The translations under genes were made by a program, and so were the position numbers. The notes beneath the pieces are model-generated. The model saw nothing but the letters and a program-made list of their open reading frames with translations, was not told the origin of the DNA and ran no database searches. DNA of 64,000 nt from the NCBI GenBank assembly GCA_023362775.1, contig JALMGJ010000003.1, forward strand, positions 75,811,355-75,875,354, written 5' to 3'. Positions 1 through 64,000 of the stretch are shown here, in pieces (position 1 is the stretch's first letter; each line of letters begins with the position of its first letter). Origin of the DNA: Charina bottae. Taxonomy: Eukaryota; Chordata; Lepidosauria; Squamata; Charinaidae.

Positions 1-227
1 AGAGAAAGTGGGTAGTAAAGCAAGTCAAGTGTTAATAGATCTGTAGAATGCTGTTTTCAATTTTAAAGGGACATCTTCCCTTCACTGGGAATGATAGCTA
101 ACACATAATTGCAAGTGGACTGACTAATATGCAATGGTCAGTGAACAAGGGTGGAATTAGCTTTTGTTAGTGGACTGGACCTGATTCAAACTAATCGAAG
201 AGAATATTTGTAGCTCAGGGTTGAACT

Positions 228-303
228 GTGGAGTCCTTGGTGCTCTCTGAGCCTTGTTGTTTTCTTGCAGACGTTTCACTGCCAGGCTAGGCAACATCTG
301 ATT
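228..303 (-). mobile_element. Penelope-like element terminal fragment (copy A)
   Basis: This short segment matches the terminal block of the longer PLE copies that start at 1714, 33339 and 46560. It contains the same run from GGAGTCCTTGGTGC to the GGCAACATC block. The PLE sense strand is minus, so this is the extreme 3' end of a 5'-truncated insertion. The hammerhead-like core seen in other copies is broken here: the TCTTCAG block is replaced by a sequence beginning TCTGATTCAG. The segment runs straight into another dispersed repeat at about 304. No TSD was identified. Confidence 0.75.
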
Positions 304-395
304 CAGACTACCATACTTGAGCAGCAACAATCCAGATGACTACTAGATGGCATCAAACAGATACAGACATCTCTGGTGGTAGCCCTAGACAATGG
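304..395 (+). repeat. Dispersed short repeat with CTCF-like half motifs (copy 1)
   Basis: The block runs from CCATACTTGAGCAGCAACAATCC through ACTAGATGGCATCA to CTCTGGTGGTAGCCCTAG. It shares word order with blocks at 33119-33210 and 61125-61255: a rare pattern of 'aatccagac/gat', '(c/t)agatggca', 'gatacagatat' and 'ctggtgg'. The family is not one I can name. The CTCF-like motif in this copy (ACTAGATGGCATCA) deviates from the consensus at its last positions. Confidence 0.4.
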
Positions 396-1702
396 ATACT
401 TCCGCACAGTATTTTAAATTTGGAAAGGGTGGAACACTGGAGAAGAAACCAACTTATGAAACACGCATAGGGGGGTTGTATAATGAGATATTTATCCAAG
501 ACACATCTACTTCCCCTTCTCTCAACTCATATGGCCCTTTCCACAAAAGCAACATGCAGCTCTCGGCCACAAAACAAAAGTTCCACCCCCTAGCTTGAAG
601 CAGAACCAAAACAAGAAGAGAAGACCAGATCTTTAGAATATGATAACTCAAGATGGAACTCCACCTGACCCCATCACATAGTCCAGCTTCCATAAAGTTT
701 AGTCTACCTTAGAATTTTGCATCTTTATTCTGCTGTTCCTGCCAATTTTGTCACACCTATCCAGGGGAAAAAATTACTTTAGGGAAGGAACAGTTGGTAA
801 TAGGTGGCTGAAGCCTCCCATCATTACAGGAGGGGCTCTTCTCAGAACATTGTTCTACTCCAAGCCCCATGATCCCTGGCCAGCAAGTGTCATTAGTAAC
901 TGAGGACCATCCATGTGGACTTTTATGTTGAAGAAAATGTTCATTACTACCTCCCCCTGCACTAAAGTAGACTGGGGAAAATGAAGGGGGAAACAGATAG
1001 ATATTAGGCTTTTGATGTGTTCAAGCGGAATGCTTAGAACACTTCAAGGCTTTCCTGCAAGCATTCAACTTGAACATTTAAAGAGCTTGATTCATTTTCA
1101 GGATAAATCAGAGAGCCTGTATATCCCTAATCAAAATAGCAGCACAAAAACTCAAGCAGATGTATTTGGCAGAAAATGAAATGAATGGCATTGGGAATGG
1201 TGGAAAAAAGTGTGTTGTCCAAATTAAAAAAAAATAAAATCCATGTCTGAAGAGCATGGATTTACTTCAGCTGTAGCATTTTTTTTTTCAAAACATGATT
1301 TCCATTCTTTCCTCCTAATATGTGTGTGTGAATTAAATAAAAGGAGCAGAAAGGCCTTTACGAATGTTCTGAATATCCACCCCAAAGTGCACTCAAAAGT
1401 CTTGCTGGGTCACCACAGGAGATTATAATTAAGTTAGTTCAGTTTTTGTTTGGCAACTGGGTAAGATTGTTCCAATAATGTAAAATAGCATGAAAATCAG
1501 GAGAACTGGCAACTCTGCATTTTTACAATTTGCTATTATTGTTATAATTTGCTATAATCTACTATTTTGATTGTTTCGAGTCTGGGATTGTGCTTTGCTA
1601 TCAGGATGAATTAAATATGTCACCTTTTATGGGATTCCCCCCTCCCACATTATTTTAGCTTTTAGAAAAGTATGTAGCATATCATTTATCTTGTTTTATA
1701 CA
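396..1702. other. No recognisable gene; unique-looking sequence
   Basis: Short open frames at 392-598, 454-693 and 1243-1428 have no recognisable domain and no splice context I can defend. The sequence is AT-rich without obvious tandem structure. It probably is old non-coding DNA. Confidence 0.5.
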
Positions 1703-1740
1703 TTGTAAATTGTGGAGTCCTTGGTGCTCTCTGAGCCTTG

Positions 1741-1800
1741 TTGTTTTCTTGCAGACATTTCATTGCCAGGCTAGGCAACATCTTCAGTGCGAAAAGCGAG
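1741..1800 (-). ncRNA. Hammerhead-like ribozyme core in PLE terminal region (copy B)
   Basis: Read on the minus strand the order is: stem I 5' side, CUGAAGA (complement of 1781-1787), a stem II hairpin closed by TGCC/GGCA, GAAA (1758-1761), then the triplet GUC (1754-1756) followed by UGCAAG (1748-1753). Stem I can form from GCA/UGC next to the core and continue as UUUU with A-G-A-A after one mismatch. PLEs are known to carry type I hammerheads with a minute stem III (Cervera and De la Peña). In this copy the bases after GAAA are UGU rather than CGU, which weakens the tiny, self-complementary stem III. The fold is by eye only, and activity is unknown. Confidence 0.55.
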
Positions 1801-2797
1801 TGGGACTTGCTCTTTGTTTATATACCCTGGCTTGTCCTGCCTGTGTTGGTGGGGGTGTTGTACTCTCTTTAGTAGTACCTTGATTGGGCTGTTGTTTGCT
1901 GCTTGGTTGATTGACTGAGTTAATAGTTCCTTGATTAAGGTATATTGTGCTGCTTGATTGTTCCTCTGGTGCTAATCCTGGTGTTAATCTTTGCATATGT
2001 GGGTGGTGATTGCTGGCAAGGAGGTGTTCTGGTCTTCTGGCTTTTCTATTGTCTCTTATGAATGGTATGTAAATGTTGTTTACCTCTATGTGTCTGTTGA
2101 TGGCTGCTTTGTCTGAGTGCCAAGCTTCCAGGAATTCTCTAGCGTTTTTGGACTTGGCTTGGTTTAAGATGCTCACAGTTTCCCAGTTGAAAGTATGGTT
2201 AAGTCTGCTCATGTGTTGTGAGATTAAGGAGTTTTCATTGTGTCTTCTGACTGCTAGTTGGTGTTCATGGATGCATTCTGCTAGTCTTTTGCCGGTCTGT
2301 CCTACATAGTGGCTGCTACAGTCCTTACACTGTATGTTGTAGATAACTCCTGTTTTTTCTTCTTGGGCTACTGGGTCTTTTGGGTTACTTATGATGTTCT
2401 GAAGGTTTTTGGTTGGTTTGTGTGCTACGGTGATGCCGTGTGGTTGTAACAGTCTATTAGTAGTTTCTGAGATGTTTCTGATGTATGGCAGTGTAATCCT
2501 TTCCATAGCTTCTGTTGGTTTTGCTGTGGTGGGTTGAGTGGTCAGGCACTTTTTGATAAAGTTGCGTGGGTATCCATTTTGCTGGAAGATGCTATATACG
2601 TGGTCTGTTTCCTTTTTCTGGTATTCTGGGTTGCTGCAGTGCATTTGTGCTCGTCTGAATAGTGTTCTTACACAGCTCCTCTTGTGGGAGGTTGGGTTAT
2701 TGCTTTGGTAGTGGAGTACTTGGTTAGTGTGGGTAGATTTCCGGTAGACTTGTGTTTCTAGAATGCCTTCATTTCCTCTACTGATGAGGATGTCCAA
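1784..2797 (-). pseudogene. PLE RT C-terminal part plus GIY-YIG endonuclease, partial ORF
   Basis: An open frame of 337 codons. Roughly residues 1-50 (DILISRGNEGILETQVYRK and following) match the end of the PLE reverse transcriptase and its thumb. A basic linker follows to about residue 145. Residues about 150-245 are a GIY-YIG nuclease domain: GVIYNIQCKDC, HYVGQTGKRL, then HNENSLISQH and a conserved FLEAWHS block. The domain nicks target DNA in PLE transposition. The C-terminal 70 residues are low-complexity and rich in Q, T and P. The first codon is TTG, so the apparent start is just where the frame opens; the true protein continues 5' into the missing RT. No ATG supports an independent gene. 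It is a truncated relic. Confidence 0.85.
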
Positions 2798-2952
2798 GAA
2801 GGGTAGTGTGTTGTTGTTTTCTTCTTCACTTGTGAATTTTATTCCTTTGAAGATGTTGTTGATGGCTTCATGTGTTTCCTCCAGTTGATCCTTTTTTATT
2901 ATGACGAAGGTGTCATCTACATACTGGATCCATACTTTGGGTTGTAAATTGT

Positions 2953-4280
2953 ATCTGGCCTTACATGTATAAGATTAAAGTATTTAATTAAATTAAAGTA
3001 ATAAAATAAGTAAAGTATTTCTGCTTTAAAAATAGTTTAATCCTGAAGATCTACATAGTCCTTCTCTCATGACATTCAGGAAAGCTGTCAAAGCCAAACT
3101 TTTCTGCAGAGCTTTTAAATAATTTTAATGAATCCTAATGAGTATTTGATATAGTTACTTTAATATGGATGCCAAGGTTTGTGTTGGTAGGTGTTCATTG
3201 ATTTTAAATAACTTGTATGGGTTTTATATTCAGATTTTTAAATTATCAGAAGTCCTTGTGGGGTTGGCAATACAGAAATCCTGGAACAAATAAGCAATAT
3301 TTTTTAAATGATAAAAAATTATAACTTTGGAGCATTTAGGATGTTTTGTAATGGTATCCACCAGCTAACCTTTTCTCCTCCTCCCTTAAAAGACTAATGT
3401 ATGAACTAATAAAGCAAGCTTTGAAACTGGAAATGGCAAATTTCCAGATTATTTTAGGCTTTAAAATGCCTTTCATCTCCAAGATATGCCATAAATGCAG
3501 GGATCTTCCAGCAATTCTTCTCAGTAACAGCTGGGGCTGTGGATTTACGCTTTCTAAAAGTCAAGCGCTGAGAGTAGAAGATAACATCTTGGACACCCCA
3601 AATATTTGTTAGGTGTCAGTTAATTCAATCCACAGCTGCCTCTCTCTTCCCCCAGCCCAGCTTTTCTGGCATTAACTGCCCTCTCAGGTGCTTTCATACC
3701 ACAGTTATGTCTGGTCTCCAAGGAGCTGAGAGATGGCAGAGAAGGCCCTCTGACGGGACAGACAGGCTATTCTTTGCTTAGCTCGGTCCCCTCTGAGAGC
3801 TCATTGTTTGCCATGACTACACACATTCTTGAGTTTCTGATGAGATGCTTGTTACTGTTTCCATGGGGGGGGGGGAGCACCATGGATGAGGGAAGGTAAC
3901 TCTTGGCAATATGACCAGCGTGAAACTATGCTAGGTTCATACCATATCCAATTACAGGCTCCCTCTCCTATTCCCACCATTACCTTTTTGGTAATCCAAC
4001 AGAAGGACATTCTGATGCTAACTACTGTTTAGCCTTGTAACTTGTTTTTCAGTGCCAGAAAGTATGAAAGCCAATTGCTCTCTACATTCCTCTCCCCAAT
4101 AAACCCTTACAAGCAAGCAGCCCATTTTCTGCTGGTAGAGAGAAAGGGTTCTGCACTGGAGGATACAGCTTCTGATATGGTCCAGGTATTTCAGAAATTA
4201 GGCACTGCATAAGCACATTCAGCTGTGCCACAAGTTACAGCTGTTTTAAAAACTCTCATCACTATCAGAATCACGGTCTA
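2953..4280. other. No gene recognised; mixed unique sequence
   Basis: I see AT-rich DNA to about 3390 and then more balanced sequence. The open frame at 3397-3612 (71 codons) shows no known domain. A G-run occurs near 3867-3876. Nothing else is identifiable. Confidence 0.5.
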
Positions 4281-4875
4281 ATTCATGTGTGCACATGTGC
4301 CTTCAAGTCAGTATTGATTCTTGGCGACTGTCTGGACAAGTCCCTGCAGTTTTCTTGGCAAGGTTTTTCAGAAGTGGTTTGCCATCGCCTCCTTCCTAGG
4401 GCCAAGAGGGAGTGACTGGCCCAAGTTCACCCAGCAGGCTTTGTGCCTAAGGCGGGACTACAACTCATGGTCTCCCAGTTTCTAGCCTGGTGCCTTGACC
4501 CATAGCTTTTCAAACTTTTCATGTTGGTGACACACTTTTTAGACATGCATCATTTCATGACACACTCTTACAGCAGGGCATCATTTCGTGACACTCTTAC
4601 AGCAGGGCACAAGGCAGGCACTAGAACCTGCGCAGAATCACAGCAGGTTTGGAGGCAGCAAGGCACAAGGCAGGCACTAGGACCTGCGCGGAATCCTGGC
4701 AGGGCAGGTTTGGAGGCAGCCAGGCACAAGGCAGGCACTAGGACCTGCGTAGAATCCTGGCAGGGCTCGGAGGCAGCAACAGCCGCGACACACCCAAACA
4801 CTGCAGCCGACACACTAATGTGTCACGACACACAGTTTGGAAAGCTCTGCCTTAACCACTACACCAAACTGGCTC
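4281..4875 (-). mobile_element. tRNA-derived SINE, split by a hAT insertion
   Basis: On the minus strand the 4850-4875 end reads as a tRNA-like head (GAGCCAGTTTGGTGTAGTGG type), and the 4281-4500 part is its body with the conserved GGTCACCCAG-like and 'cttggcaagg' blocks. The same head occurs at 8332, 37975 and in the minus-strand copies at 51916 and 59394. The two parts are separated by the hAT element at 4501-4849, which sits inside the tRNA-like head. The family resembles a widespread squamate SINE; naming it needs a repeat library. Confidence 0.7.
4501..4849 (-). mobile_element. Short hAT element (MITE), family 1, with 8-bp TSD
   Basis: The element ends in CATAGCTTTTCAAAC and GTTTGGAAAGCTCTG, imperfect inverted repeats of the family. 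The flanks CCTTGACC (4493-4500) and CCTTAACC (4850-4857) are an 8-bp TSD with one change. The interior carries three copies of a unit of about 55-60 bp built around 'aggacctgcgcggaatcctggcaggg'. It has no transposase coding. hAT elements move by cut and paste; this one would need a transposase in trans. It lies in opposite orientation to the copies at 21083 and 30516. Confidence 0.9.
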
Positions 4876-5404
4876 TAATTCAAGTAATCATGTAATTCAA
4901 GTAATCACCTAAGGGAATCTAGAAAGATCTGTGAGACTTGCTCAATAACTGGGACTTTTTAGCTGTATGGGATGCAGGGAAATTTCTATGGCATTCAACC
5001 AAGTTGGGAACGTGGATGTAAAATACCAGCCTCAGTAAGCGAAAGGTCTATACAAGACAAAATCTGCTTTATACCAAGTCAGATCATTAGTCTTTCTTAG
5101 TCATCATGATTTATTTTACAAGCAGCAATTCTTCAAGTTTTAAGTGCGGTCTTTCCTAGCCTGCCTGGGGATTCTGAATATGGAACATAAAGAACTGCTG
5201 CATTTAAAGCATGTGCTGCAGCCTTTCATCTAGTAAAAACATTTAAAAAGTAACATCTCCCTTGAGTAAGCTTGAGTCCTGCTGACAATGTGGACTTGCC
5301 CATGTAGTTTTCTTAGCAACAATGTGAAAGATTTGCCATTACAGTACATTCTTCTGTGTGTATGTGTGTGTTTTACTTCCTAGTTTAGATTGATTGATTG
5401 ATTG
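4876..5404. other. No gene; short GATT-type tandem repeat near the end
   Basis: Unique-looking DNA with a short run of GATT/TTGA units around 5387-5409. No open frame of interest. Confidence 0.5.
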
Positions 5405-5615
5405 ATTGTGTGACATCAAGTCATTGTCAACTCTTAGAGACTACATAGATTTTCCCCATGGCGATCTGTCCCTAACCTGGTCTTTCAGGTCTTCCAACAG
5501 TGCACTCATTGCCACTGTAACTGATCTATCCACCTTGCTGCTGGTCATCCTCTTCTTCTCTTTCTTTTCATATTTCCCAGCATTAGAGCCTTCTCCAGAG
5601 AGATAGGTCTTTGCA
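5405..5615. repeat. Old dispersed repeat, family not certain
   Basis: The block starts with GTGACATCAAGTCATTG and continues to CTGGTCTTTCAGGTCTTCC and a pyrimidine-rich stretch. The start resembles the 'ttcaagtca...ggcgac' block in the SINE at 4281, so it is probably an old SINE or LINE derivative common in amniotes. I cannot name it. A 66-codon open frame here is not supported as coding. Confidence 0.3.
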
Positions 5616-5725
5616 TAATGTGTCACTGAAATTGTATTTATATTAAATATAAGTACTACTGTACACCCTTTTGGAGATATGTATCTTTAAAACTGGGTTC
5701 CCAATATTTGGAATCTTGATAACAT

Positions 5726-6077
5726 ATTGGGGATGCTGGGGGCACAGTGGCTCAGCAGTTAAGACGCCAGGCTTGTCGATCGGAAGGTTGCAAGTTCGGA
5801 GGTTCAAGACCCGAGCGCCGCGTGACGGAGTGAGCTCCCACACTCGCCCCAGCTCTTGCCAACCTAGCAATTCGAAAGCATGCAAATGCAAGTAGATGAA
5901 TAGGTACCACTTCGGTGGGATGGTAACAGTGTTCCGTGCCTGTCATGCCGGCCACATGACCGCAGAAGCGTCTTTGGACAGCGCTGGCTCTTCGGCTAAC
6001 AAAAGGAGATGAGCACCGGCCCCTAGAGTTGGACACGACTGTGTGGGGGAACCTTTACCTTTTTATTGGGGATGCTG
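5726..6077 (+). mobile_element. tRNA-derived SINE, complete, with 13-bp TSD
   Basis: Direct repeats ATTGGGGATGCTG lie at 5726-5738 and 6065-6077. The SINE (5739-6064) begins with a tRNA-like head (GGCACAGTGGCTCAGCAG, then a B-box-like GTTCAAGACCC) which supplies an internal RNA polymerase III promoter. It has a body with TTGCCAACCTAGCAATTCG and ends with AGTTGGACACGACTG and a T/C-rich AACCTTTACC tail. The 'gtcggacacgact' word in the better copies also occurs at the 3' end of the BovB LINE at 19.8 kb, which suggests that a BovB-type RT mobilises this SINE. Other copies lie at 7945, 13634, 17586, 23411 and 44867. Confidence 0.9.
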
Positions 6078-7412
6078 TCACAAAATGGTTAAATAACTAG
6101 AAAAATTTAACAGAATGCTTTCTACCACAGCACCTAGCCTCATCTTCCCAAGATACTTCCTGTTACCCTGTTTAGCTTTATCTTTTTCAGGTTGGTAGGC
6201 ACACTGGACTGCAGATACTCATTTACTTTCTAAGAAAATATCTGGGTTTCATTGGGGTCCATTCTTGGAAATAAAAATGAAGTTGGAGACATACTTTAAA
6301 GCCATTTATTAATGAAGAAAGAGAATTAACATGTGTTAGGCATTTCTATAAAATATTCATGCTATGAGCTCTAAGGTAATCACCTAGAAATGTGACACAT
6401 TAATGATAACAACAATAAAACAAATTGGCTGCTATTATGAAACAAAGGCATTAAGCTTAACAGAAATGTAATTTGTTATTTTATCCTTGCAAGAAGTGAG
6501 GGGCAGATGATGCAGAGAGAATGTGACTGGTCTAATCAGTGTTCAGCCAACTAAAGGTTTAAACCAAATCTGAGCTATATCCATACAGAGCTGCCTCTTT
6601 CCAAGTTGTTCCTGCTCAAACATACCTTCTCACTAATTGTTCTGTTTTCAGTCTGCATTTATTTTGCATGTGTTTATTCATAAATCCATCCCATCCTGTT
6701 TCCACATTGGGTTTATTTTTATCACAGGCATATTTGATTCCATGTGTTAGCAAATGCAAGGCTAGGGGCCGGCACCTCCTCGGCCTGGGATCAGTTAGGA
6801 ACAACTGATCCAAAGCTGCTCTCACTGGCTGCCCTCTAGGATGCCTGAAAAATTCACCCCTTCTAATACGTACATCCTGGGCTATACGGAAGATTGAATT
6901 CAGTTATTCTTCAGATTCTGAATTTTTCCAAATTTCCTAATACTCTTCTTGGTTCATAACATGTGCCCATGTGCACAGGAAAAAAATGCACATATTAGGA
7001 TAAAACAAACATTTAGAATTGCAGAACTTGAGAGAAAAATACATAAGAAATTGTGTACTCTTGGAAAATTGCAGGTTAAAATATCATTTAAATAAAAATC
7101 TCCATGTCATTTAAAAAATAAACAGAGAGAAGCCAAGAGAATTGATCTATTTATTATGATAATTGCCCTGTGCTTTGCTAAAGTTTGGATCAATAAAGCA
7201 ACTGTGTGTGTGTGTGCATGCACACGCACATGCTTATGTACATGAAAGAAAAAATTCTTTGGTTAGATAAGAGAAATTCTTATGGTTTCGGGATGATTCA
7301 AGCGCATTGCATTTATTGTGCACTTTATTTCTATTATTATTACATTGTAATATATAATGAAATAATTATACAACTCACCACGCACGGACTAAAATAAGTG
7401 TCAGATTCTGAC
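6078..7412. other. No gene recognised; AT-rich sequence
   Basis: Short frames at 6616-6825 and 7206-7397 lack any known domain. A GT-rich run with palindromic CATGCACAC lies near 7203-7232. Nothing else is identifiable. Confidence 0.5.
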
Positions 7413-7669
7413 TTCTCATAAGGAGTGCACAACCTAGATCCCTCGCATGCGCAGTTTACAGCAGGGTTCGCACTCCTATGAGAATCTAATGCCACCGCTG
7501 ATCTGACAGGAGGCGGAGCTCAGGCGGTAATGCGAGCAATGGGGAGCGGCTGTAAATACAGATGAAGCTTCGCTCGTTCGCCCACCACTTACCTCCTGCT
7601 GTGCGGCCCGGTTCCTAACAGGCCACGGACCAGTACCGGTCCGTGGCCCGGGCGTTCGGGACCCCTGCT
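7413..7669 (-). mobile_element. hAT (Charlie-like) non-autonomous remnant
   Basis: The right side ends ...CGTTCGGGACCCCTG, the complement of a CAGGGGTCCC hAT terminus. It is preceded by a strong palindrome (GGCCACGGACC / GGTCCGTGGCC) at about 7621-7650 and by blocks such as AGGAGGCGGAGCTCAGGCGG and GAGAATCTAATGCCACCGC. The order of these blocks resembles MER1/Charlie-type elements known in mammals. The opposite terminus is missing, so this is a partial copy. Confidence 0.6.
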
Positions 7670-7816
7670 CTAGTGGATAGTCATACTAGTCTTACAGCAA
7701 AAAAAGTTCAAAATCATGTGGCACCTAAAGGATGAAAACTTGAATTATGACAAAAGCTCATGAAGTGTTATGTCTAGGTTTCAGATATACATAAATACCT
7801 ACTTAATACATGAGTT

Positions 7817-7817
<1 letters not shown>

Positions 7818-7856
<39 letters not shown>
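7818..7856. repeat. (TTA)n microsatellite
   Basis: About thirteen tandem TAT/ATT trinucleotides run without interruption. Confidence 0.95.
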
Positions 7857-7929
7857 GCCAAATCAAACTACTGCAGGCTTCTTCACTGAAGGTTACAGAC
7901 CATAATCTAAAATGCTGATCCAGTGCAGG

Positions 7930-8295
7930 TTGATAGTACACATAGGTAAAGGTAAAGGTTCCCCCCGCACATTTGTGCAGTCGTGTCCGACTCTAGGGGC
8001 CGGTGCTCATCTCTGTTTCTTAGCCAAAGAGTCAGTGTTGTCCGAAGACGCTTCCACGGTCATGTGGCCGGCATGATGTATGCGGAATGCTGTTACCTAC
8101 CCACCGAAGTGGTACCTATTCATCTACTTGCATTTGCACGCTTTCTAATTGCTAGGTTGGCAAGAGCTGGGGCTAGTGCGGGAGCTCACTCCGTCACGCG
8201 GGACTAGGGATTCGAACCTCCGAACTTGCCATCTTCCGATTGACAAGCTTGGCGTCTTACCCATTGAGCCACCACGCCCCTTGATAGTATACATA
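7930..8295 (-). mobile_element. tRNA-derived SINE, complete, minus orientation, with TSD
   Basis: A 15-bp TSD with one mismatch (TTGATAGTACACATA at 7930-7944, TTGATAGTATACATA at 8281-8295) flanks the SINE at 7945-8280. The (GGTAAA) tail is at the left and the tRNA-like head (complement GGGGCGTGGTGGCTCAATGG) at the right. Same family as 5739-6064. Confidence 0.9.
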
Positions 8296-8331
8296 TAAAT
8301 GTATAAATATACAGACACGTATATATAAGAG

Positions 8332-8450
8332 CCAGTCTGGTGTAGTGGTTAAGAAGCTAACTAGGAGTGGAGAGACCCTTAGGCATGGAAGCTGGCTGGG
8401 TAACTTTGAGCCAGTCATCCTCTCTTAGCCCTAGACCAGGACACTGAGTA
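8332..8450 (+). mobile_element. tRNA-derived SINE fragment (second family)
   Basis: The head AGAGCCAGTCTGGTGTAGTGG and the block GGCTGGGTAACTTTGAGCCAGTC match the SINE family at 37975. It is truncated on the 3' side after 'cttagccctag'. Confidence 0.7.
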
Positions 8451-8499
8451 ATAGTGAAGTGGAATGTTGAGAGGTTCAGGACTGATAAAAGGGAGACTG

Positions 8500-8775
8500 T
8501 ACACAGCATGTAGTTAATTCACTGCCAGAAGCTACCAAGACAGCTGCCAATTTGGACAGCTTTTAAAAGGTCTTAGACAAACGCCTGGAGAATAAGGGCA
8601 TCCAATGGCTACTGGTCATGATGGCTATTGATTACCCCAGGTACAGAGACAGTAGATCTCTCCATACCAGTTTCTGGGAACACAAACAAAGCTATTGCTC
8701 TCATGCCTGCCTTCAGAGCTTCCAGGGAGAGAATGCTGGACTCTATGGTCTTGGTTGAGTGGACGGGCTCTCTTT
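8500..8775 (+). mobile_element. Old LINE 3'-end-like remnant, host of the RTE insertion
   Basis: Words such as CACTGCCAGAAGCTACCAAG, TTTTAAAAGG, CAATGGCTACTGGTCATGATGGCTAT and AATGCTGGACTCTATGG parallel the remnant at 62336-62612, which has ACTTCAAAAAAGGTTTGG, GATGGCTATTAGCCCTGATGG and CTGCTGGACTAGATGGGCC. Both look like the same common squamate LINE-type 3' region. The RTE-like element at 8790 inserted into it. Confidence 0.5.
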
Positions 8776-8789
8776 ATCTTCTGCCATGA

Positions 8790-8912
8790 CCCACTTGCTG
8801 GATCGTCACCTTGTTGTGGTGAGTGGGCTTGTGTGTTCCCAATGAAACCTGTGAGCGAAGCCGTCGGGAGTCATGTACTCCTGGTAGGGTCACCCATGGC
8901 GGTAAGGTCCAG
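8790..8912 (+). ncRNA. Candidate HDV-like self-cleaving ribozyme at the RTE 5' end
   Basis: The first base of the element starts helix P1: CCCACT (8790-8795) with AGTGGG (8822-8827). A 2-nt joint (TG) follows, then P2: CTGGATC (8798-8804) with GGTCCAG (8906-8912), seven pairs with one G-U. P3 is CAC(C) at 8807-8810 with (G)GTG at 8818-8821, closing a 7-nt loop. The P1 3' strand follows P3 without a gap. Before the P2 3' strand comes ATGGCGGTAAG, where C8900 would be the catalytic cytosine, much like the ATGGCTAAG stretch of the antigenomic HDV ribozyme. The strand order is that of the nested double pseudoknot. P4 and P1.1 are not resolved by eye; an extra hairpin GGAGT/ACTCC occurs at 8867-8881. 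HDV-like ribozymes are known at the 5' ends of R2 and some RTE elements. Cleavage would fall between 8789 and 8790, exactly the TSD boundary. Confidence 0.6.
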
Positions 8913-9477
8913 GGGGAGGAACCAGACAAAGAACGATCCAAGAAAGTCCTCAACAGAAGAACAGGCGGAAGATAACAAAGTGTATTGTTACAATGGCTGT
9001 GAAGGCGGATGAAGGCTGCAGCAGACAAAAGGTCACCAATCGTCATGGTATCCATGCCATTGGATTAGAGCCTTTTTCTGTGAAGGTTGTGTGCTGATCG
9101 TTGTGCACCGATCTCCACACATAAAACAAATTCACGCACAGGCGTCTTCCAACCACACCAAACCCAAAGCAACCAAAAGTCACATGGCGATTGACGAATG
9201 GCAACGGGGGCAGGACTGTGAAATCCGGAAGCTCCTAGTCATGGACCAGCACATGGGCGGTGGATACGGATTCAGTCGCCCTGACTCAAGGATCGAGGCA
9301 GTTGAGTAGTTCGGCAGCTGTATCCACGTCTGAGCAGCCCTATTTAGGATCCACTCTGCTCACCCCATATGGGGAGGAGGCTAGAAAAGGTGCCCTAAAC
9401 ATAGTCTGCCTCATTTTCTCCCTGACTGGATTACCGCGACCAGTGGGGTCACCATCTAGCGGTCGTAAAAGACACAT

Positions 9478-10235
9478 GAATTTTGGAACATGGAATATAC
9501 GGACACTGCAAGACAATATGGATAGTGAATGACCTGAACGTAGGACTGCCATTATTGCAAGGGAGCTGAGACGTTTTAATATCGATATAGCAGCACTCCA
9601 AGAAACTCGAAGAGCAGGAGAAGGACAGTTGAAGGAAGAAAAAGGAGGTTATACCTTCTTTTGGAAAGGACTGCCTAAACAAGAATGACGAATACATGGG
9701 GTAGGCTTTGCTATCAAAAACGACCTTGTGAAGCTCTTGTCAGAAGTTCCCACTGGGATTAACGAACGACTCTCAACTCTGCGAATAAAACTCGCCAAAA
9801 ACCAACAGGCAACTATCCTAACTGCGTACGCACCAACACTAGATGCAGATGAGGATACAGTATCAAGGAAAAAATTTATACCCAGCTGGACACCATCTTA
9901 TCAGAGATACCAAAGGAGGATAAAATTATCCTCCTGGGCGATTTCAATGCAAGAGTTGGGCGTGACTTTGATTTGTGGTCAGGGATCATTGGGAAAGAAG
10001 GAGTTGACAATAGCAACATGAATGGAATCTTACTTCTGACTAAATGTGCAGAGCATAACCTTGTCATTACTAACACACTCTTTCGCCAGAAAAATAAATT
10101 TAAAACATCATGGAAGCACCCATGGTCGAAGCACTGGCATAGATTATGTAATTGTCCGTGCTAGAGATCGCCGTGATGTACTTCTCACCAGAGCCATGAC
10201 GAGCGCCGATGACTGCTGGACAGACCATCGATTAA
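9478..10235 (+). pseudogene. RTE-like APE-type endonuclease domain (decayed)
   Basis: The reading frame opens with MNFGTWNIRTL, the usual N-terminus of an APE-like endonuclease. Further motifs are ALQETR (9592-9609 region), HGVGFAIK (about 9696-9719), TAYAPT (about 9820), LLGDFNARVG (about 9928-9960), and a downstream D...WTDHRLI block (about 10216-10236), each of which carries the acidic or His residues of this fold. The domain nicks target DNA to prime reverse transcription. TGA stops at 9530-9532 and 9686-9688 both sit where CGA would fit, so CpG decay explains them. Frame changes occur near 9865, 10105 and beyond. Upstream of 9478 the frame stays open to about 9260, so the true start is uncertain. 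Confidence 0.8.
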
Positions 10236-12610
10236 TTCAATCCACGATGGCCATAAAGATTGTCCCTCATCGTAGGCTCCAAGGAAGAAAACCAAGGTGT
10301 AAAATGAATACACTGGCCCTTCAAGATTCTACTAAACGAGCTTGCTTTCAATCAACTCTCAAGGAACATCTGCCTATGGAACTTCCTGAAAATGTTGAGG
10401 AACACTGGATTAAATTGAAGACTTCTATTATTTCAGCCTGTGAACAAACTACCGGATACCAAACTAAGAGACATCAGGACTGGCTTGATGAGAACGATAG
10501 TGAGATTGAACATATTATTGACAAGAAAAGGAAAGCCTTCCCGATATGGCAAAAAGATACTAACTGTGCCATTAAGAAAAAAATCTACGCCAGTGCAAAG
10601 GCAGAAGTCCAAAGAAGAACCAGAGAACCTAAGAACATATGGTGGATAAAAAAAGCCCAAGAAACACAACGTTTTGCAGATGCTCATGATGCATCCCTTA
10701 CGCTCAGTAGATGGTGCTAAACTTCTAAAGGACAAAGAGTCTATTGCACTGCGCTGGAAAGAGCATTACTACAATCTCCTTAATCGTCACTCTACTGTGG
10801 CTGATGAAGTCTTCTTGCAAATCCCGCAAAAACAAATAAGAAATGAGCTTGCAGTACCCCCTAGTTTGGAGGAAGTCAGTAAAGCCACTAAACAAATGAA
10901 AAATAACAAAACTAGTGGACCTGATGGGATTCCTGCTGAAGTCTTTAAAGAAGGCGGGCCTGAACTTACACAACAACTTCATAAGCTCATCAAAAAAATC
11001 TGGATGAGGGAGGAGATTCCAGCAGACTTTAGGGATGCCATAATTATCACTCTCTTTAAAAAGGGTGATAGAACAGACTGTGGAAACTATCGAGGCATCT
11101 CCCTTCTAGCCACAGCAGGCAAAATCCTGGCAAAGATCATCGCAAACCGTCTCCTATCTGTATCAGAAGACATCCTCCCTGAAATGCAAAATGGCTTCCG
11201 CCCTTCCAGGGGAACAGTGGATATGATCTTCACTGCACGACAGCTTCAAGAAAAATGCAAGGAGCAAAACCACCCTCTGTACATGGCGTTTATTGATCTG
11301 ACTAAAGCTTTTGATGCTGTAAATCGTACTGCTCTCTGGACCATCCTTCTGAAAATCGGATGCCCTGATAAATTTGTGAACATCTTGCGGCTACTCCATG
11401 ACGACATGATGGCAACAATCCTGAATAACAATGGCTCTCAAAGCGATCCATTTAAAGTGGAATCCGGCGTTAAACAGGGATGTGTTATTGCTCCAACCTT
11501 ATTCGCTATCTTCATCGCTATGATTACACACCTTGTTGAAGAGAAACTTCCTACTGGTGTAGAAATTATATATCGAACAGATGGAAAGCTTTTTAATCTT
11601 AGTAGGCTGAAAGCAAAAAATAAGGTAATTACAACTTCTGTTATAGAACTTCAATATGCTGATGATAACGTACAGTAGTCTGTGCACACTCCGAGGAAGA
11701 TCTTCAAACTATCCTAAACATCTTTGTAGACGCATATGAAAAGCTCGGCCTCTCGATTAACATTAAAAAAACCAAAGTGCTTTACCAGCAAGTTCAAACC
11801 AATCCCTCCGCAGCGCCATCAATCCAGCTTAAAGGTGTGTCACTAGAAAATGTCGACCACTTTTCTTATCTCGGCAGCCACCTATCTACAAAAGCCGACA
11901 TTGACGCTGAAATTCAGCATCGCCTGAGCTCTGGGAGTATAGCTTTCTCCCGAATGAAGCATAGAGTATTTGAGGATCGGGACATTCGCAGGGAGACCAA
12001 AATGCTTGTTTACAAAGCCATTGTACTACCAACCCTTCTGTACGCCTGTGAAACATGGACCCTCTACAAACGCCACCTCCAACTTCTTGAAAGATTCCAT
12101 CAACGCTGCTTCTGAAAAATTCTGCAAATTACTTGGGAAGATAGGCGGACTAATGTTAGCGTATTAGAAGAAGCGAAAACCACCAGCATTGAAACAATGA
12201 TCATCCAACATCAACTTCACTGGACTGGTCATGTTGTTCGAATGCCTGACCATCGTCTTCCAAAGCAGCTACTTTACTCCCAACTTAAGAATGGAAAACG
12301 GAATATTGGTGGACAGCAAAAGAGATTCAAAGATACTCTCAAAGCTAATTTTAAAAAATGTAATATCAGCATTGAGAACTGGGAAGCCCTAACTCATGAG
12401 CGTTTCAGTTGGAGGTCAGCCTTTATTAATGGCGCTATGGACTTTGAAGAAGCACGAGTACAGGGCGAAAGGGAGAAAAGAGCTAAAAGGAAGGCACGTC
12501 AGGCAAACCCTCATCATGACCATCTCCCACCCGGAAACCTATGCCCTCATTGTGGGGGGTTGTGCGGATCCAGAATTGGCCTTTACAGCCACTTACGGAT
12601 CCACTGTTAA
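10236..12610 (+). pseudogene. RTE-like reverse transcriptase and C-terminal finger (decayed)
   Basis: A linker is followed, in the frame 10674-11678, by a full set of RT blocks: KTSGPDGIPAEVF, LFKKGDRTDCGNYRGISLL, QNGFRPSRGT, AFIDLTKAFDAV, SGVKQGCVIAPTLF and finally YADD (about 11656). A frameshift comes directly after YADD. The next segment (11777-12610) carries FSYLGSHLS, LLYACETWTLY and HWTGHVVRMPD, normal for the post-RT region of RTE-type elements, with one TGA at 12113-12115 at a likely former CGA. The end has CPHCGGLCGSRIGLYSHLRIH, a C2H2-like finger that may bind RNA or target DNA. Stop TAA at 12608-12610. Confidence 0.85.
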
Positions 12611-12677
12611 AATTTTACCTTTGGAAGACAATCTTACTCGGCTACGAGTGATCGCCAATGATGATCTTCTGCCATGA

Positions 12678-13620
12678 GATCTTTCCTCCTAAATCCTCTG
12701 GCTCTTCAAGAGCCTTGCACAAATAATTAACAAAATAACATATGCCAAACATATACCTGGGAATTGCTGACCAAGTAAAAGAAGTTAATGTGAATCCTGA
12801 TAACCAGTGCAAAACTATCATCCACAGCCCCAGATAAAGGAGAACTCAACCCATCTTAAACTGGGCTCGAACACCCAGTGTGAATTAGATGCATCTCACC
12901 TAATCTATTGCATCTGGGGACCTGGGCCACTATGTGTTAATTTATTCTAATTTTAATTAGGCATCCCTCAATGATGTGTTTCTAAAGTTGGAATGCTCAC
13001 TGAAGGTGTTACTATTTCAGTGCTTTGGGACCACAATATCACACCCTTTGATAAAGGACGGGGGAATGTGTATGCCACAGTGTTTAACTATTTGCTACGA
13101 GGCAGGTTCAGACAAATGGCCAAACAAAGGCTCAACATCCCAGCTGTATGAAACACAGAACCTCCCTCTCTAGCAAATAAGCCTTTCAGTGAAGCTGTGC
13201 TTCCGTCATGACAATTCGACATTACCGAGGACAGTTGAGACAGCCTTCTAAGGTGGGTGCAATCAAATAAACAGAGATGTGTTGCATATGTGGGCAAGAC
13301 AGGGGGCTTTCGGTTCTCCCTCCCCAAAAAACCTATGTTATAACCGATTTTAAGGTTTACAAACAAAATAGTAGGACACGACACTATCAGTTTTTGGCAA
13401 TGGTAATGCCAAGTTTCAGCAGCCCTACTGAGACTACGTCAACAAAGGGAAAGGTTTTTTGGGGGGTGAATGCCACCTCAGCCCCCTTTTAGCCCAGAAG
13501 GAGCCTTGTTGAGCAGACTAGAGTAAAGCTGCAAAGATGAATTGAAATGTTGATGGGGTAGATATAAAGAAGAGTGTGGTGGCTTTACCACTGAGCGGAT
13601 ATTTAAATATGGATCTCTCC
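12678..13620. other. No gene recognised; AT-rich unique sequence
   Basis: The stretch around 12900-12985 (TTAATTTATTCTAATTTTAATTAGGCATCC) is rich in homeodomain-like TAATT cores, but this alone does not show function. Frames at 12976-13173 and 13088-13384 have no known domain. Confidence 0.45.
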
Positions 13621-13975
13621 ATCCCCAGTCTAAGGGGCATGGTGGCTCAGCGGGTAAGATGCCAGGCTTGTCGATCGGAAGATCACACGTTCGGAGGTTC
13701 GAATCCCTAGTCTCGCGTGACGGAGTGAGCTCCTGCACTCGCCCCAGCTCTTGCCAACCTAGCAATTCGAAAGCATGCAAATGCAAGTAGATTAATAGGT
13801 ACCACTTCGGTGGGAAGGTAACAGCGTTCCGCATGCGTCACGCTGGCCACGTGACCGTGGAAGCGTCTTCGGACAGCGCTGGCTCTTTGGCTAACAAACG
13901 GAGATGAGCACCGGCCCCTAGAGTCGGACACGACTGCACAAATGTGCGGGGGGAACCATTTTATCCCCAGTCTAA
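13621..13975 (+). mobile_element. tRNA-derived SINE, complete, with 13-bp TSD
   Basis: Perfect direct repeats ATCCCCAGTCTAA at 13621-13633 and 13963-13975 flank the SINE at 13634-13962. Head GGGCATGGTGGCTCAGCGGG; 3' part GAGTCGGACACGACTGCAC followed by a C-poor, G-rich GTGCGGGGGGAACC end. Same family as 5739-6064. Confidence 0.92.
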
Positions 13976-15956
13976 ACCACTGATTAACTGCTATAGTGTC
14001 CCATTGCTGTTTTGTCCCAGTATGCAATATGGTTATGAGTTTTTTTGTATGGAATCCCAATCCCCACCCTACCTCTGCTCCTTTTCCCACCCATACGCAC
14101 CAATCCTGTGCCAAAATCTGTATTCCAATTTCTTCAAACCTTTTCTCTGCAAACAAGGCTTCTGCTTTTCTATCTCATGCAAGGTGAGCTTTAGAATTCC
14201 CTTTGCATTTCATTTATTTGGGCGGTATCTTTCAGCTTCCATCATTATTGTGAAGTGGCAGAGAGGATGATGTAGTTGTTTTCATGGCACGGCTGTCTTG
14301 CTCCCTGTATCTCCCTGGCTAATCACTCACTTTGATCTGGAAAAGCCCAAAGGACCATGAAGTCCATCATGATGCCCCTTGGTGGGGGTGTCTGCAGGGC
14401 CATCTTCACTTTTTTTACTCATCTGCACACACCCCTGCCCCTTGGGGTTTAATTGAAGTACAGGAAGCTAAACAGAGAATGAATTATGCTTTGAAAGATA
14501 GGACCTGCGCAAGGACCCTTAGGTTTCTCTTATTTGAAAGTAAACGCCAGAAGAAATCCAATCCCCACTCTTCAGAATTTTACCCAGTGTTATCTTCCTC
14601 TGAAAAAGCATTCAAAAGCCATTTCTTTTCTCTGAAATTGAACGGTCAGCACTGCACAGATATACATTCCTGCCCATTTAGTCCAATAGGCAACTGATGA
14701 AATGCACCCACTTCGCAAAAGATTCTGCCATGCTCCATTTGTTAATCTTTAAAGCACCACGAAACAACTTCCTGGTTTGTTTGCTATTTGTTTTGGCTTC
14801 CTTGTGCTTGCTGCAAGGGATTAATATAGCTATGAAAATTATTAGTGTACATTTGTTGTTACTGATCCACCTCTCCCCCAAAGTGGCATCACAGCCAGCT
14901 TGTTTTGCTCAATCTATGCCATCTCCGGCTTCGAGACACAAAGTGTCCTGTCATGTTTCTTGCTGGCTGAAAGCAGGAGGAGGAGGAACAGATCCAGCCT
15001 ATCAGGATGCGCCTGTGTCTTTTAGCACTGCTTTGTCTCTTGGACATTTCATCTCCTGCAGCACTGGCTGTAATTAAATCTAGGCTGCGAGTTAGGAAAT
15101 GCAATACCTTTGGGGAATTCACCTAGATCTGCAGGAACAGCACAAAAGAGCCCTGATGAGTAATGGATTCAAAGGCACAGAATGACAACAATGAGCTATT
15201 AAAGATTTTAAGCTCCTTAAAAGTGGCGAGGAGTGGGAAGTCAGAGGGCTGCCTCATACGATCTCTGTGCAAGGAAAGCATCCCCCTTTTGATTAGTGCT
15301 CTCTGCAATCAACTAGAGGGCCATCTAAGAGCAGAGGATCTGCACAAAGGCGTTGGGCAACTGCCACTGAATGGAAATACTGGCTGCACAATACACACAA
15401 ACAATGTACTGTATATGATGCTAGCATTATCAGGCAGCAAGTTACGTATTTGAGATCTGGAAGAAAAGGAGGTGGTTACCCACATTACTCCCAAAGTTGC
15501 TCTGGCGTCTGGGGAGAGAAATGCTCTTTATTTCTCAGAGCTGTTATTTCTCATTCTCTTCTAAGGGTTCAAGGCAGCCTATAGTCCCACTCTTTATCCT
15601 TATGAAAGCTGATGTGGATTAGATTAAAGCTGGTCCAGGATTATTCAGTCTTTTGGTGTGGAGATATGAACCCTGACTTTCTCAGTCTAACTATATTAAT
15701 TTATTTGGTAGATTTGTACACTACAAGGATTGACACTCCAGTGCTTACACGATGCTGATTCCCTCCAAGACTGGAGGCTCCCTTCTTACCCTCTGGGGCA
15801 GGGTTGCTATTGCTATCTGTGAAGTATCAATACCTTACCTTTTAAAGGCTGTCAACTTGTTTTATCTTCAAGAATAGATTTGGATTGATTTTTTGAGAAC
15901 ACTGAGATTAGGGTCTGAGCTTAAAGCAAGTGGCCACATTTTCAGCTTTTGTTTAC
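13976..15956. other. Repeat-poor stretch; no exon identified
   Basis: No transposon signature was found over almost 2 kb. Frames at 13944-14270, 14332-14697, 14697-15077 and 15163-15453 are open for 96-126 codons but show no domain and poor coding character. The balanced, low-repeat DNA at 14680-15460 could hold conserved non-coding elements. Confidence 0.45.
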
Positions 15957-16012
15957 AACAGCTTTCTCCAACCTGGTCTGTTGGGACTACAATTCTCCAA
16001 ATTCCCAGCCAG
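15957..16012 (+). repeat. Short 'CAGCYTTCYCCAACC' type repeat fragment
   Basis: CAGCTTTCTCCAACCTGGTC is followed by GGACTACAATTCTCC and CCCAGCCAG. Similar openings are at about 26927 and 36727. It is probably an old hAT-type short element common in sauropsids; no TSD was seen. Confidence 0.4.
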
Positions 16013-16054
16013 AAAGATCAACACTTCTGGAGCATATGAGGTTGGGATAGAATG

Positions 16055-16205
16055 ATCTAGATCAGTGTTTTTCAACCTTGACAACTTTAAGACGTGTGGA
16101 CTTCAACTCCCAGAATTCCCCAGCCAGCATGGCTGGCTGGGCAATTCTGGGAGTTGAAGTCCACACATCTTAAATTTGCCAAGGTTGAAAAACACTTATC
16201 TAGAG
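16055..16205. mobile_element. hAT-type foldback element with 8-bp TSD
   Basis: TSD ATCTAGAT (16055-16062) and ATCTAGAG (16198-16205), one change. The 135-bp element (16063-16197) is nearly one long hairpin: its first 60 bases, from CAGTGTTTTTCAACCTTG through GGACTTCAACTCCCAGAATT, pair with the last 60. A relative lies at 41565-41667. TA is at positions 4-5 of the TSD. Confidence 0.85.
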
Positions 16206-17585
16206 ACACACATAGTCTCTTTCTGTTGAAGCTCAGGATCTGGGTGGAGGAATAAGAGCCAGAAGCTGAGCCAAAACTGGTCTAAACAACAATAAAAACA
16301 CCTGTGCAACTCTACCACCCTGCCCTCTTACAGCAGTTGCAGTCTTGGTTTAACTGCACATAATTGTGGAAAAAACATCTCAGAAGGAGACAATAGCAAA
16401 TCTGCCATGTACTTTTGCCAAGATGTCTCCATGGATGGAATCATCAAGAGGTGAGCTTGACTTGAGGGCATCTTTATCTTTAATGCACTAGGAATAAATT
16501 GGGTATCTCTAACTTTCTCGTATGTACAAGAATGCACATGGACATACAGATATCATTCACAAAGATAAAAAGTCTGAGATCTCTTTTTCCTATCTAAACA
16601 TGAGTAATCTTAGGGAGATATAGAAAGACAGTAGCATTTTCTCTGACCTTGGGTATTTTAATTTCAGCTGTGATGGGGAGGTCAGTGTGGCCTTCATCCT
16701 CATGTCACACTGGGAAGGAATAATTTTTATAAAGTCCAGAGTGCCTGATAAAGAAGAAACAAGTGAGAATTGTTTGAGCACAGTCTAATAATTTATCCTG
16801 GTCACATGGATAAAACAAAGGAAAAAATAGTAAGTCTTGCACCCTAATCTGGAATTCTCACTTACAGAATTTTTCTAGATTTCTTATGCATGTCCTCTAA
16901 GGAATGTCAACCACCTCTCTTCCCCACCTCTAGGCTACATAAAATTAAGAGAAATGGGCATAAGAGATTGTAGCTCTTTTCAAACAAAAGAATTGTTAAC
17001 TCAGTGAATGCAAGAATAAGAAGCAGGAGCCACTGAGGTTAATCTCACCCTCATGTCAGTACAATCTCACTATGCCCCCCAAATTCACATCTTCTTGTAA
17101 ACATGAAGAAAACCTCTACATCCCTGTATACAGTAGCAGTTTCTACACAGCCAAGATTCCTGAGTATATGGAAACTCTTTGACCAGATTAATTGGGGGAG
17201 GGGCTACTATTGGACATATGTTCAGAAGATCACTGCACATGTGTGAAAAACAGCCCCATGCCCCCGGAATTGGTGCTGCACTACCTATTCTACAGGGAAC
17301 AGCAGCTTTACCATGGGGATGATTACTCCATGGAATCAGAACTGACAACTGAAGGCCAGCTCCTCCCTTTCTTTCCTCCTGTAAAGCTGACCCCATGGAT
17401 TAGGCACTGCAGCACCTAATCTGTGGATGGATGTGTTTTGGACACATATCTATCAGACTTCTGGAAGATCAGTGGACATGTCAAAAACTGCTGATGAGGT
17501 ATTGCTATGCCTTCTCCTCCAGGGCTGGGTGAGCAGCTTTACTTCAGGAAGTGGTGACAAAACCCTCCTTCTACCTGTTGGTAAA
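16206..17585. other. No gene recognised
   Basis: Short frames at 16328-16537, 16590-16781, 17085-17396 and 17192-17419 have no domain. No transposon ends were recognised. Confidence 0.45.
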
Positions 17586-17723
17586 AGGTAAAGGTAAAGG
17601 TTCCCCCCGCACATTTGTGCAGTCGTGTCCGACTCTAGGGGCCGGTGCTCATCTCCATTTGTTAGCCAAAGAGCCAGCGCTGTCCGAAGACGCTTCCACA
17701 GTCATGTGGCGGGCATGACGCAC
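17586..17723 (-). mobile_element. tRNA-derived SINE, 3' part only
   Basis: The (GGTAAA) tail and the GTCGTGTCCGACTC block are intact. The copy stops at GGGCATGACGCAC, so the tRNA-like head is absent. It abuts a copia LTR fragment at 17724, so it is either 5'-truncated or cut by a deletion. Confidence 0.85.
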
Positions 17724-17801
17724 AGCAAATCAGCATGCCTCATTAGCATGTGGATGAGTTCGTTCTAGGATGCAATTCTCTATATGCTTCTGGAGGAAGC
17801 T
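17724..17801 (+). mobile_element. Ty1/copia LTR fragment (upstream copy)
   Basis: The 78 bp AGCAAATCAGCATG ... GGAGGAAGCT repeat, with one visible change, the sequence at 18201-18262 plus 18539-18553 inside the downstream LTR. It lies directly before the RNase H region, so everything between (gag, protease, integrase and RT) has been lost. Confidence 0.75.
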
Positions 17802-18156
17802 AGTCGCAAGCAGACTATATTGGCACAGTTAACCACTGAAGCGGAGTATGTCTCAGCAGCTGAGACATGTGCAGAGGTGCAATAGCTCAAGTATTTACTT
17901 AAGGATCTGGGGGTTAGTGATCCTGCTCCAATAAGTGTCTTTGAGGACAACCAAAGTTGTATAAGACTCTCTCTATCAAAGAAGGTGGGAGGGCGGACCA
18001 AGCACATGTTTGTTACCACGTGATTAGAGAGGCACAGGTGACAGGACTAATACATTTGGAGTATTGTCCCTCAGAGAGCATGATCACAGACATCCTGACA
18101 AAGCCACTCGCAAAGGGTGTCTATCAAGGCCTACGAAGTGAGTTAAATCTTGTGTA
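17802..18156 (+). pseudogene. Ty1/copia RNase H fragment
   Basis: Translation gives SRKQTILAQLTTEAEYVSAAET, then a DNQSC block and, after frame changes, HVxYHVIREAQ and a closing LTKPLAKGVYQGLR. These are the last motifs of the copia polyprotein RNase H (EAEY, DN.SC, H.IRE, D.LTK). In-frame stops and at least one frameshift show that it is dead. It is followed by a purine tract (GAGAAGGGG, about 18179-18187) and the LTR start. Confidence 0.75.
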
Positions 18157-18187
18157 GGCATGATGCATGACTTGATTTGAGAAGGGG

Positions 18188-18960
18188 TGTTGGAGGTCCC
18201 AGCAAATCAGCATGCCTCATTAGCATGTGGATGAGTTCATTCTAGGATGCAATTCTCTATATCAGAGCTTTCCAAACTGTGTGTCGCGACACAAAAGTGT
18301 GTCGCCACACACAGCGTGGTGTGTCGCCACACCACCCGGAAGTGGCGGCGTGCGCGTGCGCGGCAGCAGTGGCAGCGGCGAGGCATCAGTTGTTCTGCAT
18401 TTTAGCGGCGGCTGCCGCCGCCGCTGCCACCATGCACGCACACGCCGTCGCACCCCCCCGTGTCGCCGCCGTGCGCACGCACACCGCCGCTGCTGGTGTG
18501 TCACCAGCGGCGGCACTTTGGAAAGCCCTGCTCTATATGCTTCTGGAGGAAGCTGTTTGTTGTGTCCCCCCCCCCCCACATTCCTCTGCTCTCTACCTCC
18601 TTATACCATCTGAGAAGGAAGCATGCTGCTGCTGCTCCTTCCATCTAGGAGCCATGCCTGGGCCTAGAGTCAGGAGGTTCCCCCTTTCCACAAGCAGCCT
18701 TTAGCAGCAATGAGGGCTAAGGGTCAATTCACTTTAGGGAAAGAAAGAAGAACAAGAATCATATTTCCTGAATGGATGTAACTGGACGAAATAAACGAGT
18801 TTTTCGTGCTTATTTTTGTGCTTTTGTGCTTATTTGTGAACCTATTTTGTCTAAGTGTGCAATTCTTTATGCTTGGGTGGGCTAAGTGCGTAAGATCAAT
18901 AACCTATATTTCTCTAACGTGCTCATCAACGCTATTTTAGACAATACTCTTTTCTGTGCA
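18188..18960 (+). mobile_element. Ty1/copia LTR, 3' boundary not fixed
   Basis: The sequence begins TGTTGG directly after a polypurine tract and contains the word series shared with 17724-17801. A hAT element (18263-18530) splits it. A C-run of thirteen bases lies at about 18567-18579. AATAAA-like and T-rich words at 18790-18840 fit an LTR R/U5 zone. Without a complete second LTR the end is a guess. Confidence 0.55.
18255..18538. mobile_element. Short hAT element, family 1 (subtype b), perfect TSD
   Basis: TSD CTCTATAT at 18255-18262 and 18531-18538. The element (18263-18530) starts CAGAGCTTTCCAAACTGTG and ends TTTGGAAAGCCCTG. Its interior differs from subtype a: it lacks the 55-60-bp units and has GC-rich, self-complementary GGCGGC runs and several GTGTCGCCACAC palindromes. 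The GC content is far above that of the surrounding LTR. Confidence 0.93.
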
Positions 18961-19624
18961 TGTCTTTTTGCTGTATTAAGCTCTGCTCCATTCAGTGGTT
19001 TTAGCTGTCCACTAATGGTTTCACTACCCACCCTCATTCTACCATTCTTCCAAGGCCTGGCATCCCAAAGATCCATTGGCAGGGTTGGCAAGTGAAGAGG
19101 GAGAAATGGCTCTTTGGCTCAATGGGAGATCTGGAATGGCCCTGAAAATCAGCAGCCTGTGACTGCAGCAGCCTCAGGTGTCCAATAGGAGCAGAGCATA
19201 TTCCTTCTAGGGGAGATGCTGCAGATGGTGCCAGAAGCAGCAACAGGAAAACACCCCTTTAGAAGTGGAACAGGCAAATACAAGGACAGGCTGCCTCCAC
19301 GATGGGTTGGGGGCCAGTTGAAAGCAACATCATCCACTTATGTCCTCTAAATATGGTCGCTGAGGTATTGCTAATAGTGCAGAACAGCCTTCTGGCATGC
19401 CAGAGCTGGGCTGGAAATTATAGACCACCACTAAGTGGCATAAAAGAGTTCTCTGTATCTCTTTGTGGCCATCTAGTTCACAGCTGAGTGATGGCTGACC
19501 AAAGAAGACCAGCAGAGGTGGTGGTAGCTGGTAGCTCTTCCCTTGCTCATTCCCCACTTCCTTCCATGCCAGTCTTTGGCTATTGGGGCTCCATTCCTGG
19601 GCTGCAAAAATCCAAACAACCAAC
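18961..19624. other. No gene recognised
   Basis: Open frames on both strands (19034-19243, 19330-19803) lack a domain; the minus-strand frame simply runs through the BovB end. Nothing else identified. Confidence 0.45.
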
Positions 19625-19850
19625 AGAAGAGAGGACTCACTGGAAAAGACCCTGATGCTGGGAAAGACTGAAGGCAAAAGGAGAAGGGGACGGCAGAGGA
19701 TGAGATGGTTAGATACTGTAGCTTCACCGATGTAATGAACATGAATTTGAGTAAACTCCAGGAGACAGTGGAGGACAGGAAGGCCTGGCGTGCTATGGTC
19801 CATGAGGTCACGAAGAGTCGGACACGACTAAATGACTGAACAACGACAAA
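19625..19850 (+). mobile_element. BovB (RTE) LINE 3' end
   Basis: The block runs GGAAAAGACCCTGATGCTGG, GGGGACGGCAGAGGATGAGATGG, GACAGGAAGGCCTGGCGTG, and ends GTCACGAAGAGTCGGACACGACTAAATGACTGAACAACGACAA. This is the end of the BovB ORF (GRRRGRQRMRWL-like coding, then KDRKAWRAMVHEVTKSRTRLND-like coding) and its short 3' UTR. The copy is heavily 5'-truncated. BovB is abundant in squamates and known for horizontal transfer. Confidence 0.88.
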
Positions 19851-20985
19851 AAATGACAGCAAAGAAATGGAAAACACGTTAGCTATTTGCTGCTCTCCAA
19901 CAGTCATCCCGATTTTTGCACTCCAAATATGGTAGACCTACCTAACCCACACAATGAGGTTTTGTGAAAAAAGTGGGTGGCAAGGGGGATCCACCACCAC
20001 TCCGTGTGTTTGTGGGCTGCAAGGCGTCTACCTCCCCTGCCTTTACTATATTTATGTTACTGTCTTTGATCTCATCCATCTACCTAATCTACTGTCTTCC
20101 CCTCCTTCTATTTCCACAATCTTGTCAAACCTAATAATTTTTTCTAGTCCATCACATGTTTAAAAAATGTGAGTTTCTGCTTGCCCATAAGTGCCTCAAG
20201 GAGGAAGCAAGTTTGATTAATTGGTTCTACTTGCAGCCCATGGTACCCTTGGCAACTGTCTCAAAATTCATAATTTGAAGGTGTCTATCTTCTCTCCCTC
20301 TTGCTCAGTTTCTCACTTTCTCAGTGTCCATCTTTCCCAGCCATATATAGTACTACTAGAAAGGCCATTGTTTTAACTATTCTGATCTTTGCAGTCACTT
20401 ATCTTTTATGGTCTTGTCTAAACCTGGCATTGGCTTCTTCTCTTGGATTAACTGCCCTCTGTACTTCTCCGGTACATCATCCATCTTTATCTTCCTTGAT
20501 GGGAAGAAAAGAATAATAAGAGATAGAACAAAATATGGGGCTTTGTTTAATAGGAATCAGATAGATAAAAATAATAAAAGAGGTTGGTAAGATAAAGCTT
20601 TTTATTCTTTTAGTATCTAAATAGTTTGAGATCCAGGTGTTGATAGGACAGTTGGGACCATTCCTAATATATTCTCTTTTCAAAAATGGACAGTGTGTTA
20701 ATGTAAACTCCATAAAGCAATAAATAGCAGGTAACAGGAATAATCCAGGATGCTTGGCTACAAGTTAAACTAGCTCTATATTTTCCTGATCACCAAAGGC
20801 AACTATACGTTCAGGACAGAGAGTACATCAAATTCCATGCAAGTGAGTAAGCACAAAGGAGAGAGGAAAACAGATTGCTCCCTTTCCTCCACCTTGCTGA
20901 CTTTTCATACTAGGCTCAAGAGGGAGACCCCTCACATTATACTCAGTGTGGAAATGCAAGACACTGGCAAAGGACAGTTTGGCCC
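19851..20985. other. No gene recognised
   Basis: AT-rich sequence with short frames and no transposon signature that I can name. Confidence 0.45.
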
Positions 20986-21062
20986 ACCCATACTCAGCTA
21001 AGGGTTAAGCAGCAGTTGGACTGGATGGCCCCAATGGCCCCTTCCAACTCTGTGATTCTAAG
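20986..21062 (+). mobile_element. CR1-type LINE 3' tail
   Basis: GCAGTTGGACTGGATGGCCC, CCCTTCCAACTCTGTGATTCTA is the characteristic CR1 3' end with its 8-bp ATTCTRTG unit, here reduced to about one copy. Confidence 0.75.
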
Positions 21063-21074
21063 AACTGTTCTTCC

Positions 21075-21471
21075 TGCTAGAACATAGCTTTCCAAACTGT
21101 GTGTCGGGACACGTTAGTGTGTTGGCTGCAGTGTCTGGGTGTGTCGCGGCTGCTGCTGCCTCCAAACCTTGCCAGGATTCCGCGCAGGTCCTAGTGCCTG
21201 CCTTGTGCCTTGCTGCCTCCAAACCTGCCCTGCCAGGATTCCGCGCAGGTCCTAGTGCCTGCTTTGTGCCTGGCTGCCTCCAAACCTGCCCTGCCAGGAT
21301 TCCGCACAGGTCCTAGTGCCTGCCTTGTGCCTGGCTGCCTCCAAACCTGCTGTGATTCCACGCAGGTCCTAGTGCCTGCCTTGTGCCCTGCTGTAAGAGT
21401 GTGTCGCGAAATGATGCATGTCTAAAAAGTGTGTCACCAACATGAAAAGTTTGGAAAGCTCTGTGCTAGAA
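21075..21471 (+). mobile_element. Short hAT element, family 1, perfect TSD, four internal units
   Basis: TSD TGCTAGAA at 21075-21082 and 21464-21471. The element (21083-21463) carries about four tandem 55-61-bp units (each with 'gattccgcgcaggtcctagtgcctgc'). Ends CATAGCTTTCCAAACTGTG and AGTTTGGAAAGCTCTG. Confidence 0.93.
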
Positions 21472-22262
21472 GATACTTTTACTAGCCTGCTAAGGGTAAG
21501 TATTTCTGCACCAGCTGCCAAGAAACAAACAAACAAAACTTGGAAGTAGCCTACTAACATTTACAAATGTATCTGCAAGGCTGGAACAAGAACTCTTCTG
21601 CTTCTTCATCTATTGTGTTGAGTGATGTACAGATCAAAAAATGGCAAACCAACCTTCTCTTAGCCTATAGGAGGGTTGTTCCCTACCTCTGCCAGGCAGC
21701 TGCATTTTTTCAATCAAATGTTTATTTAGCTCTTTTCACATCCACCCCCCCTCCGCCCCAGTTTTAAGGAATGGTTTCATAACTGACAGAATAGCCAACA
21801 AATCAGTGCTGCACACAGCCCTGCTATGAGAATGACCAGTAAATTCTTGTGGTGCTAATCCAATTCCTGCAAAAGGAAGAGGGGAAGATTCCCCCCGAGC
21901 CTAACAAAAAAGTTATAGACATGTCAGAAATGCAAAAAGAGGGCAGCAGTTGCACTATTTCTTTTTACATTGTCTGGATTCATCTGTAGTGAAATAATTG
22001 GTTGAAACAATATTTACAATTAAGTTAATATTTACTCAGTACAAGAGATGGAAATGCTGCTACGCTGTTGTATGTGTACTTTAATCCTTAATGTTAGTAA
22101 TTTGTGGAGACTAATTGTTGCAGATGTGTTTGGGAGTGCTTAAATTAGCTCATACTGTATGTTGGAAAGGTAGACTGTTACACAGAAGATCTTGCATCAG
22201 AATTTAATCAATTTAAGTAGATAGTTCCAATAGAAGAGAATATATATAGCTCAGGATTGAAC
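21472..22262. other. No gene recognised
   Basis: AT-rich sequence. The AACAAAC run near 21523-21537 is a short tandem repeat. No coding or mobile signature. Confidence 0.45.
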
Positions 22263-22800
22263 TGTGGAGTGCTTGGTGCTCTCTGAGCTTAGTTGTTTCA
22301 TTAGCCAACTAGGTAATATCATCAGTGCTAGGGAGTGTGGGGTTTGTTCCCTGTATATATACAGTAGCTTGCCCTGCCAGTGTTGGTGGGGGTGTGGTTT
22401 TCTCCTTGGTAGCTCCTTGATTAGGATATTGTTTTCTGCTTGATTGTTTGGTGTTAATCCCTGCTTATCTAGGTGTTGGCTGCTGGAGAGGATGTGTTCT
22501 GGTCTTTTTGTTTCCTTCTTAGCTTTTTAATTGTCTCTTTTGAATGGTGTGTAAATATGGTTTATCTCTATGTGTCTATTGATGGCCGATTTGTCTGAAT
22601 GCCAAGCTTCCAGGAATACCAGAGTCCAGAGTCCCCTCTGGAAATGGGGGGAGATGGGCGGTGATATATATATATATATATACATACATACATACATATA
22701 ATACATACATACATACATACATACATACATACATACATACGTACATACCCTAGTGTTTTTGGATTTGGCTTGGTCTAAGATGCTAACAGTAGATGGACCA
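22263..22800 (-). mobile_element. Penelope-like element, diverged and interrupted (copy E)
   Basis: The order of blocks (GGAGTGCTTGGTGCTCTCTGAGC, TGCCAGTGTTGGTGGGGGTG, TGTGTCTATTGATGGC, GCCAAGCTTCCAGGAAT and GTGTTTTTGGATTTGGCTTGG) follows copies B and C, so the same GIY-YIG C-terminal region is present but without an open frame. It holds the canonical hammerhead word CUGAUGA (complement of TCATCAG at 22321-22327) before a stem II-like hairpin and GAAAC, but the cleavage-site segment is deleted. A LINE-tail plus microsatellite insertion splits it at 22618-22748. Confidence 0.8.
22618..22748 (+). repeat. LINE-tail fragment with (TA)n(CATA)n microsatellite, inside PLE copy E
   Basis: CCAGAGTCCCCTCTGGAAATGGGGGGAGATGGGCGGTGATATA resembles the 'gggcggtataaata' 3' tail of CR1/L2-type LINEs. 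It is followed by about 85 bp of TA and CATA/TACA units. The flanking PLE sequence (CCAGGAAT ... CTAGTGTTTTTGG) is continuous once this block is removed, so it is a later insertion whose short target duplication may be ATACC. Confidence 0.65.
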
Positions 22801-23410
22801 TAAATATTAGAAGACATCAGTCCAGCTAGAATTATTTCAGAACCACATTGAGCAGGTTAAAGAAAAATCCTCCCAGCTCTACAGAAAAACTGATCTAAAC
22901 AGAGAAAAATGTGAACTTTCAGCATCATCATATCCATGTCGATAAATGCTCTGTGTGCTAAGACTATGAATCCTGTAAAATGTATTTTTAGGAGGAAGGA
23001 AAGGAAATTAAAGGCAAGAAAAGAATGATGGTAGAATCTCCTATGAAACTCCCTGGGGATTCCACCTGCTTGTTGGCATTCCATTGGCACTAGTTAGTTA
23101 GTCAAGGCAGCTGCTGGAACGCAGGACCCAAATGACACTAGATTGGTTCCATTTTGTTCCATTTCACTTGACTTGAATATTTGCTGGGCTCCCTACCTTC
23201 TTTGTTCCAATTACTGCTATTTAAAATACCCATGTAGCAATTCCCCCAAGAAGTGGAGACACTGGATGTGCCCAGTGGTAGAGAAAAAGAGAGAAACTTT
23301 TACCTATCATCATTCCAGATCCCCATTGCCCCAATAGATGGGAAATAATTATAGAGATAGTAGTCATGTAGCCATAGTAGTCATGTAATTAGTAGTCATA
23401 GTAGTCACGT
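22801..23410. other. No gene; short AGTAGTCATGTA tandem repeats at the end
   Basis: At 23358-23409 the words AGTAGTCATGTA / AGTAGTCACGTAG recur four times with spacers. The rest is unremarkable. Confidence 0.5.
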
Positions 23411-23536
23411 AGGGGGCGTGGTGGCTCAGCAGGTAAGACGCCAGGTTTGTAGATCGGAAGGTCGCAAGTTCGGAGGTTTGAATCCCTAGTCCCGCGTGAC
23501 GGAGTGAGCTCCCGCACTCGCCCCAGCTCTTGCCAG
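23411..23536 (+). mobile_element. SINE 5' half joined to a LINE fragment
   Basis: Head GGGGCGTGGTGGCTCAGCAGG through CCCCAGCTCTTGCCA is the first 125 bp of the SINE family of 5739. It ends abruptly at GGTTAAAAACC, where a minus-strand LINE coding fragment begins. Confidence 0.8.
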
Positions 23537-24010
23537 GTTAAAAACCAGGTTTTTAAGTCTTTTCGAAAGGTTGGGAGTGAGGAAACCCGCCTCATCTCTT
23601 GGGCTAAGATGTTCCAAAGGGCGGGCACTACTGCAGAGAAGGCCCGCCTCCTGGACCCCGCTAGATGGAACTCTTTAATTGATGGGATCTGCAACAAGCC
23701 TTCTCTGACTGTTCGGGTGGGACGGGTCGATGTTCTGGGGATGAGACGGTCCCTCAGGTAACCTGGCCCTATGCCATGTAAGCCTTTAAAGGTGATGACC
23801 AACACCTTGAATTGGACCCAGAAGCAAACTGGTACCCAATGCAGCTCGTGCAGCAGAGGTTTCACATGTGCCAATCTTCTGGCCCCAATAACTCCGCGCG
23901 GCTGTATTCTGGACCAATTGAAGCTTCCGGATACTCCTCAAGGGTAGCCCCATGTAGAGCGCATTACAATAGTCTATATGGGAGATGACAAGGGCCTGAG
24001 TGACTGTTAT
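23537..24010 (-). pseudogene. CR1/L2-group LINE reverse transcriptase C-terminal fragment
   Basis: On the minus strand it reads: ALVISHIDYCNALYMGLP, IRKLQLVQNTAAR (frame ending near 23786), then in another frame LLHELHWVPVCFWVQFKVLVITFKGLHGIGPGYLRDRL and FSAVVPALWNILAQEMRR, ending at KDLKTWFL. These are the usual post-RT blocks of CR1, L2 and Rex-type LINEs. One frameshift near 23870 separates the two. The RT catalytic region itself is missing. Related pieces lie at 31142-31325 and 58595-58850. Confidence 0.8.
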
Positions 24011-24084
24011 AATAATATAATTTCTACTATAATAATAATTTTTACTGGAAAGGAATTCCACTCTGTTGCAAACAGAAACTAACC

Positions 24085-24297
24085 CTGTAGAGCAGAGCTT
24101 TCCAAACTGTGTGTCGGGACACGTTAGTGTGTCGGCTGCAGTGTCTGCGTGTGTCGCTGCTGCTTCTGAACCTTGCCAGGATTCCGCGCAGGTCCTAGTG
24201 CCTGCCTTGTGCCCTGCTGTAAGAGTGTGTCGCGAAATGATGCATGTCTAAAAAGTGTGTCACCAACATGTAAAGTTTGGAAAGCTCTGCTGTAGAA
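24085..24297 (+). mobile_element. Short hAT element, family 1, one internal unit
   Basis: TSD CTGTAGAG (24085-24092) and CTGTAGAA (24290-24297). The element at 24093-24289 (197 bp) carries a single unit and is the shortest copy of this family here. Confidence 0.9.
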
Positions 24298-27200
24298 CTT
24301 ACTGTGTCTGTTTGGTCCTTGATTCAGGTTTGTTCTAAACCTGAATGTATTTAAAATATGATTGACTTCAACAGTTTATGTACTTTTGTTTATTTTAAAT
24401 AATGGAACTTCAAAAATATTTTGAAAACATTTTTATTGTTTTTTGTTTCCAGTCCAAGAGAATGCCATATATCTTAATCTGTGTACGTACTCCAGTGGAT
24501 GGAAGTTTGTGTTACTGTCTGGAAAAGGCCACATATGTACCAGATGCCTCCAAAGACCACTAAAGTTGAAATCAATGGGAAATGCAAAGTGTACTTGTTA
24601 TAGCAAGTGAACTTGAATGTGGTAAACTTTCTAAAATTCGGGATGATTCTCTTTCTTGTTCCAAAAACTGAGCCTGAACACTTGCAGCAGTATAATTTGA
24701 AATTTTTTGCTATATTCTGTCTTTAATCCTATTACTGTGCGTAGGTCTATAAACTGTTCAGATAGATATAAGCAGAGAGGGGCGGGGGAGAGAGAGAGTG
24801 AGAGAGAGAGATTAGCGACCAATTCACACAGCCAAGCTAGTGAACTGAGAATATAAACTGAGAATGTATCTAAAAGATGTTCAACTCAGATGGCAGCATA
24901 GACTATGGCTGCATAGACGCCCATAAAATGGCACAAGGAGGTCATGATCATCATGGCATCATCACACAAGTGAGGAGGATTCCGTAATGGATGTCAGTTG
25001 CATCACCACATTGCTCCCCTTGCCCCTTCCTGCAGATGCCCATCTTTGGCTGATCTTTCAAAAGCTAAGACTTCATTAATATTTGGGTAGAAGATCACCA
25101 GAAAAGCCCAGGAGGTTTGACTGGAAAAACTGAAAAAAATATAGAAGAAAACAGTGGCAAATCTCTTCTGTATTTTTTCGAAGAAAACAACAGGGCCATG
25201 CCTACGTAAGTCTTTAACCATTTTTATATCTTAGAAAGAAGAACCTCAAAAGTGCACAAGAAACTAGTCTGTAGGCAAGGGAGTATCCTGTCTTATGAAT
25301 AATTTTAGCTAAAGCACAACATAATTGGCCCAGGAGTTCAAAAAGTTGTGGGTTTTAATTTCGTTTGCTCCAGAAGATGATTCTGTAACTAGGTTTCCAC
25401 ATCACACTAAGCCATAACAATGGTTTACAAATCATAATATCTGGTCCGTATATTGTGCTAATCCCAAACCAAACAGATTAGTATGTGAACTCAGTTTTTG
25501 CATCCTTTCATCTCCTAAATAGGTTCTTCTATCCTTAGGCAATTCCTGTCCCTGTTTTAGATTCTGACTGTAAGCTAGAAAAAAAAGCTAATGTTTATTA
25601 ATATTTGCTAATATTCACATATCTTAATCTATATCCATTGATGCAGATTTATATAAATACATGCACTGAGAAAATTATGATCTTGTGTGACTTGTGTTTT
25701 TATTCAGTCAGCTGTTAGCTGCTAGCTGTTGATAAGTAACTTCAACCCCCCTTCCAAGGGGTCTTTATTTCAAACGGGGTGCCTTCAAATACAGAGCTGC
25801 TGTCCATAAAATAGGACACATAGCCATTCTTCTTGCTGCATTTCAGAGATCGTTTTTATGAAGCACAATAAGCATTGTGTCTGAAATCTACAACACTGTA
25901 GGATCACATAGCAAAGGAGGTTCACTTATCAGAGACATGAATGTATAGGTTGGGCCAGTGAGGAGAACTGGGCTGGTCATCATGATTCACCTCATAGACA
26001 AATATGGATTGGTGGCTGAGATGCATTGCACATGACAATCACAGTAACAAATGATCAATTTGAGGCAATTATTGTGTTTCCTGATAGAGAAAATAGAATG
26101 CAACCAGTGCTGGAAGTGCAGAAGGCAGCTCTGGAGAGAAGATCTCTGGGCTGTATGCAACAGAGGGGTAACAAGTGGGCATTTGTTTCACTGAGGAGTG
26201 ACCGAGTGGACAGCCAGATCTATATTTTGCCCTTCTGACCTCTCACACCACAGTTGCAAAAGGTGTGTTCCCTCCTTTTACAACCAGGGGCTGATGAGAA
26301 TTGTAATTCATTAGATAACAAGAGATGCCATCCTCCCTTTAACCCTTACCAAAAGTGTATAAATTTTACAAAAACTAGTGCTACTTATCCAGTGGATTGC
26401 TTTTAATAAGTGTGTTAAACTTTTGCAAGTCATTAAGGAAATGTAATTACATTTGCTGAAATGATTGAAACCTGCTAATAATCTTTCTTCCTCCTCTACA
26501 GTACTCAATTTTATAATGATGCCCCTAAAATCAAAGACCTTCCATTGTAGAATGGGGAATTCACTATTCTAGTTCTCCAATACACCATAGTAGAATTCCT
26601 GCAGGCAACTATGCCACTGCTTATTTACTTCAGTAGATGCCTTCAATTTATGCTACTGGTAGAAAAATATGCCAATACATCCCAGCTCAAAGCTGTCTGG
26701 ATGAGTCTGGCTAATTTGCCCCTACATAGAACATGTTCAGAGCCTTCATCTATACCTTAGTACCAGTGCAGATTACTTAGATTATTACAGTATGATACAG
26801 AAACTACTTTAAAAATACTAAGAATTATTGTTCCATTATAAAAACAAATATTTTGATCATGCTAGTTCTAAACTCACTTGCTGCTGCTGACCGATCACCA
26901 AGGAAGATTTCTTTCTTCCAAACCAGCCTTTCCTATTCTGGTGTGCTGCAAATGAGTTGGACTTCAACTTTCAACTTTCATAACTGGCTAGGGGATTATG
27001 GGAAGTGAATTCCAGTGGATCTGAAATTGTTGTTCTACAGAAAGGAGCTTTAGAAAAGAAGCATCAGAGATAATTTCAGTTTTGTACCAATAAGACAACT
27101 TTGTCATCAGCAAAGCCACCTTTTCGTTTCTGAACATTTGGTTCCATATTATGTTCAGGCTCATTCTGCTGATCTATACAGCTATCCAGGTCATTCTGAA

Positions 27201-29597
27201 ACATAACCTTAGTTTCAGAGCACAAGAACAAATCATCTAAGGTGATCTGTATCATAAGTTGGATGTGGTGAGAAATTCACATTATACACTTTTACCCCAG
27301 CAATGGCTGGAAAGAAAATGCTTTCTTTTCTTACCATGGAGCAATAAAATTCTCCTCATCCGGATCCACCAAAACTATCTTCAATTTATAGCAACCAGAG
27401 TCTTTTCCTTGTTGGGGGAAAATATTAAGGGAGAAACAAAGGGAGTGCAGAATTCTTCCCAGTAGTGATGTTATCTGCATCAGGATGTCAGGGTCTCCCC
27501 AACTAAGTTTTTTACATGGTGAAATTACATTACTGATGGGGGGCGGAATGAATGGGGTTTCTCCACCTTAATTCCAGTACAGCTAGTGGGGGCAAGACTA
27601 TGAACTAAAATGCCATATCTTTAATGGAAATGTTGCAAATGATTTGGAAACATGAACCTAAATTAAAGCAAAAGATACAGTATCTTAGCATATCTTTCTT
27701 ACTCCCAATCATGTAAGTTAATAGTAATGTATTTCCACATCTGGAGTTGTGTTCCTCTTCCTTAGGTCCCTAACAGCTACACTATAGAGATGTCCTTAAC
27801 CATGGATTTTCTTTCTTGTATTCTCTCCCTTCGCTCATTCTTTCTTTTGAGACCTTCCCGGTGAAAGAGAAAAATAATTATTCATCTCATTGTGTCTTTT
27901 TCCTTAACACTGGGACCTAATGAAAACTCTTTCATCTGTTCTCTTTGTCCAAGACTGATGTCTCTGGGTCATTTACTGGAAACACTAGGGTGTATGCTTA
28001 TATACAACCCTTAAAGATATGGCAGTAACCAAATTATATAAATCATGATTTGCCCTTCTGAAAAACGACTAACCTTTCCTGGATATGTCTGTTGATTAGG
28101 TTTTGTCAAAACAACTTTCTTTCTTTAAGATTTCAGATTGTTCTAACGAAAGTAACAATGCAACAGTGTCAAAGCTGTGAGCTAGCCATCACTCCATCTG
28201 GCCCGTTGACTGCAAACACAGTAACGCTCAGTTTTTAAAAATAAAAACAAAGCATCTACCACCTTTATCCTGCTGTTCACACTCCCAAGAAGAGATCTAA
28301 TCATGAACGGTGTGTTTTTCTCTTTTGCTGGCAGTCAAGGAGAAGCACTTGACTGCACCAGATTAAGGAACTTTTTATCTGATCACAAATATATAGACAG
28401 CCATAAGTATCACTTGTGTGTTACATACAGCATATGGCATTAGAAAACACAAAGGCTCATACTGATACACACAGATGGCAGTTGACAATAACTGAGGACT
28501 TAAGTCTGATTGGACTGATTCCATGGACACACCTCAGTCTGAAGTAAATGCATCAATTTCTTAAAACTTCTAAGAAATTAGTATAAAATCATATAACACA
28601 TTAATATGCAATAGCAGAATTGTAATGTATATATCAACAGCATATATATAAAGATATGGGGAGAGTGCAAAAACAGTTGAAAGTTTATTCAAACAAAGGG
28701 CTTACATTAATTTCAGCACTCTATTCATATGTATACCTCTATTCACATATCTAATAAACTCCTATTTAGGATGGACATCACACTGAACAATAGTAATGCA
28801 TCATGTGAGACAGAAAAAGATCTCATTATATGCAAATATTTTCATATACCAACAGACTGTTATACTTAAATCAAACCTAAATTAAGCCTAAAGGGTAAAA
28901 TGAAGTATAGTTTATTGCGTGTGCATAGGTACATCTTTTTGTTGCTGACTCTATACTATACATAGGGGTGTGTTTGGAACGCTATCCATATGCAGCTACT
29001 TTGTCATCACAGGCACTTACATGACTTTTCTTAGACAATAAATCTCCCCTTCCTATCAAAGCTACGGCTATGGGGATCTACCTATATGAAAACATTGTTT
29101 GCCAAGTATAAAGAAACACTACCTTTCTAACGTACAGAGGTCTGTAAATGATAAGCTACTAATGTCACCTGCCAATAGATATTTGATTAATTACTGATAA
29201 AGGGAATAAAGAGGTATATATGCACATATACAGACAAAAGAGGATAGGTATGTAACACAGATCCACAGTGCACCCTCACAGATCTGCATTCAAAAAAATA
29301 CCACTCACATTCTCATTCATCCACCAAGACTTTAAACAAAGAATAAGAAGAATGCTGCCTTACTTTTTCCTCCTCCTTTATATGACTTCTTCCCTGGTGC
29401 TTTAATTTCAAGACTTCAGCAGAGCTGGGTTTTTGGACAATTACACAAAAGCAACTAAACAAACGGCTGAGTGCAAAAGAACCCAGCTTCGCACAGGAAA
29501 TAGCTTGCTAGCAAAGAAAGAGGACCGGGGGACAGAAAAGCTGCAAATAACAGCAGTGCTGAATAGGTATATTCCTAATTGTGAGAGAATTGTCTAT

Positions 29598-29643
<46 letters not shown>

Positions 29644-30507
29644 TGAGAGAGAGAGGGGGGTAACAAGAAAGGAGGAGGGAAGTGGCAGGATGAGTGTATA
29701 AGAAGAGGCCTCCCCCTACTACATAAGCAATGGAGGAGAGCTTTGCAACCTGAAAGTGAGGTTACTGAATAAATTATTCCCCATCCGTTGCTCTCTTCTC
29801 ATTGGCCCAGCGAAGACTTCTGCATCAATGGTGTTATGATGATGAGATCTTTACATTCACCACACAGTCCCACACTCTTACCTTCTGCTAAGGCAGGCTC
29901 AGAGATTTGGGCATTATTACCCAGCGAGAAGCCTCAATTAAGAACCTAATTAATTCTAAAGTGAAAAAAAGCTCCAAATTAATTTGCAGTCTCTCCCCCT
30001 CCGGCAAATAGACTGTATTCTTTTGGTGTCTGTCTCTCTGACTGAGACCAGGTTTTAAAAGGGGAAATATTGTTTTAAGGGTGTTTTTATGTTGCCATTC
30101 TCTATTTTTGGATTCCAAGCAAAGACATTAGAAATAATAATTTGGTCTCTCAAAGGCAGGCAATCCCTGTATATATTTAGCTATCCATTGTTCATCAGCA
30201 GCCCTCCCTCTGTATTGTTATGCTTTTGCATTGTCTCTGTGAGAGCTTTCTCTTAGATAACAATTGCACTTACAGGCTAGCTTTTAAAAGGAACTGGAAG
30301 CCTTTATGTGACACTTGGTCCTCCAATTAATTTTCTTAGAGTTGAATCTGAGAGTAGGGATTGAGAGGAATCTCACCTAGGATCTGTTTCATGGATCCAT
30401 TTTAGAAACATTAAAATCCTCATAGAGTTGCCTTTGTGAGCACATCCCAATGACTGATACACATTTTCCGGTGAAGTAAATTGGCACTAAGCTATTTTAA
30501 TTCCTCC
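24298..30507. other. Repeat-poor 6.2-kb stretch, no exon identified
   Basis: No transposon ends or coding domains were recognised apart from a degraded 'CAGCCTTTCCTATTCTGG' type repeat at about 26927-27010, a (GA)n run at 24787-24811, and a GT/GA composite microsatellite at 29599-29655. The stretch at 29750-30290 is rich in AATTAATT words and looks unlike the degraded repeats around it. The absence of recent insertions may mark regulatory or constrained DNA. Frames of up to 76 codons have no domain. Confidence 0.45.
29599..29655. repeat. (GT)n(GA)n composite microsatellite
   Basis: About ten GT units are followed by about fifteen GA units and a G-run. Confidence 0.95.
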
Positions 30508-30930
30508 CTCTAAAACAGGGCTTTCCAAACTGTGTGTCGCGACACGTTAGTGTGTCGGCTGCAGTGTCTGGGTGTGTCACTGCTGCTGCTGCCTCTGAGC
30601 CCTGCCAGGATTCCGCGCAGGTCCTAGTGCCTGCCTTGTGCCTTGCTGCCTCCAAATCTGCCCTGCCAGGATTCCGCGCAGGTCCTAGTGCCTGCCTTGT
30701 GCCTTGCTGCCTCCAAACCTGCTGTTATTCCGCGCAGGTCCTAGTGCCTGCCTTGTGCCTTGCTGCCTCCAAACCTGCTGTGATTCCACACAGGTCCTAG
30801 TGCCTGCCTTGTGCCCTGCTGTAAGAGTGTGTCGCGAAATGATGCCCTGCTGTAAGAGTGTGTCATGAAATGATGCATGTCTAAAAAGTGTGTCACCAAC
30901 ATGAAAAGTTTGGAAAGCTCTGCTCTAAAA
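30508..30930 (+). mobile_element. Short hAT element, family 1, perfect TSD, four internal units
   Basis: TSD CTCTAAAA at 30508-30515 and 30923-30930. The element (30516-30922) has four internal units and a partial tandem duplication of the 'atgccctgctgtaagagtgtgtc' segment near its right end (30841-30865), unlike other copies. Confidence 0.93.
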
Positions 30931-31141
30931 GGATGCTCACTATATGCCTTACCTCAAATGGGGAGGGGAGGACCTAGAAGAGGGTTTCCAAAGTGACCTC
31001 AGTAAAGGATACAATTGATGAACAAACAGGTATTCCTTCTGATGGCTAGAATGCACCGGTGTTTTCCGTTATGTCTGGAAATGAACCAGAAACTAAGGCA
31101 TTTATTAGAGAAGTCCCCTTTGGCTAATCCCAATGAACAAC

Positions 31142-31325
31142 TTTCTTGCAGCTAAATTTTAAACTAGCTGAAGTTTCCCCACTGTGTTCCTGGGCTGCCC
31201 AGCGTGCAAGATATTACAGTAGTCAAACCTATTCGTTATCAATGTATGGGTAATTGTGGTCAAGTTAGCTCTGCCTAGAAGATGCCCCATCCTTAATGAT
31301 TAAATGTATGCCTTGTAATAGAGGC
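31142..31325 (-). mobile_element. CR1/L2-group LINE fragment, very old
   Basis: GCTAGCTGAAG-type words, CTGGGCTGCCCAGCGTGC, ATTACAGTAGTCAAACCT and the GATTAAATGTATG end correspond in order to the LINE region at 23880-24010 (minus strand coding). No open frame remains. Confidence 0.5.
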
Positions 31326-31382
31326 TACTTAAGATTCTATGGAAGCTCCAACTAAGAACAAGGTCCTTTGAGACCATTTTCC

Positions 31383-31668
31383 CTCTAGAGCAGAGCTTTC
31401 CAAACTGTGTGTCGCGACACAAAAGTGTGTCGCCACACACAGTCTGGTGTGTCGCCACACAACCCGGAAGCGCTGATCATCATCAGCGCTTCCGGGTTTT
31501 CCCGCGGCGACACACCAACGGTGGCGCGCAAAAACCGAAAGTGGCAGCAGCACTTCTGGGTTTTTGCGCGCTGCCGCAACGGCGGCACTTCCGGGTTTTC
31601 CTGCGGCGACACACCAACGGCGGTTGGTGTGTCGCTGCGGGAAAACTTTGGAAAGCCCTGCTCTAGAG
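31383..31668. mobile_element. Short hAT element, family 1 (subtype b), perfect TSD
   Basis: TSD CTCTAGAG at 31383-31390 and 31661-31668. The element (31391-31660) begins CAGAGCTTTCCAAACTGTG and ends TTTGGAAAGCCCTG. The interior is strongly self-complementary: CGGAAGCGCTGATC and GATCATCATCAGCGCTTCCG form one hairpin, and the CGACACACCAACGGCGG / TTGGTGTGTCGCTGCGG words form another. It is a close relative of the 18263-18530 copy. Confidence 0.93.
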
Positions 31669-33118
31669 TAACTTTATAGGATCTGCATGTCTGACACTGG
31701 GTGGGGTCAAAGCCCCCCCCCCACAAAAAGAGTTGAAAACCACACACTCTCTTCCATACAGAAACCTCCATCCTCACACTTCCCAATTGTACAGATCCAT
31801 TCACACATTCATTGCACACACACACACAAGCCTTCTTCACACTTTCCAAATAATATGAGAGCTATCGTATACAGTAATGGGGCCACCAGGACTTCATCTT
31901 GACACGTAGTCCCTGCTTCTTCAGTCAGGAGACCAAAAGGGAAGCTGTATTTATGTTTACCTGAACACAAGTGCAAGTGCACAGTCAGGTTTTCTGGTGA
32001 TCTACCTTTTCAGGTCTCTGAGCATAATGTGAGTGGCAGAATGTACATAGAAGAAATTCCTAGAGGACTGCAGGACCAGTGTGCACAGATCATCACCCGA
32101 TGTGATGTGTGAGACAGTGGGTGAGTGTGTATGGTAACAGATCATCACCCTGTCAGCCACCAACTTTCACAGAACATTGCCTGGGGAGGGCTACACTCAG
32201 GTGCAGGCATGCGCACACACACACACAAGCCACAGCAAAGAGCACCCGATTGCAAGCAATGCAATTTCTTCAACCCTAATTACTATGCAAAGGGAATGGT
32301 TAGAGGGTCATCATTCTGGAGTTGACATCCCATCTCCTCTGTGGTAATTGGAGACTTTTTCTGGGTTAATTGGACTTGTGGAGGGGAATCACAGCACCTG
32401 CGGAAGTAAGGTTTAACCCTTCCTTTCCCTACTGTAACTTCTTCTCCCCAAAATTACTCTCTTTTGCAGTTAATTATGTTTGGGGGGAAAACGGCTTGCA
32501 TTGGAGGCTTCGTTCAAGGCTAGCTGTTAACAGAGAAGGGGCCAAGCATCATAGTTACATCCACTCCATGGGCCACCAGTTTACGACTTACATGGAGGAA
32601 AGCGGTCATGTCTGCATACTAACAGGGGTATGGTTAAATCCAAAAGTGAGAAGGGTCAAAACATTCCATTTACATCCATAATATTTTTTTTCCATATACA
32701 TAGAGCTACTCAAAAATAGGTCTCACTGAGGCTTACTCCCACACAAGTGAGCATAAAATTGCAGCTTAACTATGTTAATTAGCAAGAAAATCAAATAGAA
32801 ATGGTAAGGAAACATTTCTGTCACTACCTATTGTTAATGTATGGTATATTTTCCATAGATTTAATGTTAATGGAACTCACCATAAAGTTATATAACTTCA
32901 TAGAGAATTAAAAGAGTTTTAGACCCCTTGGAAAGGGACTAATGTAACAATATTACATTATAAACGGAAAAAAAGCCCACTCAGGGAAGAGGTGTTAAAA
33001 AATTAATGGCTATATATTGCCAGATGCTCCTGAGGCATTATTGCTTTGTAAAATTCAGGGCAATGTCAGTCTAAGAAACTGAGATTTGTTCAGCTTATAC
33101 TGAAACCGAAATGATATT
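31669..33118. other. No gene recognised; CA/ACAC runs
   Basis: Short (CA)n runs at about 31817-31830 and 32213-32228 and a C-run at 31713-31722. Frames such as 32370-32681 (103 codons) have no known domain. Confidence 0.45.
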
Positions 33119-33210
33119 GCTCAGGGGTACCAGATCTGTCTGTAAAAATCCAGACAACCACTAGGTGACAGCCAAGATACAGAAAACTCTGACTTTTCTG
33201 CCATCCAGCA
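33119..33210 (+). repeat. Dispersed short repeat with CTCF-like half motifs (copy 2)
   Basis: TAAAAATCCAGACAACCACTAGGTGACAGC is followed by ATACAGAAAACTC and CTGCCATCCAGCAGCTC, the same order of words as in 61125-61255 on its minus strand. The motif CCACTAGGTGACAG is one base from a canonical CTCF core. Confidence 0.5.
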
Positions 33211-33359
33211 GCTCTATCGATTCTTGTGCCTAGATAAGGCATGCCTATAAAAAGGGGAGTAAGGGAAGAGGGTTGCTGTGAAGTTTTGCTTATGAGCTTC
33301 CCAGAGATATAGGAGAGGAGTGAACACTGTTGGAATAGTGGAGTCCTTGGTGCTCTCTG

Positions 33360-33425
33360 AGCCTTGTTGTTCTCTTGCATACGTTTCACTGCCAGGCTAG
33401 GCAACATCTTCAGTGAGAAAAGGGA
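33360..33425 (-). ncRNA. Hammerhead-like ribozyme core in PLE terminal region (copy C)
   Basis: CUGAAGA (complement of 33407-33413), a stem II hairpin closed by TGCC/GGCA, GAAAC (GAAA is the complement of 33384-33387), then GUA (33380-33382) and UGCAAG. The cleavage triplet is GUA rather than GUC, still allowed by the NUH rule. The CGU after GAAA keeps the self-complementary ACGU of the tiny stem III. Stem I next to the core is weaker than in copy B. Confidence 0.5.
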
Positions 33426-34405
33426 GTGGGACTTGCTCTCTGTTTATATACCATGGCTTGTCCTGCTTCTGTTGGTGGAGGTAGTGTTCTCTCCTTAGGA
33501 GTTCCTTGATTGGGCTGTTGTTTGCTGCTTGGTTGATTGACTGAGTTAATAGTTCCTTGATTAGGGTATATTGTGCTGTTTGATCTTGGTGTTAATCTTT
33601 GCATATCTGGGTGATGATTGCTGGCAAGGAGGTGTTCTGGTCTTCTGGCTTTTTTATTGTCTCTTATGAATGGTATGTAAATGTTGTTTACCTCTATGTG
33701 TCTGTTGATGGCTGCTTTGTCTGAGTGCCAAGCTTCCAGGAATTCTCCAGCATTTTTGGATTTGGCTTGGTTTAAGATGCTCACAGTTTCCCAGTTGAAA
33801 GTATAGTTGAGTCTATCCATGTGTTGTGAGATTAAGGAGTTTTCATTGTGTCTTCTGACTGCTAGTTGGTGTTCGTGGATGCGTTTTGCTAGTCTTCTGC
33901 CAGTCTGTCCTACATAGTGGCTGCTACAGTCCTTACACTGTATGTTGTAGATAACTCCTGATTTTTCTTCTTGGGCTACTGGGTCTTTTGGGTTACTTAC
34001 AATATTCTGAAGGGTTTTGGTTGGTTTATGTGCTATGGTGATGCCGTGTGGTTGTAACAGTCTATTAGTAGTTTCTGAGATGTTTCTGATGTATGGCAGT
34101 GTAATCCTTTCCATAGCTTCTGTTGGTTTTGCTGTGGTGGGTTGAGTGGTCAGGCACTTTTTGATAAAGTTGTGTGGGTATCCATTTTGCTGGAAGATGC
34201 TATATAAGTGGTCTGTTTCCTTTTTCTGGTATTCTGGGTTGCTGCAGTGCGTTTGTGCTCGTCTGAATAGTGTTCTTACACAGCTCCTCTTATGGGAGGT
34301 TGGGCTATTGCTTTGGTAGTGGAGCACTTGGTTAGTGTGGGTAGATTTCCGGTAGACTTGTGTTTCTAGAATGCCCTCATTTCCTCTACTGATGAGGATG
34401 TCCAA
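33410..34405 (-). pseudogene. PLE GIY-YIG endonuclease region, partial ORF
   Basis: An open frame of 331 codons, nearly identical in plan to 1784-2797: DILISRGNEGILETQ at the start, GVIYNIQCKDCSSHYVGQTGRRL at about residue 150, and a Q/T/P-rich tail. It lacks seven residues in the tail (a 21-bp gap relative to copy B). The upstream frame with the RT (34386-34610) is separated by a 5-bp deletion relative to copy B near 34410 that breaks the frame. Confidence 0.85.
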
Positions 34406-34605
34406 GAAGTGTGTTGTTGTTTTCTTCTTCCCTTGTGAATTTTATTCCTTTGAAGATGTTGTTGATAGTTTCATGTGTTTCTTCCAGTTGTTCCTTTTTT
34501 ATTATGACGGTGTCATCTACATACCGGATCCATACTTTGGGTTGTATACGTGGGAGTGCTATGCTTTCTAGACGTTGCATTACAATCTCTGCTATGAGTC
34601 CTGAG
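34386..34605 (-). pseudogene. PLE reverse transcriptase fragment with YVDD box
   Basis: The frame reads SGLIAEIVMQRLESIALP, KVWIRYVDDTVIIKKEQLEETHETINNIFKGIKFT. YVDD is the RT catalytic pair, and the following lysine-rich helix is typical of PLE RT. The domain is cut 5' of SGLIAEI, so fingers and most of the palm are missing. The open frame goes on to 34727, but I judge the part beyond 34605 to be flank. Confidence 0.8.
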
Positions 34606-34638
34606 ACATAGTCTCTTTGATTGGTACTGTTGGAATAG

Positions 34639-37600
34639 ATGTTTATGCATAATCCTGTTCTCTTGTTCTTCATTAACATGATCCAAGTTGTCCTTTGATT
34701 GATCATTCCTGTTGGATTCACATTCATGACATACAGTATAACCTTTTTAGCACTGACAATTTTCTAGTTTCTGTTACATTTCCCTTCACTCACCAGGTGC
34801 TAAACACAACTCTATTGCAATCCTGGAGCAGGCTACTTCACAACCTTTTCCTGGGGTTCTTCCCACCTCTTTTTCTTTCATAGCACACTGCATGAATGTC
34901 TTAGAAATTTGCATGAAGATACAACTGGTTCACCTGTAATTTAACATATTTGTTACTGGAGAAGCCCTAGAAAAAACTCTGAGGCCACAAATCCAGAGAA
35001 GGAAGTAGAGAGTGTTGTGTTATAATGCATGTTGTGATCTGAACTACAGGTACCAACAAGATAATACATAATTGCAAAAAGAGATGTTGTTTGTACTTTT
35101 ATCCCAACCTTGGCACTCCATTGTTGACATGCCTTACTTCGATTGGCTGTCTTGCAACATTCTCCTTTTGTTATACATTTCTTGTTATAGGACTGATTTG
35201 CAATAACCACAGGTCAGTTCCTTGAGGATATTGACAATGGGTAACTGGTGAAATTGGCAAGTTGCATTTGTTTACTTATCAAATCCAGAAATCTAAATGG
35301 TGACCAATTCATTTTCTTTTAGGATGTTCCATCATCTAAAACTCAAAGCAGACATTTTCTCTTTACATACACAACTCATATGAGATAGAATCAAGTTGGC
35401 ACCAAGTACATAAGATGAAGCTTTTATGGTGCAACTGCTTTCCCTCAGTATTTAATTCGTTGTTATTGTTTGAAGCACTTTAACCTGCTCTTCAGCCATA
35501 AAGGCCCCATCAATAGCTGGGTCAGCAGGCTTACATTCACAGAATTTTATGAGAGGATCAGGCATCCATTTCTGACCTTCCGGTGGTTTTTGTTTCACAT
35601 TTTGTCCCATCTTTTTTTCTTTCTATATTACAAAAAATCAGTTGAGGAAGCAAAGATGGAACACTGCACAATGTCTTTTAATTGGTAGCACTAGAAGCTA
35701 CCTATCTGAAAGCACCTTTCATATCCCCAGATTGTTCAATTCTACATGCAAGAATTAACCATTCAGGTATGGCAGATTAGAGATTCACAAATGCTGTAAA
35801 GACTAATGAGCAAAAAAATATTACATCTCTGTGAACTTCAAAGGCAACACTTACAACATGATGGTATTTTCAAAGGCATCATTCACAAGTGTACGTGAGG
35901 TAAATTTAAATTCATCATTTAGATGGAAATACTATGAAAATACAGAAGGAGCAATCAGATTGGAAGTGATCTATGAATATGGAGGTCTCTAGCTGAAGAA
36001 CGTTTACTTTGGAGAAATGTCCAACCATCTGATTTCATCATTCTGCACTGTAGGATTTTCTAAAATGACCATCTCAGTTATGGGAACATCCTGCTTGCAG
36101 TACAGAAAATAGGCTTCTAAGAAAACCTTGCTCATTCTAGGAAAATATTATGTTTCCTTCTTTTTAGAGCCCTTTTTTCATTAATGTAATTCATCACATG
36201 AATACAATATCCTATGGCCACTTCACCTTATATCAAGGATCAGCAGCAGATAAATCAGAATTTACCAGAACTCTAGGTCTTTCTCAATCTTTGAAGACTG
36301 AGGCATGATATAAATCCAACAAATAAATACATAAGTAAATATGGTTACAATATGTACCATACTATAGCACCAGAACACCAGCACCTGATCTTGCAAACAT
36401 TTATCCACTTACCTGCATAAAATGATGTTCAGGACAATGTCACTCAGTCTATAAGAAAGGAAGCTTTCTGCTCTGCCTTTTCTTTCCAAAAATAGTTGTG
36501 GATTTGCTAATCAGGCTTCTGCTGTAGAACTGTGCAAGCCTCCTATGCCTAGCCTAAATATTAATTTAACTACAGCTCATGAAATCTAATGTCAGGATGT
36601 TTTGTCTCTTGTACATTGTGTTGGCCACAGAACTGCAGTCCCCTTGCTTCAGTTCTTTCAATCCACACATTGATTAAAGAGAGTTTAAAACAGTATTGCT
36701 AATGGTAGTATTTCCCATCCTGTAGATCAGCCTTCCTCAAACTTGCCCCCACCTCACCCAGAGTTCCCAGCCATCATGGCCATGGTCATGGCCATGGTTC
36801 TGAAAGTTGCAGGCCTCAGTGTGGGGTGGGATGGAAGAACATACATAGTTAAATTGTCCTGCTATGATATCTATCCAAACAGGTTTTATAATACATAACA
36901 ATACGGAAAAACTGCAAATTCTGTCTATTTCAATGCATTAACAGACCTTCTGATAAACTCCAGTCTACAACAATATGAACAGTATATTGGGACTCAGACC
37001 CACAGATGGCCCAGAAGTGGTGACCCAATTGATACAAAGCAGGGATCCAGTCTCTCTCTCTCACCTAACCCTGGCTAAAAGAGGGAATTGCAGGATAATT
37101 TTCTACACCATCGAGGAAACCTGCTTCATTAATTAATTAAATGTATAAGGCCACCCAACTACAATGACTCTGCAACTAAATGGCAGAGAAGTTCAGAATA
37201 CTCCATAAAATAGTCCCTGTGGGGGCTTTCCTCAATTCTTTCCTGAATTCTAAGCATGGAGGGCTTTTGCTTTTACCTCAGCCTTGTCTTCTTCAGTATG
37301 AACCTCATTATTTGGGGAGAAGCTCTCTTGTACATCCTCCCAATATCTAACATCCATCTGGAGCAGATGTGGAAGAAGCCTTCTTGGTGGCTGCACTCAT
37401 GCCTGGAACCTACCCTTCAAAACAGATCTGTCTAGACCTCTGTCTGATGCATGACTGCCGTAGGCAAGCTTTTCCTTTTCAAGCAGGCCTTCAGTCTGCA
37501 ACAGGGGTATGGAATAGTGTGGGACCATGCTGGCACCTGAGGAACACATTGGGGGCACATGAAAGCACTAACCAGATGCTAAATACTCCCTTACATATGG

Positions 37601-37974
37601 CTACCACATGTAAAGACACACAGATGCACCATTCTTAGGAAAGCCAAACATGGTCATCTCTGTACACTGGGAAAAATAGCAGCCACTTTTTCCTTGCACA
37701 GAGAAGTAAGCCTGCAGACTCAACATGACCAGGTTGGAAATGTATATTTTCTTCCTGTGCATGGAAAAAAGGCAGACTGGAGGTTGGATGAGGCAAAAAT
37801 GTAGTCTGGCACTCCTGATTCCCAATCTTCAGTGATGACAATTTATTCAGTATTCATTACTTTGAAATGGGTTTCTCTTATCTATATGTATGCATAGAAA
37901 TCCCTAAATGAGGCTTTCAAAATAAAATTCTAGCAATGAATAAAGAAGTAAAGAGGAAAGCCAAAGTAAAGAGG
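34639..37974. other. Repeat-poor stretch, no exon identified
   Basis: Only a degraded CAGCCTTCCTCAAACTTG type repeat at about 36727-36790 was noted, with a CATGGCCATGG palindrome run next to it. Frames of up to 89 codons lack domains. Confidence 0.45.
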
Positions 37975-38195
37975 GCCAATTTGGTGTGGTGGCTAAGGTG
38001 CTGGCCTAGAAAGCAGGAGACTGAGTTCTAGGCCTCCCTTAGGCATGAATGCCAGCCGGGTGACTTTGGGCCAGTCCCTCTCTCTCAGCCCAACCCACCT
38101 CACAGGGTTGTTCTGGGGAAAAGAGGCAGGAGAAGTACATATACCACACTGAGTTGACCAAAAATAATGGCAGGACAAAAATCTAATAATAAATT
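37975..38195 (+). mobile_element. tRNA-derived SINE (second family)
   Basis: Head AGGGCCAATTTGGTGTGGTGG, then GCCGGGTGACTTTGGGCCAGTC and CAACCCACCTCACAGGGTTG. It ends in an AATAATAAAT-type tail. Copies of the same family lie at 8332, 51916 (minus) and 59394 (minus). Confidence 0.8.
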
Positions 38196-41100
38196 AAAAA
38201 TCCATGAAATTTAGAAACCAGCAAGGAAACTAAGATAGTCAATCTACATTCAGATCTGTGTCCTCTCACCCATCTTGGGCCATTCATCCCACAGACCTGT
38301 TGTTGCATCAGTTCTTCACTTCTTAAAACCCATTGCTTTCCCTGGTTCAGTGGGAAAAAAACCTGGAAGGAAATAGTAATGAGAATGAAATGAGCAAGCC
38401 CTGTTGCATTGGTGGAGGTAGGTCAAATATGGAGCTAGCTCATTTCTGAGAAAATGAGCTCCTGCAGCAAAGGAAGTCGGAAAGGGCAGTGTACAGAATA
38501 GCCAAGATGTGTGAACAAAAGAGCCTGGGGAAATGGGATGTGAAAAAGAGATTGGGTGGAAGATCAAAGGTGGGAAAAGCTATGGAGTGCATCTTCAGGA
38601 TCTGATTGATGATGCCTCTCTCTCTCCACCACTTCTCCAACCCCTCCTCCAAGCTGAGCTGAGAAGAGACCAGAATCATCTGTCTTCATTACATCATCCA
38701 AATAGGCTGTGTCAGTTTACACTGTAAAAGTAATCAATATCCCCTTGCGGCCTGCATGCTGCCTGTCATGCTTTAGTGAGTAGCCCCCACCTTACTGGAA
38801 TTGTTCCCAGGGAAGGGGCTTCAGCTCCTAGACATATTTGCACTTAACTCTCCCTCTCTCTCTACACACTTACAAACAAACACATACACACCTCCTTACA
38901 GCAGAATGCTTTAGCTGTAGCTTAACAAAGATCTGTCCTGGGTCAGGTACTTTGAAGTATAGCCTTCAAATGGTGCAGAATTATGCAAAGCGCCTTTTAG
39001 CCTATGACATTTTTTACTTCTTCAGGAACCGGGAAAACGATTAAAAGAATGTTACATCTAACATATTTCTGTTCATATTCAGAAAATGGTTGCTGGACCT
39101 CATTTGTTTTACTCATAAGATTTCATTCCATCAACTCCTAAGCTTATGAAATCCACAGTTCACTCCTATCTCGTTCTCCTAATGGAGAAAAAGTACCCAA
39201 GGTTCTAGGCATGTTACAGATACCAAATCAGTCCAATTTTCAACTTATCTGAAAACGATTCTCTAGTCTTCATGGGTTCAAATGCAACCCTGAAGCCACA
39301 TGCTTGGCACATTCTGCAGTCTGTGTACAGAAGCTGCTGCTGCTATGAGCATCATGCATTGCTAAGAAATACCACATGAACCCAGATGACTCCCATTCTC
39401 CCAAGAACAGGCAGTGATACATATTTCTTTCTGAAGGTGAGGAAGTGAGAATGGGCTTCCTTCTTTCTGCTATCAAAATCTTGCAATTCCCAGGGCATTC
39501 AGGAGTGAAAAACAGGGCAGATTCCCCTCCAGCTGACAGGAAATTACAGAAACATAGGTATGCTAATGTATTGTCTGGTTTGCATAAGTAGCACATTTGA
39601 TATGCAGCCTAATAAATTGACTTTGCTCAGATTTTGGAATCTTGGAACTCTCAACTTATTAGGACTCCCTGCAGACTAACACCCGTTCCTGTTTGAAACA
39701 TCTAAATATCCAAGGGGAAAACCTGATTTTTAAAATAACGGATAGAAGCTGATTGTTCGGTGCAGCGTTGAGAGCTTGTTCCGCATAGAAAACTATATCA
39801 GAAATCTGTCGTGAGCTGGAGGGCTGCGGTTAAGATGCATAATTTAGTTTCATGTAATTTTAATTTTATATAATTATAATTTGCATAATTAACACCATTT
39901 GCATACCATCTTACCAGAGATGCTTGATGCCAAACCACCACTGGCAAACAAATGGCTCCTTTTCTGCACAATTCCTGCTCCAACATCATTAAAGGTGAGC
40001 AATCTGAGTCTTTATTGATTTATTTAAACTAATCTCAGCACATAATTGTCCAAATACAGAGGTGTCTCAAAGGCAATAATAATGGACACAAACAGAGATC
40101 TGTCACAAAACATCACTGTGCAGGTTTACCCTTGCAGTTATACAACAACAACAACAACAACAGAAAAACTGTTTGATGCCAAGTGCATACAGTACTTTAT
40201 AAGGACATATAGTCAATCCAGATTTCTCTGCTGATTTACTTTACTTCTACTTTTATTAATTTTGAAAATGTCTATATTGATCTTGACTAAAAACTGACAG
40301 GTGTGAAATAGTTTTTAAAACACTGAAACACTTCATAAACAAAACCACATGTAGCCATTAAAAAGAGCTCATAAATCTCCTTCAGACCAAGTAAAACACT
40401 AAAGGAGACAATCTGATGTTACAAGCTGAAAGCACAGAAAAATAAAGTGGCATTAAAATCTAGCACTAAAATCACATCAAAGTTGGTGCCAGGAGAGTCT
40501 CCCAAGGAAAACCTTTTTATAAAAAGTATAAATATATGCCAGGTCTAAAAAAAGTTTATAAACGTCTGCCAGGTCTAAAAAAGGAAATTCTCGCCTTAGT
40601 TACTCAAGGACCCGGGAAAGGGCTCTGCCAATGATCAAAGAATCATGTAAGACCATCTGGATCCTGACCTACATGGCAGGAGTATAATTAGAGGGATCAA
40701 GACTGCATATATACAGCTGATTTACAAAGCAAGTCTGAGGCTTGGAAATCGAATAAAGCTAGCAGAATTCCAAGATCAGACAATTTAATTCCAGGTTTAA
40801 TTCCAAAATTAGACAGGTCAATATAGAGGTCAGTATCAGGAAGACAAAGATTTCAAGGTAGAATAACAAACAGCCCAGCTCTCTCTGTCACTGTTCCTGG
40901 ACTTTGACTGTTTCATGACCAAGGATTTTGCACTGGAAGCTTCCATTTGCTCATGGTTGGCTCCACTTAGGGCTTATACTTACAGAACATTCCTCTAACT
41001 GTGGCACAAATATGCCTCACAAACTATTTTTATGGGGCATGTCCTCATGATGTTGCCTCTGTCTCACTCCTGGGCCACTGCAGAGGCAGATGGAAGCTAT

Positions 41101-41556
41101 CTTTAGTTGTTCCGCTGTTCCAATTGTGATTTCTCTCCTCTCCCAACACAAGTTTGCCATACAAACAATCTTACAACACCTTAGCGATGAGGCTGACCGT
41201 AACTGTGTCAGAGACATAGATCTGTCCAGTTGCTTTTGGCTACTGTGGGCAAGCCGTCTCTCTGACAGGTCACTGGGCACTACATTCTATGGCCACTTTG
41301 GCTTTAGCTGCAAGAGAAAGCAGACACTCGGTTTGAGCAGCCATTTTTGTTTGGTTGTTTTCACATGGCAAAACCTGTATCTGTATCTATCAATAAATGT
41401 ACCCGAATGTTGATTCCTGTCCTTTTGCCAAGCGCTGTCCTCAACATCCAATATTGTTTGAACTGCAAGTGAGACGGGACACCGGGGCTGTGCAGAGTTG
41501 ACCTGTTAGTTGGTTTTTGATTGGTTGGTTGGTTGGTTGCCATAGGACTGTTGATC
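38196..41556. other. Repeat-poor stretch; possible conserved non-coding element at 39790-39990
   Basis: No transposon ends seen over 3.3 kb. The block 39790-39990 has two octamer words ATTTGCAT (39879-39886 and 39897-39904) 18 bp apart within a TAAT-rich setting, the composition of many vertebrate enhancers. An (ACA)n run is at 40143-40161. A TTGG tetranucleotide run precedes the hAT element at about 41509-41538. Confidence 0.4.
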
Positions 41557-41675
41557 TTCTAGGGCAGTGTTTCTCAACCTCATCAGCTTTAAGATGTGTG
41601 GACTGGCTGGGGAATTCTGGGAGCTGAAGTCCACACATCTTAAAGTTGCTAAGGTTGAGGAACATTGCAATAGGG
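41557..41675. mobile_element. hAT-type foldback element, older copy
   Basis: The element (41565-41667) starts CAGTGTTTCTCAACCTCATC and ends AAGGTTGAGGAACATTG, the same family as 16063-16197 with a shorter middle. The flanks TTCTAGGG and CAATAGGG agree at five of eight positions, all at the right side, including TA at 4-5. Confidence 0.75.
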
Positions 41676-42626
41676 AATCTTTAGATTCTATTGTCCTATG
41701 CAAAAACTTAAAAAATAAAAAATGTTCCAGCTGATTATTGAGGGGGCATACAAGGGGAGCGGGATAAAGCAGAAGGGAGCTCTGTTGATGCGTGTGCATA
41801 AGTAATGTCCTAACCGATGGATCGTGACAGAAGTAAAAAATGCTGGGTGACCCATCGCTGAGGCAAGTCAAACTCTTGGAGGCTGACTTCAGCTGCAAAT
41901 AAGATTTTCCCAGAGATTTTTAACAAGAGTTGCTGAAAAGGAATACAATAGGTTACAGAAATCTTGAGTGAATTGCTTTCACTTTAGAACCCAATTTATC
42001 TCTTTGCTTATTAAGGCAGAGGCTTTTTCAGGTTTGACTAACAGCCTCTCTGTGAACCAGTAAAGAGGCCATTTCCCAGATACCTTAGTTGAGAAATATG
42101 CAGGCAACCAAGATGTGAGTCTCAGGCTCTGAACATACTATTACAGGGCAGAGTTGAGGTGAGTGATAAAGCAGGGAGCTCTGTTGATCTGCATGTGAGC
42201 TCCATTGTGACTGACGGGTCCTCCATCCCAGGAGATCAATATTCCTATGGCAAAAAAGAAAAGAAAGAAAAATGACTAACTTGCCAGCAGGATGAAGCAG
42301 GAAGTCCCTCAACCTCACCCTGTCATACATTATGGACAACAATTGGTGGTGGTTTTTCCCACCAATATGTGGCACTGGGTGGGAGGGGAAATGAAGCTGG
42401 GGAACCCACTAATCATTGCCCTGAAATTGTCCATTATTACATCTGTAATGATGCTGATATTAAAGTTCAGCTATGGGGGCAGCAGAAATTATGTTGGCAT
42501 ATTTTCTGACAGTTCAGTGATGGGATGAATGCACATTAATGGTGGCATGAGGAAGTGCCTTTACTCCTGAATGCCAGAGGAGATCACATGGAAATAATTC
42601 CATATTCCTAACAACATTCTTTCAAG
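41676..42626. other. Unique sequence with one block duplicated at 53.4 kb
   Basis: 42332-42541 resembles 53391-53574 (see findings). Otherwise no coding or mobile signature. Confidence 0.45.
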
Positions 42627-43040
42627 TACAGGTAGTCCTTGCTTAACGACCACAATTGGGACCGGAATTTTGGCTGCTAAGTGAAGCGTTCATTAAGTGA
42701 ACCCGACCTGATTTTACGATCTTTTTTGAGGCAGTCATTAAGTGAATCACTGTGAGTGTTAAGCGAACCATGTGGTTGTTAAGCAAAACACGCGATTCCC
42801 CATTGATTTTGCTTGCCAGAAGCTGGCCGGGAAGGTCGAAAATGGTGATCATGTGACCACGGGATGCTGTGACAGTCATAATTGCAAACCAGTTGCCAAG
42901 TGCCCAAATTGTGATCATGTGACCGCAGGGATGCTGCGACAGTCATAAGTGTGAGGACCGGTCGCAAGTCAGTTTTTTCAGCACCATCGTAAGTCTGAAC
43001 TGTCACTAAACGAATGGTTGTTAAGCGAGGACTACCTGTA
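42627..43040. mobile_element. Tc1/mariner-type MITE with TA target duplication
   Basis: Terminal inverted repeats start CAGGTAGTCCTTGCTTAACG at 42629 and end with the complement of CAGGTAGTCCTCGCTTAACA at 43038 (two differences over about 24 bp). TA dinucleotides flank both sides (42627-42628, 43039-43040). The interior repeats GTGATCATGTGACC words twice (about 42845 and 42911) but has no ORF of interest. The TIR style suggests the Tigger/pogo branch. Confidence 0.85.
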
Positions 43041-44481
43041 ATTCACCTCTCATATATTTGGGTTTTGACTTTGGGTTTTGTCATTGATGCTCACATAAGC
43101 AGTCATGTCTCTGTATCAGGATCAAATTCCACAGCAGCAGAGTTGATGATGGAATTTGGCTCTATGCTGCTGTGCTGTAGTGCTGGGGTCTGCTTCTTCA
43201 AAATTGCACTCATCCAGTTCCTTATCCAACCTCCCCTCCTCCTCCTCTTCCTTAGAAGGTGATTGATCTATTGAGGAACACAATATGTTTGCATTTAAAC
43301 ATTTGTGCTACATGCAGTAGGCGACATGATATTCTCAGGACAACTCCTCCTGCGTCTAGAAAGAACCTTGCTGATATCTATAATTTAATTCAATTTATTA
43401 TTAATTCTTAATTAATGAGCACTTCAAAATGAAAACAGATCTCAAGTTGCCTGTCAAGGACTTCTGGCTGTCCTGTCATCTAAGTGGATGGCACTCCTTG
43501 TATTTTAGATGCTGACACTTCCCCGAATTGTATTGCCAATTATTGCTGAAGAACACCTTTGGAAAATCTGCTCCCACTTTCACTATGGAAATTGTTAAAT
43601 TGGACTTTTTTGTTCTTTTCTGTCCAAGAGTGCTCTTTTTATATGTGGTATAACTTTCAGCTCCACTTTCTGTCAGCCCTTAGGTGTGTATGTGGCTTTT
43701 GTCTCCCTTCCCACCTGTAAATGCTCAGCCTCCGCATAGCAAGACAGAGAGTTAATAAACCATGGCTATAAAGGTCAAGATTTAATTGTCTGAGGCTACT
43801 GGGTGTGAAGCGAAGAACGGAAAGCATTCAACTCACGACAGGCACCGACTTGGTTGAAAAGGGACAAGGGGACGCAGAAGAGGGACCAGAAGGGTGTGCA
43901 GCCCAGTGTGGGAGAAAGTGCTTATCCCCCTTGCTAAAGCCCAAGCAGCTTTCTGTCTGGGCAGCAATTCATGCATCCAAAGGGGCTGCCACTGATTAGA
44001 ACAAAAAAGCTGGACAATGTTAAAATCTTGCAGAACACCTCGGTGATGAAGTGATTTTTACACCAGTGGTTTCTTGCAGAAGAAATTAGTCCTCTCCTTT
44101 TCCCTTCAAGGTCTGTTTCTGTTGCAAGGAGAGAGCATTTCCCAAGCAATCCGTGCATATGATTGCTGATCTGCAACAATAAAGATGTTGCTTGTCATGA
44201 CACCTTATCGTTGTTTAGCTTACAATATTAAACAAGAAGAGCCAAATTCAGATCCCTGCTCAATTAATCGCCATTTCAGAGCCTAACCTGCTGCCATCAG
44301 TCATGAAACTTCAATCATGCATCTAATGAAGTGGAGTCAAGTCTACAAGACTGTCTGTTGTAATACTCATGTAAGCAGTCAAGATGCGATGAATTTCTTT
44401 GTCCTTTCTGCTGCAAAATATCAGCAACATGATTTTCTCTCTATTTCTACATCCAATGAATGTTCCAAGGATAGAACATTA
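43041..44481. other. Repeat-poor stretch, no exon identified
   Basis: 43800-44400 contains balanced sequence with words such as GCAGCAATTCATGCATCC and CTCAATTAATCGCC, which may be constrained. Frames of up to 82 codons lack domains. Confidence 0.4.
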
Positions 44482-44785
44482 GAGTAGAGCAGAGCTTTCC
44501 AAACTTTTCATGTTGGTGACACACTTTTTAGACATGCATCATTTCGCGACACTCTTACAGCAGGGCATCATTTCGCGACACACTGTTACGGCAGGGCACA
44601 AGGCAGGCACTAGGACCTGCGCGGAATCACAGCAGGTTTGGAGACAGCCGGGCACAAGGCAGGCACTAGGACCTGCTCGGAATCCTGGCAGGGCTCAGAG
44701 GCAGCTGCAGCCGGGACACACCCAGACACTGCAGCCGACACACTAATGTGTCCCGACACACAGTTTGGAAAGCTCTGGAGTAGAG
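44482..44785 (-). mobile_element. Short hAT element, family 1, perfect TSD
   Basis: TSD GAGTAGAG at 44482-44489 and 44778-44785. The element (44490-44777) has two internal units and a duplicated 'gcatcatttcgcgacac' segment near its left end. Confidence 0.93.
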
Positions 44786-44852
44786 AAATAATTAAACATT
44801 ACCCTGAACATCTTGGAGGAAAGGTTAGAGCAACAACAACAACTTTGTATGT

Positions 44853-45213
44853 GACAGATATCTATAGATAAAGGTAAAGGTTCCCCCACACAGTTGTGTC
44901 CAACTCTAGGGGCCAGTGCTCATCTCCGTTTCTTAGCTGAAGAGCCAGCATTGTCCGAAGATGCTTCCGCGGTCATGTGGCCGGGATGACGCATGCGGAA
45001 CCCTGTTACCTTCCCACCGAAGTGGTACCTATTTATCTACTTGCATTTGCATGCTTTCGAATTGCTAGGTTGGCAAGAGCTGGGGCGAGTGCGGGAGCTC
45101 ACTCCGTTACATGCGGGGCTAGGGTCTTGAACTTCCAAACTTGCAACCTTCCAATCGACAAGCCTGGTGTCTTAACCACTGAGCCACTGCGCCCCCTACG
45201 ACAGATATCTATA
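44853..45213 (-). mobile_element. tRNA-derived SINE, complete, with 14-bp TSD
   Basis: Perfect TSD GACAGATATCTATA at 44853-44866 and 45200-45213. The SINE at 44867-45199 belongs to the family of 5739, in minus orientation. Confidence 0.92.
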
Positions 45214-46547
45214 CTAGATTAGTTTTTTAAAGATTCTTTTAACTAAAAGCAGTACAGTTTTCCCTTCAGCCTGTATCAAGTCTTTTTTTTTCATATATTT
45301 TATTGAGTTTTAAATATACATAGATAAAAGTTGAAAATGAAAAAGAAATACAAATGCAAATACAAATACAAATACAAATACAAATCAAAGAAAGAAGAGA
45401 AAAAGTGTAGTAAAGCAAAGAAAAAAAGAGAAAGATGAAACATAGAAATTAGTCAACTTCCGATTTATCTCTGGTCTTAGTAATTTAAAGAATTTATCTT
45501 ACATGCTAGATCTATATATAACATTGAAAAACATTTCCTGTCTAATATATCAATTTATATATATTTTAATCTTCAAATCCCCATATAAGCTTTGCCCGTC
45601 CTGCGTTTTGCAAATAATCCATTAATGGCTTCCACTCTTTAAGAAAGTAGTAATTTGAATTTTCTTTTAATAAACATGTCAATTTATCATTTTCTGCCAT
45701 ATCCATCACTTTTAACATCCAATCTTGTATCGTAGGTATAATCTGATTTTTCCAATTTTGTGCATATACAAGTCTCGCTGCTATAATCATATATTGCATA
45801 ATTCTTGTATATTGTTTTCCTATTTGTTCTTCTGATATTCCCAATAGAAATAGTTCTGGTTTGAATGGAACTCGAATTTGTAAAATATTTTGCATCAATG
45901 AATGTATCTGAGTCCAAAATTTCTTTGCAATCTCACATGTCCACCACATATGGTAAAATGACCCCTCTTTTTTTTTACATTTCCAACACAAGTTGGAAAC
46001 ATTCCCATACATTTTAGCTAGTTTTTGTGGGGTCATATACCATCTGTACATCATCTTATAGAAATTTTCCTTCAAATTATAACACAAAGTAAATTTTAGT
46101 CCTTTAGTCCACATATCTTCCCATTGTTGCATTTGGATATTATGACCAATATTTTTTGCCCATTTGATCATGCAATCTTTAACTTGTTCCTCTACCATTT
46201 CACCTTTTAACAATAATTTATACATTTTAGCTATTAAATGATCATCTGTCTCACATAGTTGTATCTCAAATTCCGATTTGGTTTGTTCAAATTCAAATTC
46301 CTTTTTATCTGATTTAAATTTTTCTACAAGTTGCATGTAAGAAAGCCATTGAAAGGTATATCCTTCTAAAGCCAATTCTTCTTTTGATTTGGTTTTATAT
46401 TGTCCTTGTTCTTTTTTAAAAAAGTCTTTATAGGTCAGCCATTTGTCTTTAGCTCTTACTTCTGTTCTATGAAATGCTTCTTGTGTGGAAATCCATAAAG
46501 GTCTTTTATAACATAAAGTTAGTTTATATTTATTCCAAATTCTTAAC

Positions 46548-46916
46548 AAAGACCTTCTAGGGAGTCTTTGGTGCTCTCTGAGCCTTGTTGTTTTCATGCA
46601 GACGTTTCATTGCCAGGCTAGGCAACATCTTCAGTGCGAAAAGGGAGTGGAACTTGCTGTCTGTTTATATACCCTGGCTTGTCCTGCCTGTGTTGGTGGG
46701 GGTCTTGTACTCTCCTTGGTAGTTCCTTGATTGGGCTGTTGTGTGCTGTTTGGGTGATTGACTGAGTTAATAGTTCCTTGATTAAGGTCTATTGTGTTGA
46801 TTGATTGCTCCTCTGCTGCTAATCTTGCTGTGAATCTATGCATATCTTGTTGTTGATTGCTAGCCCAGGGGTGTTCTGGTCTTCTGGCTATTCTATTGTC
46901 TCTTAAAGACCTTCTA
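46548..46916 (-). mobile_element. Short PLE insertion in L1 ORF2 with 12-bp TSD (copy D)
   Basis: TSD AAAGACCTTCTA at 46548-46559 and 46905-46916. The 345-bp insertion holds the end of the GIY-YIG protein (RIARRPEHPWASN onward, ending at 46631) and the terminal block. Its fusion to the L1 frame makes the chimeric open frame 46631-47647, which is not a real gene. Confidence 0.93.
46588..46645 (-). ncRNA. Hammerhead-like ribozyme core in PLE copy D
   Basis: CUGAAGA (complement of 46628-46634), TGCC/GGCA stem II, GAAAC (GAAA is the complement of 46605-46608), GUC (46601-46603) and UGCAUG. GCA/UGC closes stem I next to the core. This copy has the full set of core bases, including the ACGU palindrome of the tiny stem III. 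Confidence 0.55.
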
Positions 46917-47621
46917 ATATAATGATTTTTAAAGTCCACATTAACTTTCACTTTGTCATACCACAAATACCCATGCCATCCATATCTTAATTCATGACCC
47001 TCCAAGTTCAATAATTTTTCATTTTTCAGAACTATCCATTCTTTAATCCATACCAAGCAACAAGCAGCATAATATAATTTCAGTTCCGGTAGACCTAGTC
47101 CACCTCTTTCTTTTGAATCTTGTAAAATTTTATATTTTATTCTTGGTTTTTTCCCTTGCCAAATAAACTTAGAAATATCTCGCTGCCATTGTTTGAAGGG
47201 TTCTTCTGATGCCAATAAAGGTAATGTTTGAAAAAGATATAAAATTCTTGGCAAAATATTCATTTTAATTGCTGAAATTCTACCTAGTAATGATAGTTGT
47301 AATTTTTCCCATTGATCCAAGTCTTTTTTAATATCTATCCAAAGCGGAATATAGTTATTCTTAAACAACTTAACATTTTTAGTTGTTAAATATACTCCCA
47401 AGTATTTTACTTTTTCTTCCATTGAGTATCCCATTATTTCTTTCAATTTCTCTTGTTGATGATGGTCCATGTTTTTGGTCAAAACTTTTGTTTTCTGTAG
47501 ATTCACTTTAAACCCTGCTAACGACCCAAAGTCTTTCAATTTCTGTATCAATAGTTCAATTCCATCTAGTGGATTCTCCAAAGTAAAGACTAAGTCGTCA
47601 GCAAAGGCTCTTAATTTATAA

Positions 47622-47746
47622 ACTTCTTTTTTCATCATCATTGGCAATCACTCGTAGCGGACTAATGTTAGCGTATTAGAAGAAGCGAAAACCACCAGCA
47701 TTGAAACAATGATCATCCAACATCAACTTTGCTGGACTTCTTTTTT
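47622..47746 (-). mobile_element. RTE-like fragment with inverted 5' part (twin priming), 11-bp TSD
   Basis: TSD ACTTCTTTTTT at 47622-47632 and 47736-47746. The insert's left 25 bp (47634-47658) are the complement of the RTE 3' end at 12641-12665, with one mismatch. Its right 77 bp (47659-47735) are in direct orientation and match 12148-12224 with two or three changes. This opposite orientation of the two parts is what twin priming produces. Confidence 0.9.
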
Positions 47747-48463
47747 AACCTTAATACCATGGATACCTTCATCTTGTCTAACATCTCTCAGTAAAACCTC
47801 TAATACCAATATAAACAAAAGTGGAGATAATGGACAACCTTGTCTTGTACCTTTTTGAATTTCACATGGTTTACTAAATTCTCCATTAACAATTATTTTT
47901 GCAAATTGGGGAGTATATATTGATTTGATCCACTTAGTAAAATTTCCTCCAAAATTCATATTTTCCAATACTTTAAACAAAAAAGGCCAATTTAAATTAT
48001 CAAAGGCTTTTTCAGCATCTATAAATATCAAGGCAGCTTGTTTTTCATAGTGTTGTTCCAAGTATTCCAGTATATCTAATATATTTCGGACATTGTCTCG
48101 GATCTGTCTCTTAGGTAAAAATCCTGCTTGATCTTGATGAATAAAGTTTTTAAGAATATTTTTCATTCTTTCTGCCAATATAGTTGTAAATATCTTATAG
48201 TCGTTATTCAATAAAGATATTGGTCTATAATTCTTAGTTAAAGTCAAATCTTGTTGTTCTTTAGGGATCAATGTTATATGCGCTTCTTTCCAAGTCTCTG
48301 GCATTGTTCCTGTTTCCAAAATTGAATTCATAGTCTCCTGCAAAGGTAGACATAATTCATCCTCGAAGCATTTATAGTAAGCTGCTGACAGGCCATCCAG
48401 TCCTGGTGCTTTTCCACTACTAATTTTCTTAAAGGCCTTTACCATTTCCTCTGTTGTTATAGG

Positions 48464-48837
48464 ATTATTTAGTATTTTTTTTTAATTTTTATTATTGTAT
48501 TTATACCCCGCCTATCCCCTCCCTAACGGAGGACTCTAGGCGGCTTACATACATATTGATTACATTTCATTATACATACATTTTAAATTATACAATTAAC
48601 CGCGCATTAAGGGAAGGGGTAAGGGAACCGACTCATCCATGACTACAAGTTCCACAATGCCTTGCGTCAGAGCCGGCTGCCGACGTCCTGTAGATGGAGC
48701 TGTTCTTCCGGGATCCGTCGTACCACCGCATTCCAAGATCTTCCATTTGTTGGGCGACCCCCGACAGGACGGCAGCAAATTCTCCCACTTAAGGTGATAC
48801 CCATTTATCTACTCGCAAAGCTTTCGAACTATTATTT
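48464..48837 (-). mobile_element. SINE-like insertion in L1 ORF2
   Basis: The minimal TSD is ATTATTT at 48464-48470 and 48831-48837. The insert (48471-48830) has a T-rich left end (minus-strand poly(A)), then TACCCCGCCTATCCCC and GACTCTAGGCGGCTTACA as in the 3' end of CR1/L2-type LINEs, and at its right end GATACCCATTTATCTACTCGCAAAGC, which resembles the central body of the SINE of 5739. It may be a composite SINE using a LINE-derived tail. Family not named. Confidence 0.65.
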
Positions 48838-50181
48838 CGAAGCATTAATCTTTGTTGATCATTAAGAACAGTTAATTTCTGTTTACTCAGATAATCATCA
48901 ATGTCAATTAAATTAACTTCTTGTTTTTTATATAATTTTGAATAATAATCATGAAAAGCTTCTTGTATATCTATATTATTCACCATAACTTTCCCTTCAT
49001 GTTGTATATTAGAAATTAGGTTCTTTTGTCTTTGTTTCCGCAATTTATAAGCCAACCATCTACCTGGTTTATTAGCATATTCAAAATATTTTTCATTTTA
49101 AATTTCATTTGAGTCTCTATCTCTTGTGTCAATATCATTGATATTTGTTTTTGTAAAAATTTAATTTGAGTAAGCAAAGTATCGTCCATTGGCTTATCTC
49201 TTAAACATGTTTCTTTACTTTTTATTTCATCTAAAATCAGTTGAATTCTCTCTTGTTTCTTTTTCCTCATCTGAGCATTATATTGGAATAAATAACCCCT
49301 CATATATGCTTTGCTGGCATCCCATACAGTCTGAATATTGGTGCCTTTATCTGAATTCAGTTGAAAGTATTCCCTTAATTTTTTTTTGCATGTATCAACT
49401 ATCTCATTTTTCCAAAATATTGACTCATTTAGTCTCCATCTGAATACATTCCGTTTTCCTTTAACAGTCAACATTACTGGATTATGATCTGAAAGAGTCT
49501 TGGGTAATATTTCAACTTTACTAACGTCCATCATTAAACTTTTTTATATTAAAATCATATCTATTCTGGAATATGATTTAAATCTCTCTGAATAGTACGT
49601 ATATTCTCTGGAAGTCCCATTCATGAATCTCCAAATGTCTTGTAAATCCAACATTTCTTTTAAGTCAAAAAATGTTTGTGGCAATTTTCCCTGTGTATAC
49701 TTCACTTCTTTTTGTGAGTGTCTATCCATCTTAGGGTAGATTACCCCATTCCAATCACCCATGAAACACCAATTTTCATAGGTTTGGTCCAAAAGTTTAT
49801 CCATCAAATTTTTATAAAATATTCCTTTGTCCATATTCGGTGCATAAAGTCCAACAACCAGTGTTTTAGTTCCTTGTATATTAATTTCAACTGCAACATA
49901 ACGACCTTCATCATCAGTTAATACCAATTTTGGGTTTAACTTTGGTTGTATATATAAAACTACCCCCTTCGTTTTTTTATTTCCGGCCGAAATGAATTCT
50001 TCTCCAAATTGTTTTTGAATCAGATATTTAGTATCTTTTTTACAAATATGAGTCTCTTGTAAACAAATTATGTCCAATCTCAATTTTTTCAAAAAATGAA
50101 AAATCTTTCTTCTTTTCTGTGGGGCGTTATCACCATTAATATTCCATGTCAAATATTTGTAATCCATAAATGTTTTGATAA

Positions 50182-51097
50182 TTAAAATCCCTTTTTCAAG
50201 TCCAGACCTGCAGCTCCCATCTCAGATAAGTCTTCATTCCTCTTTTTGTCTCTTGATGTCTCTCCTCCTTCTTCCAAGTCTCCAGATGGCACACCCATTT
50301 CTGTCTTATATTTTTCTAAAAATGCTTTTGCTTTTAAAATGGAAGTTATTCTGAACCTCTGCCCTTTGAACGTAAAAGATACACCTTCTAGTTTCTCCCA
50401 TCTAAATGGGATATTGTGTTGTTTTAATTTGTCTGTAAGGAAGGAGTAATCTCTTCTTTTCCTTAATATTCTCAAAGGTATTTCTTTTAATACAATTACT
50501 TCTTTCCCTTCTATATTTAACCTATTATTATAATGTTTCTTCAAAATTTGCTCTTTTACCACTTTTCTCACAAAATATATCAATATGTCTCTAGGAACTT
50601 TATTTTCTCTAGCATAACGTGAATTCACTCTAAAAAATTTATCTATTTCCAAATCTAAGTCTTGTTCTTTTATCTCTAAAAATTTAGCCAATACAGAAAT
50701 AATCCTTTCTCTTGCATCTTCATTTGCTTGCTCAGGGACTGCTCTCAATCTCAAAATATGTTCCTTCTCTCTCATTTCTGCTAATGCTGTAATATCTAAA
50801 TTGTGTTCAATTTCTTTGGTAGCATGTTCTGATTTAGTCTCTAATTTTTGTATCTGACCTTGCATATCTTTGTTCTCCTGACAGAGAGTTCACAACTTCC
50901 TTAACTGTTTGTACTTCTTTTTTAAATTCATGTTTTATCTCCTGGGTAATTTCTTTTTTCATGTCTTCCATCTTCTTATCCATCTTTTTATCTAAAGATG
51001 CAATTTGTTCTTCCATCTGCTTATTTTGTTGACCCAAATTAGTTGATGAATCCTCCACTTTCTTATTTAATGCTGCAATTGCTTCAAGGATTTTTCA
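50182..51097 (-). pseudogene. L1 ORF1 (RNA-binding chaperone), N-terminally truncated
   Basis: The first visible residues (KILEAIAALNKKVEDSS, from 51097) are already inside the coiled coil: heptad-rich KKMDKKMEDMKKEITQEIKHEFKKEVQTV. A frameshift near 50870 joins frame 51058-50834 to frame 50865-50182. Then come the RRM-like region (HILRLRAVPEQANEDARERI) and the C-terminal domain (RDILIYFVRKVVKEQILKKH, FRWEKLEGVSFTFKGQRFRI). ORF1p trimers bind the L1 RNA. The stop lies 14 bp before ORF2, a normal L1 spacing. Confidence 0.85.
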
Positions 51098-51115
51098 AGC
51101 CTGTATCGAGTCTTT

Positions 51116-51915
51116 AATCTTTTAATGTTCAGTTGTCACTTCTTAAACAATTTTTTGGAGGATATGTCCTTCTCTGATGAACACTCCAAAGACCAACAAT
51201 TGCTTCAAAAATACAAGCAATGGACAGAAAAGTCAATTTCATCTATTTGCAACACTTTTGTTCATTTTATTCAGTAATAGCTGAATAAAAATGGGAAAGG
51301 AAGGAATTCTGGCTTTGTATGATGTATGAATTCAGCTAATTAACAAACCATGGTTAAACAACCAGTGGCTTACTTTGGTGTGTGAATGCAGTCAGTGACA
51401 ACATTATGGTAAGTGATAAAATAGTAACCCTGGTATCTGGAATAAAGGCCATATTTGGTTACTCATCAACGGTGGCCAAAGTTGTAGCCTCTTTCCTTTA
51501 TTCTGCATCATTTAAAAAGGAGCTTTTTTGCTTGATGTCATCTATACACCTACACAGATATCATAAAAATGAAGATGAATAGTGGCCAAGAGAAGAAACC
51601 CAAAATAGGCTACCCAGCGGAAACAGCCAGCCTGGTGACAGAGAGCAGGCGGGAGAGAATGCCTTTGGGCTCATTGTCATCTTCTGCTAACTATGGCATG
51701 AAAATCCCTTGCTAACAATGCTTGAAGGAAATATCCTTAAGAACCTACTTTTGGCTCATCCTCAACCCAGCTTCGAGGAAGTTTACTTTTGTCTTTAGCT
51801 ATTCCAATTTTAAAGCAGGGTTTTCCCCTTATTCCATCACAACTGTTACTGTGTGAATGATCTATGATGGTTTATTAATAATGCTAGTGTGCTATTCATT
51901 ACTTTTTGTGGGCAT
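51116..51915. other. No gene; contains a 'AAACCATGGTTAA' type dispersed repeat
   Basis: 51318-51400 has ATGATGTATGAATTCAGCTAATTAACAAACCATGGTTAAAC and a TGTGAATGCAGTC end. Similar word sets occur at 56030-56110 and 62040-62290. This is a diffuse repeat that I cannot classify. Confidence 0.4.
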
Positions 51916-52136
51916 ATTTATTTTATTTATTTTTTATTTATTTTCTATCCCACCTTTATTATTTTTACAAATAACTCAAGGTGGCGAAAATACCTAATAC
52001 TCCTTCCTCCTCCTATTTTCCCCACAACAACAACCCTGTGAGGTGAGTTGGGCTGAGAGAGAGGGACTGGCCCAAAGTCACCCAGCCGGCTTTCATGCCT
52101 CAGGCGGGACTAGAACTCACAGACTCCTGATACCCC
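51916..52136 (-). mobile_element. tRNA-derived SINE (second family), minus
   Basis: T-rich A/T tail at left, then ACAACCCTGTGAGGTGAGTTGGGC and GACTGGCCCAAAGTCACCCAGCCGGC, the complement of the 37975 copy. The tRNA-like head is truncated near 52136. Confidence 0.8.
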
Positions 52137-53944
52137 TCCCTTCTACTTAATGACCATATTTGGTTTGGGCTTTGGGAAGGACCTGAGACCTGGCTTCCAC
52201 AGAGAGATCTGCCTGTGTAATGCTTGGTTGGCACATTCTAAGGCACCTGTCAGGTCAGAGTACTAGACCTATTGGTTAAACACAGGTTTAGCAGTCTTTT
52301 GAAAAGCCACCAGATCTGCATTTAAAAAAACACCATCAGTGCTCCCTGAAGAAAGTGCTCAATTTAAACCAGAAAAGAGAACCAGGTTCTGCCAACTGTG
52401 TGCTGTTGGTTCTGTTGCAAATCAGTGCACTAGAAGTTCTCTACTGCTTCTGCTGAAAGGAGAAGGTATTTCACATGGTCAAATTTTCTACTGTTTTTAT
52501 TATTTGGAAGAAATACCATTCTGCCTATTTTACAGACTACTTCCGGGCTATTTTACAGGCTACATTTTGGGCATGGCCACTCACTGTCAGTACAGCTATT
52601 CCCTTGAATGCTCATTTTGGGTTATAGCTGGGGCGAAATTAACAAAAATTCTCTCTGTTTTGCCTTTTAGCCTGAATGTCAATTCACAGGTGTCCTGAAA
52701 AAGTGCAGGATGAAGTGAGAGGGAAATTTCCAATGCTCCTCACAACCTCTCTACTGTGTTGCTGACCTGTCACTTGAAATATTTCAAACATGGGTCTACC
52801 AGTCTTCTAGCAGAGCAATAAATCCATGTTGAAAAATATCTTGGCTGGCAAGTCAGCAGAGAGGTAAGGGGCATGGGATGAGATCCTATCTCGCCCCCGC
52901 ACTCCTCCTTTGCTCAACAGACTTGTCAGCCAGGAAATTTTTAGACATGAGTATAGCACTCTTCAAGATTTAGCCCAAATAGCAGGTCACTAGCATGCAG
53001 ACCTGTCACTTGGGTGAAGAATGGTGGGAAGGCTGGGGAAGTAATGGAAGGGAGTGTAGATATAAACAATCAGAAGACAGATAGAAGCTGTTGCTTGCTT
53101 CTCTTAGAAATGGCAATTCAGACCAAGGGGCAAGAAACGTGGAAACAAACTTTTCCAGTCATTCAAGGAGACCCCACCTTAATGAACTCACTATAAATAA
53201 AGGTCGGGAATTCTTCTTACAGTTTCCAAAAATTGGCATTGATCCCAAGGTTAGCATTAAAGATACCTTATGGAAGACTGTGTAGTTCTTCCTTGAGCTT
53301 GCCCAGCAGAGAGGGGCTCAACGGTTTATAAGATAGCTAAAGACTCCAACCCATGGAACTTGCGCCTAATCCCCCAAGCCTACCCCACGTTAAGGACAGC
53401 AATGGGTGGTTGCTTTTCCTGCCTGCAAATGACACTGGGTGGGATGGAAAACACAGTCAGGTGAATCCTTAATTTGTTCCACATTAAAACTGTAAGGACA
53501 ACACCAATTGCCAGCTTTGTCACAAAGGGAGAATAGGGCTCAGCTACCAAGGAGTGAAAGAATGCACATTAATGTGACTACCAGGAAGATACTAGCTCTT
53601 CTTTCCTATAAATGCTTCTAGTTCTCTGCCTGATCCTTTGACAACCATATGAAAGAGTTTAACAGGGCTATAAACCTGACTCAGACAGACAACAGCAGCT
53701 CATGTGAATGTTGTTTGAGATTAGTATGATTGGATGGAAATGTTACGACCTTGGCAATCTAGACTATTACTCAATGTAACTATAAAACCATATCTTCTGC
53801 CTTTCAAACCTTGTACCTCCTGAGCAGGATATAAATCACCATCCTTTTGTTAATCTGAATGGATGAACAGTAATTTGCCTCTGCCTGGTACACAGAGGAT
53901 ATTTTGGCTGTGAGATCATCCCTTCCAGTCCACATGATCTGCTC
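52137..53944. other. Unique sequence; holds the second copy of the 42.3-kb block
   Basis: 53391-53574 resembles 42332-42541. The open frame 52339-52698 (119 codons) shows no domain I recognise and has no splice support. Confidence 0.4.
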
Positions 53945-53949
53945 TTCAA

Positions 53950-55165
53950 ATGGGGAAAAGACTTACCCCGCAGGAAGCATTTGTTAGGAGAGAAAATGTG
54001 GGAGGAATAAGTTGGTTAAAGTATAAAAATTTGTTAAATTTTGAAGAGGGTGAACCGACAATTAAAACATGGGAAAAGTTAGAGTTGGAGGGTTTTACAT
54101 GTCATTGGTTTACTTATGCGCGATTGTCAGAATGTTCTAAAGCGGATAAAAAGAACTATGAATTTGTTAATGAAACAACTCAACTTGAAATGGAACTCTG
54201 CACGAATCATGAACATGTTATTACTAAGATGTATAAGATGTTGTTACATATGAATCTAGAATATGAACGCATCAAGGAATGTATGATTAAATGGGCCAAG
54301 AATTTTGGATATGATATGCTGGAGCAATGGGAAAATATGTGGAACAAAGGTCTGAAATTTATGCTGAATCTAAAAGAAAATTTTTATAAAATGATGTATC
54401 ATTGGTATTTAACCCCTGATAAGTTATCAAAAATGTATAATGGTGTAACGAATGTCTGTTGGAAATGTTTACAGGGGGAAGGAACTTTTTACCATCTTTG
54501 GTGGACCTGCGAGAAGGCTAAAACGTTTTGGGACCAAATATGTAATATTGTACAAAAGATTCTCAAAGTGAACATACAAAAAAACCCAGAAATGTTTATC
54601 TTGGGTTTGACAAAGAAGGAGTTAGAGAAACAACATGGAAATTTACTTTTACATATGATTACAGCTGCAAGACTTCTATATGCACAACGATGGAAAGATC
54701 CACATATACCTACAGCAGGGGTGGGGAACCTTTTTTCTGCCAAGGGCCATTTGGATATTTATAACATCATTCGCGGACCGGGGGGCGGGGTTTTCAGGCG
54801 GGAGCCAATTGCGTGCACTGGGGGAGGGGTTTGTGGGTGGGATCCAATCACGCGGAAGGGGGCGGGGTTTGCAGGCGGGAGCTTTCCTAGATTTATTGAA
54901 TTTCGAGGTTTGTGATTGTCTTGGCAGGGCCAGACCAGATGATTTTGCGGGCCTTATATGGCCCGCGGGCAAGACGTTCCCCACCCCTGACCTACAGTAT
55001 AAGATTGGATTACTAAATTAATGGATTTGGCCCAAATGGCCAAGCTAACAGCTTTAATAAGAGAGAATACTGTCTCCGGATTCATCGCTACTTTGCAACC
55101 ACTTTTAGACTACTTGCGTGTGATGGAAAAAAATGAAGCTTTAATTGTGGGTTTTAGTGACTAAA
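53950..55165 (+). pseudogene. L1 ORF2 C-terminal region
   Basis: Reads GKRLTPQEAFVRRE, then IKWAKNFGYDML, LKENFYKMMYHWYLTPDKLSKMY, the cysteine cluster CWKCLQGEGTFYHLWWTC, and AARLLYAQRWKDPHIPT, where a hAT element interrupts. After 54998 the coding resumes with ...MDLAQMAKLTALIREN and ends LIVGFSD at about 55165. The open frame 53950-54915 continues into the hAT element, and its last 60 residues are not L1. Confidence 0.85.
54708..54997. mobile_element. Short hAT element, family 2, perfect TSD
   Basis: TSD ACCTACAG at 54708-54715 and 54990-54997. The element (54716-54989) starts CAGGGGTGGGGAACCTTTTT and ends GTTCCCCACCCCTG. The interior has three copies of a GGGGCGGGGTTTGCAGGCGGG-like unit, and GC content is high. 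Confidence 0.93.
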
Positions 55166-55400
55166 TGGTTTGCTTTGAAAGAAACAATATTAATATGGTT
55201 TAATTACTGGTAAGAGATTATATCTCAAATTGTATTTATATCTGTATTGGAGAAATCGGAAACCATCTTTTGTTTCTTCACTTTTATAGTTTTTTCTTTG
55301 TTCTTTAGCTATATTTTCTTGCTTTTCTATAATTTTTATATTGTATTTTAACTATATATGTTGAAATTGAATAAAGTTCTAATTAAAAGGCAAAAATAAA

Positions 55401-56240
55401 ACACAAAGCACCGATCATTCCTCTTACTCCCAGTCTTACAACTAAAAATAAATTAGCAGTCACCCAGAGTAATAAGCATTCCTTCAAAACACCCAAATCT
55501 CAAGATAGATGCACAAGCCAGAAAGTCTGAAAGATTGTACTTGTCAGAAGTGAGTTTTTTCTAATTAGGTAACAAGGATTGGAACATTAATTTGCCTTGT
55601 TTCTCAGATGATGGACAAACAAGGTCTCCTTTGGAAAAAAACAGAATGAGTTCCATGTTCTGAGGAAATAGGCACTTGACCTTTAACGTTCAAGTCAAGA
55701 TAAGCTTACCTACAAGCCTGCTTGTCTTCAAGATGCCGAGGGATTCTTCCTGGCATTTGCTGTTCTGCTCCAGGCTCTGACCTTCAGGATACATTCTTGG
55801 ACCACTCTTTCATCTTGCCATTTTGCGTAATGAAATTGCTTGTTTGTGTCAGGTCAGGTCACCTCAAAAAGCTCCCTGGGACAGGTTAATCAGTTGAAAA
55901 GGAACACACACTTTCAAGGGACTAGCTGCCTGAAGGGCAGCTGAGAGATGCAGTCTACTCTGCCCATTATTCTCCTTTCAGGCCATTAAAACATTGGCTG
56001 GAGTCATGCATCATGGTAAGGTAAAGGTTTTTAAACCATGGTTTGTTGAACAAACCATAGTTGGGCACTAAACATTGTGGCTTAACACAACATGTGAGCC
56101 AGTGAGTGATAGGATGAGAAGAGGCAATTAGCTAGTATGAGTGAGTACCCACTTCAAGTAAGCAGCTAAGCCAGATTCATTCCACCTGGTGTCCTCCTGA
56201 TGGCCATTGGCCATGCTGGCTGGGGATTCTGAAAGTGATC
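55401..56240. other. No gene recognised; part of a diffuse repeat at 56030-56110
   Basis: AAACCATGGTTTGTTGAACAAACC and ACATGTGAGCCAGTG match the dispersed repeat of 51318 and 62040. Nothing else. Confidence 0.45.
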
Positions 56241-56514
56241 CTTTAGGGCAGGGGTGGGGAACCTTTTTTCTGCCAAGGGCCATTTGGATATCTATAACTG
56301 GGGGTGTGGGGGGGTTTCTGGGATTTCCGTGGACCAGGAGCCGGAGTTTGCGGGCGGGAGCCAATCACAAGCACTGGGGGGCGGGGTTTGTGGGCAGGAG
56401 CCAAATGCGTGGAAGGGGTGGGGTTTGCGGGCGGGAGCCCCGCGGGCCTTAGGCGGGAGCCCCGCGGGCCTTATACGGCCCGTGGGCCTGACGTTGCCCA
56501 CCCCTGCTTTAGGG
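56241..56514. mobile_element. Short hAT element, family 2, perfect TSD
   Basis: TSD CTTTAGGG at 56241-56248 and 56507-56514. The element (56249-56506) starts CAGGGGTGGGGAACCTTTTT and ends GTTGCCCACCCCTG. It has the same unit structure as 54716-54989, with a tandem duplication GGCGGGAGCCCCGCGGGCCTTA at about 56430-56474. Confidence 0.93.
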
Positions 56515-58594
56515 ATTGGGCAAGTCCTCATCCACTCGGGCATTGGCTGCACAGAGGCAAGGCAGGCAAGCCCTCTTCTACCCCCGCACTCACTCAGACA
56601 TATCCAAAACCATATCTCAGGTGGAATATCAGCCTCTTTGCTTCATGAGTAAAAGGCGCCCGATTAGCACATACAAGGGGATGCCCCAAAGACCCACTCC
56701 TTTGGCTAGAGGAGAAATACTTCCCTCGCTTTTGAAATCCAAGCCTCAAAAAGGAGGAGGATGAAAAAAGAGAGGCTTGTGCAGACATGCCCAAAAGAAG
56801 ATTCCCAGCCCCACCCTGCCGGTAAAAGGTTTGGCCTTGAGACCAGGATTGGGGGAGGGGGAGGAGAGAGAGAAAGAATGGGGAAAGGCAAAGCTGAGAA
56901 AAGTGAAGGGCAGTGCTCCAAGTTTATGGTCCATGGTAAAGAGCAAAGCTGGCTTTCCTGTAAAATGGAGGCGAGGTGTAGGGAACTCTAGATTGGGACT
57001 CCTGAAGCCTCCAGGAGGATGAAGGAGTAAGGTTAAAATCCTCCAATTAAAAGTTGGAAATCTGTGAGAAGCAAGTAAACAGCATTTATTTTGGCCAAGA
57101 CAAAGCTGGGTGAGGTCTCCACAGGCATCAAGACAGTAAAATGCCTGGGAAGATACACACACACACATCGCAAGCACAGAGATTATATAGAGTAGCAAAG
57201 CTGGTAAGAAAGCAGAGTGAACTCTCCTCCTAGTCAGAGGGCAAGGTTCCTAAATCTGCATTGCTAGCAGTGAGCATACTTAGAGACCTCCAGGGGCAGT
57301 CTTCATGTCTCCTGGTATTCCAAACAATCCTTGGAGAGCGTTATCTCCCTAGAGACAACAGCAAAATCCCTGCGTCTCCTTTCACCTAGTTTCTAACAGC
57401 AAGCAGTTTCCAAAAGCAAGATGGCGTAGGTTATGCTAAGCTAACCCTTACAGTATTCTCAATACAATGCTCAAGTAACAAGTTGTGCACCTTTCCTTTT
57501 GCAGACTGCCATAAGCCAATCCAGCTACAAAGCCCTTTCTCTGCAGAGCATCTCTTCCCCTCTTTGACACTTACTACAGGAGTGATCCATATTAATTTGC
57601 CATACTGGACATCTGTACTGGTTTCTGTTAGAAGTATCCATTTGTCATGTAGATCTGGCCTTTTTTAAGGGCAGATTTATTTAGGAGAATTCTCACATCC
57701 AATTTCCTCTGGCAATGGCTCTATTAGGCCATGTGTGACAGAGATAGAGGCTCCTGTCCTCCTGCTGCCGCTGATGGAATTTGATTCCACAGCACCAAAT
57801 TCACAGGCTACAAACACATTCTCTCTCTTGATTAATGTGAGTAATTTCTGCTTGAAAGAAGGCTGAAATGAGCGGACGAGGGGGAAGCAAATGGCAAGGC
57901 TCCCCCTCCTTTTGCCCATCACTCTCCACTGATTGCATTTCACTACCTTTGGAACGGGTTCAGAGATAAACAGAAACTTTGGATTGGTTTCAAAAGTAGC
58001 AGAAGGTGTGGGAAAGCAGGAAACGTCTAATATGGAGAAACAGTTGAATTGTTTGAACAGACAGTTGGCAACAAACTTGCAGACTTGAATGGGGCTTCAG
58101 CACTTAATCAATGCCAAGTATCTCCTTGTCATTCTAGGATACTTACCACATAACATCAGATCTTCATGCAGCTCAGGAATAATTATGCCTTTGGGCCCCA
58201 GATGAAATTTCATCATACCCTTTACTCTGCATCTAACCCTATGTTGCTTGGCTGGTTCTGTGATCCAGTTGATTGGATAGTTGGAAAGGGAACATACTCA
58301 CTCTGTCCTCCCCAGTGTAAGAAGATGCTACGTGTAAGAAGGGACTCCCTCACCAGGGACAGCCTCACAAAAACAAGAAGGCAGTTGTGCTAACAGAGAT
58401 TCTTCCCTAGAAGTTGTGTTGAGGGGTGCTCTGATCCTGTGAAAAATGGCCATTTTGCCCAACAGCCACATTCACTTGGCATTCCCTTTCAGGTGACTGA
58501 GTTGAAGCACATGTAGCAGCACTCTTCTAATCACTGGAGCTATCATTCAGGTATATAATGGGGAGAGCAACATGCCAGGTGCCCTGATTCTAAG
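56515..58594. other. Repeat-poor stretch, no exon identified
   Basis: Open frames on both strands (56746-57198, 150 codons minus; 57677-57943 minus) show no domain. The stretch 57640-57960 has balanced, non-repetitive sequence and could be conserved. An (AC)n run lies at 57154-57166. Confidence 0.4.
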
Positions 58595-58850
58595 TTGCTT
58601 ATGGCTTTATAGGCCTATAACAAAACTTTGAACCTTGTGCAGTTGCTAACAGTTAGACAATACAGTTGCTTCAACACATGTGTACTCTGAATGAAGCACA
58701 AGAATGCTTCCACATAGAACACACTACAGCAATCAAAACAGCTGTGGCAAAGTTATCTTTACCCCTGTCCAGAAAAGGGCATGGTTGATATAGCAACCAA
58801 AATTGGCAATAGTACTCCTGGCCAAAGAAGTAATTGGGCACTCCCAAACT
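58595..58850 (-). mobile_element. CR1/L2-group LINE fragment, very old
   Basis: GGCTTTATAGGCCTATAACAAAACTTTGAACCTTGTGCAG, CACACTACAGCAATCAAAAC and CAAAATTGGCAATAG correspond in order to the LINE region at 23775-23990. No open frame is left. Confidence 0.45.
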
Positions 58851-59393
58851 TTCTAACCGTTCTTCCTGAGCTAGTGTTTCCCCAGTTAACAGCACGCCAA
58901 CTGCCCAATCCCCATACTCACCCACCCATCGTTTTTTGCCTTAGGCTCAGACTTAGTTGGCATCCAAATACTGGTTCAGAAATGCACTGACATCTCCTGA
59001 CTCGGATGCTATGGAGAACTAGAATTCCTAGCTAGTACAGTCAGCCCTTTCACAGACCAGTATTAGTGGGGGACTTCCAGGCTTAGCCAACTCGTTTCTT
59101 GTTCAGCCAGTGAAGATGTGAGGGAACTTTTATCTCAACAGCCTTTCAGGCTGGAATATGGTTTAGCTGTTCATGCATCCTCTTAGACAAGCCCTCAGGC
59201 TCAGCCCTTCTGTTTTCCGTACTCATAGTACATCCACATCTTGCTGGAACAAATCTACACATTTCCAAATGTAGTGTGGCCTAACCCTGCACCCCTAGGA
59301 GAAGCAATGAGGCCCATGAGTTTCTGAAGCTATTGCCACACGTACATCATTTTTGTAAGTTCAATCTAGGCTAGTTCACACATGATCCCAGGG
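58851..59393. other. No gene recognised
   Basis: Short frames without domains; no mobile signature. Confidence 0.45.
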
Positions 59394-59604
59394 TGATTTA
59401 TAACCCATCTTTCATTGAAGAGCTCAAGGCAGCATTCCTAACACTCCCTCTTCCCATTTTTCCCCACAACAAAAACCCTGTGAGGTAAGTTGGACTGAGA
59501 AAAGTGGCCTGCCCGAAGCCACCCAGTGAGATTCCAGGGCTGAGGGTAGACTTGAACCTGGATCTCTCCAGGGCCACTCCAGCACCTGAACCACCACACC
59601 ACCG
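59394..59604 (-). mobile_element. tRNA-derived SINE (second family), minus
   Basis: TTTATAACCCATCTTTC at left, ACAAAAACCCTGTGAGGTAAGTTGG, GCCACCCAGTGAG, and a degraded tRNA-like head ending ACCACCACACCACC. Confidence 0.7.
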
Positions 59605-60539
59605 ACAATGGTTAATATGTGAGCAGACTGCTTTCGTATTATGGTGGGTTGCAAACATGAATTATATTTAATACAAATGTGTGACTCTACGCAATGAGCG
59701 CAATGCATAACACCAGGGTATTCAACGCAGAAGCATTAAAGTTCAGTCTCTGGTATCAAAAAGTTACAGGAATATGAATGAACTCTGCCTGAGACCCTGC
59801 AGAGTTGATGCCAGAGTAGACCATAAAAGCCAGGGTGGAACAGTTGTTAATGTGTTGGACCTGTCTGATGTAGACTGATCTGATATAGGGCAGCTTCTAA
59901 TGTAAATCAAGTCCAAACGGCAGAAATGAATGAGGGTTGCAGTGGAAATCTGTTCAAGTACCCCACATGGCACCCCACAATGGCCAAACCAAATATTGGT
60001 TTGACTATGGCTATCACTTTATTTTCTCAAAACTTAACACCAAATGCTTTGGGCTCTAAGAATTCTGAGGGAAGAATAAGCCCCCAAATGAAGGCTATTA
60101 CAGAGTATTTCTCTGCATCTATTTTAATTCCTGACCTGGCTGGGGAATGGCAAACTGCAGAGAGCATTCCCAATCAATCTTCGAAGTCATGGTATGCTTA
60201 AGCAAGTTATTAAGCATGTAATGCCTAGGCAGGTTAGGATTTATAAGAACAGTGAATTCGTGTAATGGCATTATGAAAATGATGTAAATCATACCATTTG
60301 TGTCAAATGATATAAAATGGTGTGAATTATGCAATTTACATCATTTGCATAAAATGTTATGTATACAAATGATGGAAATGTAACACTATATAATGTGAAT
60401 TCAAGTATTTCATCAAACTATTTCAGATGGCATCTCTGTTATAGTGGGGAAATGGAAATTGGTCCATTGCATTCAACATCAGCTAAATGGAGGTCCGTTA
60501 AATAGAGGTTTCATTGTTGTTACCAAAATGTAGACCTAC
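59605..60539. other. No gene; AT-rich block at 60200-60400
   Basis: 60240-60395 is a low-complexity mix of ATGATGTAAATCAT, ATGCAATTTACATCATTTGCAT and similar words, some in inverted pairs. It could be a decayed repeat or an octamer-rich regulatory block. Confidence 0.35.
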
Positions 60540-60645
60540 TGGATCTGGATGACAAACACCTGAATGACCAGTGCATGGCAGCAAAGAGCTAGAGGAAAAC
60601 TCTTGGCTGCCATCTAGTGGGCAGAGACTTGCAGTCAGGTGTGGC
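60540..60645 (-). repeat. Dispersed short repeat with CTCF-like motif (copy 3)
   Basis: The complement of 60605-60624 reads CTGCCCACTAGATGGCAGCC, a good match to the CTCF core CCASYAGRKGGCR. A second GTGCATGGCAGCAAAG word faces it at about 60571-60586. Confidence 0.5.
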
Positions 60646-61124
60646 AAATCTATCAAAATGAGCATTTGTGTCAGGATGGACATCCTGGCAGTGTAGTAAT
60701 AGGTGTTGTAGTAATTGTAGTAATAGTATCTGAGCATGGGAAAAGCATGATTGCTGAGAGGCCTGAGCACCTCCAAGGTCGGTGTGGATTGTTTATCAGT
60801 GTTCAGTAGAAAAGAATGTGGGAAAGGGAGTAGAGAACCGTTAGAAGGAATTTTACTGCTAGCTAGGCTTAGTGAAAGGGGGGGAATTTCGCTTTTAGAA
60901 GTTGAGAAGGAAATGCAGCCTTGAGGGAGGGGTTAGAAGTTCTGGGGGATTTTATCTTAGTGTTTTCATGCATTTTCCTTCAGACTGATCTTTGAATGGA
61001 ATTGAGCATCTGTATTAATAAATTATTCTTCTACTTCACCTGATGGCGTGTAATTGAGAGTTCTTGGATTAATAACTGTGTGCCACTTCGTCACAATTTG
61101 TCCCTCCCCAAAATAATAGGCTAC
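60646..61124. other. No gene recognised; TAG/TAA-rich run at 60693-60730
   Basis: GTAGTAATAGGTGTTGTAGTAATTGTAGTAATAG is a short imperfect tandem repeat. Otherwise nothing. Confidence 0.5.
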
Positions 61125-61255
61125 ATTACAGCTACCAGATATGTGCTGCAACAACCCACATGACCACCAGATGGCAGCAAAAAGATATGGATAACCAACA
61201 CTTTACTGCCATCTGGTGATTGTCTGGATTTTTCAAGCTCAAGTTTGGCAGTCCT
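61125..61255 (-). repeat. Dispersed short repeat with two convergent CTCF-like motifs (copy 4)
   Basis: CCACCAGATGGCAGCAA at 61164-61180 on the plus strand and the complement of CTGCCATCTGGTG at 61206-61218 on the minus strand are near-consensus CTCF cores, 26 bp apart and facing each other. The block also has the GATTGTCTGGATTTTT end that matches AAAAATCCAGACA at 33138 in reverse. Confidence 0.55.
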
Positions 61256-62335
61256 ATCTTCACACAATGAACTAAAGCCATAAAATGGGTTAATTTTAGC
61301 TTACTGTGATGCATGAACCTAGTAATTTCAGGCTTGCTTATTTTTTGTTTTATTTTTGTTTTTAAAATCAATTTTGCAGTGATCCAAAGAAAATTCCTAA
61401 TGTCAGCAAACAATTTATGTGTATTTAATTACATTCCAATATATTTTGAATTTGCCATAGGAATTTATTCACACTTGCACAATCTGGTAAAAAGAAACAT
61501 TACAGTTGAGTTCTTCAGGAGAATCATATTTTGGGCTGTCACTTTGTTTTAATGATTGTCACATATCTTTTCCTTGGAAGATTCTTATGCTACAACAGCT
61601 GCAAAACAGGCAGAAATTCATCAGCTCAAACATTTCTATTTCAGGAAATCTTACACTTGCTAAACATTTCCTTCTTATATACATCCTCTCCTGGGGGAAA
61701 GAAGGCAATCATATGTACTTTGGGTAGCTATTGACTAACCAGTCAATCACTTAATGTGCAAAACCTTAAGATGTTTCACTCTGTATGTTGTGGCTAAAAT
61801 TGGTGGGGGGAAAAGCATGACTGGCATTTATTAACTGCTCTTTTCCTCTAACCCTCTTGGACCATTTAGCTTTGTTTCTCCTGTCCTCAACTGAACCTTG
61901 GTTTGCTGAAAGCAGTTGCTTGTATTCACATGATACACTGAATCCCGAACTAGCCAATCATTCTTTCTTTCTTTATTATTTTACATTATTCGTATGCTTA
62001 CTTGATTGACTCTAGGTGACGTACAATAGTACATTAAAACATTTTGTATGAAGCTAGCAATGGTGGCCTGGTTCATACCTATAATTGTCATAAACCATGT
62101 CACACATATCACTAAACCATGATGTGGATTGTTTAATTTTGCCTTAGCCATTGTTGTTTGCAAACCATGGTTTATGGCTAACATGATGTATGAATTTAGC
62201 TAGTTAGAGTTTACTCAACAAATCATAGCTTTGCATGATATGTGAACCAAGTTTATACTGTATGTTTTGTTTGGGGTTGGCTGACTGCATTATATGAACC
62301 CAGCTAATATCTACAGACAAAAGGAAATAATTTTT
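61256..62335. other. No gene; diffuse repeat at 62040-62290
   Basis: 62095-62260 repeats AAACCATG words (CATAAACCATGTCACAC, TAAACCATGATG, GCAAACCATGGTTTATGG) and ATGTATGAATTTAGC, as in 51318-51400. A (TTTC)n run is at 61962-61975. Confidence 0.45.
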
Positions 62336-62612
62336 GCACAATGCATAATTAAACTTTGGAATTTGCTACCATGAGTTGTAGTGCTGGCTACCAGCTTAGC
62401 TGACTTCAAAAAAGGTTTGGACCAATGCATGGGAGTCATGGGGATCGATGGCTATTAGCCCTGATGGCAGTGTGACTGCCTCTGAAGACCATCTGCTGGG
62501 AGTCTAGTGGGCTTCCTTGTGCAGTTGGTTGGCCACTGTGAGAACAGACTGCTGGACTAGATGGGCCAGGGGTCTGATCCAGCAGAGCACTGCTTATGTT
62601 CTTAAACCATAA
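62336..62612 (+). mobile_element. LINE 3'-end-like remnant common in squamates
   Basis: AAACTTTGGAATTTGCTACC, GATCGATGGCTATTAGCCCTGATGG, CAGTTGGTTGGCCACTGTGAG, CTGCTGGACTAGATGGGCC and a closing CTTATGTTCTTA. It is better preserved than the copy at 8500. Confidence 0.6.
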
Positions 62613-64000
62613 ACCAAGATTAAAACAAATGATGTCTCAACATGGTATGTGAGCCTTATTCAACATATCATGTATAAATAAACCATGCCATCATGCAATC
62701 TATGAACCTGTGCAATCCATATTCAAAAACGCTTATTTACATACGTATTATAAAGAGGTACAAAAATAGGAGTTGGATTAGAAAAATATAACTTACCTGT
62801 TTATCGTAATACTTTTAGAAAACTGTTTTTAGGTTGTGGTTCAGTTTTCTAAAATCAGATCTGCTTCAGAAAGACCTAATTACTTCCTCAAAATTCTAAG
62901 AAAACTTTGGAGAAATAAAAGGGAGCATTGTTGGAAGGTGGGGGGGGGGAATAAGAGTCTGGTTGTAGACTAAAATCACACTGCTATTTATAGCTAGAAG
63001 TATCATTAGGCTGAGAACTGAATCTTTCCTCAGGAAAGATTTTATGAGCTGACAAATAAATACTAGAGAGATGCTTGGTAAAATATCTACTGAAAGAAGA
63101 CTGCATGAGGAAGATAATTCCATTAGAACTATTATTTCCATTACTAAACACTGGAAAAGCAAGCAAAATCCTAACCCTGTAATTATTTTCAAGTTCAGAC
63201 TGCAATCTTAAATACACCAGAACAGTTGACCTATTGTTAGATTTGACGTCCTATACAGTGCTTCCCCAGTTCTGTTTCTGTGATCATGTAGGTGCCTGGA
63301 CCTTAGTATCAGAAGTTTTTGTTATGTGTGACTGAGGAAGTCAACTATGGTTCAAGAACGTATTTCCAAGTTGGTGTGTATAGAATTTTCTCCAAGATTA
63401 ATATGGGAACTGGTAAATATTGTGTTTCAGTCATGTAAAATGGTGAGATGTAGGTACTGTTTGCTTCATATTTCACCAATACTGTAGATGCCCTTTAGAT
63501 AGGTGGACTAGAGCTCCCATTATCTTCAGGCAGCATGGCCAACTGCCATGCAGAGAAGACTGATCGAGAGTTGTACTTCAGAATACCTAGAGGGCACCAG
63601 ATTGCACAAAATTGATCTATGCTGCTGCTGCTTTTTTTTTTACAGATGTTAGCAAAAGCTGACAGCATCTGCATGAGGCCCACAAGGAATTGTTGGCACT
63701 GTTAGCTATAAGGAGTAATTAGACTCTGTCTGTTCATTCCTTATCTTGACATACTACCAAGAGCTCTCCATAACTTGACAAAATGTAAGTCAGAGCAACA
63801 TCTTCTCCCAAAGCAGCAGTGGCTTTTCCCATTCTCTCTTTATTTTTAGAAGATAATTTTAAAAGACAGCAGTAGCAGAGAACTACATGGCTGTATGGCA
63901 AAACGTGAGCAGCAAGTGATTTTTTTAAAAAGGCAAGTAGAAAACAAGAGGAGGTAGGCAGCTCACACAAGGGACCAGATTCTGATTTCCAAATATCAGC
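62613..64000. other. No gene recognised
   Basis: AT-rich, low-repeat sequence. Short frames (62896-63192, 63734-63970) have no domain. A G-run at 62940-62949. Confidence 0.45.

Follow-up and report, generated by a model that had tools for sequence, protein, structure and literature searches.

Ribozymes of R4, L1, RTE, and Drosophila R2 elements cut at the 5′ junction of the element (PMC3774820). The R2 ribozymes are HDV-like and have the same nested pseudoknot layout that we describe below; they cleave where P1 begins and have a cytosine in J4/2. R2 targets the 28S rRNA gene, and in most of the species studied its ribozyme cuts 9 to 36 nt upstream, in 28S sequence (PMC3774820). In contrast, the element studied here is found at scattered sites and carries the whole fold inside it. 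RTE elements, too, have HDV-like ribozymes (Ruminski et al. 2011, via PMC3774820); like our candidate they belong to RTE-type elements, and they are reported to cleave at the element 5′ end, where cleavage is predicted here. The Pr77 ribozyme of the trypanosomatid L1Tc/ingi elements is likewise a 5′-terminal HDV-like ribozyme of a LINE, with C as the first nucleotide in several cases (PMC4035085), and it doubles as a promoter (PMC8256844); Pr77 constructs are numbered 78 to 96 (PMC4035085), which we take as nucleotides, whereas the fold described here extends over ~151 nt and includes a large P4 domain. The layout that we apply comes from PMC4908430, in which P1 of HDV-like ribozymes has six or seven pairs and starts at the cleavage site, and P1.1 has one or two pairs; the catalytic cytosine is the first base of J4/2, following P4 (PMC10879173). 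P2 forms a pseudoknot with P1 and has some seven pairs. A short P3 is stacked on P2, and in its loop, L3, a conserved G pairs with a U (PMC3774820). Among the literature matches listed, drawn mainly from freely available papers, none describes a vertebrate RTE element with an HDV-like ribozyme, and an earlier description is possible.

The window, by which we mean the whole 64,000-nt stretch of Charina bottae DNA analyzed here, contains a non-LTR retrotransposon at 8790–12663 on the forward strand, which fills the full span between two copies of a target-site duplication (TSD; ATCTTCTGCCATGA) at 8776–8789 and 12664–12677. This 14-nt repeat is exact and has just two occurrences in the window, one at each end of the element, and it bears out the original prediction that the TSD fixes the first base of the element at 8790. 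The element is probably RTE-like, a label taken from that prediction and from the TSDs. Its coding frame is broken in the window copy and split into several frames: an open piece of reverse transcriptase at 10650–11675 (+ strand; Pfam RVT_1, 5e-27), its continuation in another frame at 11669–12112 (+ strand; RVT_1 at 21.5 bits, below the 29.6 cut-off), and a C-terminal open piece at 12116–12607 (+ strand) that has no Pfam family and ends, by eye, in a Cys/His motif. Elsewhere in the genome many copies have uninterrupted frames of 1,140 amino acids, and the family is therefore young. A 958-amino-acid frame in one copy (L050) matches RVT_1 at 3.3e-38 and Exo_endo_phos_2 at 20.8 bits, below the 27.4 cut-off. 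The two closest reverse transcriptase homologues, among the best 120 of 2,240 matches, are from Anolis carolinensis (84–85% over 59–64% of the query); protein relatives are also present in coelacanth and fish. Short ATG or AATG repeats of variable length precede the TSD at the 3′ ends (12655–12663 in the window copy; copies L032–L050). A fragment of the same family lies at 47634–47738 and consists of 82 bases at 97.6% identity to 12145–12226 with an inverted 32-base match to 12634–12665 beside them; the arrangement resembles what a 5′-inverted (twin-primed) insertion would leave.

An HDV-type nested pseudoknot layout begins on the TSD-bounded base 8790. The P1 5′ strand CCCACTT (8790–8796) pairs with GAGTGGG (8821–8827), and cleavage is predicted directly before 8790. 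The six pairs originally proposed (CCCACT at 8790–8795 with AGTGGG at 8822–8827) are confirmed at those coordinates, and seven are possible from the TSD boundary onwards; the seventh is a T8796–G8821 wobble in the window copy and C–G in 20 of 31 copies. A 2-nt J1/2 leads to the P2 5′ strand (TGGATCGT, 8799–8806); a J1/2 this short speaks against the candidate, as a mosquito ribozyme with a 1-nt spacer had little activity and 3- and 7-nt spacers gave more (PMC4908430). The partner that we prefer for the P2 5′ strand is ACGATCCA at 8933–8940, giving eight Watson-Crick pairs. P2 and P3 are separated by 1 nt. The P3 hairpin predicted at 8807–8821 is present in a corrected form, with ACC (8808–8810) and GGT (8818–8820) as its strands: it includes an extra C8810–G8818 pair, which leaves a 7-nt L3 (UUGUUGU, 8811–8817), and a possible fourth pair, C8807–G8821, would cost the last pair of P1. 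In this loop U stands first and G sixth, which we take to be the important positions. An L3 G paired to an L3 U is counted as important in HDV-like ribozymes (PMC3774820). P1.1 has one possible pair, G8813–C8828. The region from C8828 to 8926 comprises this P1.1 base and a large P4 domain, whose arms UUCC (8836–8839) and GGAA (8918–8921) pair when the majority sequence is folded freely and whose details near C8927 vary between folds. J4/2 (CAAAGA, 8927–8932) starts with the candidate catalytic cytosine, C8927, which is unchanged in 31 of 31 copies and adjoins a weak part of P4.

We consider that 8790–8940 encodes, with good probability, an HDV-like self-cleaving ribozyme, and that this ribozyme sets where the members of a young RTE-like LINE family begin. 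The candidate is a likely member of the HDV-like retrotransposon ribozymes, a class already known, to which it is assigned on its layout. Support for an HDV-like fold that begins exactly where the element does comes from the TSDs, from a 5′ end common to many copies, from the rarity of descriptor matches, and from a second family of this genome that has the same layout at its own 5′ edge. The original prediction of such a fold stands in its starting base, P1, P3, and overall layout, but its P2 3′ strand and its catalytic cytosine are probably wrong.

An initial search of the 1.80-Gb genome with the first 311 bases as query turned up 770 candidates, and 40 of them were scored; the scored search yielded 30 loci, and 20 of these places were taken again with 4.5–4.9 kb each. 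Of 31 distinct copies (the window copy, L002–L030, and L094), 30 carry C at base 1 and L003 carries A, and the flanks are unrelated; with the exception of L094, these are the best matches to a query beginning at base 1, and the set is therefore biased to complete copies. A second query lacking the first 11 bases found 25 places, and of the 14 taken (12 lower-ranked and two of the top 12), eight copies start at base 1 and four start further in (L118, L122, L129, and L131). The other two of the 14, L120 and L128, start with CCCCTCG instead of CCCACTCG, and may form a minor sublineage whose P1 has changed.

TSDs were surveyed in 21 young-family copies, some of them internally shortened. Sixteen have a TSD of at least 9 nt and five have no clear TSD; among the 16, two are ambiguous because of simple repeats (L041 and L044) and two lack an anchored element 3′ end (L043 and L046). 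The TSD ends at base 1 in ten copies, at −1 in three, and at +1 or +2 in another three, where target bases match the element. The base before base 1 is T in 16 of the 31 copies and G in two; where the TSD closes in T (L034, L040, L046, and L050) the T is present in both TSD copies, so that it belongs to the target sequence. Counted by eye, the TSD starts with A in 12 of the 16, and T precedes in 11 of those 12. TSDs of reptilian Bov-B elements, which belong to the RTE clade, also start with A after T, but the 3′ tail of Bov-B is CAA and here it is ATG- or AATG-like; the word ribozyme is absent from the Bov-B paper (PMC13295347).

Sequence variation within the young family is slight. P1 occurs as CTCACTC, CTCACTT, CCCACTT, and CCCACTC, each with seven pairs when wobbles are counted; L003 is without the first P1 pair, and a change in L022 breaks one pair of P3. 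P2 decays in older copies, with G8805 changed to A in L119, L120, L122, and L123, and C8934 changed to T in L129. No stem pair is changed on both sides in young-family copies, which are nearly identical and have few, one-sided changes.

Queries of the same genome with other reverse transcriptases led to one more family whose 5′ end could be read. Two copies of this older relative (L097 and L098) were reached with proteins P0075 and P0088; one other match has upstream DNA without a recognizable 5′ end, and the remaining matches listed are of the young family. The 5′ UTR near the coding frame is 77–83% identical to that of the window copy over 88–89 bases, and the reverse transcriptases of the two families have 69–73% versus 48–49% identity to the same turtle query. 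When the older-family 5′ stretch was used as query, 93 candidates came up; 40 places were scored and 20 copies aligned. A common left edge (GGGGTGTATGGGGTGTC) is reached by 19 of the 20 copies, the exception being L104. Its first base is G in 15 copies (by eye; mostly 5 to 18 flank bases), and T precedes it in 12 of the 19 (also by eye), so that the edge may lie one base earlier. An alternative start at GTGGGG was dropped, as the bases upstream of it put the edge further left.

The majority sequence of the older family can be folded into the same layout. Its P1, GGGGUGU/ACACCCC, uses the sole 7-base partner in 345 nt, which lies ~140 nt from the first bases; P2 is CUCUCACCUG/CAGGUGAGGG, P3 is GGC/GCC, and P1.1 is CC/GG, followed by a P4 hairpin and C-UAAA. 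There are 95–98 nt between P1 and P2, and L3 is 28 nt, with room for a further hairpin; a long J1/2 is shared with several R2 ribozymes (PMC3774820). We examined pairing in 17 copies, leaving out L098, which lies across two loci, and L104 and L116 (missed by two end anchors), and dropping a second, spurious L097 match. Of 461 cells, 92.8% have the named pair intact, compared with 32.5–51.4% when slid by 1–3 columns, and the two pairs of P1.1 in 92.9% of cells; shuffles reach 92.8% pairing in 11 of 500 trials and the covariation score in four of 500. Both sides are changed in a single pair of P1 and in none of P2. An apparent covariation in P4 was discounted, as CpG decay may explain the changes. 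Because the structure was read from the majority of the same sequences, and because CpG decay can mimic paired changes, we take these values as support, not as proof. Rfam gave 12 weak matches on the 20 older-family loci, none of which involves an HDV family. At its 5′ ends (L097, L098–L099, and L100–L117) the older family has the P1 strand GGGGTGT twice, 9 bases apart, and this doubling may mirror a shift of the cleavage site as proposed for R2 (PMC3774820). We lean, by a small degree, towards the view that both RTE-like families in this one genome, whose ribozyme sequences are unlike, set their 5′ ends by HDV-like ribozymes.

Folded freely, the 156-nt majority sequence forms P2 (with the 8933–8940 arm), P3, and a long P4, leaves the P1 3′ strand single except for one base, and pairs C8927 with G8831; the window copy forms a competing 5′ hairpin, 8790–8800/8817–8827 (−50.1). 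As a separate duplex, P1 has −8.3 kcal/mol in the majority sequence and −9.7 kcal/mol in the window copy. The presence of this hairpin in the most stable predicted structure of the window copy fits a reading in which the 5′ region is a plain hairpin, or another cis-element that serves transcription, translation, or the binding of an RNP, and in which an internal promoter, not cleavage, fixes the 5′ end; a fixed transcription start, too, would produce a common first base. A plain hairpin, however, predicts neither the downstream P2 partner nor the adjoining C-AAA, and the distance of ~140 nt to the older-family P1 partner means that there is no local hairpin in that family. Capped transcription starts often leave an extra leading G, which is not typical here, with G before base 1 in two of 31 copies. 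We regard this reading as unlikely.

The complementarity could also be a chance feature of the 5′ UTR without function, and descriptor scans speak to this directly. A loose descriptor following the originally predicted layout matches 18 of 127,600 starts on both window strands, four of them at 8790–8793, in agreement with the expectation that a fold lying on the TSD boundary has a low chance, and the descriptor search that had been suggested thus has its match at 8790. A strict descriptor, with a Watson-Crick P2 and C-N-A-A, which we take to be the HDV-like catalytic-cytosine motif, matches only 8790/8791 within the two strands of the window; without C-N-A-A it additionally matches 1820/1821 of the reverse strand. 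On random background the strict form has no match in ~1.02 million starts with C-N-A-A and 12 without it, chance rates that flatter the fit because the settings were picked after the 8933–8940 arm had been seen. A wide descriptor, which allows long loops and whose settings were chosen after the folds of both families had been seen, matches 68 of 299,700 and 57 of 299,700 random starts, 19 of 63,700 starts on the forward strand of the window, and, of 640 starts in the 5′ UTR of the window copy, start 1 only. Taken individually, 26 of 45 young copies and four of 17 older-family copies match it. Among the 19 young copies that fail, 11 are truncated or changed and eight begin with CTCACTT, which has two P1 wobbles excluded by rule. 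The older-family consensus matches at base 1, and its doubled GGGGTGT accounts for the matches at starts 1, 9, and 10 of 285. Chance matches to wide descriptors thus do occur, and covariation is lacking; yet base 1 of both families fits the wide descriptor, something expected by chance in 2–3 of 10,000 starts for each, albeit with settings made post hoc, and we think a chance origin quite improbable.

The position of the P2 3′ strand and of the catalytic cytosine can be weighed by constrained folding, in which both P1 strands and the candidate catalytic cytosine were kept single. Originally, P2 was predicted to pair CTGGATC (8798–8804) with GGTCCAG (8906–8912), with C8900 as the catalytic base. 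This complementarity is real, comprising seven pairs (one a G–U wobble) in the correct order, and C8900 does precede GGTAA. The 8933–8940 arm emerged from a wide scan built on that same layout and sits 27 nt beyond the earlier arm, outside the coordinates first given. With the 8933–8940 arm the core folds at −47.7 kcal/mol in the majority sequence and at −44.3 kcal/mol in the window copy; for the earlier arm the values are −34.8 and −32.2 kcal/mol, a difference of 12–13 kcal/mol. Moreover, GGTAA provides no A at +2 and +3 from C8900, whereas the second family has C-UAAA. We therefore judge that 8906–8912 is not the working arm and that C8927 is better placed than C8900, which now falls inside the P4 domain; an HDV-like ribozyme built on the earlier arm and C8900 is very doubtful.

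In Rfam there were no matches at gathering scores over the whole window and none to any family up to E 10 in 8700–9000, and the suggested search with the Rfam HDV models therefore gave no HDV match; the large P4 domain and the unlike sequence of an HDV-like ribozyme may be the reason. Rfam includes twister models, and a twister core likewise had no match up to E 10 in 8700–9000. A ribozyme of another class, namely the truncated twister motif noted at the 5′ ends of RTE-superfamily elements as work in preparation (PMC7761336), can be given hardly any weight, as no family matches in that interval and the element and the fold share their first base, as predicted for HDV-type cleavage.

Wider searches were made for the element and its 5′ region. 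Protein-guided scans, two on viral contigs and one on contigs from prokaryote genomes, brought up no relative, and a protein-frame search of its 5′ UTR gave no candidate. DNA-pattern matches across species (0, 2, and 41 stretches) were read by eye as chance matches. The window also contains other elements. Two similar long frames lie on the reverse strand at 33413–34441, which matches GIY-YIG weakly (20.7 bits, below the 22.6 cut-off), and at 1784–2971, which does not match; by eye, and from their motif, we presume that they are Penelope-like elements. An element at 45566–50889 on the reverse strand, L1-like by eye, is in several frames, with an Exo_endo_phos match (5e-11) at 49547–50221 and no Pfam family at 45569–46606.

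If the preferred reading, an HDV-like ribozyme at 8790–8940, is correct, a read-through transcript would fold into the ribozyme, and C8927 would help to cut it just before base 8790. This would release an RNA with an exact, uncapped start, and reverse transcription to that exact end at a new site would copy the ribozyme along with the element. By analogy, the ribozyme may also aid the start of translation or RNA stability.

The ribozyme would then account for the exact 5′ ends of the young family, and a vertebrate RTE-like family that is still young would join those LINEs whose RNA is trimmed by HDV-like ribozymes. Its many near-identical copies would provide material for learning how such ribozymes aid the spread of LINEs beyond the rRNA genes. 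If both families use such ribozymes, the ribozyme would be an old shared part of a vertebrate RTE-like lineage, with one version having a 28-nt L3, an extra hairpin, and a doubled P1 5′ strand.
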